Shown here: piece by piece, positions 1 through 64,000 of the stretch | Numbering within the stretch: the first letter of the stretch is position 1 | Layout: each line of letters starts with the position of its first letter | Source of the DNA: Methanomassiliicoccaceae archaeon | Lineage (GTDB): Archaea; Thermoplasmatota; Thermoplasmata; Methanomassiliicoccales; Methanomethylophilaceae | Direction of reading: 5' to 3' | Assembly: GCA_016284295.1 (NCBI GenBank) | Contig: JAEEOP010000041.1 | Location: 1-64,000, forward strand | Length of the DNA: 64,000 bases | The notes under the pieces: model-generated | Told to the model about the DNA's origin: nothing | Database searches by the model: none | Seen by the model: only the letters and a program-made list of their open reading frames with translations | Translations under genes and position numbers: made by a program

Positions 1-2
1 AG

Positions 3-116
3 ATATCGAAGAACTGCAGAGGAATCTTCGACCTTTTTAAGGTCGAAGTACCGAAGGAGCCGATGGCAGGCATGGAGCTATGCGACCTCATGCTGCTCAC
101 CGAGCCAAAAGGATGA
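3..116 (+). CDS. C-terminal fragment of an unidentified protein running in from the left edge (…GIFDLFKVEVPKEPMAGMELCDLMLLTEPKG*)
   Basis: Open frame from the window edge to TGA at 114-116; protein-like composition; no family recognised. Confidence 0.35.
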   Translation: MSKNCRGIFDLFKVEVPKEPMAGMELCDLMLLTEPKG

Positions 117-463
117 ATTACTTACACGCCCAGAATTTCGGTTTAACTGAATTATAACTGAACAAGTAGCAATCTGATCATGAACGATAACATAGATGCT
201 AATCGGATTTGCGCAGAAGCTATTCTTGGCCTTCAGCAGAAGCCCACACTGTCATCCGATACCTGAGACTCACAGAATATTCGGCCACGTCAGCGACTTT
301 TTGGGGTCGCAGTTACCCCAAATGTGTTCAAAGTCTGGTTGGTTCATTTCAAACCAAATCCCGGAAGAGGGTTTCAACTTCACATACACTGACATCGGAT
401 ACGATGCACCCGCTTCCTGCACCATTGACTTTCCAAGACCCTGATAAAGATTATATTCCCAAT

Positions 464-1639
464 ATGTCTCGAATCTCCATGTACTACAACGAATACCATG
501 GCCGCAGGCTGTCCGCACTGGGCTTCGGCGCGATGCGTCTTCCGGTGATTGACGGCAACGATGCCGTCATCGACGAGACAGAGGCCGAGAGGCTCATCGA
601 CAAGGCGTACGAGGAAGGGGTCAACTACTTCGACACCGCATGGGGATATCACGCCGGCAACTCCGAGATCGTGGTGGGGAAAGCTCTGAAGAAGCACCCC
701 CGCGATTCGTTCTACCTCTCCACCAAGTTCCCCGGCTACGATGTGAACAATTTCGGTAAGGTCGAGGAGATCTTCGAGAAGCAACTCGAGAAATGCCAGA
801 CCGATTATTTCGACTTCTATTTCCTGCACAACGTCACGGAGCTGAACATCGACCGCTACCTGGACGATGACAAGTACCACACGTTCAGCTACCTCCTCGA
901 GCAGAGGAAGAAGGGGCGCATAAAGCACCTGGGATTCTCATGCCACGGGAATCTCAACACGATGAGGAGATTCCTAGACAAATACGGCGACCACATGGAG
1001 TTCGGGATGATACAGATGAACTTCGTCGACTACGAGTTCCAGGATGCCCGCAAGAAGGCGGAGATGCTGAATGAGAGGAACATCCCCATATGGGTGATGG
1101 AGCCCCTCCGCGGAGGCATGCTCGCGAAGATCCCCGAGGAAGGACTCAAGAAACTTGATGAGCTCCGCCCCGGGATCAAGCCCGTCGAGTGGGCGTTCAG
1201 GTTCGTGCAGTCCGTGCCGGGCGTGACCATGATCCTCTCCGGAATGAGCAAGATGTCGCAGATGATGGAGAACATCTCTATCTTCGACGAGAAGAAGCCC
1301 CTGAACGAGAAGGAGAAAGAGGTCCTGACGGGAATCGCCAAGGGCATGGTCAGCGGGAAGATCGTTCCCTGCACCTCATGCAAATACTGCCTCACCCACT
1401 GCCCCAAGGGGCTGGACATCCCCTCGTTCATGTCGCATTACAACGAGACCAGCTTCACCGGCGGAGGGTTCATCTCGGCGATGTTCATCATGTCGCTTCC
1501 CAAGGACAAAATGCCTTCGGCATGCATCGGATGCAGGAGCTGCGAGAAGGTCTGCCCCCAGGGCATCAAGATATCCGAGACGATCAAGGAGCTGGACTCC
1601 ATGACCGCAGGCACGGTCAAGGCCATGTCCGGCCAGTGA
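464..1639 (+). CDS. Aldo/keto reductase with C-terminal 2x[4Fe-4S] ferredoxin-like domain
   Basis: AKR motifs (LGFGAMRLP, FDTAWGYHAGNSE) and Cys clusters CTSCKYCLTHCPKG and CIGCRSCEKVCPQG; start trimmed from the ORF track to MSRISMYYNEYHGRR. Confidence 0.93.
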   Translation: MSRISMYYNEYHGRRLSALGFGAMRLPVIDGNDAVIDETEAERLIDKAYEEGVNYFDTAWGYHAGNSEIVVGKALKKHPRDSFYLSTKFPGYDVNNFGKVEEIFEKQLEKCQTDYFDFYFLHNVTELNIDRYLDDDKYHTFSYLLEQRKKGRIKHLGFSCHGNLNTMRRFLDKYGDHMEFGMIQMNFVDYEFQDARKKAEMLNERNIPIWVMEPLRGGMLAKIPEEGLKKLDELRPGIKPVEWAFRFVQSVPGVTMILSGMSKMSQMMENISIFDEKKPLNEKEKEVLTGIAKGMVSGKIVPCTSCKYCLTHCPKGLDIPSFMSHYNETSFTGGGFISAMFIMSLPKDKMPSACIGCRSCEKVCPQGIKISETIKELDSMTAGTVKAMSGQ

Positions 1640-1864
1640 AACACCATCATAGCCCCTCACGGGGCCCCTTTTTCTTATAGACGACTCTTCTTCGAACCGA
1701 CTGGATCGCACCCGTCTGTATCTGGCGGAGCGCTTGGTGCCTGCCCTGATTATCCTGCCGTCCTTGATCATCCTGGACAGCACGCGATGGAACGCACCGA
1801 ATGCTTTCGCCGGGATGCCGAGTTTCCTGATGAAACCGTAATCGTATCTCATCACATCCTTCAT
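1640..1864 (-). pseudogene. Possible small winged-helix fragment (MKDVMRYDYGFIRKLGIPAKAFGAFHRVLSRMIKDGRIIRAGTKRSARYRRV)
   Basis: Intergenic part of ORF 1376-1864 resembles a wHTH tail (…GRIIRAGTKRSARYRRV); the frame then runs antisense into the AKR gene. Confidence 0.3.
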
Positions 1865-1968
1865 GTAGATTTTTTACGATATAGAATATGCATATAGTCC
1901 GATTATATGCATATTAGAATCAACAAAATATGCAAATGATAAGACCTCTTGCATTTTTATATCTATTC

Positions 1969-1995
1969 TGACATAATGTCAGTGACACAATGTCA
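1969..1995. promoter_or_regulatory. Tandem palindromic operator TGACATAATGTCA-g-TGACACAATGTCA upstream of tetR
   Basis: Two adjacent dyads directly downstream of an AT-rich TATA-like stretch and 24 bp before the tetR start. Confidence 0.75.
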
Positions 1996-2018
1996 TAATA
2001 CAAGGACGGACGACACTG

Positions 2019-2675
2019 ATGCCAAGAAAGACACAGGAACTGATCGAGAACAGGCGCAACGAGATCATCGATGCCTGCAGCACCCTCTATTCGAGGAAGG
2101 GCTTCGCGGACATCTCCATGGCAGACATCGCCCAGGAGACGACATTCACACGCACATCCATCTACAACTACTTCCGCACCAAGGAGGAGATCTTCCTGGC
2201 CCTACTCCAGAGGGAGTACGACGGATGGGCGGACGAGATAGATTCCGCAAAGGACAGGGCCGCTGGGATGTCCGACGGGGATCTCGCAGAGATCCTGGCC
2301 GACTCCCTCGAGAGGAGGAAGCAGATGCTTAGGATCCTGTCCATGAACTTCTACGACATGGAGGGGAACAGCCGCATCGAAAACCTCACCGACTTCAAGC
2401 GCTCATACGGAAGGACACTGACATCAGTCAGAGGACTGGTATCCGAATGCCACCCCGATCTCGATGAGGACGATCTCGACGATTTCCTGCACTCCTTCTT
2501 CCCGTTCCTCTACGGGCTGTGCCCGTACACGGAGGTGACGGAACGTCAGAAGGAGGCAATGTCCGCCGCTGGTGTCGGGTTCATCCCCCATTCCGTCCAT
2601 GATCTGACCTACAAACTCGTTCTCAATCTGCTGAAGAAGCAAGGAAGTGGAAAGAATGCCATCGATAACAGTTGA
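2019..2675 (+). CDS. TetR/AcrR family transcriptional regulator
   Basis: N-terminal HTH: IIDACSTLYSRKGFADISMADIAQETTFTRTSIYNYFRTKEEIF. Confidence 0.93.
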   Translation: MPRKTQELIENRRNEIIDACSTLYSRKGFADISMADIAQETTFTRTSIYNYFRTKEEIFLALLQREYDGWADEIDSAKDRAAGMSDGDLAEILADSLERRKQMLRILSMNFYDMEGNSRIENLTDFKRSYGRTLTSVRGLVSECHPDLDEDDLDDFLHSFFPFLYGLCPYTEVTERQKEAMSAAGVGFIPHSVHDLTYKLVLNLLKKQGSGKNAIDNS

Positions 2676-2838
2676 TATATCAAATCTCACAAAGGAGCAG
2701 AAGGCGCAGATAGCCAAGGAATTCACCGAATCCATCTCCAGGATCACCGGGATAGACGCCAAGGCGTTCTACATGTTCTTCAACGAGTACCCCAGGGACA
2801 GCATCGCCGTCGGCGGCACCCTGCTCTCCGACAGGTGA
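2656..2838 (+). CDS. 4-oxalocrotonate tautomerase-like protein
   Basis: MPSITVDISNLTKEQKAQIAKEFTESISRITG, with Pro directly after Met as in the catalytic Pro-1 family. Confidence 0.8.
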   Translation: MPSITVDISNLTKEQKAQIAKEFTESISRITGIDAKAFYMFFNEYPRDSIAVGGTLLSDR

Positions 2839-2842
2839 TCGA

Positions 2843-3775
2843 ATGGACATGCCTAGGATCGCATTGGGCGCATGGGCCTGGGGGAACGACGGTACCTTCG
2901 GCGGCAAGCAGGACGAGAACGTCCTCAAAGAGGTGTTCGACACCGCGATGGACAACGGCCTTTACCTGTGGGACACCGCGTACGCATACGGCGCCGGCCA
3001 GTCCGAGAAGGTGCTGGGAGGGTTCATCAAGGGATTGCCCCGCAGCTCCTACATGATCTCCGACAAGCTCACACCGCAGATGATGGACGCATCCTCATCC
3101 CAGCCGGTGAAGGACATGCTGGACAGACAGCTGTCCATCATGAGCCTGGACAGGTTCGACATCTATTGGATACACAACACCGCCGGCGCTCCGGAATGGA
3201 CTAGGAAGGTCGCCGAGTACTTCGAGGGAAAGGAGGACGCCCCGATGATCGGGGTGTCCAACCACGACCTCTCGGAGATCAAGCAGGCGGATGAGATACT
3301 CCATGAGCACGGCCTGAAGCTCTCCGCCGTCCAGAACCACTACAGCCTCATAAACCGCTCCTCCGAGCGCTCCGGCATCCTCGATTACTGCAGGAAGAAC
3401 GGCATCACATTCTTCTCGTACATGGTCCTGGAGCAGGGGGCCCTCACAGGGAAATATGATTCATCCCACCCCATGCCCGAAGGCTCCGCCCGCGCCCAGA
3501 CATACAACCCCTTGATGGACAAGCTGGAGATCATCAACTCCAAACTGTCAGAGGTCGCCTCGAAGCACGGCGTGAACACGGCTCAGATACCGATCGCATG
3601 GGCTATCGCGAAGGGAACACTGCCGATCATCGGCGTCACCGGCAAGAAGCAGGTGGAGGATGCCGTGAAGGCGTCCAACGTTGAACTCAGTGATGACGAG
3701 ATCAGGACGATCGAGGAGACGGCCGACCGCCTCGGCATAGATGCCATCCGCTTCTGGGAGAAGGAGATGAGATGA
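2843..3775 (+). CDS. Aldo/keto reductase
   Basis: LGAWAWGND…LWDTAYAYGAGQSEKVLG…DIYWIHN…IGVSNHDLSEI. Confidence 0.93.
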   Translation: MDMPRIALGAWAWGNDGTFGGKQDENVLKEVFDTAMDNGLYLWDTAYAYGAGQSEKVLGGFIKGLPRSSYMISDKLTPQMMDASSSQPVKDMLDRQLSIMSLDRFDIYWIHNTAGAPEWTRKVAEYFEGKEDAPMIGVSNHDLSEIKQADEILHEHGLKLSAVQNHYSLINRSSERSGILDYCRKNGITFFSYMVLEQGALTGKYDSSHPMPEGSARAQTYNPLMDKLEIINSKLSEVASKHGVNTAQIPIAWAIAKGTLPIIGVTGKKQVEDAVKASNVELSDDEIRTIEETADRLGIDAIRFWEKEMR

Positions 3776-4251
3776 TGTCGGGAACATTAATCGCATACTT
3801 CTCTGCCAGCGGTGTGACCGAGAGCGTCGCACGCACAATCGCCGATGTGACCAAGGGGGACCTCTTCGAGATCGTCCCTGAGAAGAGATACACCGATACG
3901 GACCTCAACTGGAGGGACTCCAAGAGCAGGAGCTCCGTGGAGATGAACGACCAGAAGGCAAGGCCGAAGATATCGTCGCATGTCGATGACATGGACGAGT
4001 ACGATACTGTCTTCGTGGGATTCCCCATCTGGTGGGGTGTAGCTCCGCGCATCATCGACACCTTCCTGGAGAGCTACGACTTCTCCGGCAAGACGCTGAT
4101 CCCGTTCTGCACATCGGGAGGCAGCGGAGTCGGCAGCAGCGACACGAAACTGCACAAGGATGTGAGCCCCGATGCGAAGTGGAAGCCCGGTAAGCTCATC
4201 AACCGCGCGGACAAGTCGACCGTGGAGAAATGGATCGATTCCCTGGAGTGA
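3772..4251 (+). CDS. Flavodoxin family protein
   Basis: AYFSASGVTESVARTIA … FVGFPIWWGVAPRIIDTFLESYDFSGKTLIPFCTSGGSGVGSS. Confidence 0.92.
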   Translation: MMSGTLIAYFSASGVTESVARTIADVTKGDLFEIVPEKRYTDTDLNWRDSKSRSSVEMNDQKARPKISSHVDDMDEYDTVFVGFPIWWGVAPRIIDTFLESYDFSGKTLIPFCTSGGSGVGSSDTKLHKDVSPDAKWKPGKLINRADKSTVEKWIDSLE

Positions 4252-4256
4252 CTTTG

Positions 4257-4871
4257 ATGAGCAGGAACATCATGATGGTGATCGCCATTGTGGCAGTCGT
4301 GGCCATCGCATCGGCGGCGTTCGTGCTCGCCGGCAACGGCGGCGACAGACCGACACCGGTCCCGGACACGCCAGCCGATTCGGACGTGTCCACGGCCGTG
4401 GTGTACTTCTCCGAAACGGAGAACACCAAGGCGGTGGCGGAGAAGATCGCCCAGGCCGCAGGCGGCGACCTGATACGCATAACCCCTGCCATAGAATACA
4501 CCAGCGGCGACCTCGACTACGGGAACAGGGACTGCCGCAGCAATGCGGAGGACCGCGACGACAGCGCCCGCCCCGGGATCGCCAACAGCATGGACCTCAG
4601 CGGATACGACCGCATCTTCCTCGGATATCCCATATGGTACGGCGATTCGCCGAAGATCATGTGGACGTTCGTCGAGACGTACGACCTCTCCGGAAAGACC
4701 GTCATCCCGTTCTGCACCTCAGGGAGCAGCGGCATCGGAAGCAGCGCCACCCATCTGAAGGACCTCACCCATCAGGGCACATGGCTGGACGGCAAGAGGT
4801 TCTCCGGATCGGCTTCATATGAAGACGTACGCTCGTGGGTCGCAGGTATGGGCATGGAGGCCTCCGCATGA
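4257..4871 (+). CDS. Membrane-anchored/exported flavodoxin
   Basis: N-terminal hydrophobic segment (MMVIAIVAVVAIASAAFVLAG) followed by a flavodoxin domain (VYFSETENTKAVAEKIA…FLGYPIWYGDSPKIM). Confidence 0.9.
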   Translation: MSRNIMMVIAIVAVVAIASAAFVLAGNGGDRPTPVPDTPADSDVSTAVVYFSETENTKAVAEKIAQAAGGDLIRITPAIEYTSGDLDYGNRDCRSNAEDRDDSARPGIANSMDLSGYDRIFLGYPIWYGDSPKIMWTFVETYDLSGKTVIPFCTSGSSGIGSSATHLKDLTHQGTWLDGKRFSGSASYEDVRSWVAGMGMEASA

Positions 4872-5404
4872 GGATAACCGTGCTCCAGGGCAGCCCCAAC
4901 ACGGACGGCTCCACGGCCATGCTCATAGATAGCTTCGTCAAAGGTGCAGAAGAGAGCGGCCACGCATGCACCGTGTTCAACGTCTGCGACATGGACGTCT
5001 CGCCCTGCGGAGGATGCGTCGCATGCGGATACGAGGGGCCGTGCACCCTCGATGACGATAACAGCAGGATACGTTCGGAGATCCTGTCGTCGGACATGAT
5101 GGTGTTCGCCACCCCTCTGTACTACTTCGGCATGTCCGCACAGCTCAAGGCCGTGGTGGACAGGTTCTGCTCCTACAACTCAAGCATCTCGAGCAGGAAC
5201 ATGAGATCGGCGCTCATCTCCGTCGCATGGAACTCCGACGACTGGACCTTCGATGCGCTCACATCACACTACAGGACGCTGGTCAGGTATCTGAACCTCC
5301 GCGACGAGGGAATGGTCCTCGGAAGAGGCTGCGGAACCCCCTCCATGACCCGTTCTAGCCAGTATCCTGAGAAGGCGTACGAGTTCGGGAAGAGCCTGAT
5401 GTGA
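4868..5404 (+). CDS. NADPH-dependent FMN reductase / flavodoxin-like oxidoreductase
   Basis: ITVLQGSPNTDGSTAMLIDSF…CGGCVACGYEGPCTLDDD…FATPLYYFGMSAQLKAVVDRF. Confidence 0.9.
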   Translation: MRITVLQGSPNTDGSTAMLIDSFVKGAEESGHACTVFNVCDMDVSPCGGCVACGYEGPCTLDDDNSRIRSEILSSDMMVFATPLYYFGMSAQLKAVVDRFCSYNSSISSRNMRSALISVAWNSDDWTFDALTSHYRTLVRYLNLRDEGMVLGRGCGTPSMTRSSQYPEKAYEFGKSLM

Positions 5405-6384
5405 TGAATATGGAATATGCCGAACTTGGGAACACAGGCATCAAGGTCTCACGCATCTGCGTGGGAGGCATGTCCTTCGGGGAACCCTCCGAGGATTTCC
5501 ACAGATGGACGCTCAGCAGAGAGGAGACCAAGGAAGTAATCGGATTCTGCTTCGAGAACGGGATCAACTTCATCGACACCGCCAACACATACAGCCACGG
5601 CACCAGCGAGGAGTTCATAGGACACGCCCTCAGGGAGCTGGAGATACCCCGCGAGGACGTCGTCCTGGCATCCAAGGTGTACTTCAACGAGGGACATCTT
5701 AGCATGGAGGCCATACTCAGGGAGATCGACCTGACTCTGGACCGTCTCGGCACCGACTACCTCGACCTGTATCAGATACACCGCTTCGATTACGGCACCC
5801 CGATCGAGGAGACGATGGAAACTCTCAGCGATCTCGTAGAATCCGGGATAGTCAGGGCGATCGGCGCGTCCGCCATGTACGGATACCAGTTCCACAACAT
5901 GCAGATAGCGGCGGAGAGGAACGGATGGGCGATGTTCTCCACCATGCAGAACCACTACAACCTCCTGTACCGCGAGGACGAGAGGGAACTGATCCCGATC
6001 TGCAGGCAGTACGGGGTGTCGCTCATACCGTACAGTCCACTGGCAGGCGGTCATCTCGCCCATACTGGATGGACGTCAGGAAGCCTCAGAAGCTCCACGG
6101 ACAGGGTCCTGGCCGACAAGTACGACCGTGCGAAGGAGAACGACCTGCAGATAATCGAACGCGTCCATGAGCTGTCCGTCAGGTACGGGGTGTCCATGTC
6201 GCAGGTCTCGCTCGCATGGCATTTCGCCAAGGGCGTCACCGCTCCCATAGTCGGAGGGACAAAGGTCTCGCACATGGAGGATGCAATAGCATCCATCGAA
6301 CTGAAGCTGAGCGACGACGACATCGAGTACCTGGAGGAACCCTATCTCCCCCATGAGATCGTCGGTGCGCTCCGATCATTGTAA
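5404..6384 (+). CDS. Aldo/keto reductase
   Basis: LGNTGIKVSRICVGGMSFG…FIDTANTYSHGTSEEFIG…DLYQIHRFD. Confidence 0.95.
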   Translation: MNMEYAELGNTGIKVSRICVGGMSFGEPSEDFHRWTLSREETKEVIGFCFENGINFIDTANTYSHGTSEEFIGHALRELEIPREDVVLASKVYFNEGHLSMEAILREIDLTLDRLGTDYLDLYQIHRFDYGTPIEETMETLSDLVESGIVRAIGASAMYGYQFHNMQIAAERNGWAMFSTMQNHYNLLYREDERELIPICRQYGVSLIPYSPLAGGHLAHTGWTSGSLRSSTDRVLADKYDRAKENDLQIIERVHELSVRYGVSMSQVSLAWHFAKGVTAPIVGGTKVSHMEDAIASIELKLSDDDIEYLEEPYLPHEIVGALRSL

Positions 6385-6470
6385 ACCCTGATTGCAAATT
6401 GGTGTCGGGCGATCCTAGCGATCGCTCGCACCTCATTTATGATAGGTTAGACCCGTACAATATCGATGAA

Positions 6471-6532
6471 AATTTCAGATTTATCTTAAACTTTTTCGAT
6501 TTTTGATGATTTTTTAAGATTGATTTGAAATT
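6471..6532. repeat. Imperfect 20-bp inverted repeat (AATTTCAGATTTATCTTAAA / TTTAAGATTGATTTGAAATT)
   Basis: 17/20 complementarity, 22-nt loop, just upstream of the AAA ATPase fragment. Confidence 0.6.
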
Positions 6533-6560
6533 GTTATAACTCCGCATCAATAGATGAAGC

Positions 6561-7020
6561 ATGGAGATCGCCAGGAAAGATTATCTGGACCTCCTGTCCG
6601 CATCCAGTGATATGCCCAGGACGGTGAAGGTCCTGATAGGCATGCGCAGGACAGGCAAGACCACGATAATGAATCAGTTCATGCAGATCATTACCGATGA
6701 TACCGACGAAGGAAACATCTTCCATATAGACCTGGACCTAACCTTCGACAAGATATCCGTCGAAGAACTGAAGAACATGATGCAGCCCGTCCTTGATGCC
6801 AAAGGGATGCACTACATCTTCCTGGACGAAATCCAGAACGTGGACGAGTGGGAGAGACTTGTAGCGATGCTGGTGGCCAGGGGCGACTTGCGACATCTAC
6901 ATAACAGGCTCCAGTTCCAAGATACTCTCGTCCTAGCTGTCTACAAAGCTGTCCGGGAGGTACATCGAGATCGAGGTGTTCCCGTTCTCCTTTAAGGAGT
7001 ACATGGAGCTCCGCCCCGGC
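6561..7020 (+). pseudogene. Decayed AAA/DUF4143-type ATPase, N-terminal part only
   Basis: Walker A GMRRTGKTT and Walker B-like HYIFLDEIQNV; 1-nt insertion near 6887 breaks ..ARGD-CDIYITGSSSKILSS[TAG]LSTKLSGRYIEIEVFPFSFKEYM; sequence then joins the opposite-strand gene. Confidence 0.8.
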
Positions 7021-7505
7021 GACAGGACTGAGAGGTTCTCCGGCATATCCTCGGGAAGCGAGCCCGGAGATGCGGCCTCCATGCAGTCGTCGTACATCGA
7101 TACCAGGGTGGACCCCGTCGATCTGTAATCCCTGTGGATGATGGCGTTCAGCACGATCTCCCTCACCGCCTCCATGGGGTAATCCGCAGAATCTATCCTC
7201 TGCGTGCCTGAGATCAGAGAGGACATCCTGACATTCCTGCGGATGAAGTTCATCACATCGTCATATTGCCTCAGGACCGAACCCGAGATCTCCATTCTGT
7301 CCTTAAAACCGGTACGTCCCTTGTCGCGCATCGCATGGACGCACCTGAGTGCGGTCTCGATGCGGTCCTCGAGACCTACCATACTGCCATTATCATCGAT
7401 GCCGACGAGTATCCTCCCACCTTCGGAGTTGGATAATCCAACGACGAGTTCGGATATCTTCTCGGAGTACTCCGTTACACACTCCGTCCTACCGTGTTCC
7501 GCCAT
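7015..7505 (-). pseudogene. C-terminally truncated AlbA_2-domain (RecG-like/divergent AAA) DNA-binding protein
   Basis: NSEGGRILVGIDDNG…VREIVLNAIIHRDYRSTGS…ASPGSLPED, then tail-to-tail fusion with the AAA fragment; left junction approximate. Confidence 0.7.
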
Positions 7506-7529
7506 ACGGATTACAATGCGATGGTCGAT

Positions 7530-7600
7530 TCTAATCGAATTGGTCGAATGATTATCGAATAATGGCCGAATAGTTCGTAAATTGGTCGAATGTTCATTCA
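7530..7600. repeat. Iteron-like cluster of TCGAAT motifs including a 13-bp direct repeat AATTGGTCGAATG (7538-7550, 7580-7592)
   Basis: Repeated motif immediately upstream of the minus-strand AlbA_2-type gene. Confidence 0.65.
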
Positions 7601-7648
7601 CAGGTCGCTTTATATAGTCCGCAGTCCGTTGCCTCTTCCGGGTGTCAG

Positions 7649-7948
7649 ATGAAACATATAATCCTCAGCGCAGACGGAGACAGCACTGTGTACTCCGTTC
7701 CGGACCCTGTGGCAGACGACCTGAGGAAGTACCTGGACATATTCTTCGATTGGCTTTATGACGGTCCAGGAAAGGACAGGTACTTCGACGGCTGGGGGTT
7801 CCGCTTTGACGAGAGGGCCTTCATCGAATATCTGAACACCGAGCTCTTCCCGGATGAGGTATCCGCCGAGGTGGAGAACATCGGGTTCATAAGCTTCGAA
7901 AGCCAGGTACCGCCGGAATACCGCGGATCGCCAAGTTTCAACTTCTGA
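7649..7948 (+). CDS. Hypothetical protein, 99 aa
   Basis: Complete ORF with protein-like composition in an otherwise non-coding gap. Confidence 0.6.
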   Translation: MKHIILSADGDSTVYSVPDPVADDLRKYLDIFFDWLYDGPGKDRYFDGWGFRFDERAFIEYLNTELFPDEVSAEVENIGFISFESQVPPEYRGSPSFNF

Positions 7949-7984
7949 ATCGTCACAGGATCGGAAGCAATCCTCACATCCCTT

Positions 7985-8218
7985 CTATGCAAGGATGCGC
8001 ATGTTCGTGTTGAGGGAGCCTTTCACCGCCGTGAAGTACACGCAGACCTTGTCCTTCGCGAACTCGTTGATCAACGTCGTCTTGCCTACACGACGCCTGC
8101 CGTAGACGGGAATGAACTGGAATTCATCCGATGCGTATCTCCTGTTGAGTTCCTCCAGTTCGCGGCTCCTCCCGTAGAACAAGGCAATCACGCCAGCACA
8201 GGAATATATAAACTGCAT
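7985..8218 (-). pseudogene. Fragment of an archaeal AAA ATPase (DUF234/ArchATPase type)
   Basis: FYGRSRELEELNRRYASDEFQFIPVYGRRRVGKTTLINEFAKDK…; only the Walker A region remains. Confidence 0.75.
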
Positions 8219-8385
8219 GATTTGCTGTTTTGCACAATAGTAATTTGTAAAACAGCTATTTGCAAACGCTTCATCGACACCTGAGATTGCTGAATCACGA
8301 TCTTTCTAGGCTCTCCGCTCCGACCTCGAAAGCATCCAAATCTGATCCGCAAATTCGATCCATCAGTAATGCGTAACAATGGCCG

Positions 8386-9696
8386 TCACGACAGCTTCTC
8401 CTCATTTACCACCCAGGTACCCTTCTTCCTTGAACCGGACCTGGCGAGATATCCTCTCATCTTGAGGCCGGAGACTATGCCGCGTGTATTGCTGACCCCG
8501 ATACCGGTGATCTGGGAGACCCTCTCTAAGGTGAAGGTGGGTTCAGACATCAACAGGGACAGGATTAGCTTCTCGTTCTTCGACAATATCTCAGCGACCT
8601 CGTCGTTCCGGAGAGAGCTGCTCCTCCTCGCATCGTATGCGATGGTGACACGGACATTCGCACCGGTCAGTCCGAACGCCTCGCGCCCGTACCTGTCGGT
8701 GATTATCGGTATCCCATGACCTGTATGCTCGCTCAACCCTAATGAACGGAATATCTGCATCAGAGCCTCGTTGACAGGCATGCTGACGCCTTGGAAGAAT
8801 TTCTCCTCGGTCTGACCGTAGGGGATCGACCCGTATGATATCACCTCTAACCTATCTTCGAATATCTGCACCGCAGGCGGAATCCCCAAAGACCAGGTGT
8901 TATGGACCACGGCATTCACCCAGGCCTCTCTGAAGCTGTCCATGTCGAATAGCTTAACATCCTGTCTGATGAAACTGCTCATGTCAACGGCGGTCTCGTT
9001 GATGCTGTTCACATAATCCTGCACACTGAGGAGCTCCCTCATGATGCTGTGACCGGAGAAGTCACTGCTGTATTTCAGTTCGTTACGGGTCCCATCCCTG
9101 AACACAGAGACTGATAACGTAAACGGATTCTGATCAGAAACAAGTAGACCGACCATGTTGAAGGACCCGTCGGAACATGCAAACCCCAGATCCTTCGCAA
9201 GCTTCGATTCATCGACTATGTGGAGCCCCTTCATCCTCATCATGTCGGTCAGCTCGCCGAATGTCAGCTCCTGATTGGAAGAAGGAGTCTCTTTCAGAAG
9301 ATCCGTGCATGATTGGAACATCTTCCTCAGCTCGATGCGGGGAATCACTTTGTTCTCCTCTCCCGATCTGATGAGATACATCCCGCTCTTGGAATACGGG
9401 CGATCGTTGCCTTCCACAAAGACAGAGATGCATCTCACGCCCGGTCTCGGTTCCAGGACCTCCAACTTTGAGATTGGCTCTGGTTCTATGGAGTTGGCTA
9501 TATCCTGGGAGATCGAACGAAGGGTGTCAGTGCCGACATCCACCCCGATAGCTGTCCCATCATCCTTCACGCCGAATATGACTGTTCCCTAGCAGTGCTT
9601 GTTCAGCATCGCGGCTAACGAGACGTAGGCATCTTGCCTCTCTGTCAGGGATCCCCTGTATTCGAGATACTCCGTTTCACGTTCGAAATCAGGCAT
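8386..9696 (-). CDS. AlbA_2-domain ATP-binding/DNA-binding protein (RecG-like) with one in-frame TAG (9589-9591, codon 36)
   Basis: Upstream in-frame MPDFERETEYLEYRGSLTERQDAYVSLAAMLNKHC-[TAG]-GTVIFGVKDDGTAIG… joins ORF 8386-9570 in the same frame; C-terminal wHTH (VSQITGIGVSNTRGIVSGLKMRGYLARSG). Confidence 0.8.
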
Positions 9697-9728
9697 CGAA
9701 TCAATGCATCCTTATGTTGTCTCATATT

Positions 9729-9749
9729 TTAATGTTAATTTAACATTAA
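9729..9749. promoter_or_regulatory. Palindrome TTAATGTTAA-t-TTAACATTAA upstream of the AlbA_2-type gene
   Basis: Perfect 10-bp arms with 1-nt centre, about 33 bp upstream of the minus-strand start at 9696. Confidence 0.65.
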
Positions 9750-9828
9750 CATTTAACGCTGTTATCATCAGAACAATCCAAACGATAAAAAAGAATCGAA
9801 ATGCCGGGAAAACCCGGCTGTTTTGACA

Positions 9829-10305
9829 TCAGTTCTTCTTCATCGCACCGACGATGTTCAGTCCACCGGCGATGATGAGGAAGATTCCGAAGAGCACGAA
9901 TGCGAGGTCCATACGGGTCAGGATCATGATACCTGCGATCAGGATCAGGAGACCGACGATGATTCCAACGATCTTGGAGGAACCGGACTGCTTGAATGCT
10001 CCTACGAAGTACAAAGCACCGACGATGATGGTGATGATACCGATGACGATGAATGTGATGTCTGCGAAAACGTTGGGGATCACAATCAGGAGTATTCCCA
10101 GGACGACCATGATGACTCCCATGACGTCCACGCTCTTGGTCTGGATCATAGGCACCAGACCGGAGATGAGAAGGAACACACCTGCAATGATGAATCCGAC
10201 ACTGAGGGCAAGGTTCTCGTCGATGATGAAGAGGGCACCGACGATGATCAGCAACAGTGCGTTGATGATCATGCTTGTCCTTGACTGTTCTACAATCAAT
10301 TGCAT
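9829..10305 (-). CDS. HdeD/DUF308-like multi-TM membrane protein
   Basis: Repeated hydrophobic hairpins (LLIIVGALFIIDENLALSVGFIIAGVFLLISGL). Confidence 0.8.
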   Translation of the reverse strand: MQLIVEQSRTSMIINALLLIIVGALFIIDENLALSVGFIIAGVFLLISGLVPMIQTKSVDVMGVIMVVLGILLIVIPNVFADITFIVIGIITIIVGALYFVGAFKQSGSSKIVGIIVGLLILIAGIMILTRMDLAFVLFGIFLIIAGGLNIVGAMKKN

Positions 10306-10349
10306 GATTATACCTCAAGCCTTAGATTCTAAGACGGTGTATAAATCGT

Positions 10350-10748
10350 TTATTCGGAAAATCGAGCGAGTTCGTCCACCGTTGATTCCAATGTTCCAGC
10401 CTGGGAAACTTCCTCGAACCTTCCTTTGAGGAATCCCTCGGAGTCGCCGGCGGCGAGGATCTTGACGGAAGAGAGTATCTTGTCCGCCTTCTCCTTGCCG
10501 TAATACGATTCCATGTTCGAGATGAGGATCTCCGCCTGTTCGGCCGAGCAGAAGAGCATGTGCGTCACGTTGCCCCTCTTCATCTGCATGAACAGGTGCA
10601 GCTGCGCGTTGCTGGACTTGATCGGCTCATGCTTCCCTTCCATGTCGTCTATGACGGACACCCCGAAAGCCTCGAGTCCCTTGTTCTTTACCATCTCCGC
10701 CTGATCCTTGATCAAACTGCTGGTAGTCGTGAATCCCAATACCGCCAT
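10350..10748 (-). CDS. Hypothetical protein, 132 aa
   Basis: Complete ORF, 3' end adjacent to the DUF308 gene; no family recognised with certainty. Confidence 0.7.
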   Translation of the reverse strand: MAVLGFTTTSSLIKDQAEMVKNKGLEAFGVSVIDDMEGKHEPIKSSNAQLHLFMQMKRGNVTHMLFCSAEQAEILISNMESYYGKEKADKILSSVKILAAGDSEGFLKGRFEEVSQAGTLESTVDELARFSE

Positions 10749-10752
10749 TGTC

Positions 10753-11565
10753 TCACCTCAATCCTTTGTCGTACCTTTCGAAGTCCTCGCGCTTGTACGG
10801 AGGGGTCACACCGAGGCTCCACATGTAGTAGGTGGGATGGAAGTACCTTCCCCTGTCCTTGGTGATGTCGCCCATCTGTATGGCCCTCTTAGGACACATG
10901 TTGACACAGCTCATGCACATCGAGCACATGGCGTCGTCCCACACGGGCTTCCTGTGGTACACCTTTATGATCTGCTCCGGGCAAACATGCTCGCATATCC
11001 TGCATTCGATGCAGTTCTCGTCGTACGAGAACCTGTCGGTGAACCTGAAGTCCTCGTAATCCTCCCTCATCTTCTCGAAGCAGTCGGAACCTGCCATGGT
11101 CCTGCGGTCGCCCTTCTCCCCTGCCTTTATTGATGATATTATACCATCGATAGCGGCATCCGCCGCATCGTTGATCGCCTTGGCCTCATCCTTGCCGGGG
11201 ACGTCCTCGTAGAACACAGCGTTCTCGGGCATCAGGACATCGTACGATGCATCTACCCTGAGCCTGTTGCCGAGAATCTCCTGCACCTGCTCGCAGGCCC
11301 TTCCGGATTCCCCGGCGCATGTCGATACGCAGAACACATGTCCGGGCCTCCTGACCTCCACCGTGGAGAGGAACTCCTCCACCACGGACGGCAGTCCGTG
11401 GAAGTAAACCGGGAAGACGAACCCCACGGGTTCGTCGGATGCGTTGTAGAACGTGCGCTTGTACCTAACTGCGGCGGCCATCTCGACCATGTCGCACTCC
11501 AGAGCGGTCGCGATGCGCTTGGCCGCGTGATAGGAGTTGCCGGTGCCTGAGAACACGAAGATCAT
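10753..11565 (-). CDS. EFR1-type ferrodoxin (flavodoxin-like domain + 2x[4Fe-4S])
   Basis: IFVFSGTGNSYHAAKRIA…CIECRICEHVCPEQ…CSMCMSCVNMCPKRAI; start trimmed to MIFVFSGTG. Confidence 0.9.
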   Translation of the reverse strand: MIFVFSGTGNSYHAAKRIATALECDMVEMAAAVRYKRTFYNASDEPVGFVFPVYFHGLPSVVEEFLSTVEVRRPGHVFCVSTCAGESGRACEQVQEILGNRLRVDASYDVLMPENAVFYEDVPGKDEAKAINDAADAAIDGIISSIKAGEKGDRRTMAGSDCFEKMREDYEDFRFTDRFSYDENCIECRICEHVCPEQIIKVYHRKPVWDDAMCSMCMSCVNMCPKRAIQMGDITKDRGRYFHPTYYMWSLGVTPPYKREDFERYDKGLR

Positions 11566-11656
11566 GCCTGACGGATTCTGGTCATCGGATATACCTATTG
11601 CGTTGGGAGTCCCGGACGGGATGGATAATAAATTCGATGAAGGATATGCGGGAATC

Positions 11657-12874
11657 ATGGCTATCACAAAAGGTACGGAGACGAGGATAACGGACGACAT
11701 CTATTGGATCGGCGGCGATGACAGGACCGCGGATCTGTTCGAGGGTTCCATACCGGTCCCCGAAGGCGTCTCGTACAACTCGTACATCATCTTGGATGAG
11801 AAGACCTGCCTCCTCGACACGTGCGATGCATCAATAGCATCCAGGTTCTGGGGCAACTTCCGCAACGTGATGGCCGGAAAGAGCCTGGACTACCTCGTGA
11901 TCAACCATATGGAACCGGACCACGGTGCGGCCATCATCCAGGTCCTCGAGACATATCCCGATGTGACGGTCGTGGGCAACAGCAAGACCTTCGACCTCAT
12001 GAAGAACTTCTACGGCATCGAGCCCGCACACAAGTTGGAAGTGAAGGACGGCGACGAGCTGGTCCTCGGCAAGCACACCCTGAAGTTCATCTTCGCCGTC
12101 ATGGTGCACTGGCCCGAGGTCATGTTCACATACGACAGCAAGGACAAGATCCTGTTCTCCGCGGATGCCTTCGGCACGTTCAAGACGCTCTCGGGAGCGC
12201 TCTACGCGGACGAGGTCGACTTCGACAGGGACTACCTGGAATCTGCCAGGAGGTACTACTCGAACATCGTCGGGAAGTACGGCTCCAAGGTCCAGTCGGT
12301 CTTCAACAAGCTGGAGGGGCTTCCCCTTGAGATGATCTGCCCTCTGCACGGCCCGATCTGGAGGGGAGACGACATCGGATACATCATGGAGAAGTACGTC
12401 CGCTGGAGCCTCTACGAGCCCGAGGACAAGGGCGTGGTCATCGCATACGCCTCGATGTACGGCAACACCGCCTGCGTGGCTGAGAAGCTGGCCATCATGC
12501 TCAAGGGCAAGGGTGTGGAGAGGATCTCCATGTACGACATCACCAGGACCCACCCGTCATACATCCTCGCGGATGCGTTCAGGTTCACCAACATCGTCCT
12601 CGCATCCCCGACGTACAACAACCACCTCCACCCGGCGATGTCCGCAGTATTGGAAGAGATGGAGATCATGACCCTTCAGAACAGGTGCTACTCCGTCATA
12701 GGCAACGGCTCGTGGGCACCCCAGGCGCACAAGGTCATCGACGAGAGGCTGTCGTCCCTCAAGAACATGACGAAGATCGGGGAGAGCCTTGTCATCAAGT
12801 CCTCGATGAAGGACGATCAGGTCGCAGAGCTCGAGGCCTTGGCCGACGAGATAGCGACCTCGATGCAGCCGTGA
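11657..12874 (+). CDS. fprA: FprA-type A flavoprotein (diiron metallo-beta-lactamase + flavodoxin)
   Basis: NHMEPDHGAAIIQ…CPLHGPIWRGD…VVIAYASMYGNTACVAEKLA. Confidence 0.93.
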   Translation: MAITKGTETRITDDIYWIGGDDRTADLFEGSIPVPEGVSYNSYIILDEKTCLLDTCDASIASRFWGNFRNVMAGKSLDYLVINHMEPDHGAAIIQVLETYPDVTVVGNSKTFDLMKNFYGIEPAHKLEVKDGDELVLGKHTLKFIFAVMVHWPEVMFTYDSKDKILFSADAFGTFKTLSGALYADEVDFDRDYLESARRYYSNIVGKYGSKVQSVFNKLEGLPLEMICPLHGPIWRGDDIGYIMEKYVRWSLYEPEDKGVVIAYASMYGNTACVAEKLAIMLKGKGVERISMYDITRTHPSYILADAFRFTNIVLASPTYNNHLHPAMSAVLEEMEIMTLQNRCYSVIGNGSWAPQAHKVIDERLSSLKNMTKIGESLVIKSSMKDDQVAELEALADEIATSMQP

Positions 12875-12999
12875 TACCTAGGAAAGTTTAACCGCCTGGG
12901 CATAACTTCCCGACCAGTTGTGGGCATGTGCGGTCATATAAATAACTTGTCTAGCTTGGTCCAGCAAGCCTATTATAACCCCACGGGAATCAACAGAGC

Positions 13000-14004
13000 A
13001 TGGCCTTCACCATAAGACTCTGCCCATATTGCGGCGGGGAGATTTCCGCGGATGACCCGGGATTCTACGTTTGTCAGGAATGCGGAAAGAGGACATTCAG
13101 GTCCAGATCGAATTCAAGGGCGTTCCTCCTCAACAAATCGTACGAGGCGGAATACTCGGACATCCTCAACGGGACCGCCGAGCGCGCCAAGGACTCCCTG
13201 GACAGGATCCAGTCCATCATGGACGGAGCGGAGGAGATCACCGCCGACATGTACTTCACGCGCGGCATAGTGTACTCCGCCCTCGGAGAGGACGGGAAGG
13301 CCCACAACGACTGGAAGAAGGGTCTGGACGCACTCCAGGATGTCAGGTTCATCGACGCTTACATAACAGCGGTCTGCAAATGCATCATGGAGACCATATG
13401 TCTCAAGGAGCGCGAGTTCATGGACTTCAACCCGATCGAGTACATCGACCAGATCTCCACCGAGTTCTCCATAAAGGCGGATGTTCCCTGCAAGGGCGTG
13501 TTCTACATCACCATCTACCGCAACTTCAGGATGTATCAGCAGTCCGGCGGACTGGATGACGACGAGGACATCTATCCCTCGATCATCCCCAAGCTGATCA
13601 ACAGGATCCTCGCATACGGCCGCAACTACCGCACCGTCTGCTCCATCATCGAGGAAGTCCTCGAGGACTTCGACTACAACGAGGACACCTATCGCGAGGA
13701 CGACAACCTCAGGCTGCACGTCTGCGATCTCCTGAAGAAGTCCTACGAGGAGCTCGGAGGCAACTTCTCCGACGAGCACATCGTCCGCATCTTCAGGCAC
13801 TGGAACGACAGCAACATGTTCGAGCTCGAGTACCACCTGGGGGAGCTGATGAAATCCGTCAACGACAACTCCATACTGATGGCCCTCCGCAACTTCCGCT
13901 CCAGCGCCGTCGATGATTTCAATCTGGACGAAGCAGTCGAGGACTACGCTAGGAGGTTCCTGCTCCTCTCCGAGGACGGACAGGACCTCTCACAGAACCC
14001 CTGA
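13000..14004 (+). CDS. Zinc-ribbon-containing hypothetical protein
   Basis: N-terminal CPYCGGEISADDPGFYVCQECGKR; TGA stop. Confidence 0.8.
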   Translation: MAFTIRLCPYCGGEISADDPGFYVCQECGKRTFRSRSNSRAFLLNKSYEAEYSDILNGTAERAKDSLDRIQSIMDGAEEITADMYFTRGIVYSALGEDGKAHNDWKKGLDALQDVRFIDAYITAVCKCIMETICLKEREFMDFNPIEYIDQISTEFSIKADVPCKGVFYITIYRNFRMYQQSGGLDDDEDIYPSIIPKLINRILAYGRNYRTVCSIIEEVLEDFDYNEDTYREDDNLRLHVCDLLKKSYEELGGNFSDEHIVRIFRHWNDSNMFELEYHLGELMKSVNDNSILMALRNFRSSAVDDFNLDEAVEDYARRFLLLSEDGQDLSQNP

Positions 14005-14550
14005 GTTCTCCAGGATTATCTTCACGCCTATCAGGATCAGGATCACTCCGCCGAGGATCTCCGCCTTGCGGTTGAGGATGTCCCCGATGATGCTGCCGAT
14101 CTTCACGCCGGCCATCGATATCATCATCGTTATCAGCGCGATCACGAGCACGGGCACCGCTATGTCCATGCCCTCCATCGAGAACGATACTCCTACCGCG
14201 AACGCATCTATGCTCGTGGCCACGGCCAGGACGAGCATGGTCTTCACGTCGATGCTGTCGTCCACATCGTCCTCATCCCCGGAGAGCGCCTCGCGTATCA
14301 TGTTCAGACCTATTATGACCAGAAGCGCGAAGGCTATCCAGTACCCGATGCTCGAGACGTATTGATAGAAAGCGGATCCGAGGTAGTACCCCAGAAGGGG
14401 CATCAGACCCTGGAAGACGCCGAACCACAGGCCCACGATCAATGTCGCCTTCATCGAAGGGGCCTTCATCGCCAATCCTTTGCAGATTGATACGGCGAAT
14501 GCGTCCATCGCAAGCCCTATCGCGATGAGGACGATTGTCAACGGGTCCAT
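13990..14550 (-). CDS. mntP: Putative manganese efflux pump MntP
   Basis: IGLAMDAFAVSICKGLAMK…ATSIDAFAVGVSFSM (two DAFAV motifs), 6 TM. Confidence 0.93.
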   Translation of the reverse strand: MDPLTIVLIAIGLAMDAFAVSICKGLAMKAPSMKATLIVGLWFGVFQGLMPLLGYYLGSAFYQYVSSIGYWIAFALLVIIGLNMIREALSGDEDDVDDSIDVKTMLVLAVATSIDAFAVGVSFSMEGMDIAVPVLVIALITMMISMAGVKIGSIIGDILNRKAEILGGVILILIGVKIILENSGVL

Positions 14551-14787
14551 GGGGCGTGAGCATTCCCATAATAGAAGAATTTGTCGAGGAGAAGGGACGG
14601 GCCGGTCGGATACATTTTTGTTGAGTTCTCAATATAATGGTATCGGAAGCTACCATACATCCAGTAAATTATGACCAGAGGATGCATCCAACACACTTTT
14701 GTATCTGGATGCTCAAATTCATTCATTTTTTAACAGGATTCTATTTATATCGGTAATCTATGTTGGATATATCATCCAAGTGGTACC

Positions 14788-15189
14788 ATGAGCTCTAAGA
14801 ACCTCACCGACAAGCGCTGCGGAAGATGCGGTCATGAGTGGACAAGTGGCATCGACATGCCCGCCAGATGCCCCCACTGCGGCACGTACCACTGGTACGG
14901 GGAGTCCACCTCCTACACCTGTTTCGTATGCGGACACTCATGGTTCTCGCGCACCTCCAAAACCCCGATGAGATGCCCCAAGTGCAAGACCCGCTCATGG
15001 CAGAGCGGCCCCAGGCGCTTCAACCCCAAGAGCGTGGACACGGACAACAACGACGTCCGCGCGGTCATAGACATGTACCTCCACGGCAAGGGATGCATCT
15101 CCATCGCTATGTCCACGGGCATAGCGCTGTCCAACGTCATCGACATCGTCAAGATCGCCCTGAGCGACGGACGCCAGCCCAGGATGTGA
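14788..15189 (+). CDS. Double zinc-ribbon protein with C-terminal HTH-like segment
   Basis: CGRCGHEWTSGIDMPARCPHCG and CFVCGHSWFSRTSKTPMRCPKC, then YLHGKGCISIAMSTGIALSNVIDIVKIAL. Confidence 0.8.
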   Translation: MSSKNLTDKRCGRCGHEWTSGIDMPARCPHCGTYHWYGESTSYTCFVCGHSWFSRTSKTPMRCPKCKTRSWQSGPRRFNPKSVDTDNNDVRAVIDMYLHGKGCISIAMSTGIALSNVIDIVKIALSDGRQPRM

Positions 15190-15246
15190 GGATCCTTATC
15201 AATAATAACAAAGAAAGCAGCCGAAAGGCTGCATTTTTGATGTTTG

Positions 15247-15657
15247 TCACTCCAGTCTCTGGAGCATCTTCACGACAGCATCGACGACATCCCTGCCCTT
15301 CTCGATCCTGTCCATTGCCTGGAGCTCGGTCATGCCTGGTCCGGTGACACCGAATCCGACGGGCTTGTTGTACTCGAGTCCGAGGTCCATGATCTTCCTT
15401 GAGGCCTGTGCTATGACGACCTCGTCGTGCTTGGTCTCGCCTGTGATGACAGCACCCAGTGTGATGACCGCATCGATATCCTTGTCCTCCAGAAGCTTCT
15501 TCGTCGCCATGGGGATCTCGAAGCATCCAGGGACCTTGATCTCCTTCACGATCTTCACTCCGAGGAAATCCGCCTCGGCCTTCGCCCTCTCCAACATCAG
15601 CGATGTGACCTCGTAGTTGAACTCCGCCACTACCGCTCCGATCTTGTACGCCTTCAT
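15247..15657 (-). CDS. ribH: 6,7-dimethyl-8-ribityllumazine synthase
   Basis: VVAEFNYEVTSLMLERAKAEA…VPGCFEIPMATKKLL…GAVITGETKHDEVV. Confidence 0.93.
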   Translation of the reverse strand: MKAYKIGAVVAEFNYEVTSLMLERAKAEADFLGVKIVKEIKVPGCFEIPMATKKLLEDKDIDAVITLGAVITGETKHDEVVIAQASRKIMDLGLEYNKPVGFGVTGPGMTELQAMDRIEKGRDVVDAVVKMLQRLE

Positions 15658-15666
15658 TTCAATACC

Positions 15667-16559
<893 letters not shown>

Positions 16560-16560
16560 G

Positions 16561-17268
16561 TCAGAGCTCCGGGTGGTCCTTCTTGAATTCCTTCCAGGCG
16601 GCGATGACTTCGTTGCCGTCGATAATCTGGATCCCTTCCGCATCGGCGTACTCCTTCACGCTCGCCTTGGGCCTGGAGCCGTAATCGTCGCCCATCATCT
16701 CGCAGATGGTCGCGGACGGCTTCACACCGGCCATGTACATCAGAGCCGTGCAGAGCTCGGTGTGTCCGAAACGGGACTCCAGGATCTTCTCCGATGTGTT
16801 CAGGAGGTGGATGTGCCCGGGTGCCCTGAAATCGGCTCCGAGCTCCTTCTTGATCTCCTCGGTCGGCTTGCCGGAGAAGATGACCTTCGCGTACTCGCTT
16901 GCGGTAAGTGCACGGTCCTTGTCCGTGATCCCGGTATAGGTCTTCCTGTGGTTGACCGTGAGTCCGAAGGACGACTTAGTGCGGTCGTAGGGGATGTCCG
17001 TGGGTGCCATGGCCCTCAGGAGAGGGTACTTCTCGCAATCATCCCAGTAGACGTCCGACATGAATGGGAGACCGAGCTCCTTTGCGGTGGAATACGGGGT
17101 GGTGACGCAGATCAGCCCTCCCGCCTCCTTCCTCATCTTCTGGATAATGGCGGGGGTGACAAACTCGGAGGCGACGGTCATGTCGCACTCCCTCTCCCTG
17201 TCGTCGAAGTCGTATACCAAGATCGGTTTCCCTTTTCTGATATCCTCGAGGATACTCTCTATCTGCAT
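16561..17268 (-). CDS. ribB: 3,4-dihydroxy-2-butanone 4-phosphate synthase
   Basis: LVYDFDDRERECDMTVASEFVTP…ALTASEYAKVIFSGKP…GHIHLL. Confidence 0.94.
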   Translation of the reverse strand: MQIESILEDIRKGKPILVYDFDDRERECDMTVASEFVTPAIIQKMRKEAGGLICVTTPYSTAKELGLPFMSDVYWDDCEKYPLLRAMAPTDIPYDRTKSSFGLTVNHRKTYTGITDKDRALTASEYAKVIFSGKPTEEIKKELGADFRAPGHIHLLNTSEKILESRFGHTELCTALMYMAGVKPSATICEMMGDDYGSRPKASVKEYADAEGIQIIDGNEVIAAWKEFKKDHPEL

Positions 17269-17348
17269 ATGAACACTGGGCTTTCAATACTAGAAGAATA
17301 TAATATACAGGGCGCATCTACAACTTTTTTGGTAGAAAATACCCATTG

Positions 17349-17395
17349 GACCGATGTTCTGGCTCATGGTCCAGGAAGCCTATAAAACATCGGTC
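17349..17395. repeat. Perfect 10-bp inverted repeat GACCGATGTT…AACATCGGTC between divergent ribB and glyA
   Basis: Direct reading of the intergenic sequence; 27-nt loop. Confidence 0.65.
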
Positions 17396-17471
17396 GGTAC
17401 ATCATCGCGATGTAAGTATCCGTGACTGCCCCATTTTTATAAAGACAGGCTTTAAAGGTGTCCTGATAACA

Positions 17472-18758
17472 ATGGCCGTCGAAGACGCAAAATTCATCAG
17501 AGAGAATGTCAAGGCCCACAACAAATGGTTCGAGGAGTGCATCCCCATGATCGCATCCGAGAACCTCATGAGCCCCCTGGCAAAGGAAATGCTGATCTCG
17601 GACTTCGCAGACAGGTATGCGGAGGGACTTCCCGGAAAGCGCTACTACCAGGGCAACATCTATGTCGACAAGGTCGAGCTGAAGGCGCTCGAGCTCGCGA
17701 AGAAGGTCTTCGACTGTGACTTCGCCGACCTCAGACCTATATCTGGTACTGTTGCGAACATGGCCGTCCTCATGGCCTTCGCCAAGCCCGGTGACATCGT
17801 TACCACCTGCGCCCTCGACCAGGGAGCCCACATCTCCACATGCGAGTTCGGAGCGTTCGGACAGAGGGGAGTGAATTCCGTCAACTACCCCTGGAACGAG
17901 TCCGACATGAACCTGGACGTCGACGGCACGATCAAGGTGCTGAAGGCGGCCAAGCCCAAGATCGCACAGTTCGGTCTCTCCGTGTTCCTGTTCCCTCCGC
18001 CGATCAAGGAGCTCCAGGACACCTTCAACGAGATCGGATGCGTCGTCTGGGAGGACTGCGCCCACGTCCTCGGACTCATCGCCGGTAAGCAGTTCCACGA
18101 TCCCCTCAGGGAGGGCGTGAACATCGTCTCCGCTTCCACCCACAAGACCTTCCCCGGACCCAACCACGGTATCCTTCTGGGACAGAACCTCACTGAGGAG
18201 CAGGAGAAGAAGCTCCAGCACGCAGCGTTCCCCGGAGTCACATCCAGCCACCACCTCCATGCGATGGCCGCACTGGGCATCACGCTGGCGGAGATGGACG
18301 TCTTCGGAAAGGAGTATGCAGCGCAGGCATGCAAGAACTCCCGTGCGCTCGGAGAGGCCCTCTACGAGCTCGGAGTCCCCGTCCTGTGCCCCGACCTCGG
18401 ATTCACCAGATCCCACGCGATCGCTGTCGATGTCTCCGAGTTCGGAGGCGGAAAGCTGTGCGCACAGCTCCTCGAGGATGCCAACATCATCTGTAACAAG
18501 AACATGCTCCCCAGGGACACCAGCTCGGTCAACCCCTCCGGACTCAGGCTAGGATCGCAGGAGATGACCCGTCTCGGAATGAAGGAGAGCGAGATGAAGG
18601 AGGTCGCTGAGCTCATCGCCAGGGTCGTCAAGAAGAAGGAGGACCCCGCTAAGGTGAAGGAGGACGTGAAGGAGCTGAAGAAGCAGTTCGCCACCGTCCA
18701 GTACTGCTTCCACGCCGGAGCCCCCGCGTACGAGTACCACGAACTCGTCGATTTCTGA
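17472..18758 (+). CDS. glyA: Serine hydroxymethyltransferase
   Basis: IASENLMSPLAKEM…YAEGLPGKRYYQGN…STHKTFPGPNHGIL (PLP Lys motif). Confidence 0.95.
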   Translation: MAVEDAKFIRENVKAHNKWFEECIPMIASENLMSPLAKEMLISDFADRYAEGLPGKRYYQGNIYVDKVELKALELAKKVFDCDFADLRPISGTVANMAVLMAFAKPGDIVTTCALDQGAHISTCEFGAFGQRGVNSVNYPWNESDMNLDVDGTIKVLKAAKPKIAQFGLSVFLFPPPIKELQDTFNEIGCVVWEDCAHVLGLIAGKQFHDPLREGVNIVSASTHKTFPGPNHGILLGQNLTEEQEKKLQHAAFPGVTSSHHLHAMAALGITLAEMDVFGKEYAAQACKNSRALGEALYELGVPVLCPDLGFTRSHAIAVDVSEFGGGKLCAQLLEDANIICNKNMLPRDTSSVNPSGLRLGSQEMTRLGMKESEMKEVAELIARVVKKKEDPAKVKEDVKELKKQFATVQYCFHAGAPAYEYHELVDF

Positions 18759-18810
18759 AACCGTATCCCGGGGTCGGTCACTTGGCCGGCCCCCCATATA
18801 CATATATCAT

Positions 18811-18879
18811 TACAGGACAACGGAAACCCATTTCGATTTCCGAACCGTCCTTGTAAGACCGCAGACGCACGGTCCTGTA
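18811..18879. other. Structured intergenic element with nested/alternative stems upstream of amt
   Basis: TACAGGAC/GTCCTGTA outer arms, CGGAAA/TTTCCG inner hairpin, alternative GACCG/CGGTC hairpin; TATA-like sequence just upstream. Confidence 0.35.
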
Positions 18880-19062
18880 TCCCATCAGTCGCATCATGAA
18901 CAAAATTGACCATCGTGTCGTATTTCAGACAGATTTTGTGCGAGTTACCGACGGATGTCGCCATGAAATCACAGGATCGCGTTAAAAGTCATGGTAAATC
19001 ATAACCTTTCAAATAGGAAATGCCGATCGATCAATCCCGTCCGAATTACGGAGGTTGATCGG

Positions 19063-20373
19063 ATGGGAACGAAGAATTACATCTGTCTCGCAATAATGGC
19101 GGCCATAGTCCTAGCGGCCGTCACACTGACGTTCTGCTCTCAATCGCTCTCGGCCGAAACGGTCGAAACAACCGAGGACACTGGAAGCATCTCCTGGATC
19201 CTCGTCAGCTCCATACTGGTGTTCACAATGGTGCCCGGAATCGCATTCTTCTACGGAGGTATGCTGAGGAAGCAGAGCATGTCGTCCATGATCACCCAGT
19301 GCCTCATCGCCATGGGTGTGATGACGATCTCCTGGATCGCCGTCGGATACTCCCTCGCCTTCGGAGGCGACGGCGCCATCGTCGGGAGCCTTGACTACCT
19401 GTTCATGACCGGGGTGACCGAGAACGCAGCCTCGGGGATATCGGACATGGAGTTCGCCCTCTTCCAGATGATGTTCGCCATGATATCCGCGGCCATCGTT
19501 CTGGGTGCCTGCGCCGAGCGTATCAGGTACACCGCGGTGGTATGGTTCCTGGCGATCTGGTCCGTGGTCGTCTATGCCCCCATGGCCCACTGGGTATGGG
19601 GCGGAGGATGGTTCGACCAGTACCTGGTCGTGCTGGACTTCGCCGGAGGAACAGTAGTTCACATCTGCGCCGGTATCACCGGTATCGCCCTTGCGCTCTT
19701 CCTCGGAAAAAGAAGCGAGAGGGTACGCAACTCGAGAGCCCACAACATCCCCCTGGCGTTCCTCGGATGCGCCCTTCTGTGGATCGGATGGCTCGGATTC
19801 AACGGAGGGTCCGGACTCGCCGCTGACGGCCTTGCGGTCCGTTCGATAGTGGTGTCCATGATGGCCGCAGCCTGCGGTATGATGGCATGGGCCGTCGTGC
19901 AGTACATGGTGGTCGGACGTGTCGGAGTCCTCGGAATGATCGCGGGTTCCATCGCCGGACTGGTCGGGATCACCCCCGCCGCAGGATACGTAGGCATCCC
20001 CGAATCGATGGTGATAGGAGCAGTGGCGGGAGTGCTGTGCTTCTACGCCGTGAGGATGACCAAGTCCAGAATGAGATTCGACGATGCGCTGGACGTCTTC
20101 GCCGTGCACGGTGTCGGAGGAATATGGGGTGCCATCGCGACCGGCATCTTCGCCGCGCCCGAATACACCGGGGAGGTCGCCGGACTGATCTACGGCTCCA
20201 CCGACCTGTTCATCGGACAGATAATAGCCGTCATAGTGACGCTGATCTACTGCTTCTCGGTATCCTACGCCATAATCTGGGTGCTGTCGAAGCTTATGAG
20301 AGTCTGCGTGACGCCGGAGGAGGAGCTCGTCGGCCAGGACCTGATCGAGCACGGAGAGCACGCATACATGTGA
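19063..20373 (+). CDS. amt: Ammonium transporter
   Basis: Amt signatures (MVPGIAFFYGGMLRKQSMSSMITQCL; FAGGTVVHICAGITGIALALFLGKR; FAVHGVGGIWGAIATG). Confidence 0.96.
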   Translation: MGTKNYICLAIMAAIVLAAVTLTFCSQSLSAETVETTEDTGSISWILVSSILVFTMVPGIAFFYGGMLRKQSMSSMITQCLIAMGVMTISWIAVGYSLAFGGDGAIVGSLDYLFMTGVTENAASGISDMEFALFQMMFAMISAAIVLGACAERIRYTAVVWFLAIWSVVVYAPMAHWVWGGGWFDQYLVVLDFAGGTVVHICAGITGIALALFLGKRSERVRNSRAHNIPLAFLGCALLWIGWLGFNGGSGLAADGLAVRSIVVSMMAAACGMMAWAVVQYMVVGRVGVLGMIAGSIAGLVGITPAAGYVGIPESMVIGAVAGVLCFYAVRMTKSRMRFDDALDVFAVHGVGGIWGAIATGIFAAPEYTGEVAGLIYGSTDLFIGQIIAVIVTLIYCFSVSYAIIWVLSKLMRVCVTPEEELVGQDLIEHGEHAYM

Positions 20374-20382
20374 GGTGAAAAG

Positions 20383-20718
20383 ATGAAACTGATAACAGCT
20401 GTGATACGCCCGGAGATGCTGCAGTTCGTGAAGGATGCCCTGAAGGAGATCGGCGTGAACGGTATGACCATCACGCACGTCTACGGGAGGGGAAGCCAGG
20501 CAGGACTGAGGTTCACCACCAGAGCCGGAGAGATCATCATAGACGAGCTGGAGAAGACCAAGGTCGAGATCGTGCTGGAGGACGAGATGGTCGACAAGGC
20601 CGTAGACGCCATAGTGAAATCCGCACAGACCGGAAAGCCCGGAGACGGTCGTCTCATCGTGACCCCGGTGGAGAGATTCATCAGGATCAGGCCTGAACCC
20701 TCAGAGAGCACCGAATGA
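20383..20718 (+). CDS. glnK: PII nitrogen regulatory protein
   Basis: MKLITAVIRPEMLQFVKDALKEIGVNGMTITHVYGRGSQ…AQTGKPGDGRLIVTPVE; directly downstream of amt. Confidence 0.95.
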   Translation: MKLITAVIRPEMLQFVKDALKEIGVNGMTITHVYGRGSQAGLRFTTRAGEIIIDELEKTKVEIVLEDEMVDKAVDAIVKSAQTGKPGDGRLIVTPVERFIRIRPEPSESTE

Positions 20719-20839
20719 TCTGGGTCGGGGCGGATGTAAATGTCATCCGTCCCCGATCCCTTAACATCGGTTGGATGCTTTCGTTCTTCCTAAATTTTTT
20801 CCAGAACGATTTTATAAAGATGCAAGAATACCATGAACG

Positions 20840-21496
20840 ATGACTTCAGACAACCGTGAGGACTATCTCATCAGCATCCTGAGGCTGAGTGACGGAGACA
20901 AGAATGTCAAGACCACCGAATTGGCCACATTCATGAACGTATCCCCCGCCAGCGTCACGGAGATGACCAAGACGCTCGCGGCCGAGGGGCTGGTTGTGTA
21001 CGAGAGGTACAAGGGCATCAGGCTGTCCCCGGAGGGAATGGCGATGGCCCGCCAGATCCGCAAGAAGCATCACGTAATCGAGCATCTGCTCGTCGATTGC
21101 CTCGGAATGGACCACGACGAGGCGCACGATGAGGCCCACAAGATGGAGCACACCATCTCTGACGGCACTAGCATCAGGATCTGCAACATGGTCGGCAACC
21201 CCGTGGACGAGGACTGCCAGTACTGCTCGGACCCCTGCAAACGCTACAGCCAAGGCACGACCAATGTCATCCAGCTCAACAAGCTCCCCAAGAACAAGGG
21301 CGGCTCCATAGCTTACATCAAGACGGACAACGCCGAGACGATCAAGCAGCTGAACTCCATCGGTTTCGTGCCCGGAAGGGAGGTCAGCATCGAATCCATC
21401 CTCATGGACGGTGGAGACAGGATCATCAAGATCGGCGATCACATGGTCGCACTCAGCTACGAACTGGCATCTGCGGTATTCGTCGACGTGGCTTGA
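20840..21496 (+). CDS. DtxR-family metal-dependent regulator with C-terminal FeoA domain
   Basis: NREDYLISILRLSDGDKNVKTTELATFMNVSPASVTEMTKTLAAEGLV; C-terminal FeoA-like domain. Confidence 0.93.
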   Translation: MTSDNREDYLISILRLSDGDKNVKTTELATFMNVSPASVTEMTKTLAAEGLVVYERYKGIRLSPEGMAMARQIRKKHHVIEHLLVDCLGMDHDEAHDEAHKMEHTISDGTSIRICNMVGNPVDEDCQYCSDPCKRYSQGTTNVIQLNKLPKNKGGSIAYIKTDNAETIKQLNSIGFVPGREVSIESILMDGGDRIIKIGDHMVALSYELASAVFVDVA

Positions 21497-21579
21497 GACA
21501 ACGATTCTCGATTTGATTTCTGATAGAGAGGTTTTATTGGAAAGAATGGCTCACATCGGCGGGAATCTGCGAGAAATGC

Positions 21580-22053
21580 ATGATTACTTCTGATCAGGAC
21601 ATCGCAAGCAACAAGAGCAACGGTGATCCATTGAAATGCTATTTCGTTGACACCGAACTGCTCAGCTCCAAGGCGGAGGTGCCGTTCAAGACCATCGTCT
21701 CCGGAAGGGCCAGCGACAGGTTCAGAGGCGCCATGGCCGAGAACTACGTATGCCAATCCCTCACCGCGAACGATATGAGCACCTATTACTGGAACCCGGA
21801 CCAGAACACGGAGCTGGACTTCCTTTTCCAGGATTCCGATGGGAAAGTGGTTCCGATAGAGGTCAAATCAGGCGACAGGACCACTTCCAAGAGCCTTGCC
21901 AAATTCCGCAAGACATACTCCCCCAGATCATCGATAAGGCTCTCGTCCAAGAACTTCGGCCACGAGAACGATCTGTACAGCATCCCGCTCTATGCGGCGT
22001 TCTGCATCGACAAAGGCTGGGCCGACAAGGTCGGAGAAGACAGAACAGAATGA
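21580..22053 (+). pseudogene. C-terminal DUF4143 remnant of an AAA-type ATPase
   Basis: PLKCYFVDTELLSSKAEVPFKTIVSGRASDRFRGAMAENYVCQSL…ELDFLFQDSDGKVVPIEVKSG; no N-terminal ATPase domain upstream. Confidence 0.8.
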
Positions 22054-22087
22054 TGGAAAGACCCCCTTACGGGGGCCGATTAATGTT

Positions 22088-23767
22088 TCAGCGGTGGGAG
22101 AACACCATCGATATGGAATCCTTGTCCTTGGATTCCACCCTGACGAATCCGATCCTCTCCAGCTGGACCATCTCGTTGGTCTCCTTCATGAGAGATGGCT
22201 CCGCCAGGCCTTCCGCGACGGTACCGTCGGGCATGAGGATCTTCGCCTTCACTCCGTCCGCAGCGACCCACTGAATCGCACGCACGCCCTTCTTGAGGAT
22301 CGACACATCGTTGCCGTTGTACTTCGCAGGCGTGCCGCACTCTATGTTGCAGAGGTCCTTGAGCCTGATCTGCTTATCGTCCATCAGGATCTTGGAATCG
22401 GCCTCCGCAAGATACACGGTCCTGGGCGCCTCCAGCCTATAGTCCCTGTTCCCCCTCTCGGGGTGGTCGGGGTGCTTCGGTGCAGCCCCTTCGATGACAT
22501 CGATGCCGTCGATGTCGTACCTCACCGGGTCCTGGACGAAGAAGTACCTGTTGGCGTCGGTGTCGATGATGTCCCTGTTCATTCCGTAGAGGTTCTGCCA
22601 GGAGAACTCGATGTCCACCGGCTTGATACCGGACTCCACCCAGTACCTCCTGATTGCCTCCGGCCTGATTCCGCGCCTCTTCATGGCCCTGACAGTACCG
22701 GTCCTGACGTCGTCCCATCCGGAGTACTCCCCGTCCCAGATGCTCTGCTTGATTATCGAAGTCTTGAGCACGGTGTCGGGGATGTTGACGAGCCCGTAGT
22801 GGTAGTACTCAGGCTTCTTCCATCCGAAGTAGTCGAAGATGTACTCCTGCCTGAACGTGTTGTTGAGGTGATCCTTTCCCCTGATGACATGCGTCATGCC
22901 CATCTCGTGGTCGTCGATGGCGACGGAGAGGTTCATCATCGGGTACGCGATGTACTTGTCCCCGGTCCTGGGGTGGGGCGTCCTGACCAGCCTGAGGGCA
23001 ACGAAGTCCCTGACCGCAGGGTTGGGGTGGCAGATGTCCGTCTTGACGACGACTACAGCCTCTCCGTCGGCGTAGTCCCCGGCGAGGAACTTGTCGTACC
23101 TGTCCAGCTGCGTCTCGACCGGGAGGTCGTGGCAGGGGCATTTCTGCTTGTTCTCCTTCAGCTTCCTCCAGTCGTCCCCGTCGCATGTGCAGACGTATGC
23201 GTGGCCCATCTCCAGGAGCTTCCTGGTGTAGTCGTAGTACATCTCGAACCTGTCCGACTGGATGTACTGCTTGGTGCACTTGACCCCGAGCCAGTCCAGA
23301 TCCTCCGGGATCATGTCGTACGCATCGGGATCGATCTTCTCGGGGTTGGTGTCCTCGAACCTGAGGATGAGGTCCCCGCCGTACCTCTTGACGTACTCGT
23401 CGTTGAGGATGGACACACGGGTATGGCCGATGTGGAGCGGTCCGGAGGGCCCGGGCGCGATACGCATCACGACCTTGCCGTTGACGTTCTCCAGGTCGGG
23501 AAGCTCGTACTTCCTCTCCTTCTTCTCCTTGACGAGCAATGAGGAGTCGATCTCTTCAAGGGCCTTCTTCTGGGCCTCCAGGCCCATCTTGTTCACATCC
23601 TCCACGATCTGGTTGATGAGGGGCGTGATCTCCCCCGCCTTGGGCCTGAGCTCCGGGCAACTGCCCAGGATCTTCCCTACGACGGCTTTCGGATTGGCTG
23701 TACCTTTGAAGAACACCGCGTTCTGCAGTGCGTATTTTCTGATCGTCTGCTCGATCTCGTCGGACAT
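22088..23767 (-). CDS. gltX: Glutamyl-tRNA synthetase (archaeal)
   Basis: RIAPGPSGPLHIGHTRVSILNDEYVKRYGGDLILRFEDTNPEK…class I synthetase motifs. Confidence 0.96.
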   Translation of the reverse strand: MSDEIEQTIRKYALQNAVFFKGTANPKAVVGKILGSCPELRPKAGEITPLINQIVEDVNKMGLEAQKKALEEIDSSLLVKEKKERKYELPDLENVNGKVVMRIAPGPSGPLHIGHTRVSILNDEYVKRYGGDLILRFEDTNPEKIDPDAYDMIPEDLDWLGVKCTKQYIQSDRFEMYYDYTRKLLEMGHAYVCTCDGDDWRKLKENKQKCPCHDLPVETQLDRYDKFLAGDYADGEAVVVVKTDICHPNPAVRDFVALRLVRTPHPRTGDKYIAYPMMNLSVAIDDHEMGMTHVIRGKDHLNNTFRQEYIFDYFGWKKPEYYHYGLVNIPDTVLKTSIIKQSIWDGEYSGWDDVRTGTVRAMKRRGIRPEAIRRYWVESGIKPVDIEFSWQNLYGMNRDIIDTDANRYFFVQDPVRYDIDGIDVIEGAAPKHPDHPERGNRDYRLEAPRTVYLAEADSKILMDDKQIRLKDLCNIECGTPAKYNGNDVSILKKGVRAIQWVAADGVKAKILMPDGTVAEGLAEPSLMKETNEMVQLERIGFVRVESKDKDSISMVFSHR

Positions 23768-23860
23768 AGGCCAACGGAATCTATAGGGAGTATATATGGG
23801 ATTATGCGCACATGCACGCAGAAAATGGTAAATGCGGCCCCCTGCGGGGGCCTTGATTGT

Positions 23861-24289
23861 TCAGTAACAGATGGTGGAAATCCACTCGGACTCTTTCTCC
23901 GACACTACACCATCGACGCCAGCGAAGCAGAGCAGCATCATCACGATGTCGTCCCTGACGTACTCGGGAAGCATGGCGAAGGCGACCTCCGCGAGCTTGG
24001 TGTCGGCGCCGTCCTTGACGAACTGTCCGAGCCTTGCTGTGAATTCGACGGGATCGAAGGGTTCGCCATGGCGGTGGATGGCCAGACCCTGTATGACCGC
24101 ATACTCGGTGATGTCGAGGATGCCGTCAGCTGCCGCGACCTTGCACAGGAATGTCTCCACGAGATCCCAGATCATCGGGAATGCCCTGCTGTAACCGTCC
24201 ATTGTCTGGACCTTGGCGAGGAAGAAACCACCGCGGTCCTCAGATTCTATCGATACGAATTCCTTGAGCAAATCTTCGTATTTGGTCAT
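23861..24289 (-). CDS. Hypothetical protein (TerB-like composition)
   Basis: Complete ORF, 142 aa: AAADGILDITEYAVIQGLAI…. Confidence 0.7.
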   Translation of the reverse strand: MTKYEDLLKEFVSIESEDRGGFFLAKVQTMDGYSRAFPMIWDLVETFLCKVAAADGILDITEYAVIQGLAIHRHGEPFDPVEFTARLGQFVKDGADTKLAEVAFAMLPEYVRDDIVMMLLCFAGVDGVVSEKESEWISTICY

Positions 24290-24495
24290 GTTAAGGGAAT
24301 CCCGTTCGTAGTATTAATGGATTATACATCCAACTTGGGACGTCTGAACTTTCCCTCTACCCGACAAGAAACGTCTGGCTGATACCGTTATGGATATGCT
24401 GGACCGTACGATGACCTCTAACACACATGGGATGCTTTACGACCCCCTGCCATCATATGCACCACTGAGGCAATGACTGTGTGCCTCATGGTATC

Positions 24496-24540
24496 CGTAA
24501 AAAAACGTTTCAAAACCCAAGTTTTAAGCGTAAAAAAACG
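24496..24540. repeat. 12-bp direct repeat CGTAAAAAAACG x2 (24496-24507, 24529-24540) upstream of a TATATAAA box
   Basis: Direct reading; 33-bp periodic spacing; followed by TATATAAA near 24546. Confidence 0.6.
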
Positions 24541-24745
24541 GTTCGTATATAAACAGAATAATAGCACTCAAGCATAGCCAGATTCATACAAACACACATA
24601 ATACGAAAGAGGCTCTGTTGTATGCTATGTCAATCGTTGTTCGCTACCCCCATCAACATCGGCGGATCGGATACGATCCGGGTCAAGTTTATACCGTGGA
24701 CCGCTATTGTCGCCCACAGAGGCCTAAGGGCCACAGGTGAACACC

Positions 24746-25024
24746 ATGGGATTAATGGATCACATCAAGGAAGGACTCGAGAAGGCGGATGAGAAGCTCG
24801 GTACCGTCGTGGACGGCGGAAAGGCCGAGGTCGACATCGGCAAGGAGAACTCCAACATCTCCGATGCCACAAGGGACATCGGAAGGAAGATGGTCGAGCT
24901 CTTCGACAGCGGAAAGACCATCGATGACGAGGACGTCATGGCCCTCTACAAAAAGATCGTGGACTCCCGTGCGAAGATCGAGGAGCTCAAGAAACAGCAG
25001 GAAGAGTACAAGAAGAAGCTCTGA
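24746..25024 (+). CDS. Small coiled-coil hypothetical protein
   Basis: MGLMDHIKEGLEKADEKLG…SRAKIEELKKQQEEYKKKL, TGA stop. Confidence 0.75.
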   Translation: MGLMDHIKEGLEKADEKLGTVVDGGKAEVDIGKENSNISDATRDIGRKMVELFDSGKTIDDEDVMALYKKIVDSRAKIEELKKQQEEYKKKL

Positions 25025-25268
25025 TTGCTTGGTCGGGGGCGACCCCGCACCACAACTTTTACCATGATGCACCGCAGGCGGCTTCACTTTGATTAATGAC
25101 GGCATCAGGATGACCGGCCGAGGTCTAGAGATCGGACCGGTCCTCCGGAGCAGATCGCATGTCACGGATGGCGGGCAGAGGACTCCTATGACGATGGAAG
25201 GAAAGCCATGCGGCATCCGACGATGGTCGGAGTGCATGTTATTATTATAGTAACCCTTCACACCGGAC

Positions 25269-26531
25269 ATGACCGTCAAGGACTCGCTGTTCGGCGAAAT
25301 CGTGAAAGTGGAGACACATGTGGATCCTGAATCCAAGGATACCTCATCCGTTCTCATGAAGGATCAGAATGCTACATATGTCTTCGATGACCTGAACGGC
25401 GGCAGGGCCGCTGGGAACATCTTCTCGACCAGAGAGAAGATCGCCAAGGCCCTGAACGTCCCGAAGGACGGCATTGTCACCCACCTCCTGGACGCCATAG
25501 GTAGGCCGGAGCGCTGCGAGGTCGTGGATGACCCCGCGTTCCGTCAGTGCAGCAGGGACATCAAGCTTATGTCCCTCCCCATACCGAAGTACTTCCCCGA
25601 GGACGGCGGAAGGTACATCACATCCGGAGTGATCGTCACCGATTACAACGGTAAGAAGAACGTCTCGTTCCACAGGATGATGATTGTCGATGACAGGCAC
25701 ATAGCGGTCAGGCTGGTCCCCAGGCATCTGTTCACCATCTACAACATGGCCAAGGAGGCCGGCGAGGAACTGAAGATCTCGATATGCATCGGAGCCCAGG
25801 CGGAGGTCCTCCTCGCAGCTGCTACATCCATGGACTTCGGCGCCGACGAGCTCGAGGTCGCCTCGTCGATGTGCGTCAAAGGGCACGGCTCGCCCCTGAA
25901 GGTGGGGAGATGCGACAACGGCATCCTGGTCCCCGCCGACACCGACTACGTCCTCGAGGGAAGGATCACCCTGAAGGAGACCAAGGAGGGACCCTTCGTC
26001 GACATCACCGGGACCTACGACTTCGAGAGGCAGCAGCCGGTCATCGAGATTGACAGGATATGGACCTGCAAGGACCCCATATTCCACCTCCTCCTGCCGG
26101 GAGGATACGAGCACTTCATGCTCATGGGGCTCCCCAGGGAGCCCATGATCCTCAAGACCGTCAGGCAGGCGGTCCCCAGGGTGAGGAACGTCCGCCTCAC
26201 CGAGGGCGGATGCTGCTGGCTGAATGGTATCGTATCGATCAAGAAGAACAAGGAGGGTGACGGAGTGAACGCCATCATGGCGGCATTCACAGGACACCCG
26301 TCCATGAAGAACGTCATCATCGTGGACGAGGACATAGACATATTCAATGACCGCGAGGTGGAATGGGCGGTGGCCACAAGGATGCAGGCCGACAGGATCC
26401 TGGTCATCAACAACGCCGCCGGATCGTCCCTGGACCCGAGCTCCCACGGGAAGACCACTTCCAAGGTCGGCTACGACGCCACCATCCCGCTGGACCAGGA
26501 CAGGTCCCTCTACATGAAGGCAAGGCTCTGA
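25269..26531 (+). CDS. UbiD-family decarboxylase
   Basis: UbiD-like sequence (RYITSGVIVTDYNGKKNVSFHRMMIVDDRHIAVRLVPRHLFTIYNMAKEAGEELKISICIGAQAEVLLAAATS). Confidence 0.93.
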   Translation: MTVKDSLFGEIVKVETHVDPESKDTSSVLMKDQNATYVFDDLNGGRAAGNIFSTREKIAKALNVPKDGIVTHLLDAIGRPERCEVVDDPAFRQCSRDIKLMSLPIPKYFPEDGGRYITSGVIVTDYNGKKNVSFHRMMIVDDRHIAVRLVPRHLFTIYNMAKEAGEELKISICIGAQAEVLLAAATSMDFGADELEVASSMCVKGHGSPLKVGRCDNGILVPADTDYVLEGRITLKETKEGPFVDITGTYDFERQQPVIEIDRIWTCKDPIFHLLLPGGYEHFMLMGLPREPMILKTVRQAVPRVRNVRLTEGGCCWLNGIVSIKKNKEGDGVNAIMAAFTGHPSMKNVIIVDEDIDIFNDREVEWAVATRMQADRILVINNAAGSSLDPSSHGKTTSKVGYDATIPLDQDRSLYMKARL

Positions 26532-26646
26532 ACTACGATCAAGGTCGAAAGACCTGTGACTTTAGTCGCTAGAATCAGGGTGACCTCTCTTAATAGCCGT
26601 ACCGCGACTCATCCTCTGCAGACCATGCGCATGGATGCATTGGGTG

Positions 26647-29600
26647 ATGAAAATGAACAAGACAATGGCCATCATGGCCGTAGCGCTGAGCGTCTTCACG
26701 GCGTTCTTCATCATTGGGATGGGGAGCGAACTGGAGGCCGAAGGGACCATCCAGGTCGACGGCGCATCATACAGCATCATAACCGATGCGGACACGGTCA
26801 GCTACACGGATGACAGCATCCCCGGCAAGAGGATCTACATAGACTCCCCGTCGGTGAAGGCGGATGCCTTCAAGGGCTGCACCACGATACAGTACGTCGT
26901 ATTCAGCGACAAGGTTAAGACGATAGGCGACAGCGCCTTCGAAGGCTGCAGCAAGCTGCTGTACGTCAAGATGACACAGGTCCAGTCCATAGGGGACTAT
27001 GCTTTCAAAGGGACCGGCATCATAAACAACAACATCTCCTCCGCTCTCACCTCCATAGGGAAGTACGCCTTCTCGGAGTGCAGCGGAATGTACAGCCCCA
27101 TCCTGTCCGGGACGGGAGTGACCGAACTGAAGGAAGGTGTCTTCAAGAACAGCGATGTGAAGATCGAGGACCTGAGGAACATAACGAAGATCGCAGGAGA
27201 CGCGTTCGAAGGCACCTCCCTGAAGGGACAGATCATCGGTGAGAAGCAGAAGGTGAAGCTCAACGGCATCCCTGAGATCACGCTCGGGGATTTCGACTTC
27301 AAGAACCTTGATGTAACTTCAACGAAGAACGTCCTCTACCTCGATTTCTGGGTGGAGCCCAACGTGATGCTCACCAAGACCGACACCAGCGGCACATCCG
27401 AATACCGCAGCGAGCTCTTCGTCTACAACACAGGAGACTACGCATGCCTGGTGCCCTACAACGAGGTGAACACTCACATCGATGCCAGGACCACGACACT
27501 CCATTTCCAAGACATCCTGGGCATGGATGACATAGTCCGCAAGAGCGGGGACGGCAAGCTGACGATGCCTGTTCCCAAGGTTGCGAGCGGCATGTTCAGC
27601 GCATGGTCCGTGGAGGGCCTGAACGGTAACGTCAAAGAGATAACGGAGGCACAATTCTGCGAGCTCGGGACGACGATAGAACCTATCGCATCCTTCGCGA
27701 CCAGAACGATAACCTACGACCACTCGCAGATCAAGGGCGTCACCGGACTGCCCTCCTCAACTACCTTCACCGTCGGGGACAGGTACGCCGAACTCGACGA
27801 CGTGGACGGATACGAGTTCTCCGGATGGAGGGTGGACGGCAAGTTCTACTCCGCCGGCAGTCTGATCGACACCTACTCGGACCACACCGCTGTCAGCGTT
27901 TGGGATGCACTGACATGCAAGGTCGAGATCATGGGTACGGACGGCAAGGTAACTGAGACGATCCAGGTGGAGAAGGGGTCCAGGCTGGACCTGTCAACCC
28001 TTGATTACGATGAGGCCGACGGCGAGGAGTTCATCGGATGGGCCCTCACCATGAACGGGCCGATGCTGGTGACCGATCCCCAGATCAACTCAGACCTCAA
28101 GCTCTATCCTCTCACGAAGGCCAGGCAGTCCTACACAGTCACCTTCGTCGACGACGGCAAGGTCCTGGGCACCCAGCAGTGCTACAAGGGAAAGCAGATC
28201 GCGATCGAACAGCAGAACCCTACCAAGGATGGGAAGATCTTCGAGAACTGGGTTCTGAGGGAGACCGGCACCAAGTACTTCCAGGGCGACAAACTGATGC
28301 TCAGCAAGGACATCGAGCTGGAGGCGGTCTGGAAGACCATCAAGGTCAGGTTGTACTATCACCTGGACCTGGTCGAGAGGTGCGAATACGATTGGGGGAC
28401 CATGGTCACCATCGGCAGCGAATCCGCCGTGAAGAGGGGATACGAACTGCTCGGATGGTCGCTGAACATGAACGGTGCCGTCGATTACCGCGACGGCGAG
28501 ACCGTGAGACTGACCGAGACCATGGAGCTCTACCCCTGCTGGGCGGAGCTCGGGAAGCTGAAGATCACCTGCCACGACTACAACGGCAAGATGACCGTCA
28601 AGGAGGTGGAGGAAGGCGATTCCTTCACGGTCCCTAAGCCCTCCGCCCGGGATCAGGGCGTGTTCCTCGGATGGTCGCTCGGGATGGACAGGCACGTGAA
28701 CTACACCCCGGGGGACTCCTTCGTCGTCTACAACGATGTGGACCTCTTCGAGGTGTGGGATATGGCCAGCAGCCACACGGTGGTCTGCCACGACCATGCC
28801 GGGGGCACCAGGACCGCGACCGTCGAGGACGGATCCACGTTCACCGTGCCGAGGTCCTCCGACCGCAGCGATGCGGTGTTCCTCGGTTGGGCCACCACAG
28901 CCTTGGGAGCAGTGACCTACCAGCCGGGAGACTACTTCAATGTCACATCCGACATGGACCTGTACGAGGTCTGGAAGATGGATAACAACTACAAAATCAC
29001 CATCCATGACCACGATAACATGACGACGGTGACCGAGGTCCCCAAGGGATCCAGGTTCACCGTCCCCAAACCGACCGAGATGACCGACGGGTTCCTCGGT
29101 TGGGCCACGACCTACGGCGGCACCGCCAGATACACCCCGGGAGATTCCTTCACGGTCACCGAGGACATGGACCTATACGAGGTGTGGAGCACCGTGACGA
29201 CGCTCTACGTCACCACGCACGACTACACAGGCAAGCAGACCATGACAGATGTGGAATCCGGAAAGAGGTTCACCGTCCCCAAGCCTGTCGCACGCGACCA
29301 GGCCACGTTCCTAGGATGGGCGACCTCCCCAGAGGGAACACCGATGTACACCCCGGGAGACTCATTTACCGTGACATCCGACATGGACCTCTACGAGGTA
29401 TGGAAGACCACCGACGTGTTCAGCGTCATACTCCACCGCTACGCCGGCGAGACGACCGTGTCCTCTGTCGAAGAGGGCAAGATGTTCACGGTCCCCAAGG
29501 GGTCCTCGAACTCGCAGGGGACCTTCCTCGGCTGGAGCCTGAAATCCGAAGGTACAGTGGACTACACGCCCGGCGACACCTTCGCCGTGACATCGGACAC

Positions 29601-31317
29601 ACACCTCTACGAGGTATGGAAGACATCCACCACCTACGACGTCATCCTCCATGATTACACCGGTAAGACCAAGGTGTCGATCGTCGGCAAGGACACCACG
29701 TTCACGGCACCGAGACCCTCCACCCGCGACGGATGGACGTTCTCCGGATGGGCCCTCACCTACAGCGGCTCCCCCGCTTACATGCCAGGTGACGCCATCA
29801 GAGTATCCTCGAACATGGACCTCTACGAGATCTGGTCGGACAGGTCGCAGCAAGTCGTAAGCCATGAGGTCACATGCCACGGATCCTCTGGCAAGACCTC
29901 CATCGCCAAAGTGACCGACAAGGGAACGTACACCGTACCGAAAGCCCTATCCGATTCCGAAGGCACCTTCCTCGGCTGGAGCCTCTCCAGGAACGGGACG
30001 GTCCAGTACACCCCTGGAGATTCCTTCACAGTGACCGAGGACACCGACCTATACGAGGTATGGGACACCACCGTCGAATACACGGTGACCGTCCACTACC
30101 ACACCGGCGAGTCCGAGTCGTCCAAGATAGTCTCCGGCTCTGCATACACTGTGCCTTCGGCATCCGCCCGCGACGGATACACCTTCATGGGCTGGTCCAC
30201 AAGACCCTCCGGATCTGCATCATACCTGCCTGGAGCACAGATTATCGTCGCCTCCGACATGGACCTCTACCAGGTCTGGACGCAGAAGCAGACGTTCTCC
30301 GTCACCGTCCACGACCAGAACGGTTCTACCTACAACGGATTCGTCGGAGAGTCATTGGACGTTCCGCTCCCGGCGATGACCAGGAACGGATACGACCACA
30401 TCGGCTGGACCACAGCGTACAACGGACAGACGGCACAGTACCCCGCACCCGGGACCGCTCAGACCACATCCTCCTGCAGCTTCTACCCTGTATGGAAGGA
30501 AAAGGAGACCGTGAGCATCATAGTCCACATGGCAGTCACCGACACCGTCAACCACACCGTGTACAAGGGAGACTCCCTGACGCTGCCGGCATCCTTCGGA
30601 AAGGTGTCCGGCAAGACCCATCTCGGCTGGACGCTGAGCCCTGACGGGACCGGCAGGTTCTTCTCGGCTGGATCGGCGATCCACCCCGAGGAGTCCATGG
30701 AGCTCTTTGTCTCCTGGTCCGAACCCGACATCATCAGGATCACCTTCATGAGCGACGGCACCCAGGTCTACTCGGTGAACGCATCCGCAGGCTCGACCTA
30801 CGACCTCTCCAAGGTCGGCACCCCCTCGAAGGAGGGATACGGGTTCCTCGGATGGAGCACCGAAGAGGGCTCCGCCAGGGTCGCCTACGATGAGAACGAC
30901 ACCATAGCGGCCACGGAGAGCATCACGCTCCATGCGGTCTGGGAGAAGCTGGTCGAGGTCACCTACCACAACGACGGGAAGACCGAGACCGAGTACTACG
31001 AGGCAGGCTCAGAAGTGACCCTCAGGAATCTCAGCAAGGACGGATACAGGTTCAAAGGCTGGTCCGCCACCACCGCCGGCCAGGCGCTTGAGAGCCCCCT
31101 GACGGTCTACAGGAACGTGGACCTTTTCGCGATCTGGGAGAAGGAGGAGCAGTCGTCACCGTCGGATGGGATCACTGTCATCGATGGCAAAAACACCAAT
31201 AAGGTCACCGAGAACACAGGGTCCGGTGGACCCATGGATTCCGGCACCATCGCGATTGCTGTTGCAGTCATCGCCGGAGTGATGCTGGCGCTCCTGTTCG
31301 TGGTGAGGAGGGCGTGA
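26647..31317 (+). CDS. Giant surface protein: signal peptide, BspA-like LRR segment, ~16 InlB/Flg_new B-repeats, C-terminal TM anchor
   Basis: Repeating xFLGWSxxxxGxxxYTPGDSFTVTxDxDLYEVW units; AFKGCTTIQ/AFEGCSKL LRR units; C-terminal GTIAIAVAVIAGVMLALLFVVRRA. Confidence 0.95.
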   Translation: MKMNKTMAIMAVALSVFTAFFIIGMGSELEAEGTIQVDGASYSIITDADTVSYTDDSIPGKRIYIDSPSVKADAFKGCTTIQYVVFSDKVKTIGDSAFEGCSKLLYVKMTQVQSIGDYAFKGTGIINNNISSALTSIGKYAFSECSGMYSPILSGTGVTELKEGVFKNSDVKIEDLRNITKIAGDAFEGTSLKGQIIGEKQKVKLNGIPEITLGDFDFKNLDVTSTKNVLYLDFWVEPNVMLTKTDTSGTSEYRSELFVYNTGDYACLVPYNEVNTHIDARTTTLHFQDILGMDDIVRKSGDGKLTMPVPKVASGMFSAWSVEGLNGNVKEITEAQFCELGTTIEPIASFATRTITYDHSQIKGVTGLPSSTTFTVGDRYAELDDVDGYEFSGWRVDGKFYSAGSLIDTYSDHTAVSVWDALTCKVEIMGTDGKVTETIQVEKGSRLDLSTLDYDEADGEEFIGWALTMNGPMLVTDPQINSDLKLYPLTKARQSYTVTFVDDGKVLGTQQCYKGKQIAIEQQNPTKDGKIFENWVLRETGTKYFQGDKLMLSKDIELEAVWKTIKVRLYYHLDLVERCEYDWGTMVTIGSESAVKRGYELLGWSLNMNGAVDYRDGETVRLTETMELYPCWAELGKLKITCHDYNGKMTVKEVEEGDSFTVPKPSARDQGVFLGWSLGMDRHVNYTPGDSFVVYNDVDLFEVWDMASSHTVVCHDHAGGTRTATVEDGSTFTVPRSSDRSDAVFLGWATTALGAVTYQPGDYFNVTSDMDLYEVWKMDNNYKITIHDHDNMTTVTEVPKGSRFTVPKPTEMTDGFLGWATTYGGTARYTPGDSFTVTEDMDLYEVWSTVTTLYVTTHDYTGKQTMTDVESGKRFTVPKPVARDQATFLGWATSPEGTPMYTPGDSFTVTSDMDLYEVWKTTDVFSVILHRYAGETTVSSVEEGKMFTVPKGSSNSQGTFLGWSLKSEGTVDYTPGDTFAVTSDTHLYEVWKTSTTYDVILHDYTGKTKVSIVGKDTTFTAPRPSTRDGWTFSGWALTYSGSPAYMPGDAIRVSSNMDLYEIWSDRSQQVVSHEVTCHGSSGKTSIAKVTDKGTYTVPKALSDSEGTFLGWSLSRNGTVQYTPGDSFTVTEDTDLYEVWDTTVEYTVTVHYHTGESESSKIVSGSAYTVPSASARDGYTFMGWSTRPSGSASYLPGAQIIVASDMDLYQVWTQKQTFSVTVHDQNGSTYNGFVGESLDVPLPAMTRNGYDHIGWTTAYNGQTAQYPAPGTAQTTSSCSFYPVWKEKETVSIIVHMAVTDTVNHTVYKGDSLTLPASFGKVSGKTHLGWTLSPDGTGRFFSAGSAIHPEESMELFVSWSEPDIIRITFMSDGTQVYSVNASAGSTYDLSKVGTPSKEGYGFLGWSTEEGSARVAYDENDTIAATESITLHAVWEKLVEVTYHNDGKTETEYYEAGSEVTLRNLSKDGYRFKGWSATTAGQALESPLTVYRNVDLFAIWEKEEQSSPSDGITVIDGKNTNKVTENTGSGGPMDSGTIAIAVAVIAGVMLALLFVVRRA
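27810..31140 (+). repeat. Array of about 16 InlB B-repeat/Flg_new units
   Basis: Counted …GW…W units from EFSGWRVDGK to RFKGWSATTAG. Confidence 0.85.
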
Positions 31318-31488
31318 AGAGAGGGTGAAGAAAGCGGATGCGCGGGGGCGACCTCGCCATCCGCCCAAACGGCCGCAACCTGCGTTCCGAGGTCCCAAGG
31401 CGGCCGTCATACCTCCTACCAGACCGCCGTTCCGGCAGCCCCCCGACTAAAATATATAAGGGACTCGGCCTAGGGAGGCCCGATCAAG

Positions 31489-33420
31489 ATGTCCACAATC
31501 AGACTGGGTAAGAACCACCTCAGATGGTGTTACGAATGCAACCTGCCTATCCTCGAGAAGGAGGAGTGCCCGGTCTGCGGAAGACCCACCGAAGAGGTCG
31601 TTCTCACGCCTCCTGGAGACTCCAGGCCCGCATTCAAGCACGACATCGACCTTCTCCGCGAGACCCTGGACCACGACTACGGCCCGGGCGCCGGAATGGC
31701 GGTCATACCGGACGACCACATCGTCATCCTCAGCAAGGCACCGTCCCTCGACAGGATGGACGAGGTCGTCATCGACGGAGCGGTCATCGCATCGTTCAGA
31801 TACGACATGGGTTCCGGCTGGAAGTTCGTCGCCAGGATGCAGGGCGCGTACCGCATCGGGAAATGCTTCTCGAAGGGATACGTCGTGTGCCACCCAGATG
31901 CGATACCTTTCATCAGAGAGAGCAAGAACCTCATGGCCCCAGGCGTCATCGATGCCGACCCTGACATAAAGTTCGGCGACGAGATCATAATCGTCACGGC
32001 CGATAGAGAGGTCATCGCCACCGGTATGGCCAAGATGACCGGGCCGGAGATGGTGGAGTCCACCAGAGGGGTCGCGGTGAGGACCAGGTGGTACAGGCCC
32101 GAGGAGTTCAGGGACCTGACTCCCAAGAAGAACTCCTGGGACGAGGCCGTCAAGGCCAACGAGGGGGTCATCAAGAGGAGGGTCGACGAGGCCGTCGGAT
32201 TCATCCACAAGACCATCGAGAAGAACAACCTCCCCGCCATCGTATCGTTCTCGGGAGGAAAAGACAGCCTCGCATCGTTGCTGCTCACCCTGGACGCAGG
32301 GCTGAAGCTCCCCATCCTCTTCGTGGACACCGGACTGGAGTTCGACGAGACCGTGGAGCACGTCCACGACGTCTGCCAGAGGCACGGATTACAACTCATC
32401 TAGGAGAAAGCACCCACTGACGCCTTCTTCGGCAACCTGGTCTACTTCGGGCCGCCTGCAAAGGATTACAGGTGGTGCTGCAAGACCAACAAGCTCGGAC
32501 CAACCGTCGGAGCGATCAACAAGAACTTCCCCGACGGAGTTCTCTCATTCATCGGACAGAGGAAGTACGAGTCCGAGCAGAGGAACTCCAAGCCCAGAGT
32601 GTGGAGGAACCCCTGGACCCCCGGACAGGTAGGGGCGTCGCCAATCCAGAACTGGTGCGCAATGCACGTCTGGATGTACATCTTCTACAAGAAGGAGCCC
32701 TACAACGTATGGTACACCAGAGGGCTGGACAGGATCGGATGCTTCCTGTGCCCCGCATCAGACCTCGCCGAGTTCGACGTCGTCGCCGGCAACAGCAAGA
32801 GGTGGGGGCAGTGGAACGAGTACCTGGAGAAGTACATGGCCGACCGCGGACTCCCCAAGGAGTGGAAGGAGTACGGCCTCTGGAGATGGAAGGATGCGCC
32901 CAAATCCATCAGGGAGGAGGTGCAGAGGGTCTCCGGCAAGGAGGTGTCCGAACTGACGAAGCAGACCAAAGCGCCGGAGAAGGGCCCGCTGACGATCAAG
33001 GTCCAGGAGGGATACTCCCCCTGCGTCGTGGGATACAGCATCGAGGCGGCCCTGTCCAGACCGATAGACCTGGAGAAGGTCAGGCCGTTCTGCCATGCGA
33101 TCACATGGATCGTCCCCGACAAGATCGAGGGCGACTTCATCGAACTCGGAGGCGCCACGCTGTACGCCGAGGGATCGATCATCAGCAAATCAGGATCGGA
33201 ACTAGATGCGAGAAGGACGATCGACCACATCTTCCAGCTGATAATGCGTGCGGAGCAGTGCGTCGGATGCGGGCTGTGCGCAGCCAGATGCAGGCCGGGG
33301 GCCCTCTACATGAAGGACGGAAAGGTCCACATCCACGAGGACGACTGCATATTCTGCAGGGAATGCTTCGGACCCTGCCCGTCGGTGAACTTCGCAAGGG
33401 GCGACGAGTTCGAGCAGTGA
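31489..33420 (+). CDS. PAPS-reductase-family protein (zinc ribbon + PUA-like + HUP PAPS reductase + 2x[4Fe-4S]) with one in-frame TAG (32401-32403, codon 305)
   Basis: ORF 31489-32403 and ORF 32599-33420 share one frame; the TAG joins …HDVCQRHGLQLI-[TAG]-EKAPTDAFFGNLVYFGPPAKDYRWCCKTNKLGP…; SGGKDSLAS motif before it, CVGCGLCAARCRPG after it. Confidence 0.88.
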
Positions 33421-33426
33421 AGGGCC

Positions 33427-34962
33427 ATGAAGCTCATAGCCCGCCACTCCGATGTGACCGTATCCGAGATGGCGGTCATCCTGAACAGCGACGACGCCCT
33501 CAAGCTCGGAGTCGATCATACCGACAGGGTGCGCGTCACGGGTGATTCGTCGACCATATGTGCCGTGGTCATAACCGATTCGATCGTGGAACCGGGGAAG
33601 GCTATCTTCCCGTCGCAGATCATGGAGAGATGCGGCATCGAGGACGGGGAGGAGTTCCTCATCGAATACAGCCCCATGCCCGAGTCGGTGAGGTCGATAC
33701 GCAGCAAGATCAACGGCAGGAAGCTGAACGGACAGGAGATCCGCTCCATCGTAAAGGACATCCTGGACGGCGGACTGTCCAGCAAGGAGATACTGTCGTT
33801 CGTGTCCGCGTTCAACGTGAACAACGCAGATCTGGAGGAGGTCGCCGACCTCACAAGGGCGATGGCAGATACCGGCAGCATGGTCGACTTCGGTTCCGAG
33901 AGGATACTCGACTTCCACAGCCTCGGAGGCATCCCCGGGAACAAGATCACACCGATCGTCGTGTCCATAGTGGCATCGCAATCGCTCATCATCCCCAAGC
34001 TGTCGTCCCGCGCCATCAGCAGCGCCTGCGGGACATCCGATTTCGTGGACACGTTCTGCGATGTCGAACTCGACACCGAATCCCTCAGGGCGGCGGTGAA
34101 GAAGACGGGAGGGGTGTTCGCCTGCGGGAACGATGATTATGCACCAGTCGGGAGCATCATCATCGATGCGGAGCGCCCCATGGGCATAGACCCCAGGCCG
34201 ATGATGCTCGCCTCGATAATGAGCAAGAAGGTGGCCCTGGGAACAACACATCTGCTGATAGACATCCCCATGGGCAAAGGAGCGAAGATCCCCGACATGG
34301 AGACCGCGGAGGGATTCGCGAAGGACCTGATCGGACTCGGAAGGATCCTCGGAGTGCGCATAGAATGCGCCGTCACCTACGCCGACCAGCCCCTCGGGCA
34401 CATGATCGGCCCCACTCTGGAAGCGAAGGAGTGCATCTCCATGCTGGAGACCGGGGACACCGAGTGCGCCGTCCTGGATAAGGCCTGCGGAATGGCCGGG
34501 ATCATCCTTGAGATGGCCGGCATGGAGAACGGAAGAGCGAGGGCCGAGGGGGCCATCACCTCCGGAAGGGCCCATGAGAAGTTCCTCCAGATAGTCGAGG
34601 CGCAGAACGGCAGCCATGATCTCAAATCGAACGACCTCTCCCCGGGATCGTTCGTCAAGGATGTGCATGCCAAGAGGGACGGGTTCGTCCAATACATAGA
34701 CAACGCCAGCATGGTCGCCATCGCCAAGGGAGCAGGCGCCCCCGAGGACCTGGGCGCCGGGATCGAGATACTTCACGAGAAGGGCGACAGGGTGAAGGAA
34801 GGGGATGTCCTGTTCAGGATCTATGCCGAGAACCAGGCCAAACTGGACAGGTCCGTGGAATCCGCAAGGTCCCGCCGTCCGATGCTGGTGACCAAGGATC
34901 CAGTGGATACAGCACCCCAATGCATGATACTGAAGAGGATATACGAGAGGTCCGAACAGTAA
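33427..34962 (+). CDS. deoA: AMP phosphorylase (archaeal, thymidine phosphorylase-like)
   Basis: DILDGGLSSKEILSFVSAFNVNNADLEEVADLTRAMADTG…HSLGGIPGNKITPIVVSIVA. Confidence 0.93.
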   Translation: MKLIARHSDVTVSEMAVILNSDDALKLGVDHTDRVRVTGDSSTICAVVITDSIVEPGKAIFPSQIMERCGIEDGEEFLIEYSPMPESVRSIRSKINGRKLNGQEIRSIVKDILDGGLSSKEILSFVSAFNVNNADLEEVADLTRAMADTGSMVDFGSERILDFHSLGGIPGNKITPIVVSIVASQSLIIPKLSSRAISSACGTSDFVDTFCDVELDTESLRAAVKKTGGVFACGNDDYAPVGSIIIDAERPMGIDPRPMMLASIMSKKVALGTTHLLIDIPMGKGAKIPDMETAEGFAKDLIGLGRILGVRIECAVTYADQPLGHMIGPTLEAKECISMLETGDTECAVLDKACGMAGIILEMAGMENGRARAEGAITSGRAHEKFLQIVEAQNGSHDLKSNDLSPGSFVKDVHAKRDGFVQYIDNASMVAIAKGAGAPEDLGAGIEILHEKGDRVKEGDVLFRIYAENQAKLDRSVESARSRRPMLVTKDPVDTAPQCMILKRIYERSEQ

Positions 34963-34997
34963 TCAACGTTTTTATGCGGTACTCATATACCGAGAGC

Positions 34998-35672
34998 ATG
35001 AAGGTGGACCCTAACGATCTGGCAGCGGCGATGGAGCACGATCCAGCTCTCATCGACGAGAACGATGCGCTGAAGTACCATGCGGGCCTGCTGGCCGTCA
35101 CCATGTACAGGGAGAGCCACGAGCTCTGGCTGAAAGGCGAGTACGAGAAGGCCAGGGAGATCAATTTCGAGGCCCACAAGATCACCGGATGCGACATCCA
35201 CCCCGGAGCCACCATCGGCAAGAGATTCTTCATAGACCACGCCACCGGCGTAGTGATCGGGGAGACGACCATCATCGGCGACGACGTCTGCCTCTACCAG
35301 GGAGTGACCTTGGGAGGAGTGTCCACCAGCAAGGGCAAGAGGCATCCCACCCTGAGGAACCACATCGTGGTAGGATGCAACGCATCCATTCTCGGCAACA
35401 TCACCATCGGCAACAACGTCCGTGTAGGTGCAGGATCGGTAGTCCTGAAGGACGTCCCCGACGACTGCACCGTCGTAGGAGTGCCGGGAAGGGTGGTCAG
35501 ATACAAGGGCCTGAAGGTCCAATGCGAGCTGAACCACTGCGACCTCCCCGACCCCGAGGAGGACGAGATCTCAAAGCTCCGCTCGGAGATCGAGATGCTG
35601 AAGAGAGAGATCGAGGAGCTCAAGAAGAGGCGATCCCGACACCCTGCATCCCTCCACAGGATCCATGCCTGA
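34998..35672 (+). CDS. cysE: Serine O-acetyltransferase (hexapeptide-repeat)
   Basis: GCDIHPGATIGKRFFIDHATGVVIGETTIIGDDVCLYQGVTLGG; start set after a TTTTTATG TATA-like box (ORF track gives 34920). Confidence 0.88.
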   Translation: MKVDPNDLAAAMEHDPALIDENDALKYHAGLLAVTMYRESHELWLKGEYEKAREINFEAHKITGCDIHPGATIGKRFFIDHATGVVIGETTIIGDDVCLYQGVTLGGVSTSKGKRHPTLRNHIVVGCNASILGNITIGNNVRVGAGSVVLKDVPDDCTVVGVPGRVVRYKGLKVQCELNHCDLPDPEEDEISKLRSEIEMLKREIEELKKRRSRHPASLHRIHA

Positions 35673-35724
35673 CGGCACCCAAGATAGATTTTATAATCGG
35701 GGCTGGATACGACACATCGATCAG

Positions 35725-37152
35725 ATGTCATTGATGATCCATAACACACTGACGAACTCCAAGGAGGAGTTCAGGACCATAGAGCCGGGCAAAGTCAAGA
35801 TGTACGTATGCGGTGTCACCGTCTACGACGACATACACATGGGGCACGCCAGATGCATGATCGTGTTCGACACCGTCGTCCGCTACCTCAGATACCTGGG
35901 CTATCAGGTCACCCACGTCACCAACTTCACCGACGTGGACGACAAGATCATCAACAAGGCGGCGGCCGAGGGAATTGACCCCTTGGAGCTGTCCGCAAGG
36001 TACATCGACAGATACTTCGAAGATTCATCGAAACTGGGAATCAACAGGGCGGACATCTACCCCAAGGCCAGCGAGTGCATCGGGGACATCATCGCCATGG
36101 TCCAGAAGATCATCGACAACGGATTCGGATACGTCACCAGCGACGGCAGCGTGTACTTCTCCATCGATAAGGTACAGAACTACGGAAGACTGGTCAAATC
36201 GAAGCTCGAGGACATGTCCTCCTCCGGAAGGGTCCAGATGGACGAGGAGAAGAGGAACCCCATGGACTTCGCAGTATGGAAAGCAGCAAAGCCCGGAGAG
36301 TGCTCCTGGGATTCGCCCTGGGGAAAGGGAAGGCCGGGATGGCACATCGAGTGCTCCGCCATGATCGACAGGTACCTCGGAGAGCAGATCGACATCCACG
36401 GCGGAGGGAACGACCTCATATTCCCGCATCACGAGAACGAGATTCTCCAGACGGAGGCTGTCACAGGAAAGCCGCTTGCCAACTACTGGATGCACAACGG
36501 TATGCTGCAGGTCAAGGGACACGGCATGACGAAGGAGGAGAAGATGTCCAAGTCCCTGGGCAACTTCTTCACCGTGAAGGACGTGGCCGCGAAGTACGAC
36601 CCCCAGACCATCAGGTTCTACTTCCTCAACACCCACTACATGAGCCCCCTCCTGTACGGGGAGGACATGCTCGAGGAGGCCAAAGCCGCAGACTCCAGGA
36701 TCATCAACTGCTACAAGGACCTCAAATCCTATGTTAAGAACGCCCCCGAGGGCGATGTGGATACCAACGACTGCTGCGACCTCATAGAATCGTACAGGCA
36801 GGCCTTCAGGGACGCGATGGACGACGACTTCAACACCCGCCAGGCGATTGAGGTCATCTTCCAGATGGTCAGGGCCCTCAACAAGGCCATGAACGAGAGG
36901 ACCCTCTGCAAGAAGTCCGCTCAGAAGCACCTCGACCTCCTGGACGAGTTCAACGGCATACTCAACATTATCCCCGAGGAGGAGAGCGACGACGGCACAC
37001 TGGACGATGTCATGTCCATCCTCATAGACCTCCGTGCGGAGCTGAGGAAGAACAAGATGTACGACCTCGCCGACATGATCCGCGACAGGCTGAAGGAGGC
37101 CGGAGTCGTGCTCGAGGACTCCAAGGACGGGGCAAAATGGAAGAAGCTCTGA
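35725..37152 (+). CDS. cysS: Cysteinyl-tRNA synthetase
   Basis: [36 protein letters not shown]…; KMSKSLGNF. Confidence 0.96.
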
Positions 37153-38069
37153 GGGCCAAGTCGGAACTGATCCTCTCGAAGGGACTCAGGGTCCCTGCGG
37201 GGTTCGACCATCCGATGGCAGAATCCGACGGAGAGGGCGGCGGCCTGATGATCATCTCGTTCGGCGACAGCCGGATGAGGATGAGGTATTCCGCCGATTC
37301 AGGCGACCTGGAGCTCAGGGAATCCGATGGGAGGTATTCCGTTCACAAAGGCAACGAATGTCTCATAGACGACGTCGGGTTCGTCAGGGCGTACTGCCAC
37401 TCGCCGTATCAGGCGAACGTGAACCTCACGAAGTTCGGCAGTGACGACGAGATATTGTCGTACCTGGACAGACTGGTGTCCACAGGCACCGTCGAGGGAA
37501 TACCGATAAGCGGTTGCTCGGATGCCGACAGGGTCTGCGAGGTCGTCTCCATGATCCATTCCAGATACCCGGACATCCCGATAGGGTACAGCGCATCTCC
37601 CGTGTCCAAAGATGATCTTCTGAGGCTGAAGGCTGCAGGTCTTTCCGAGTTCAAGATCACATTGGGCTCGACGATACCCCGCATCTTCGCACTTGTGAAT
37701 CCCGATGAGGACATGGATGCCATAATCGGATGCCTCAAGGACGCTGTGGAGGTCTTCGGAAAGGGGAAGGTCTGCACCGGAATCTCCGTTGGAATGAACG
37801 AGACCGACGAGGAGATGGTCTCCATGTTCGAGAGGATCAGCTCCGCCGGAGTCCTGACGGACCTGAAGGTCAAGAAGATAACCGCGAAGAACAGGCAGAG
37901 GTTCGAGGACGCACTCGGGAAGATAGAACCCGTGACCGTCGACAGGCTCTGCATGCTCGGCAGCAAGCTGAAAGAGGTCCAGGAAAGGAACGGCCTCGAC
38001 GCCAGGGACATGCACACGTTATGCTTAGCGTGCATGTGCTGCAACATCGTCCCGTTCAGAGATTGCTGA
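37137..38069 (+). CDS. Radical-SAM-like TIM-barrel protein lacking a recognisable CX3CX2C motif
   Basis: IPRIFALVNPDEDMDAIIGCLKDAVEVFGKGKVCTGISVGMNETDEEM resembles radical SAM C-terminal strands. Confidence 0.55.
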   Translation: MEEALRAKSELILSKGLRVPAGFDHPMAESDGEGGGLMIISFGDSRMRMRYSADSGDLELRESDGRYSVHKGNECLIDDVGFVRAYCHSPYQANVNLTKFGSDDEILSYLDRLVSTGTVEGIPISGCSDADRVCEVVSMIHSRYPDIPIGYSASPVSKDDLLRLKAAGLSEFKITLGSTIPRIFALVNPDEDMDAIIGCLKDAVEVFGKGKVCTGISVGMNETDEEMVSMFERISSAGVLTDLKVKKITAKNRQRFEDALGKIEPVTVDRLCMLGSKLKEVQERNGLDARDMHTLCLACMCCNIVPFRDC

Positions 38070-38976
38070 TCCTTCTCCTGGCATCCTCGAGAAGATCGCA
38101 GGACTTGCATCTGGAACCTACTGTAGGCTCCCCGCACTGGCAGAGATGAAGGTCCGCCCCTGCATACTCCTTGTAGAGCATGGGGCGCAATGTATCATAA
38201 GAAGAAAGGATGCTGTGCCTCGAACCGGGAGACCTGTCCTCCAGCTCGTCGACTATGCTCCTGTACTGATTCCTGAGGGCCTCCTGCCAATATGGGCACT
38301 CCCCATCCCAGTACTCCAGGCCGTTGACCAGGGCATACAGCAGGGTCTCCTTCTCCGGGATCAGCCTCAGAGGCAGGAACCTGGGAACCAGTCCGGGCTG
38401 GACCTTCTCGTGCGGTCCGAGCCTCGCCAGCCTCTCCACATCCCCTCTGACGAAATTCATCATGACGGATTGGGCCATGTCGTCCAGGTTGTGGCCGGTG
38501 GCCAGATACTTGGCGCCGATCTTCCTGGCCTCGTCGTTCATCAGCCTCCTCCTGAACACCCCGCAGTAGGTGCAGGGACTGCTGTCCCTGGACAGAGGGA
38601 CGATCTCGTCCATGGTCACGCCCAGTTCGGAGAACGAGCGCAGATGGAACTGGATGTCCCTCTCCTCGCAGAACCTCCTGACGATGTCCACGCTGGGAGG
38701 GCGGTAGTTAGCGATCCCCTCGTCTATGGTTATCGCATGGACCCCCACTCTGTTGCGAGGCCCGAAGACATCCGATATTAGCTTCAGTGCTACGATGCTG
38801 TCCTTCCCTCCGGACACGGCGACGGCGATGTCCTCGCCGGGATAGACCTTGATCTGCTTCCTGATCTCCCTCTTGACCCTCTTCTCCACGAATCTGGAGA
38901 AATGCTCAGGGCACAGGTGCATCCCGTTGTACCTGATGAACGTGACCGCCTCGGAGTTGCACTGATCGCATCTCAT
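38056..38976 (-). CDS. tRNA 2-thiolation family protein (TtuA/Ncs6-like PP-loop ATPase)
   Basis: AVSGGKDSIVALKL, N-terminal CDQCNSEA, CTYCGVFRRRLMN, C-terminal zinc cysteines. Confidence 0.92.
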   Translation of the reverse strand: MRCDQCNSEAVTFIRYNGMHLCPEHFSRFVEKRVKREIRKQIKVYPGEDIAVAVSGGKDSIVALKLISDVFGPRNRVGVHAITIDEGIANYRPPSVDIVRRFCEERDIQFHLRSFSELGVTMDEIVPLSRDSSPCTYCGVFRRRLMNDEARKIGAKYLATGHNLDDMAQSVMMNFVRGDVERLARLGPHEKVQPGLVPRFLPLRLIPEKETLLYALVNGLEYWDGECPYWQEALRNQYRSIVDELEDRSPGSRHSILSSYDTLRPMLYKEYAGADLHLCQCGEPTVGSRCKSCDLLEDARRRISNL

Positions 38977-40150
38977 CCGAATCACCGGAGCCCATCTCCT
39001 CGTCGAGGATCTCCTCCAACTTCTTCGCCAGGACCTTCGAGGGTATATCCGGCAGCGATATGAGCGTGGACCTTCCGTTCCCATCGGAGGACACCTTGGT
39101 CCTCACCAGGCTGACCTTCTCCAGCCCCTGCACATGGCTCCAGAACTGGGTGTGCTTCCTCGCGGGGACATCATACTCCTCGCAGACGACCGCGTAGGTC
39201 TTCTCCGCCGAGGACAAAGGGATCACGACGTTCTGCTTCATGGCGCGGGCCACTGCCAACAGAATGAGCTTCTTGTTCAGGTCCAGCGACCTTATCTTCG
39301 ATTCGGACACCATGCTGTAGATGCTGGCCTTCGCCTCGCGGACGTTCTCCACGGTGATCTCTCCGTCGGTCATCCCCTCGGCTATTATAGCCGACCTCTC
39401 CAGCAGCTCCACGGCCATTCTCGCATCGCCATAATCATCTGAGCTCTCCGCGATCTGGTCGATGGCGTCGTCGGATATCCTTCCGGGATACAGCGCCTCC
39501 TCGGCTCTCTCCTTGACTATCTGCTTCAGCTCGTCGTAGTTGTACCTGTCAAACTTGACCAGGGTGGTCCTCTTGAACGTAGACAGCGAGGCCTGGTCCA
39601 TCATCTCGTAGACGGACACCTGCGCCACCAGTATGAGGGAGACGGGGGCGGGTTTGTTGACCTCGTCGGACAGCCTTGTGATCTGATAGATTATGTCCAC
39701 GGTATTCTTCTTCAGCAGCACGTCGACCTCGTCCAATATGATGACCAGCGGCCTCTTGTTCTTCAGGAGGTGGTTCTTGAACACGCGAGCCATATCCTCG
39801 GTGGAGAATCCCCTGTCGGGGTACCCCTGGTCGAAGAAGCGTATCAGGTTGAGCAGCACCGAGTTCTCCGAGTTGCTGTTCCTGCAGTTGACGTAGATGA
39901 TGTCTATCGGCGTCCCTTTTCCGTTGAGGAACGCCTTCATGTCGTCGCAGAACCTCCTCGCCGTGGCCGTCTTGCCTGTTCCGACGGATCCCATCAGGAA
40001 CGCGTTGCACGGACGGTCGTAGTCCACCAGCGGGCGGAAGAGCGTCTCCAGCTCATGCATCTGGGCGTCCCTGCTGACAAGGTTCTTCGGAACGTAGTTG
40101 CTGTCGAATCTGGAGGGATCCTTGATAATGCTGGAGGACTTCTCGAACAT
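38906..40150 (-). CDS. cdc6: Orc1/Cdc6 replication initiator
   Basis: SRDAQMHELETLFRPLVDYDRPCNAFLMGSVGTGKTATARRF…VIILDEVDVLL; C-terminal WH domain; start trimmed to MFEKSSSIIKD. Confidence 0.94.
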   Translation of the reverse strand: MFEKSSSIIKDPSRFDSNYVPKNLVSRDAQMHELETLFRPLVDYDRPCNAFLMGSVGTGKTATARRFCDDMKAFLNGKGTPIDIIYVNCRNSNSENSVLLNLIRFFDQGYPDRGFSTEDMARVFKNHLLKNKRPLVIILDEVDVLLKKNTVDIIYQITRLSDEVNKPAPVSLILVAQVSVYEMMDQASLSTFKRTTLVKFDRYNYDELKQIVKERAEEALYPGRISDDAIDQIAESSDDYGDARMAVELLERSAIIAEGMTDGEITVENVREAKASIYSMVSESKIRSLDLNKKLILLAVARAMKQNVVIPLSSAEKTYAVVCEEYDVPARKHTQFWSHVQGLEKVSLVRTKVSSDGNGRSTLISLPDIPSKVLAKKLEEILDEEMGSGDSDEMRSVQLRGGHVHQVQRDAPVP

Positions 40151-40354
40151 CTTCACACCGGTCTCGTGGTCTGTTGCTAGGATGGATTCCACGTGGTTAT
40201 GCCACATCCATGCCATCGGCCAATATATTCTTTTATCATCGATGTCGGGGCGGCTTGGCACTTCCGCTTCGAGGCGGCCGTGGTGCGCTGGATGTACCGA
40301 TTTCGCCGACAATCCGATGTAACGGCTTAATACGATGACGGATGATGCATCGTC

Positions 40355-40981
40355 ATGGCAGGCAGGACCCCCGATGCAGAATCATCCGCCCCCAAGCGCA
40401 GGATGTGCTGGAAATGCCAGAAGTACAACGTCCCCGGCGCGGAGTTCTGCGCGTTCTGCGGAGCCCAGTTCGTCACGGACAACGACCATTACCAGACGGA
40501 CGGCCGCACCATATCGGACACGGATGAGACCGCATACCTGTCCGCACCCCCGCCGAAGATCAAGAGGTCGTACAAGGGGATAGCCCTCATGCTTGCGATC
40601 ATCGCGGTCGGGGTCGTCGTCATCGTGATGGCCGCAGGCGGGACCCATGACGTCGTGTACAACTACGCGCTCACCGACTATGAGGAGGACGGGAACTACG
40701 TGCACGTCGAATACACCCTGAGCGTCAAGAACAACAAGCTCTCGGACGTGTATGTCTCCAATTTCGAGCCTGTCCTGTATATCGGTTCCACTCCGATGCC
40801 ATTCGATGATGACATCTCCTACATCCCGTTCGTGAAAGGGATGACCTGGACATGGACCATATCCGCAGATGTCCCCAAGAGCGATTGGGCACAGGGCGTG
40901 CACATCGGATTCGAGAACAGGATCGACACCAGGAGCTTCGATATAGCCCAGGACACGAACCTGGCCATAAAGAAGTCCTGA
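40355..40981 (+). CDS. Zinc-ribbon membrane protein, hypothetical
   Basis: MCWKCQKYNVPGAEFCAFCGAQF + one TM segment. Confidence 0.8.
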   Translation: MAGRTPDAESSAPKRRMCWKCQKYNVPGAEFCAFCGAQFVTDNDHYQTDGRTISDTDETAYLSAPPPKIKRSYKGIALMLAIIAVGVVVIVMAAGGTHDVVYNYALTDYEEDGNYVHVEYTLSVKNNKLSDVYVSNFEPVLYIGSTPMPFDDDISYIPFVKGMTWTWTISADVPKSDWAQGVHIGFENRIDTRSFDIAQDTNLAIKKS

Positions 40982-41060
40982 TGCATCCAGCGCCAAACCC
41001 GGCACCCGGCCATCCAATAAATCCTTTAAGCAGTCCACCCATAGAGGGCACCGATATCAC

Positions 41061-42020
41061 ATGAACGAGATTTGGACGGAGAAGTACAGGCCCAGGAACC
41101 TGGACGATGTGGTTGGTCAGAAGCACGTGACCGAGAGGCTGAAGTCCTATGTGGCCTCCAGGAACATGCCGCATCTTCTTTTCACCGGCCCGGCCGGGAC
41201 CGGGAAGACCACCTGCTCCCTCGCTCTGGCCAAATCGATGTTCGGCGACGAGTGGAAAGGCAACTTCATAGAGCTCAACGCATCCGACGAGAGAGGGATC
41301 GACGTAGTCCGCGGCAAGATCAAGGAGTTCGCCAGGACCGCACCCCTTGGAGGCGCGGAGTTCAAGATCATCTTCATGGACGAGGCCGATGCGCTCACAT
41401 CCGACGCACAGGCCGCTCTGAGGAGGACGATGGAGAAGTTCTCCGGGATCTGCCGTTTCATCCTCTCGTGCAACTACTCTTCCAAGATCATCGACCCCAT
41501 CCAGTCCAGGTGCGCCGTGTTCAGGTTCAAGCCCCTAACCGCGGACGATGTGAGGGAATACCTCCAGAACATCGTCGACAAGGAGAACGTGGACATAGAC
41601 GAGGACGCCATGAACGGTCTGATCCACGTCGCGAGGGGAGACATGAGGAGGGCGGTCAACTCCCTGCAGGTCGCGGCATCGCTGGGAAAGAAGATAGATC
41701 TCGACGTGATCTACCAGACCACCGGAATGGCCAACCCCCAGGCGGTCAAGGATATGATCGAGACCGCACTCGGAGGCAACTTCATCAGGGCCCGCGACAT
41801 GCTGGACGATATAATGATCACATTCGGACTGTCCGGTCAGGACGTCATCAAGCAGATACACTCGACGTTCTTCGACCTCAGCATCACCGATGCGGAGAAG
41901 GTCAGGTTCATGGACAAGACCGGTGAGATCGAGTTCCGTATCGTCGAGGGAAGCAACGAGAGGATACAGCTGGAAGCTCTGCTCGCTTACCTTGTCATGC
42001 TCGGCGGAAAATCGAGATGA
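41061..42020 (+). CDS. rfcS: Replication factor C small subunit
   Basis: IWTEKYRPRNLDDVVGQKHVTERL…LFTGPAGTGKTTCSLALAK…FMDEADALTSDAQAALRRTME. Confidence 0.97.
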   Translation: MNEIWTEKYRPRNLDDVVGQKHVTERLKSYVASRNMPHLLFTGPAGTGKTTCSLALAKSMFGDEWKGNFIELNASDERGIDVVRGKIKEFARTAPLGGAEFKIIFMDEADALTSDAQAALRRTMEKFSGICRFILSCNYSSKIIDPIQSRCAVFRFKPLTADDVREYLQNIVDKENVDIDEDAMNGLIHVARGDMRRAVNSLQVAASLGKKIDLDVIYQTTGMANPQAVKDMIETALGGNFIRARDMLDDIMITFGLSGQDVIKQIHSTFFDLSITDAEKVRFMDKTGEIEFRIVEGSNERIQLEALLAYLVMLGGKSR

Positions 42021-42786
42021 ACTTCGGGACCATCTTTTCCGAGGCCTCTTGAAGCACTTCTTGGGAAGAGCACATCACCAGTATCCCGTGCTCGTCTACC
42101 AGGCTCTTATCATAGACGGCACCGGCCTTCTCTGCTATGTGCATACCCGGCATGAAATCCCAGATCTTGTTAAGGAATCTGACATGCACATCCAGCCTGC
42201 CTGCGGCCAGATATGAGAAATCCACCGACGCCGCTCCGAACACCTTGAAACGAGCGATATCGGTGTAGCAATCATGGAATATCGCCGCCTGCGCATCCCT
42301 GAACTGCTGAGAGCGCCTGCTGAAATCACCGGTGGACACCAGACACTTCTTCAAAGGCGCGGGATCCGCCGTGTGGATCGGCACACCATTGAGGAACGCC
42401 CCGTCCTCGGATGCGGTGAACATCTCATCGAACACCGGCAGGTATATCGCCGAAGCCTTCGGGACCCCGTCGACCATGAAGCTGCCCTGCATCCCGAAGA
42501 ACGGTATGCCCCTGCTGTAGTTCATCGTCCCGTCGATGGGGTCGATAGTCCATGAGCGGTGCTCTATGCCCTGGTCGGGATTGGTCTCCTCTGAGATGAT
42601 CGCGTCGTCCGGGAACGCCTCCCTGATGGTGGAAATAATGGATTCCTCCGCCAGAACATCCGATCCGGTAACCACATCATAAGTACCTATAGCGGTGCCC
42701 TTCTCCTTCGCGGAGCGGTCACCCTTCACAACGATCTCCGATGCCTTGCGTATGGCATCCTCCAGGACCTTCAGCTCTTCCGACAT
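41995..42786 (-). CDS. suhB: Inositol monophosphatase family / FBPase
   Basis: WTIDPIDGTMNYSRGIPFFGMQGSF; 26-bp convergent overlap with rfcS. Confidence 0.93.
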   Translation of the reverse strand: MSEELKVLEDAIRKASEIVVKGDRSAKEKGTAIGTYDVVTGSDVLAEESIISTIREAFPDDAIISEETNPDQGIEHRSWTIDPIDGTMNYSRGIPFFGMQGSFMVDGVPKASAIYLPVFDEMFTASEDGAFLNGVPIHTADPAPLKKCLVSTGDFSRRSQQFRDAQAAIFHDCYTDIARFKVFGAASVDFSYLAAGRLDVHVRFLNKIWDFMPGMHIAEKAGAVYDKSLVDEHGILVMCSSQEVLQEASEKMVPKFISIFRRA

Positions 42787-42790
42787 GTGA

Positions 42791-44026
42791 TCAGTAACGG
42801 TTGTCGAATATGCGGTTGGTCTTCTTCTCGCTCCTCGGCAGGTATCCGATGTCAACGGCCTTGGGGACGACGGTGACGTTGATCTTGGACTTGACCTTCT
42901 CGACCAGTTCCTTCTCCGCCACTTCGCGGGCCTCCCCCTGGGCGGGGGTCTCGAAGTAGACCGTGATGATGTCCCTGCCCTCCAGGTGGTCGATCATGAT
43001 CTGGTATTCGCTGGTGGCGTCCTTCATCGTTGCAAGGACTTCCTCGAACTGCGCGGGGAACATGTTGACCCCTTTGACCTTGATCATGTCGTCGGTGCGT
43101 CCGACGATGATGTCTATGCGGGGGAACCTGGATCCGCACGGGCACTCGCCGGGGATGATCCTGGTGAGGTCGTGGGTCCTGTACCTGATGAGCGGGGCCC
43201 CCTCCTTCCTGAGGGTGGTGATGACCAGCTCCCCATACTCCCCGTCTGGGAGGACCTCTCCGGTCTTCGGGTCGATGATCTCGAAATAGATGTAGTCGTC
43301 CCACATGTGGATGCCGTTGCGGTAGTCGCAGCTGATGCCGATCCCGGGGCCGTAGATCTCGGTCAGTCCGTATATGTCATAGAAATCGACGCCGAGGTCC
43401 TCCGCGATGCTCTTGCGCATCTTGTCGCCCCAGCGCTCGGAACCGATGATCCCCTTCTTCAGGCACAGCTTGTCCCTTATGCCGCGCTTCTTGATCTCCT
43501 CGGACAGCAGCAATGCGTATGAGGAAGTCGAACATAGGACGGTGGATTTCAAATCCTCCATCATGCGGAGCTGCTTGTCGGTGTTGCCAGGGCCCATGGG
43601 GATCGCCATGGCGCCAAGCCTCTCGCATCCCGCCTGGAAACCAATCCCTGCAGTCCAGAGCCCGTATCCGGGCGTGATGTGGAGACGGTCCTTGTCGGTC
43701 ACGCCTGCCATGACGTAGCAGCGCTCGAACATTATGGCCCAGTCCTCGACGTCCTTCTTGGTGTAGGGGATGACGACCGGTGTGCCTGTAGTACCGGATG
43801 ACGAATGGATCCTGACGATGTCCTTCTCGGGGACGGCCGCAAGTCCAAGAGGATATGCCTCGCGGAGGTCGCCCTTGTCGGTGAACGGTAGCTTCTCGAA
43901 GTCCTCCTGCGTCCTGACTGCGGCCACATCTATGCCCTCGAACTTCTTGGCGTAGAATGGGCTGTGCTCCTTTATCGTGGCCAGTTCGTTGAGGATCATC
44001 TCCTTCTGGTACTCGTTCATCCTCAT
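42791..44026 (-). CDS. paaK: Phenylacetate-CoA ligase family protein
   Basis: HSSSGTTGTPVVIPYTKKDVEDWA…YGLTEIYGPGI…RYRTHDLTRI. Confidence 0.94.
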   Translation of the reverse strand: MRMNEYQKEMILNELATIKEHSPFYAKKFEGIDVAAVRTQEDFEKLPFTDKGDLREAYPLGLAAVPEKDIVRIHSSSGTTGTPVVIPYTKKDVEDWAIMFERCYVMAGVTDKDRLHITPGYGLWTAGIGFQAGCERLGAMAIPMGPGNTDKQLRMMEDLKSTVLCSTSSYALLLSEEIKKRGIRDKLCLKKGIIGSERWGDKMRKSIAEDLGVDFYDIYGLTEIYGPGIGISCDYRNGIHMWDDYIYFEIIDPKTGEVLPDGEYGELVITTLRKEGAPLIRYRTHDLTRIIPGECPCGSRFPRIDIIVGRTDDMIKVKGVNMFPAQFEEVLATMKDATSEYQIMIDHLEGRDIITVYFETPAQGEAREVAEKELVEKVKSKINVTVVPKAVDIGYLPRSEKKTNRIFDNRY

Positions 44027-44763
44027 CTGAATTCACCGTCGTCTATCCGTTGCAGCAGAGAAGCGGCCTCTTCGGAACCGCGGATGGCTGCCTTGGTAAG
44101 CCATTTCCTTGCATTAGATAAACTATGAGTCATCCCTTGTCCAGAAAGATGCATTTTACCCAGCTCGCACATGGCCTCCGAAGAGTCCATGTCGGCGGCC
44201 TTGATCATGCACTTCGCCGCCTTCGATGGATTGGAAGGGACTCCCCTTCCCTCGAGGTACATCCTTCCAAGGCGGACGCCGGCCTTGGGGTAGCCCGCAT
44301 CGAAGCATTTCGTATAGAATTCGATAGCCTTCTGGAGATCCACGGGGATCCCGCGACCCTCCTCGTTCATCACGGCCATCCTGTAGAGCGCGATTATGAG
44401 GCCTTCGTCGGCTGCCTTGGAATACCAGTAGTAGGCCTTCTCCCAGTCCTGCTCAATACCCTCCACGTCGGAGTACATGAAACCGAGATTGAACATCGCC
44501 CTTGCATTCCCGAGCTCCGCTGACTTGTGATAGAGCTCCATGGCCTTGTCCAGGTCCAACCTCATGCCGTAGCCGTGGGCGCGCATGTTGCCCAGATTGC
44601 ACATGGCCTCGGAATTCCCTTGATCGGCGGCAAGGCCGAACCATCTGGCGGCCTCCCTCCTGTCTTGAACGACGCCGTCCCCTTTGAAGAAGAGGTATCC
44701 CATGGCCACCTGAGCATCCGGATCCCCGTTCTGGGCGGCTCTTAGGACCTCCTCGTAACCCAA
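44023..44763 (-). CDS. Sel1-repeat protein
   Basis: A..WFGLAADQGNSEAMCNLGNMRAHG tandem units. Confidence 0.94.
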   Translation of the reverse strand: MGYEEVLRAAQNGDPDAQVAMGYLFFKGDGVVQDRREAARWFGLAADQGNSEAMCNLGNMRAHGYGMRLDLDKAMELYHKSAELGNARAMFNLGFMYSDVEGIEQDWEKAYYWYSKAADEGLIIALYRMAVMNEEGRGIPVDLQKAIEFYTKCFDAGYPKAGVRLGRMYLEGRGVPSNPSKAAKCMIKAADMDSSEAMCELGKMHLSGQGMTHSLSNARKWLTKAAIRGSEEAASLLQRIDDGEFR

Positions 44764-44767
44764 GGGA

Positions 44768-46207
44768 TCACTTCCTCGATTTCATCATGTTCAGCAGGGC
44801 CGCCGCATCTGGATCGCCCTGCTTCGCAGCCATCTTAAGGTACTTCTTGGCGCGGATGGTGTTCTGCTTGACGTACTTTCCGTCGTAGTAGAGCTTTCCT
44901 AGGTAGAACTGCGCCTCGTAGTAGCCCTGCTCCGAGGATGCTTCCAGGAGCCTGAGACCTTCCTCCACATCCTGCTTGACGCCGGAGCCGGTGACCTTGA
45001 ACATTCCGAGGAACGCCATCGCCGCAGGATGTCCCTTCTCGGCCGCTTCCCCGTACCAGAGCGCGGCCTCCTCCAGGTTCTTCTCCGTGCCCCTGCCTTC
45101 GTAGTAGAAGCATCCGAGGCAGTACTGCGAGTTGACCTCGCCCATCTCCGCCGCCTCCTTGAACCATTTCAGGGCCATCTCGTCGCTCTGCTCGTAGTAG
45201 TAGCCGTTGCCGTACATGCATGCCAGAGCATACTGGGCATAACCGTTGCACCTGTTGGCGGCCTCGGAGAACCAATGGGCCGCCTTCTCATAGTCCTTGG
45301 GGACCTTCTGTCCCTCGAAGCACATGTTGGCGAAGTCGACCATTCCCTGCTGGTAGCCGTTCTCGCATGATTTTTCCAGCCACTTCACAGCCTTTGCCGG
45401 ATCGATCGGGACTCCCTGGCCGTATGCGTAGCACATGCCGATCTGGTACTGGGCCTCCGCATGGCCCTGTTCGGCGGCCTTCTCGAAGAGCTCCGCGGCC
45501 TGCCTGTCGGCGGCGTTGCCCCTCCTAGTGGACAATACCATGCATCCTAGGGAGAACTGGGCATCCATGTTGCCTGCATCGGCGGCCTTCTGGTACCACT
45601 CCATGGCCTTGGACTGGTTGGGATCGGTGTTGCACAGTCCCTGGTCGTACATCTGGCCGATGCGGTACATCGCGGTACCGTCGCCCTTGTCCGCTGCGGC
45701 CCCGAGCCACTTCATGGCCATGTCCTTGTCCTTGGAGATCCCTTTCCCCATCAGGTACATGAATCCGATCTTGGCCTGGGCCTGGACATCGCCCTGCTCC
45801 GCGCATGCGGTATAGAACCTCACGGCCTCGGCATGGCTCTTCTTCACCTTGTCGGTGCCCTTGTCATACATGGCGAACAGCTCCGCGGATGCCGCGGTGT
45901 CCTTCTGCTCGCCTTTGAATCTCAATGCGATGAGATCGTCCATGGCGGCCTCGTCGTTCTTCTCGAACTCCTTGCAGACGATGGCGGCCTCCTTCGAACC
46001 CATGTCGGCGGCCTCCTTGAACAGCGCCTTCGCGGATGCCTTGTCCTTGGCCACGCCGCCCTCGCCCAGATACTGGAAGAGCGCACGGAGATACTTCGAA
46101 TCGGGATCAGACGATAATCTGGATACCTCTGCCGCCTTCGGCAGGTCGTATCCGTCCGAATTGATGTCCATAAGGGCGCGAGCCGAACTGATAGATTCTG
46201 ATGCCAT
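44768..46207 (-). CDS. Sel1-repeat protein
   Basis: Many A..WF..AA..G...AQ..LG..Y..G units. Confidence 0.94.
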   Translation of the reverse strand: MASESISSARALMDINSDGYDLPKAAEVSRLSSDPDSKYLRALFQYLGEGGVAKDKASAKALFKEAADMGSKEAAIVCKEFEKNDEAAMDDLIALRFKGEQKDTAASAELFAMYDKGTDKVKKSHAEAVRFYTACAEQGDVQAQAKIGFMYLMGKGISKDKDMAMKWLGAAADKGDGTAMYRIGQMYDQGLCNTDPNQSKAMEWYQKAADAGNMDAQFSLGCMVLSTRRGNAADRQAAELFEKAAEQGHAEAQYQIGMCYAYGQGVPIDPAKAVKWLEKSCENGYQQGMVDFANMCFEGQKVPKDYEKAAHWFSEAANRCNGYAQYALACMYGNGYYYEQSDEMALKWFKEAAEMGEVNSQYCLGCFYYEGRGTEKNLEEAALWYGEAAEKGHPAAMAFLGMFKVTGSGVKQDVEEGLRLLEASSEQGYYEAQFYLGKLYYDGKYVKQNTIRAKKYLKMAAKQGDPDAAALLNMMKSRK

Positions 46208-46376
46208 GGATACTTACCTTTTACATCCTTAGTGACGGGCGATATATCAGAATTGCCTTTTTTCGTTTGGAAGATGTGGAGCTATAGACGACATCGGAAC
46301 AAGGAGCGGTTGCCGTAAACGGATTACGGGAGAAATATCTGCTTTAAATCCGCGTCCCGATGGAAAGCCGATAACC

Positions 46377-48449
46377 ATGAGGATAGCGGTCTACGGCAAA
46401 GGCGGTATAGGCAAATCCACGGTCACGTCGAACCTCTCGTACTGCCTCTCGAAGAAGGGCCACAGGGTCATGCAGATAGGCTGCGACCCCAAATGCGACT
46501 CCACCAGACCGCTACTCAGGGGAAGATTCCAGACCACGGTCACCAGGTACATCAGGGACACCCCGCCGTCCAAGAGACGGTTGGAGGACATCGTCGCCGA
46601 AGGGACTGACGGCATCCTCTGCGTGGAGGCGGGTGGCCCCCGGCCCGGCACAGGATGTGCCGGAAAAGGGATCATCAGCATGTTCAGCACCCTGGAGAGG
46701 ATGGGCGTCGATTCCCTCGGGACGGATTTCACATTGTACGATGTCCTGGGCGATGTAGTGTGCGGAGGATTCTCCATCCCTATGCGCCCGGAGCATTCCG
46801 ACATCGTACTGATAGTCACATCCGGGGAGTACATGTCGCTTTTCGCGGCGAACAACATCATGAAGGGGTCCCTGCAGTTCGAGAAGGATGGAGGCAGGGT
46901 GGCAGGGCTCATCCTCAACCGCCGCGGATTGGATAATGAGGATGGACTCGTCGAGGAGTTCTCCAAGGCCACCGGCGTCCCGATCCTAGGAAGACTGGAC
47001 AGGTCCGAGCTGTTCAGGACGTCGGAAGCGACCGGCCGCACACTGTCGGAATCGTATCCGGATTCATCCGAGGCCCGCACATTCATGGACCTAGCCAATA
47101 CCTTATGCGGATTGTCAGCCTCCGGGATCGGCTCACCCGCCCCTCTCACAGATATGGAGCTCGATTCCCTCTATTCGCAGGGGCGTTTCGAGGGACGCGG
47201 GACCTTCGTCGAAGAGACCGTTGAACGCTCTTATTCGGATCCATTGCCTGTGATGGGCGCCCCGCGCAGGATAGGGAAGGGACCCGTGGCCGCTGTCTTG
47301 GAAGCGGGGAAGGTCACCGACATCCCTGTTGTGATACACGGCACAAAATCCTGCGGTTTCACCATGCTCAACGAGGTGTCCGAGCAGAGGATCGCTCATA
47401 TCCTGTCTGATCCCGGAGCATTCGTCGCTCCCGGGGACAACATCGTCAGCACCGACATGAGCGCGGAATCATCCGTGTTCGGCGGAAACGACCGCCTCAG
47501 AGAGACCCTCGAGGGACTTCTGGAAGATAACGTTGTCATAATAGTCATCGCCACATGCCTCCCGGGGATGATCGGGGACGACTGTAGCAAAGTCATATCC
47601 GATCTGGAATCCAAGAATCCCGGGCACAGGATACTCTACGTCGATGCGAACAGGGTGGACTCCGGCTTCGATGCCCACATGGAGGTCATCAGGGCATTCT
47701 CGGAACTGATCGATCCTGGTGTGGAACCCGAGGACGTGTATCTGAACGTGGTGGACGACAATTTCATATCATTCAACAAGGGGGACAACAGGAAGCACCT
47801 CTCATCCCTGCTGTCCGAGATCGGCATGGTCCTTGGGCCAGGATTCCTTAACGACTGCTCGGTCGATGACATCAGGAATCTGAGGAGATACGGCATGTCC
47901 GTCCTCTGCGAAAGCAGCAGGGACAACCTGGCAACAAAGGGCATACTGGAGAGCAAAGGGATCGAGTTCATGGGGAACAGTCTGCCCAGGGGATACTCCG
48001 AAACCCTCGAATGGATGAGGGAACTGATGTCCCTCAAGGGCAAAGGGAGCAACATCCTGGAAAGGATCTCTGAGGAATACGACGGCTGCGTATCGAGATA
48101 CTCGAAGGATCTGTCAGGAAGAAGGATCGACATACTGAGCTGGGATCCGCGGAAGGATGCCTGGATAGCCGATGCCCTGTCGGACTGCGGCTGCGACGTC
48201 ATCATCCATACGCTGGGCGCATCCGACTCCCGGGATCGGCGCATCACAGTTCACGGATCCATGGAGGATCTGACCAATTCCGTCGGACCTTCGGATGCCG
48301 TAATCGACTGCATGAGTACTGATATCGCTGGCACGATGGAGAAGCCGGACACATGGCTGTCCCACCGCGCATCGATGGAACTCATCCGCAGGGTCTGGAG
48401 CTTCGTGATGTCCAAGGGCGAAGGATCATGGGCAGCATGGGGTGATTAA
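46377..48449 (+). CDS. Nitrogenase-like fusion: N-terminal NifH-like Fe protein + C-terminal component-1 (NifD/NifK-like) domain
   Basis: [51 protein letters not shown] (NifH Cys ligands); then [32 protein letters not shown] (component-1 features). Confidence 0.9.
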
Positions 48450-48450
48450 G

Positions 48451-49578
48451 ATGTATACGAAACCGAGCGGATTCATCGGCGCGGCCATGGCCGTACAGGG
48501 TATAAGGGACGCCACCGTGGTCCTCCACGGACAGAACGGATGCAGGAAGGGATTACTCGCAGGACAGTCGCTCATGGTCCGCACCGAGAGGAGGGATCCG
48601 GAATTCTACGGCAGGGACATGTCGGTCCCTTATTCGAACATACGTCCAGAGGACTACTACAGGGGCACCATCCAGAAGCTGGAGCGTGTTCTCGACCACG
48701 TTTCTGCGGAGGAATACGCACTGAGAGTCGTCATGTGCTCCCCCGGGATCTCGCTCGTCGGGGACGACTGCAGGAACCTTTCATCATCCAAGCAGGGATC
48801 TATGGTCCTGGACACCGACGACCTCCCCGAGGACTGCCCGGGAGGCTTCGACTCCTGCATCAGAAGCATAGTCAAGCACCTATCTCCCTCGCCTGGCAAG
48901 AGGATACCGAACGGTGTGAACATCATCGGGCTCAGCATCATGCACAAGGACTGGTCCAGCTATCTGCATGAGCTCTCCCATCTGCTGAAGGATGCGGGCT
49001 TCAAGGTCATCTGTGCGCTGGGCGCAGGATGCACCACGGAACAAATCGGGCAATCGGTGAACGCCTCTTACAACATAATCGTCGATCCGATGTACTCGCC
49101 GAGGACCGCGGAGCTGTACGAGTCGGAGTACGGTGTGAAGACCATCTCTATCAGCAGGTGCCCAGTAGGATACGATGCCATAGAGGAGCTCTTCCAGCAG
49201 ATCGGGAAAACCACAGGCGTCATACCCGAACATGGATTGAGCATGCTCCGCAAGAGCAAGAGAAGAGGGTACGAGGGAATCGTAGCGTCCGGCAAGAGCA
49301 TGCGTGGACGCACATTCTCCATCATCGCCGACGAATCCACGGAGAAACCTCTCAGAGCATGGCTGGAAGACTCGTTTGGAATGGTGGAATGCGATGACCA
49401 TCCGGATTACCTGTTCGCTCCCGGCGACATAGCCCGTCTGGAAGAGGCTTCCGGCGGCTGCGGGAAGGGTGTAGACATAGGATTCCCCTCATCCAGCGGC
49501 TCGGACTTCCTCAAAAGACCGCTCATGGGGCTCGAAGGATGCATGTACATACTGGATGCACTGTTCAACGATCGCTGA
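48451..49578 (+). CDS. Nitrogenase component-1-like (NifD/NifK-like) protein
   Basis: AMAVQGIRDATVVLHGQNGCRKGLLA, LRVVMCSPGISLVGDDC; immediately downstream of the fusion. Confidence 0.88.
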   Translation: MYTKPSGFIGAAMAVQGIRDATVVLHGQNGCRKGLLAGQSLMVRTERRDPEFYGRDMSVPYSNIRPEDYYRGTIQKLERVLDHVSAEEYALRVVMCSPGISLVGDDCRNLSSSKQGSMVLDTDDLPEDCPGGFDSCIRSIVKHLSPSPGKRIPNGVNIIGLSIMHKDWSSYLHELSHLLKDAGFKVICALGAGCTTEQIGQSVNASYNIIVDPMYSPRTAELYESEYGVKTISISRCPVGYDAIEELFQQIGKTTGVIPEHGLSMLRKSKRRGYEGIVASGKSMRGRTFSIIADESTEKPLRAWLEDSFGMVECDDHPDYLFAPGDIARLEEASGGCGKGVDIGFPSSSGSDFLKRPLMGLEGCMYILDALFNDR

Positions 49579-50684
49579 TCTCCGGCCCTGTCGAACTCGC
49601 CCTCGCGGAGCATCTTCTCCAGGTTGTGCCCCTTGCGGATGTCCTTGTCAGTGAGACTGGCGAAGGAGCTCAGTTTCCCGTCGTTCATTATGAAGCAGCA
49701 GTCTGGACGGAGGAAATCGTTAGAGATCAGACCGGTGTTATGGGTAACGAAGATGCACTGGGCCTTTATCCGCGATATGATCGCCCTTATGGCGTTCTCG
49801 GCCGTACGGTAATGGAACATGTCGTCGAAATCGTCGAAGAATATCAGCGCGTCGCGGTCGCTGCACCTGCGCAGCCAGACATACAGACGGGACAGTATCA
49901 TCACGCCTCTGGACACACCGGTCCTGAACGAGATGCTTCCCTTCTCCCTGACCACCGTCAGCCCGTCGCTGTCGTGACCCAAAGTGATGTTGACGGAACA
50001 TGTATCCCTGAGGAACCTGTTGAAGTCATCGACCAGTCCGTTGTCGACGATGTACTTCTCCACATCGTTGCCCTCCTCGATCATACCGATATGGGTGTCC
50101 TTCTTCCACATCGCCATGTAATAGAGGGAGTGATTGGCGAAGTTGAGCACGACCCCGATGGGGCTGTTGGGATCGAACGTGTGCGTTCTGGACAGATCGA
50201 GTATTATGGACTGGCCGTTGCCGAGCACCGGTTCCTCCCTGACGCCCATCGCATCCAAGTCGAAGAACGGTTTGGAGCCGTCGGTGAGGTCGTAACTGTA
50301 CACCGTGCGCCGGTCGATGGTGAGATGTTCGGACACCAGGTGTCCAGGGCCGGTCTACGCATACTCCAGGGTGATTATCGATCCCTTGTTGGCGAACTCG
50401 TAATGGAACGTCGCTCTGTCTGTGTCGGAATCCTTGTTCAGGAAGCAGTCCGGATCCCTCTGGCCGATGTCGTTGCCGAAACCGCCTACGGTGGAGACGA
50501 TGTCCACGATGGCATATCCGAAGGACGTCTTGCCTGCGCCGTTGTACCCTAGGATGATCATCTTGTCGAGGAAATCCCCTCTGACGCACTCCCTGCCATA
50601 CTTGTAGTTCTTCCTGTCCGACAGGTCTATGTGCACCCTATCGCGGAAACAGCGGTATCCCTGGACCCAGAATCTGATGAGCAT
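49407..50684 (-). CDS. AAA_15/AbiLii-like ATP-binding protein with one in-frame TAG (50355-50357, codon 110); C-terminus overlaps the nif-like gene antisense
   Basis: MLIRFWVQGYRCFRDRVHIDLS…ILGYNGAGKTSFGYAI…GSIITLEYA-[TAG]-TGPGHLVSEHLTIDRRTVYSYD…LIFFDDFDDMFH…FVTHNTGLIS…GHNLEKMLREGEFD. Confidence 0.82.
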
Positions 50685-50799
50685 CAGCTGCCGACCTCTG
50701 CGATTGGACATATAGTCCAAGTAAAAAATAACAGCGCAGATAGCCAGAAGGGATGGAAATGATGCCGAAGGTGCCTCAAAGGGCACCTGGACATCGGTT

Positions 50800-51573
50800 T
50801 CAGTTCAGTATCTGGTCGAGCAGCATCACCGGACGTCCCTGATGGATCACGATCTCGCATCCGACATTGTAGACATCCTTGATGTTCTCAGCTGTGATGA
50901 CATCGTTGGCGGGGCCTATCTGCTTGATTCTTCCGGGCTTCTCCATAAGGACGATGTTGTCTGCGAACATCGATGCGATGTTCAGATTATGGCTGATCAT
51001 TATGACCATCACGTTCTTCTGGACCGCGATCTCGTGCATCAGCGACGTTATGAATATCTGATGCCTGATGTCCAGGTTGGATGTGGGTTCGTCCAGGATC
51101 AGGATCTCGGTCTCCTGTACCAATCCCCTTGCTATGGCGACGGTCTGATGCTGTCCGGCAGACAGCTCGTTGAAGGGCCTGTCAGAAAGCTCGGTGAGCC
51201 CCAGGACCTCCAGGGCCTTCTTCACTTTCACTATATCCTGCGGGCTGGTCTTCCACTTGGACTTGTTTGCACGGCCGATCAGCACGGTGTCGAACACGGG
51301 CATGGCGAACACATCGTCCGTCTGCACCGGGACGTAGGAGATCACATTGGCGATCTCCTTCCTGCTCATCTCCTTCACATCCCTGCCGTTGACCTTGACG
51401 GTCCCCGATGTGGGGGTCAGAAGCTTGTTCATGCATTTGATCATGGTCGATTTGCCGACGCCGTTCGGACCTATGATGCATGTGAGGCCGGGGCCTTCCA
51501 GGTGAAGGTCGATCCCGTGGAGGATCTTCTTGTCCCCATAGCCTGCATCCATGTTCTCTATGTCGATCCTCAT
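50800..51573 (-). CDS. ABC transporter ATP-binding protein (FecE/BtuD type)
   Basis: IIGPNGVGKSTMIKCMNKLLTPTSG, LSAGQHQTVAIARGL, ILDEPTSNLD. Confidence 0.95.
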   Translation of the reverse strand: MRIDIENMDAGYGDKKILHGIDLHLEGPGLTCIIGPNGVGKSTMIKCMNKLLTPTSGTVKVNGRDVKEMSRKEIANVISYVPVQTDDVFAMPVFDTVLIGRANKSKWKTSPQDIVKVKKALEVLGLTELSDRPFNELSAGQHQTVAIARGLVQETEILILDEPTSNLDIRHQIFITSLMHEIAVQKNVMVIMISHNLNIASMFADNIVLMEKPGRIKQIGPANDVITAENIKDVYNVGCEIVIHQGRPVMLLDQILN

Positions 51574-51577
51574 GCGA

Positions 51578-52711
51578 TCACCACGTGGACTTCTTCTGCC
51601 TCATGATGAGGTAGAGGAACATCGGACCTCCGATGAACGCAGTGACCACTCCGACCTGCAGCGTTGCAGGTGCGATCGCCGTGCGTCCGACGAAGTCCGC
51701 GATCTCGAGCAGCACCGCTCCGAACATGGCGGACGATAGGACCAGATACCTGTTGTCCGCACCGACGAATATCCTGCAGACATGAGGGGCGACCAGTCCC
51801 ACGAATCCGATGAGACCCGTGAAGCTGACCACTGTGGCCACCACCAACGATATCAGCAGCAGGAGGACGATCCTCATGTTCTCCACGTCGAGGCCCATGG
51901 CCTTGGCAGAATCGTCGCCGGTCGCCAGTATGTTGAGCTTCCTGGAGAAGATCTGCGTCAGGACCACGCCTACGGCGACCACGACGAACATCATCACGAT
52001 CTCCGACCATTCGCAGTCCGCGACGGTACCGACCGTCCATGAGTACAGCTTCGCCAGAGCATCAGGGTCGGCCTGCAGCTTCAGCACGGTGGTGAACGCG
52101 TTGAACATGAACATGATCGCCATACCGGCCATGATCATCATCGTGGGGGATGCCTTCTTCAGCTTCCCAACCCCGAGCATCATGGCCATGGGTATCAGCG
52201 AGAACACGAACGCGTTCACGACTATGGCGTAGTTCCCTGCGACGAAGCTGATCCCCAGGGTGACCGCCAGGGCGGCACCGAAACCTGCTCCGGAGGATAT
52301 TCCTGTGGTATATGGATCCGCGAGGGGGTTCTTCATCACGGACTGCATCACGCATCCCGCGATGGCGAGTCCTGCTCCGGCCACCAGGGCCGCTGCGATC
52401 CTGGGAAGGCGCTCGTCGACGATGATGTAGTCGATCAGCTTGTCGCCCACATTCCCTGTGATATGGTTCCAGATCACCTCGTAGCATTCGAAGAACCCTA
52501 TGTCCATAGTACCGTATGTGATGGACAGACCGGCGACCAGCACCGCCGCGGCTATGCATACGAACACGAAGGTCAGCTTGCGCAGTTCGGACACGCGGTA
52601 CGACTGTATGGTCTCCACAGAGTCGTCCGATGTAAGATCGTCCTCGGATGCCCAGAGGGCTGCAGCCCTCTTCACGACGTTGACTTCGCCGGTCTGCTCA
52701 TCTGCTGTCAT
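51578..52711 (-). CDS. ABC transporter permease (FecCD/BtuC type)
   Basis: RLPRIAAALVAGAGLAIAGCVMQSVMKNPLADPYTTGISSGAGFGAALAV. Confidence 0.96.
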   Translation of the reverse strand: MTADEQTGEVNVVKRAAALWASEDDLTSDDSVETIQSYRVSELRKLTFVFVCIAAAVLVAGLSITYGTMDIGFFECYEVIWNHITGNVGDKLIDYIIVDERLPRIAAALVAGAGLAIAGCVMQSVMKNPLADPYTTGISSGAGFGAALAVTLGISFVAGNYAIVVNAFVFSLIPMAMMLGVGKLKKASPTMMIMAGMAIMFMFNAFTTVLKLQADPDALAKLYSWTVGTVADCEWSEIVMMFVVVAVGVVLTQIFSRKLNILATGDDSAKAMGLDVENMRIVLLLLISLVVATVVSFTGLIGFVGLVAPHVCRIFVGADNRYLVLSSAMFGAVLLEIADFVGRTAIAPATLQVGVVTAFIGGPMFLYLIMRQKKSTW

Positions 52712-52722
52712 ATCACATCACT

Positions 52723-54066
52723 TCAGTTGGCGTAGCCGTCCCCGGTATACGTGAATCCCTGGCGGGCATCCGCTCCCTCTCTGACTGCGAAGTCGTCGAG
52801 GTACTCCTGTAGGAAGTCGAGGGCGTCGTCCAGCTTGAACAGCTCGGGATAGAGATGGGCTGCGAGGATGTAGCATCCTGCAGGTCCTGCCGCGAAGGGC
52901 ATCATCTCGAAATCCACGACGTACATCTTCTCGTTCTTGAACTGGGATGTAGCGGAGTAGACGTCCTTGAGATACGTCTCCACAAGTGTGTTGAACTCGG
53001 ACCAGTCGCAGTTCTTCTGGAACATGACGATGACCTCGTCCGTTGCGGAGCTGCTGAAGTTGTCTATGGACTCGATGCCGGTGAAGTTCGTCTTGCCCAC
53101 GTATGCGGGCTGGAAGTTGATCACCTTGTTGAACCACAGCGCGGGACCCTGTGCGGAGCCGAATGCCGCGATTCCCGAGACCTTGTTGGTGTAGCATCTG
53201 ACGGCGGTGATGGTCTTCTTTCCGCCCTCGATCTTGCCCTCGATGGAATCCATCAGGTCCATGGCCTTGTCGTACCATTTCACATACTTGTCTGAAAGGG
53301 ACTGGTCCCCGAGCATGCATGCGAGCTCCAGGACACCCTGGATCACATCGGGCCCCTGGCAGGGCACGATGACGAAGGACATCTTGTCCGCGAGACCGGA
53401 TGCGACGGCCTTGTCCCATATGTAGTCCTGGTTCTGTCCGCCGGTCCACTGCATGAACGTGCCGATGGTGCCCTTGTTGTAGAGGTCGTTGAGGGACTCA
53501 ATTGTGATCTCCCTCCAGGAACCCATGATGGGCATCTTGTCCACACCGGGGTAGACGTTGCTGTAGTTCTTGGGCGTGGTGCTGTCGATCGCCTTGAGCA
53601 TGTCATAGGAACCGATAGCGGGAAGGAGCTGGATGATAAGGTACTCTCCTCCGATCTTGTCGCTGATGGGGTAGTTGACATAGGTGACCCTCTCGTACTT
53701 GTTGAAGTAGTACATCTTGGTCTTCTCCTTGTCGATGATCTTCTGGACGACGGTCGCATCGTCTGCGGTGACCTTGTCGTCGTAGTTCGCGTCGGCGAGG
53801 GGGTAATCCTTCGCCCAGTCGACGTCGTTGGTCTTGTCGTCATCGCCGTTGCAGCGGACGATCCAGTTGATGAGGTTGAGATCTGTCTTGTCTATGACGT
53901 CGTCACCGTTCGCGTTACCGTAGATCCTGAGGCGTGTATCCTCGAAGGATGCCGCAGAATGGTCCTCGCCGCCGTTGTTATTGTTGTTCATAACAGCGAA
54001 GACTGCTATCGCGGCGACAGCGATGATGACTATCGCAATGATCGTGTACATTATCTTCTTGTCCAC
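52723..54066 (-). CDS. ABC transporter substrate-binding protein (Fe-siderophore/cobalamin type) with N-terminal TM anchor and dockerin-like insert
   Basis: TM MYTIIAIVIIAVAAIAVFAV; GNANGDDVIDKTDLNLINWIV … ADANYDDKVTADDATVVQKII dockerin-like pair; SBP domain follows; adjacent to permease and ATPase genes. Confidence 0.9.
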   Translation of the reverse strand: MDKKIMYTIIAIVIIAVAAIAVFAVMNNNNNGGEDHSAASFEDTRLRIYGNANGDDVIDKTDLNLINWIVRCNGDDDKTNDVDWAKDYPLADANYDDKVTADDATVVQKIIDKEKTKMYYFNKYERVTYVNYPISDKIGGEYLIIQLLPAIGSYDMLKAIDSTTPKNYSNVYPGVDKMPIMGSWREITIESLNDLYNKGTIGTFMQWTGGQNQDYIWDKAVASGLADKMSFVIVPCQGPDVIQGVLELACMLGDQSLSDKYVKWYDKAMDLMDSIEGKIEGGKKTITAVRCYTNKVSGIAAFGSAQGPALWFNKVINFQPAYVGKTNFTGIESIDNFSSSATDEVIVMFQKNCDWSEFNTLVETYLKDVYSATSQFKNEKMYVVDFEMMPFAAGPAGCYILAAHLYPELFKLDDALDFLQEYLDDFAVREGADARQGFTYTGDGYAN

Positions 54067-54287
54067 ATTATCGCCTTGAGTTGGACTAATAATCCGATGT
54101 ATATAAGCGGGGATTCAGACGTAAATGTTTTACGGAACACGGGAGGACAGCAGCCAGATGTTCCGATAATCAGACATCCAGTGAACTGTGACCACTGCGC
54201 ATCCCGTCGATAATGGCTCTCCAAGGATCGCTGAAACACTGTCAGATTCCCCATGCCCTTTATAAGTGACCTCGACAATCAAGAAGT

Positions 54288-54962
54288 ATGATTTCCGGTA
54301 CGGACGTGATGGAGCCTCTCGAAAAGGCCAAATTCATCGTCCGCAACAGGAGCGATTCTGAATATCTCACCGCCTACAACATCTTCATGAAGGAGGCTAA
54401 GAAGGACAGCGCCGAGGCCGATTACTACCTCGGGCTGATGTACGCCCGCGGACAAGGCGTCAAGAAGGACTACGACAGCGCCCGCACCTGGTTCGAGAAG
54501 GGACTCGAAAGGGGACACCCGGGCTCTGCGTACTATCTGGGCATGATCCATCTGAACGGGCTCCATGTGAGCAAGGATCCGGAGAAGGCCAAGGAGTACT
54601 TCCTCATGGCCGCCGCCAGGGGCGATGTCCGTGCGGAGTACGAGCTGGGGCTGATCCACTTCAAGGACGAGGGCATCCCCCGCGACCTAGAGGCTTCCGC
54701 CCACTGGATGAGGACCGCCGCGGAGCACGGTCATATCGAGGCTCAGTTCATCCTCGGGCAGTTCTACAAGAACGGTGTAGGAGTGAAACCGGATTCTCCC
54801 AACGCCGTCAGGTGGCTGATGAGCGCAGCGCTCAACGGCCACAGAGGAGCACAGGTCCTCCTGGGCAACATGTACAGGACCGGGGACGGCGTCAGCAGGA
54901 ACGATGACGAGGCCGACCGCTGGTACGACATGGCCGACAACATGAAGAAAGGGCTCATGTGA
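54288..54962 (+). CDS. Sel1-repeat protein
   Basis: YYLGLMYARGQGVKKDYDSARTWFEKGLERGHPGSAYYLG units. Confidence 0.94.
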   Translation: MISGTDVMEPLEKAKFIVRNRSDSEYLTAYNIFMKEAKKDSAEADYYLGLMYARGQGVKKDYDSARTWFEKGLERGHPGSAYYLGMIHLNGLHVSKDPEKAKEYFLMAAARGDVRAEYELGLIHFKDEGIPRDLEASAHWMRTAAEHGHIEAQFILGQFYKNGVGVKPDSPNAVRWLMSAALNGHRGAQVLLGNMYRTGDGVSRNDDEADRWYDMADNMKKGLM

Positions 54963-55011
54963 GCCCCTAATAATATTGTTAATAGATGGGGAGGACCCCA
55001 TCGTTTCTGTT

Positions 55012-56688
55012 TCACTTCAGTCCGACGATGGTACCGTCGTCCTTGAGGTCCATCCTCATGGCCGCAGGCACCTTCGGCAGACCGGGCATGAGGGTCAGGG
55101 TACCGCACTCGGGAACGATGAATCCCGCACCGGCGGAGATGTTGATCTCCCTGACGTGGAGCTTCCATCCTTTCGGGACCCCCTTCAGGGTGGACACGTC
55201 GGACAGGGATGCCTGCGTCTTCGCGATGCATATGGGGAGCTTCCCGAATCCGTCCTTCTCGTAGCCGGCGATCCTCTGCTCCACGAGCGGGTCGTATGTG
55301 ACTCCGTCCGCCCCGTAGATGTTCTTGGCGATGATCTCGATCTTCTCCTTGATGGGCTTATCAAGATCGTACAGGAACTTGAAGTCGGTCTTCTTGGTCT
55401 CGATGGTGTCCACAACGGTCTGGGCGAGCTCCTTGGCTCCTTCTCCTCCCTTCATGAACCCGTCGTTGAAGGCGACGGCGACGCCGAGCTCCTTGCAGTG
55501 GTCGCGGATGAAGTCCATCTGCTCCTGAGTGTCCTGGGCGAAGTGGTTGATACCTACCACGACAGGTACCCCGTAGGAGCTCATGTTCTGGATGTGCTTG
55601 TCAAGGTTGCAGATACCCTTCTTGAGGGTCTCCATGGTCAGAGTGGACTCGTCCTCGAGGACTCCTCCGCCGTGTGTCATGAGCGCTTTCACCGAAGCGA
55701 CGATGACGACGCAGGACGGCCTGAGGCCGGATTCCCTGCAGACGATGTCCATGAACTTCTCCCCTCCGAGGTCGGAGGCGAAACCCGCTTCCGTCACGAC
55801 ATAGTCGCCGAGCTTCAGCGCGGTCTTTGTGGCGATGATCGAGTTGTTTCCGTGGGCGATGTTGGCGAAGGGGAATCCGTGGACGAACACGGGCTGTCCC
55901 TCCAATGTCTGGACGAGGTTGGGGTTAATCGCATCCTTGAGGATGACCATCATGGCTCCGACGCAGCCCAGGTCCTTGACGGTGACGGGCTTGTTGTCAT
56001 AAGTGTACGCAACGACGATCCTCTCGAGCCTGGCCCTGAGGTCGGCGCGGTCCTTGGCAAGGCACAGGATGGCGGCGATCTCGGATGCGGATGTGATGAT
56101 GAATCCGGACTCGTGGGGCACTCCGCCCTTGATCTTGTCCTTTCCGAGACCTGTGACGATGTTCCTGAGCTCGCGGACGTTCATGTCCACGGTCTTCCTC
56201 CACACGACGCGTGCGGGGTCGATCTGGTGGACGTTGTCCCTGACGAGCTCGTTGTCCACGATGGCGGACAGCAGGTTGTGGGCCGCCGCGACGGCATGGA
56301 TGTCCCCGGTGAAGTGGAGGTCGATATCCCACATTGGGTATACCTGGGCATAGCCTCCTCCGGTCGCTCCGCCCTTAATACCGAAAGTGGGTCCAAGGGA
56401 GGGTTCCCTGAGGGCGCCGACGACCTTCTTTCCGATGCATCCGAGTCCCTCGACGAGACCGATGGATGTGACGGTCTTCCCCTCTCCGGCGGGAGTGGGT
56501 GTTATGGCCGTGACCATGATGAGCTTTCCGTCCTTCTTGTCCTTGAGCTTCTCCAGGTGCTCGATCGGGACCTTGGCGATGTACTTGCCATAAGGACTGA
56601 TGTCATCCTCGGTGAGTCCGAGTTTGGCGGCGATGTCCTTGATCGGCGCGGGTTTCGCCTGGTAGGCGATCTCGATATCCGTTAACAT
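55012..56688 (-). CDS. fhs: Formate--tetrahydrofolate ligase
   Basis: TAITPTPAGEGKTVTSIGLVEGL…REPSLGPTFGIKGGATGGGYAQVYPM…DIHAVAAAHNLLSA. Confidence 0.97.
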   Translation of the reverse strand: MLTDIEIAYQAKPAPIKDIAAKLGLTEDDISPYGKYIAKVPIEHLEKLKDKKDGKLIMVTAITPTPAGEGKTVTSIGLVEGLGCIGKKVVGALREPSLGPTFGIKGGATGGGYAQVYPMWDIDLHFTGDIHAVAAAHNLLSAIVDNELVRDNVHQIDPARVVWRKTVDMNVRELRNIVTGLGKDKIKGGVPHESGFIITSASEIAAILCLAKDRADLRARLERIVVAYTYDNKPVTVKDLGCVGAMMVILKDAINPNLVQTLEGQPVFVHGFPFANIAHGNNSIIATKTALKLGDYVVTEAGFASDLGGEKFMDIVCRESGLRPSCVVIVASVKALMTHGGGVLEDESTLTMETLKKGICNLDKHIQNMSSYGVPVVVGINHFAQDTQEQMDFIRDHCKELGVAVAFNDGFMKGGEGAKELAQTVVDTIETKKTDFKFLYDLDKPIKEKIEIIAKNIYGADGVTYDPLVEQRIAGYEKDGFGKLPICIAKTQASLSDVSTLKGVPKGWKLHVREINISAGAGFIVPECGTLTLMPGLPKVPAAMRMDLKDDGTIVGLK

Positions 56689-56949
56689 GATTCAGCGTAC
56701 CGAATCCCCGACTAATAAGGGTAGCCATGGCCTCGGTCATTTACATGACCATAAAGTCCAAATCTATGAGGGCGTGGCCCCCATATCATGCAAAGATGCG
56801 GGTGTGAACACCGACATCTTCAGTCTGCTCATTTGCAGGATATCTTCACCGGTACTCCGATTATACCTGGAATATAAAACACAGTCAAATCTACCGCCTC
56901 TTATATAGTTAGAGTAACAATACATTATACAGTCAATAGTCTGCTGACT

Positions 56950-57816
56950 ATGGAGTCTGATATCTTGACTGATGATGAAAATGAAACGAAACGTGAACGG
57001 GACGATTTCGATGATTTCAAGAACGAGCAACCGAAAGAAGCTACTAACGCCTCCGAAGTGGCAACAGCCGCTTTACCGGCTTTGAAAGGTATGCTCTCTG
57101 AATACACGATACTGCCGGTAAAGGCGACTGAAGAAGAAAAGAGGGCCGGCCTAGCGAATCCTTCCCTCCTGCCGTTGGTCGGAGGTCTCATCGGCCTGGT
57201 GATTATCATTCTGGTCAAAGTGGTCGAAGTGTTGGAGGAATCCCTGGGGATCATGATGGGCCCGTTCTTTGCGATACTGGTTCTAGCTCTGCCCTTTATC
57301 CTGTTCAGATTCAAATTCTTCGGAAGCATGGTCAGATTCGGCCACGCGCTATTCCCGGAATCATCAGAGAACACCGGTGTCCCGGTAGCAGGCATAGGAT
57401 TGTCGATCTTCGCTATTGGAGGAAGCATGATCCTGTACGTTGTGTTGGCAGGATTCATCGGCACATTCTTCTTGGGGCTCATTGCGGCAATCGCCGAAAT
57501 ATGTGTACTGAATGCATTGGCTTCAGCGAACGCGTGGGCAAACGGAAAGGTCATCAACGTGGTATCTCTGGTTGTTACACTCATCTGTACCGTAGTAGCA
57601 TCCTTGGTATGGATGGTCATCCATGGAAACATAGTGACGGAGATTATGATCGCAGCCGTTGTAATTTCAATACTCTCCACCCTGTGCGGAATAGTTGTAG
57701 CGGCCATATCCAAGAAGAAACTGGGTGAGGTCACCACCGATGCGATCGGTGCATCGGCAGAACTGAGCAGATTGTGGATAATCGGTTTCGCGATAGTAAG
57801 CGTAATGCTGCTCTAA
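56950..57816 (+). CDS. Multi-TM membrane protein (Yip1-like), hypothetical
   Basis: Several hydrophobic segments; TAA stop. Confidence 0.75.
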   Translation: MESDILTDDENETKRERDDFDDFKNEQPKEATNASEVATAALPALKGMLSEYTILPVKATEEEKRAGLANPSLLPLVGGLIGLVIIILVKVVEVLEESLGIMMGPFFAILVLALPFILFRFKFFGSMVRFGHALFPESSENTGVPVAGIGLSIFAIGGSMILYVVLAGFIGTFFLGLIAAIAEICVLNALASANAWANGKVINVVSLVVTLICTVVASLVWMVIHGNIVTEIMIAAVVISILSTLCGIVVAAISKKKLGEVTTDAIGASAELSRLWIIGFAIVSVMLL

Positions 57817-57824
57817 AAACGAAT

Positions 57825-57965
57825 CGAGTAGGGTCCGACATAATGCAAATTATGTCGGTTACCCTCTCACACTTCCGTACGTAGTTCTTGAATACGAGGC
57901 TTGTCAGTCTGGCATCACACATTGATTGCTTTTTCAGTGACCTTCACGGGTCGATGATCTTACAA
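57825..57965 (-). mobile_element. Candidate 3' end (domains V-VI) of a group II intron, remnant
   Basis: Minus strand reads …AACTACGTACGGAAGTGTGAGAGGGTAACCGACATAATTTGCATTATGTCGGACCCTACTCGAT, resembling bacterial-class group II 3' ends (GTACGG..TGTGAGAGG…CCTACTCGA.). Confidence 0.5.
57831..57864. repeat. Perfect 10-bp hairpin CCGACATAAT-GCAA-ATTATGTCGG, extended by GGGT/ACCC
   Basis: Direct reading; tetraloop stem (GCAA on +, TTGC on -). Confidence 0.85.
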
Positions 57966-58027
57966 CAAAGGATACAGCAAGGACAAGCGTCCAAATCTCA
58001 ACCAGTATAGGGATATCCTTTGTACTT

Positions 58028-58041
58028 TTAGGTAAACCTAA
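58028..58041. promoter_or_regulatory. DtxR/IdeR-like operator TTAGGTAAACCTAA next to TATA box TTTAAATA
   Basis: 6-bp perfect inverted arms; TATA-like box at ~58044. Confidence 0.65.
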
Positions 58042-58073
58042 CATTTAAATATGATTTAGTCATTCCTAAAATC

Positions 58074-58330
58074 ATGCACGGAAGATTGTGCTACGTCGTC
58101 GGGAAGAAGGTCAAGCGCTGATTCCCGCCCGACATCAGACGAAGATCTGGTAACCTCACCGCCCGATGAAGATCGGGAGGAAACGCCTTAGGATGACGAA
58201 CAGAAAGCAGGACCGATTCCCTAACGGGAGAACCTCTGAAGGATGCAACCATATCAATCATCGGCCCGGTCGGATGCGAGTCATAATTAGTAACCTCAAC
58301 CGGAGGTCGGGGGGCCTCCGGTAATTTCCC
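58074..58330 (+). ncRNA. Candidate structured transcript or group II intron domain-I-like sequence upstream of feoA; no long ORF
   Basis: Own TATA/operator upstream; several hairpins (GTCGGG/CCCGAC; CCCGATgaAGATCGGG); only a 15-codon ORF (MHGRLCYVVGKKVKR). Confidence 0.35.
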
Positions 58331-58408
58331 ATTCTGCTCTTGGATGATATATCCACTATTTTGTACGGTTCAAAAATTTTGAATCATTCCTAAATTATAA
58401 ATACAAAC

Positions 58409-58422
58409 TTAGTTTAACCTAA
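58409..58422. promoter_or_regulatory. DtxR-like operator TTAGTTTAACCTAA between TATA box and feoA start
   Basis: Near-palindrome, similar to the site at 58028; ATTATAAATA box at ~58393. Confidence 0.6.
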
Positions 58423-58426
58423 AACT

Positions 58427-58708
58427 ATGAGTCTAGACATTTCGACAGGTGATCGCGCAACACCGATCGAAAGCTTCAGGGGACCTACGGTTCCCGTCTC
58501 GCTGCTTAAACAGGGGGATGCTGGGGTCGTCATGAAGATCTCAGGGAAGGAAGAGGTCCGTAAGTTCCTGGCAGGACTCGGATTTATAGCCGGCACAGAG
58601 ATCAAGATCGTTTCGTTCAACAAGACAGGCGTGATCCTCGATGTCAAAGGATCGAGGATAGCCATCGACGGGAACATGGCGACCAGGATCTACGTGTCCA
58701 GTGAGTGA
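58427..58708 (+). CDS. feoA: FeoA-domain protein
   Basis: VSLLKQGDAGVVMKISGKEEVRKFLAGLGFIAGTEIKIV; directly upstream of a second feoA and feoB. Confidence 0.9.
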   Translation: MSLDISTGDRATPIESFRGPTVPVSLLKQGDAGVVMKISGKEEVRKFLAGLGFIAGTEIKIVSFNKTGVILDVKGSRIAIDGNMATRIYVSSE

Positions 58709-58712
58709 TAGA

Positions 58713-58934
58713 ATGGCTACGTTGAAGGAAACCACCGTTGGCTCGACCGTCAAGGTCAGGAAGATCAACGGAGAAGGAGCCTTGAAGAGACACATTATGG
58801 ACATGGGCATCACCAAAGGGGTTGAGGTCTATGTCCGTAAGGTAGCCCCACTCGGAGACCCTATAGAGGTCACCGTGCGCGGATACGAACTCAGTCTCAG
58901 AAAGGAATATGCGGAGATGATTGAGGTAGAGTGA
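58713..58934 (+). CDS. feoA: FeoA-domain protein
   Basis: GSTVKVRKINGEGALKRHIMDMGITKGVEVYVRKVAPLGDPIEVTVRGYELSLRKEYAEMI. Confidence 0.93.
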   Translation: MATLKETTVGSTVKVRKINGEGALKRHIMDMGITKGVEVYVRKVAPLGDPIEVTVRGYELSLRKEYAEMIEVE

Positions 58935-58992
58935 GGACCTCAACCGTCTGAACCATCCTGCTCTTCAGGGATGGTTTGAAGGAGTGAAAGAC

Positions 58993-61152
58993 ATGAGTTT
59001 TACAATTGCATTGGCCGGAAACCCGAATTGCGGTAAGACCACGCTGTTCAATGCCCTGACGGGATCGTCTCAGCGTGTGGGTAACTGGCCTGGTGTGACC
59101 ATCGACAAGAAGGTCGGTAGGATCAAGGGAACCGACTCCGAGCTTGTGGATCTGCCCGGAATCTACTCCCTGTCCCCCTACTCGCCCGAAGAGGTGGTCT
59201 CAAGGAATTTCATAATACAGGACAAACCCGATGCTATCATCAACATCGTGGATGCGACCAACCTCGAGAGGAACATGTTCCTCACGCTGCAGCTGATCGA
59301 CATGGGTGTGCCCATGGTCGTGGCGCTCAACATGATGGACGAGGTCAAGAAGAACGGCGACAAGATCGACGTCGACTGCCTCTCGTCATCGCTGGGAGTG
59401 CCGATCGTCCCCATCTCCGCCAAGAGCAGGGACAACGTCGACGCCCTGGTCGAGCAGATCGAGGCGGCCGCCAGGGACGGAAAGGTCCCCAGGGTCATGA
59501 CGTATGACCAGTCCATAGAGGATGCGGAGAAGGCGGCGGAGGAGGCCCTCAGAGGAAAGGTCCCCGACAACAGCATCAGGTTCTACGCGTTCAAGCTGCT
59601 CGAGGACGACACGCTGCTCGAGGAGATGGCGCCCGGTGCAAGGGAATCCATCTCTTCGGAGATCGACGCCCTCGAGAAGGAGTACGACGACAGCGCCGAC
59701 TCCATCATCGCGGACAGCAGATACTCCAAGATCACCGAGTGTGTCACCGGTTCCTACACCAAGGCGCCCAGGGACGAGAGGGGAACGCTGTCCGACCGTA
59801 TCGACAAGATCGTCACCCACAGGATTCTGGGTCTGCCGATCTTCGCATGCATCATAGCATTCGTCTACTTCATCGCCATGTACGACGGCGACTGGGGTAC
59901 ATCCCCCGGAGCATGGGCCACAGGCTGGCTCAACGACTACATCGGCGATGTCATCATCCCCGGCGTGGCCGACTGGTGCGCCGAGAACGGCGTCAACGAG
60001 GTCCTCACCGGACTCCTGTGCGACGGTATACTCACCGGAGTGGGAGCCGTCATCGGATTCCTGCCCCAGATGATCATATTGTTCACATGTCTGGTCATCC
60101 TCGAGGAGATCGGATACATGGCCCGTGTTGCTTTCATCATGGACCGTATCTTCAGGCACTTCAACCTCTCCGGAAAGTCGTTCATCCCCCTCCTCGTAGG
60201 TACCGGATGCGGTGTCCCCGGAGTCATGGCCTGCCGTACCATCGAGAGCGAGGCCGACCGCCGTATCACCGCCATGACCGTCACGTTCATGCCCTGCGGT
60301 GCCAAGCTGCCCGTCATCGCCGCCATCACCGCGGCCCTCGCCGGAGCATGGTGGGTCGGAGTGTTCGCGTACTTCGGCGGAATCGTGCTGGTGATCATAT
60401 CCGGTATCATCCTCAAAAAGTTCAAGCACCTCGCAGGGAAGCCCGCCCCCTTCATCATGGAGCTGCCTCCCTATCACGCACCCGGACTCTGGACCTGCCT
60501 CAAGTCCATCTTCGACAGATCCTGGGCATTCGTGAAAAAGGCCGGAACCATCATCCTGCTCACCGCAGTGCTCATCTGGCTCCTCTCGCACTTCACCTGG
60601 TCCGGACAGTTCATAGACCCCGAATCCGACATGGGAGAATCCATCCTCGCCTGGATCGGAGGCGGACTCGCCTACATCTTCGCACCCCTCGGATGGGGAC
60701 TCGGACCGGACGCATGGAAGCTGTCCTCCGCAACCCTCACCGGACTCATCGCGAAGGAGGATCTCATCGGAACCCTCGCTATCGTCCTGCTCGGCGACCC
60801 CGACATGGCCGAGGACGAGGTCGGAGCGGCTCTCGCCAGCATCCTCACGCAGAGCGGAATCCTGTCGTTCTTCACGTTCAACATGTTCTGCGCACCCTGT
60901 TTCGCTGCCATAGGAGCGATCCACAGGGAGCTCGGAAGCTGGAAGCACACCGGAATCGCCGTGCTGTACCAGTGCATACTGGCATACTTCGTCGCGATGA
61001 TCGTGTATGTCATCTACGGTGCCGCCATCGGGGATCCGCTCGACTGGAGCTCGTACTTCCTCTGCATGGTCTTCGTGATCATACTGGTATACCTGCTCAT
61101 CGCCAAGGACCCCTTCAGACAGCTCGGAAAGAACGGAGAAGTGGCAGAATGA
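58993..61152 (+). CDS. feoB: Ferrous iron transporter FeoB
   Basis: IALAGNPNCGKTTLFNALTGSSQRVGNWPGVTIDKK…DLPGIYSLSPYSPEE; C-terminal gate and TM domains. Confidence 0.97.
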   Translation: MSFTIALAGNPNCGKTTLFNALTGSSQRVGNWPGVTIDKKVGRIKGTDSELVDLPGIYSLSPYSPEEVVSRNFIIQDKPDAIINIVDATNLERNMFLTLQLIDMGVPMVVALNMMDEVKKNGDKIDVDCLSSSLGVPIVPISAKSRDNVDALVEQIEAAARDGKVPRVMTYDQSIEDAEKAAEEALRGKVPDNSIRFYAFKLLEDDTLLEEMAPGARESISSEIDALEKEYDDSADSIIADSRYSKITECVTGSYTKAPRDERGTLSDRIDKIVTHRILGLPIFACIIAFVYFIAMYDGDWGTSPGAWATGWLNDYIGDVIIPGVADWCAENGVNEVLTGLLCDGILTGVGAVIGFLPQMIILFTCLVILEEIGYMARVAFIMDRIFRHFNLSGKSFIPLLVGTGCGVPGVMACRTIESEADRRITAMTVTFMPCGAKLPVIAAITAALAGAWWVGVFAYFGGIVLVIISGIILKKFKHLAGKPAPFIMELPPYHAPGLWTCLKSIFDRSWAFVKKAGTIILLTAVLIWLLSHFTWSGQFIDPESDMGESILAWIGGGLAYIFAPLGWGLGPDAWKLSSATLTGLIAKEDLIGTLAIVLLGDPDMAEDEVGAALASILTQSGILSFFTFNMFCAPCFAAIGAIHRELGSWKHTGIAVLYQCILAYFVAMIVYVIYGAAIGDPLDWSSYFLCMVFVIILVYLLIAKDPFRQLGKNGEVAE

Positions 61153-61337
61153 CGACCGGTGACTTGATAGTGGGAGGGTTAATCGCCTTACTGATCGTCG
61201 GCGCCATCGCCTGGATCTGGCACGACAAGCGCAAAGGCAAGAGCACCTGCGGGTGCAACTGCTCCGGCTGCTCCAAGTCGCCCAAACTGGTGGCAATCGA
61301 CGAGGGCGACACCTGCGATTGCTGCAAGAAGGACTGA
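61149..61337 (+). CDS. FeoB-associated Cys-rich membrane protein
   Basis: MTTGDLIVGGLIALLIVGAIAWIWHDKRKGKSTCGCNCSGCSK…CDCCKKD. Confidence 0.85.
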   Translation: MTTGDLIVGGLIALLIVGAIAWIWHDKRKGKSTCGCNCSGCSKSPKLVAIDEGDTCDCCKKD

Positions 61338-61434
61338 ACCGAAACAAGGGGTACAACCCCTTTCCTTTCATTCGGGGGCGCAAGCCCCCTTTCTATAGTA
61401 CTCATTATAATAGGACGTCGTCGATAGTTCATCC

Positions 61435-61569
61435 ATGAAGTACAGATGCCCCACATGCGGATACATCTACGATGAGGAGAAGGAGGGCGTGAAGTTCGCC
61501 GACCTCCCCGATGATTGGGAGTGCCCTATCTGCGGCGAGCCCAAGTCCGAGTTCGTAGCGATGGACTGA
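61435..61569 (+). CDS. Rubredoxin-like protein
   Basis: [44 protein letters not shown]; below the ORF-track length cutoff. Confidence 0.93.
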
Positions 61570-62529
61570 TCACAGACCGTCTATCGTGATGAATTGGGTG
61601 TTCTGCTTACGGCGCAGGTCCTCCAGGAACTCCTGGGCGAGCTTGTTGCCACCGTTGGCGGAACGCCCGAACCTTTTCATCGCCTCTTCCATATTCTGCT
61701 CCACACCCAGGCCGTCGAAGTACATCCTGGCGGTCATGAACAGACCATCTGCATCATCCTCCGATGCGACCTCGTCGTAGAGTTCGAAGGCCTTCTTGAA
61801 ATCCTGCTTGACGCCGTTGCCCTCGTAGTACATGGTGCCGAGGTTGAACTTGGCGGGTCCGAAACCGACTTCCGCCGCCCTGGTGTACCAGTTGAACGCA
61901 TCCTGCAAGGTCCCTTTCGCATTGCCCTCCTCGATGAGCCTGGCATACTTGAACTGGGCCTCGGGGACGCCGGCCTCTGCCGCCATGCGGAACCAGGTGA
62001 CCGCGCCCTTCTCGTCCTTGGCCGTGCCGACGCCCTCGGACATCATGTATCCGATCATGAACATGGCCTGGGGGTTGCCGGCCTTGGCCGCGAGATCGTA
62101 GTAATAATGCGCTTTGACCGGGTCAGGCTCTACCCCGTATCCGTAGAGGTAGATCGCCGCTATCTCGGGGTAGGCCAGGTCGATTCCGTTGTCGGCCGCC
62201 TTCTCGAACCACTGCCTGCAGAGCGTCTTGTCCTCCGGATATCCGTAGGAGCCTGTGTACATCGACCCCAACCTGAACATCGCCGGAGCGTTCCCCGCCT
62301 CGGCGGATTTGGTGTAGAGCCTGACGGCCTCGTCCAGGTCCCTCTCCACGCCCATGCCGTTCATGTACATCTCCGCGAGACCGAAGCTCCCCTCCGGCGA
62401 ACCGAGCTCGTCAGCGCGCCTAAAAAGCGCCACGGCCCTCTCGGGGTTGGTCTCATAGCAGTTGACGGCTTGCATGCAGTACACGGCGGGATCTTCGATA
62501 TCCATGCTGGACCGTATCGTATCCGACAT
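61570..62529 (-). CDS. Sel1-repeat protein
   Basis: A.ALFRRADELGSPEGSFGLAEMYMNGMGVERDLDEAVRLY units. Confidence 0.94.
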   Translation of the reverse strand: MSDTIRSSMDIEDPAVYCMQAVNCYETNPERAVALFRRADELGSPEGSFGLAEMYMNGMGVERDLDEAVRLYTKSAEAGNAPAMFRLGSMYTGSYGYPEDKTLCRQWFEKAADNGIDLAYPEIAAIYLYGYGVEPDPVKAHYYYDLAAKAGNPQAMFMIGYMMSEGVGTAKDEKGAVTWFRMAAEAGVPEAQFKYARLIEEGNAKGTLQDAFNWYTRAAEVGFGPAKFNLGTMYYEGNGVKQDFKKAFELYDEVASEDDADGLFMTARMYFDGLGVEQNMEEAMKRFGRSANGGNKLAQEFLEDLRRKQNTQFITIDGL

Positions 62530-62757
62530 ATTGATTGTTTCGCATCCTGGCCTCCATCCCCAGGTTCGGGAATCCCTCCTGTATACCGACAGGGAGGATG
62601 TGTCCGCCCTCCGCTACGATTACCGCAATTCAGGGTCAGCCAGCATATGTTTTCCCACCTCTATCAATACTTAAAGCGATGCACGGCGGACCCATCCAAA
62701 AGACCCCATCATTTCCACTGCACTCCCTTAAATACCGAATCAGCGATTTCCGTAACG

Positions 62758-62955
62758 ATGACAAAAGGACCTCTGGTCTACGCGGCGATCATCCTAGCTG
62801 CACTCCTGATGATCGTCTCCGGACTGATGATAGTCAACAGGGAATTCTTCCTTGCGAACGCCACCTTGATCACCTGCATATCCGGGATCCTCGCATTGGG
62901 CGTCATAGTGGTCCTTGTGATCATGTACATCCGCATGAAGCAGACGAGAGAGTGA
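62758..62955 (+). CDS. Small two-TM membrane protein
   Basis: MTKGPLVYAAIILAALLMIVSGLMIVNREFFLANATLITCISGILALGVIVVLVIMYIRMKQTRE. Confidence 0.65.
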   Translation: MTKGPLVYAAIILAALLMIVSGLMIVNREFFLANATLITCISGILALGVIVVLVIMYIRMKQTRE

Positions 62956-63095
62956 CCGAAATACGTCTACGAAATCCGTTAAGGTTCCTAGCCACATAAC
63001 AAAATTAAGCCTCCACCTTTTACCAGCTACGAATATCGTAAACCAGTCTCCCTTATGTTATATAGCACAAAAATCATCAGGTTCACGATGGGATT

Positions 63096-64000
63096 ATGAA
63101 GGTAGGTATAGACCTCGGGACAACATACTCTGCAGTAGCACGGTACGACAAGGCATCCGGGAAACCGGTAATGCTGAACAACGCTTTCGGCAAGGAGATC
63201 ACCCCTTCCGTCATCTGCTTCCTCGATGACGGCGACATCCTCGTGGGAGAGGATGCTAAGGACATGCAGTCCAACGGTACGGGTGTCAACGCAGCCGCAT
63301 TCAAGCGCAACATGGGTGATGACACACCCGTCGTCAGCTTCAATGGGAAGGATTACACAGCCGAGGAGCTCTCCTCGATGCTCCTCAAGCACCTCATAGA
63401 GGATGCCGAGAAAGCGGCCGGAGAGAAGATCGAAGAGGCAATCATCACAGTTCCCGCCTACTTCGAGGATGCTCAGAGGATCGCCACCAAGCGTGCCGGC
63501 GAGTCTTGCGGCATCAAGGTGCCCAAGATCATCAACGAGCCCACGGCCGCTGCGATCTCATACGGTTACAAGCACTCCGCGGACAAGACCCTGCTGGTCT
63601 ACGACCTCGGAGGAGGAACCTTCGATGTCACCATCGTCAAGATCGAGAAGGGTAACATCGAGGTCGTCGGTACCCATGGAAACCACATACTCGGAGGCAA
63701 GGACTGGGACGCGGCCATCGTGAAGTACGTCTGCGACAAGTTCGTCAACGAGTTCGACGTCGACCCCAGGGACGATCTGCCGACCAAGAACGAGCTCATC
63801 GTCGCCGCAGAGGGATTCAAGAAGACCCTGTCCGTGGCAGAGAGCGTCACGATCCCCGTCAACTACGACGGCTGCAGCGAGAAGTACACCCTCACGAGGG
63901 ATGAGTTCGAATCCATGACCGAGCACCTCATGAACGCCACCAAGGACGTCTGCAGCGAGCTAATAGAATCCCTTAATATGCAGTGGACCGACATCGACGA
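63096..64000 (+). CDS. dnaK: DnaK/Hsp70-family chaperone (truncated by window end)
   Basis: VGIDLGTTYSAVARYD…ITVPAYFEDAQRIATKRAGESCGIKVPKIINEPTAAAISYG…VYDLGGGTFDVTIV. Confidence 0.95.
   Translation, partial: MKVGIDLGTTYSAVARYDKASGKPVMLNNAFGKEITPSVICFLDDGDILVGEDAKDMQSNGTGVNAAAFKRNMGDDTPVVSFNGKDYTAEELSSMLLKHLIEDAEKAAGEKIEEAIITVPAYFEDAQRIATKRAGESCGIKVPKIINEPTAAAISYGYKHSADKTLLVYDLGGGTFDVTIVKIEKGNIEVVGTHGNHILGGKDWDAAIVKYVCDKFVNEFDVDPRDDLPTKNELIVAAEGFKKTLSVAESVTIPVNYDGCSEKYTLTRDEFESMTEHLMNATKDVCSELIESLNMQWTDID

What the first reader, a model, noticed from the sequence alone, without database searches (positions are those of the whole stretch)
31489..33420. PAPS-reductase-family gene with a single in-frame TAG at codon 305
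The two ORFs called by the track are one frame split only by TAG at 32401-32403. Conserved sequence runs straight through (…HGLQLI-[X]-EKAPTDAFFGNLVYFGPPAKDYRWCC…). The TAG lies inside the HUP/PAPS reductase domain, close to the catalytic loop, in what looks like a core-metabolism gene next to cysE and cysS. The full frame gives zinc ribbon + PUA-like + PAPS reductase + 2x[4Fe-4S].
Basis: partly seen in the sequence, partly recalled or inferred. Interest (0 to 1): 0.8.

Follow-up and report, generated by a model that had tools for sequence, protein, structure and literature searches.

The report
Enzyme gene read through TAG codon
A sulfur-enzyme-like gene in a gut-type methanogen carries one TAG "stop" codon that the cell most likely reads as the rare amino acid pyrrolysine; this is a new example of a known habit of these archaea, not a new mechanism.

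Summary
In detail: one 643-codon frame (31489-33420, +) is interrupted only by TAG at 32401-32403 (codon 305). It is a full-length member of NF010368/PRK13795. The genome is a Methanomethylophilaceae archaeon with a complete pyrrolysine cassette beside a TAG-bearing mtmB. No relative shares this TAG: 28 of 29 family relatives have Glu there, and 15 of 16 other members of the order have something else (V, I, L, A, M, F, R). So it is a one-base GAG-to-TAG change in this lineage at a tolerant site, not a conserved catalytic Pyl. TAG behaves as a sense codon here. Among 203 conserved genes the only apparent TAG terminator is mtmB's Pyl codon (TGA 175, TAA 17), against 22 of 130 in relatives without a PylS above cut-off. 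Citrate synthase carries in-frame TAG at three sites across the genus, one kept by a five-species clade. The 65 codons between this TAG and the next possible start are 97-98% identical to relatives, which argues against a split gene. Best reading: routine Pyl insertion after a near-neutral mutation. An assembly error or recent nonsense mutation at this one site cannot be excluded without reads or proteomics.

The parts
31489..33420 (+). Whole gene, 643 codons plus TGA, with TAG at codon 305
31528..31578 (+). N-terminal zinc-ribbon-like cysteines (C14, C17, C27, C30)
   Evidence: invariant columns; no Pfam hit for the ribbon itself
31876..32088 (+). PUA domain, residues 130-200
   Evidence: PF01472, 64.3 bits; archaeosine TGT similarity
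32239..32757 (+). PAPS_reduct (HUP-type) domain, residues 251-423, with SGGKDS loop at 255-260
   Evidence: PF01507, 129.7 bits; invariant columns
32401..32403 (+). In-frame TAG, codon 305, read most likely as pyrrolysine; GAG or GAA in 28 of 29 family relatives
32404..32598 (+). Residues 306-370: between the TAG and the first possible restart codon, 63-64 of 65 residues identical to each of five relatives
32476..32751 (+). CC (330-331) and CxxC (418-421), invariant, arranged as in 4Fe-4S APS reductases (comparison from general knowledge)
33256..33384 (+). 4Fe-4S dicluster (ferredoxin) domain, residues 590-632
   Evidence: PF12838, 29.5 bits, cut-off 27
33418..33420 (+). TGA terminator

Best explanation
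This is an intact gene in an archaeon that decodes TAG as pyrrolysine. A single G-to-T change turned a Glu codon (GAG) into TAG. Because Pyl-tRNA(CUA) is made and TAG is hardly ever used to terminate, the ribosome inserts pyrrolysine at position 305 and continues to the TGA, giving a full-length 643-residue protein. The position accepts many residues across the order, so the change is probably near-neutral. Shown: the frame, the pyl cassette, avoidance of TAG as a terminator, other in-frame TAGs in the genus, and constraint on both sides of the TAG. Inferred: that Pyl is really inserted here, how efficiently, and that the protein stays active.
For: Complete pyl cassette: tRNA-Pyl(CUA), PylS, PylB, PylC, PylD above cut-off, next to mtmB with its TAG. 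TAG terminators 1 of 193 conserved genes, that one being the mtmB Pyl codon, against 22 of 130 in relatives without PylS above cut-off (Fisher p about 7e-10). Internal stops in conserved genes of this genome: three TAG, no convincing TGA or TAA. Citrate synthase: in-frame TAG at three sites in eight genomes of the genus, no TGA or TAA; the five genomes with the site-58 TAG form a clade with pairwise dS 0.4-2.1 and low dN/dS. dN/dS about 0.06 before and 0.05 after the TAG, like controls. Residues 306-370 nearly identical to relatives.
Against: The TAG is a singleton, so constraint cannot date it. No reads, transcripts or peptides were available. The release factor aRF1 keeps its NIKS and YRCDS motifs, so some termination at TAG is likely. 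No special RNA structure follows the TAG (z = -0.81), though none is thought to be required.
Confidence: 0.85

Rival explanations
1. The TAG is an error of the metagenome assembly or of its reads; the true codon is GAG.
For: Singleton in a 45-contig assembly; one base from the family's usual codon.
Against: Random errors should make TGA and TAA as well; in 69,218 codons of conserved genes only TAG interruptions were convincing. In-frame TAGs shared by several species elsewhere show that TAG is tolerated in this genus.
Confidence: 0.06
2. A recent nonsense mutation or start of a pseudogene: the gene is truncated at residue 304 in this strain.
For: Singleton; too recent a loss would leave no trace in dN/dS.
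Against: No other lesion in the frame, constraint equal to relatives on both sides, and the cell has the machinery to decode TAG.
Confidence: 0.05
3. Two separate genes: the first ends at the TAG and the second restarts downstream.
For: A mechanical ORF starts at GTG 32599.
Against: Residues 306-370, which neither product would contain, are 63-64 of 65 identical to relatives although 22-32 nucleotides differ; they include the invariant CC pair. No relative is split.
Confidence: 0.01
4. Pyrrolysine at 305 is adaptive: it gives this enzyme a new property or couples its output to the Pyl supply.
For: It replaces a residue that is almost always Glu within the family.
Against: Shared by no relative; the position is variable across the order; similar sporadic TAGs occur in unrelated genes.
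Confidence: 0.03

Closest known systems
Predicted Pyl-containing proteins of 'Ca. Methanomethylophilus alvus' (Borrel et al. 2014, PMC4153887)
   Same: Same order; complete pyl cassette; very low TAG terminator use (1.6% there); in-frame TAG in 16 genes beyond the methyltransferases, about half with TAG-free homologues in the two other genomes studied.
   Different: Neither this gene nor citrate synthase is in their Table 7; here TAG sites are also compared across 31 genomes of one genus.
Pyrrolysine in tRNA-His guanylyltransferase of Methanosarcina by neutral evolution (Heinemann et al. 2009; reference seen, paper not held)
   Same: Sporadic Pyl codon in a gene outside methylamine metabolism, with sense codons in relatives (from memory).
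   Different: Another gene and lineage; that case was tested biochemically (from memory), this one was not.
NCBIfam NF010368 / PRK13795 proteins (PUA + PAPS_reduct + ferredoxin)
   Same: Full-length match above the curated cut-off.
   Different: TAG at codon 305; the reaction of the family is not established (model name: hypothetical protein).
Assimilatory PAPS/APS reductase (CysH)
   Same: HUP-type PAPS_reduct fold, CC and CxxC cysteines.
   Different: Far below CysH model cut-offs, no ECG[IL]H tail, extra RNA-binding-like and ferredoxin domains.

Membership tests
Pyrrolysine-decoding organism | tRNA-Pyl with CUA anticodon and PylRS catalytic domain | tested here: met
   tRNA-Pyl L037:2996-3066; TIGR02367 261 bits, cut-off 178
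Pyrrolysine-decoding organism | PylB, PylC, PylD biosynthesis genes | tested here: met
   TIGR03910, TIGR03909, TIGR03911 all above cut-off
Pyrrolysine-decoding organism | Methylamine methyltransferase with in-frame TAG | tested here: met
   MtmB, PF05369 692 bits across the TAG
Genome-wide use of TAG as a Pyl sense codon | TAG (almost) never used as terminator | tested here: met
   1 of 193 conserved genes in a 437-kb sample, that one being mtmB's Pyl codon; control 22 of 130. Sample only, not the whole genome
Genome-wide use of TAG as a Pyl sense codon | Pyl found by mass spectrometry at TAG positions | not testable with these tools
   no proteome available
Neutral Pyl site (tRNA-His guanylyltransferase type) | Sporadic TAG with sense codons in relatives at a tolerant position | tested here: met
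Neutral Pyl site (tRNA-His guanylyltransferase type) | Activity independent of Pyl | not testable with these tools
   needs purified protein
NF010368 / PRK13795 | Score above curated cut-off over the full length | tested here: met
   630.5 bits, cut-off 588, residues 3-637
CysH (assimilatory PAPS/APS reductase) | Score above the cysH model cut-off | tested here: not met
   TIGR00434 35.7 against 165.1; TIGR02055 44.6 against 235.3
CysH (assimilatory PAPS/APS reductase) | Catalytic ECG[IL]H tail | tested here: not met
   absent from the translation

The most novel reading that the evidence does not exclude
Pyrrolysine at 305 was selected because it changes this RNA-binding-type, PAPS-reductase-like enzyme or makes its output depend on Pyl supply, so that an enzyme outside methylamine metabolism is coupled to it.
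Probability: 0.03. Interest if true: 0.75.

Novelty: new member of a known kind. Interest (0 to 1): 0.35.

Why it matters
It adds a conserved enzyme, and more strikingly citrate synthase, to the genes that depend on reading TAG as pyrrolysine in gut methanogens; standard annotation cuts such genes in two. The citrate synthase sites (three TAG positions in one genus, one kept by a five-species clade) are a better test than this singleton of whether Pyl residues persist by neutrality or because they are useful.

Tried and rejected
RNA structure after the TAG: z = -0.81, not unusual; no significant Rfam match near the gene. Altered release factor: aRF1 keeps NIKS and YRCDS; five columns separate PylS-bearing from other genomes in a small alignment, which lineage alone could explain. 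Conserved Pyl site: rejected. The TAG listed for the G009 orthologue lies beside a frame break in that assembly, not at codon 305; the TAA listed for a G025 fragment is in a 46%-identical copy at a contig edge and was not followed. The reverse comparison (this genome's ORFs against G018) and the control contain wrong-frame ORFs that give false internal stops of all three kinds; internal-stop counts were therefore trusted only for the three G000 cases also checked by orthologue searches. The PylRS N-terminal domain model finds nothing, which I recall is usual for this order. The literature search did not find a held paper on a full archaeal Pyl code.

Full report
What is there. The frame 31489-33420 (+) encodes 643 residues with a single in-frame stop, TAG at 32401-32403 (codon 305), and ends at TGA. 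Read through, it is a full-length member of NF010368/PRK13795 (630.5 bits, cut-off 588) with a PUA domain (130-200), a PAPS_reduct domain (251-423) and a 4Fe-4S dicluster domain near the C terminus. Four N-terminal cysteines, the SGGKDS loop (255-260), a CC pair (330-331), a CxxC (418-421) and the ferredoxin cysteines are invariant in a 30-sequence alignment. The CC/CxxC arrangement resembles 4Fe-4S APS reductases (general knowledge), but the protein is far below the CysH models and lacks the ECG[IL]H tail. Its PUA part is closest to archaeosine tRNA-guanine transglycosylase, so an RNA-directed sulfur-transfer role is as plausible as sulfate reduction; that is inference. The AlphaFold model (mean pLDDT 83.5) puts residue 305 in a beta strand, 303-307, and matches PUA proteins and PAPS/APS reductases.

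Where it is. The window lies in a 1.86-Mb, 45-contig, 95% complete genome. Named relatives of the gene, from a separate collection, are mostly Methanomethylophilaceae or Thermoplasmata MAGs, many from ruminants. On contig C36 the genome carries tRNA-Pyl(CUA) and PylS, PylB, PylC, PylD, just after an mtmB with its in-frame TAG. PylS is above cut-off in 27 of 31 genomes of the genus; two of the other four (G003, G009) hold clear partial PylS matches and two (G002, G006) are incomplete genomes.

The site in relatives. At codon 305 the 29 aligned family relatives have GAG 23, GAA 5, GCA 1; only this genome has TAG. Outside the family, 1 of 16 order members has Glu, the others V, I, L, A, M, F or R. 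So the TAG is one G-to-T step from GAG in this lineage, at a position where many side chains occur.

Is TAG sense here? I compared 437 kb of this genome with 800 kb of the relative G018. Among 203 conserved genes (69,218 codons) the terminators in this genome were TGA 175, TAA 17, TAG 1, and that TAG is mtmB's Pyl codon. In relatives whose PylS hits stay below cut-off, the same script gave 22 of 130 and 16 of 126 TAG terminators; Fisher p is about 7e-10 for 0/192 against 22/130. Strict internal stops in this genome were three TAG (this gene; citrate synthase C36:23839; a TPR-repeat protein C3:51825), no TGA, and one TAA that immediately precedes a methionine and looks like a start-site artefact.

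Genus-wide support. Citrate synthase has in-frame TAG at three positions: 291 (this genome), 13 (G030, G018) and 58 (G026, G025, G017, G029, G006), with no TGA or TAA in any orthologue. The five site-58 genomes form one clade (support 0.98) with pairwise dS from 0.4 to 2.1 and dN/dS of about 0.05-0.14, so that TAG has been kept in a constrained gene over long divergence and is not an assembly error. The TPR protein has a TAG in this genome and one in G024; a paralogue of the present gene has one in G012.

Constraint across the TAG. dN/dS against the nearest relatives is about 0.06-0.08 before and 0.05 after the TAG, like pairs of relatives without it. Residues 306-370, between the TAG and the first possible restart, are 63-64 of 65 identical to each of five relatives although 22-32 nucleotides differ. 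A split gene is therefore very unlikely.

What remains open. The change is a singleton, so constraint cannot date it. A recent nonsense mutation or a consensus error would look the same at this site; the genome-wide pattern makes both less likely but does not exclude them. The release factor looks intact, so decoding may be partial.

Known or new. Borrel et al. 2014 (PMC4153887) described the same pattern in the related 'Ca. M. alvus': 1.6% TAG terminators and 16 predicted Pyl proteins beyond the methyltransferases; they also proposed that an in-frame TAG is a stable mutation in such a background. Neither this gene nor citrate synthase is in their table. Pyl in Methanosarcina tRNA-His guanylyltransferase is the classic neutral case (reference). 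I recall a 2025 report of a full archaeal Pyl code but could not read it. This finding is a new instance of that known behaviour.

Noticed in passing
L148 (G000:C36:23363-24709) and orthologues L150, L153, L161, L163, L165, L169, L175: Citrate synthase carries in-frame TAG at three different sites across the genus; the site-58 TAG is shared by a clade of five species. A second citrate synthase copy in the own genome (G000:C21:26649-27968) also has one TAG.
   Followed up: partly
G000:C3:49009-52470: A 1154-codon TPR-repeat protein with one in-frame TAG; the G024 orthologue also has one TAG, site not compared.
   Followed up: partly
L194 (G012:C39:26938-28800): Paralogue of the present gene in a sister species with an in-frame TAG at its codon 152.
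   Followed up: no
window 32392-32436: Codons around the TAG are unusually rare for this genome (TTA 0.8% of Leu, CAA 6%, ACT 6%, AAA 11%); the 16-codon stretch ranks 13th lowest of 627 in the gene. Meaning unclear.
   Followed up: partly
window 26635-31317: 1560-residue protein with many repeated blocks of the type '...FLGWA...YTPGDSFTVT.DMDLYEVW', a predicted signal-like start and a C-terminal hydrophobic segment; looks like a repeat-rich surface protein.
   Followed up: no
window 33427-39084: Neighbours: nucleoside-phosphorylase-like, CysE-like hexapeptide, CysS, radical SAM, and a TtuA-like thiolation enzyme on the minus strand: a sulfur and tRNA gene neighbourhood.
   Followed up: no
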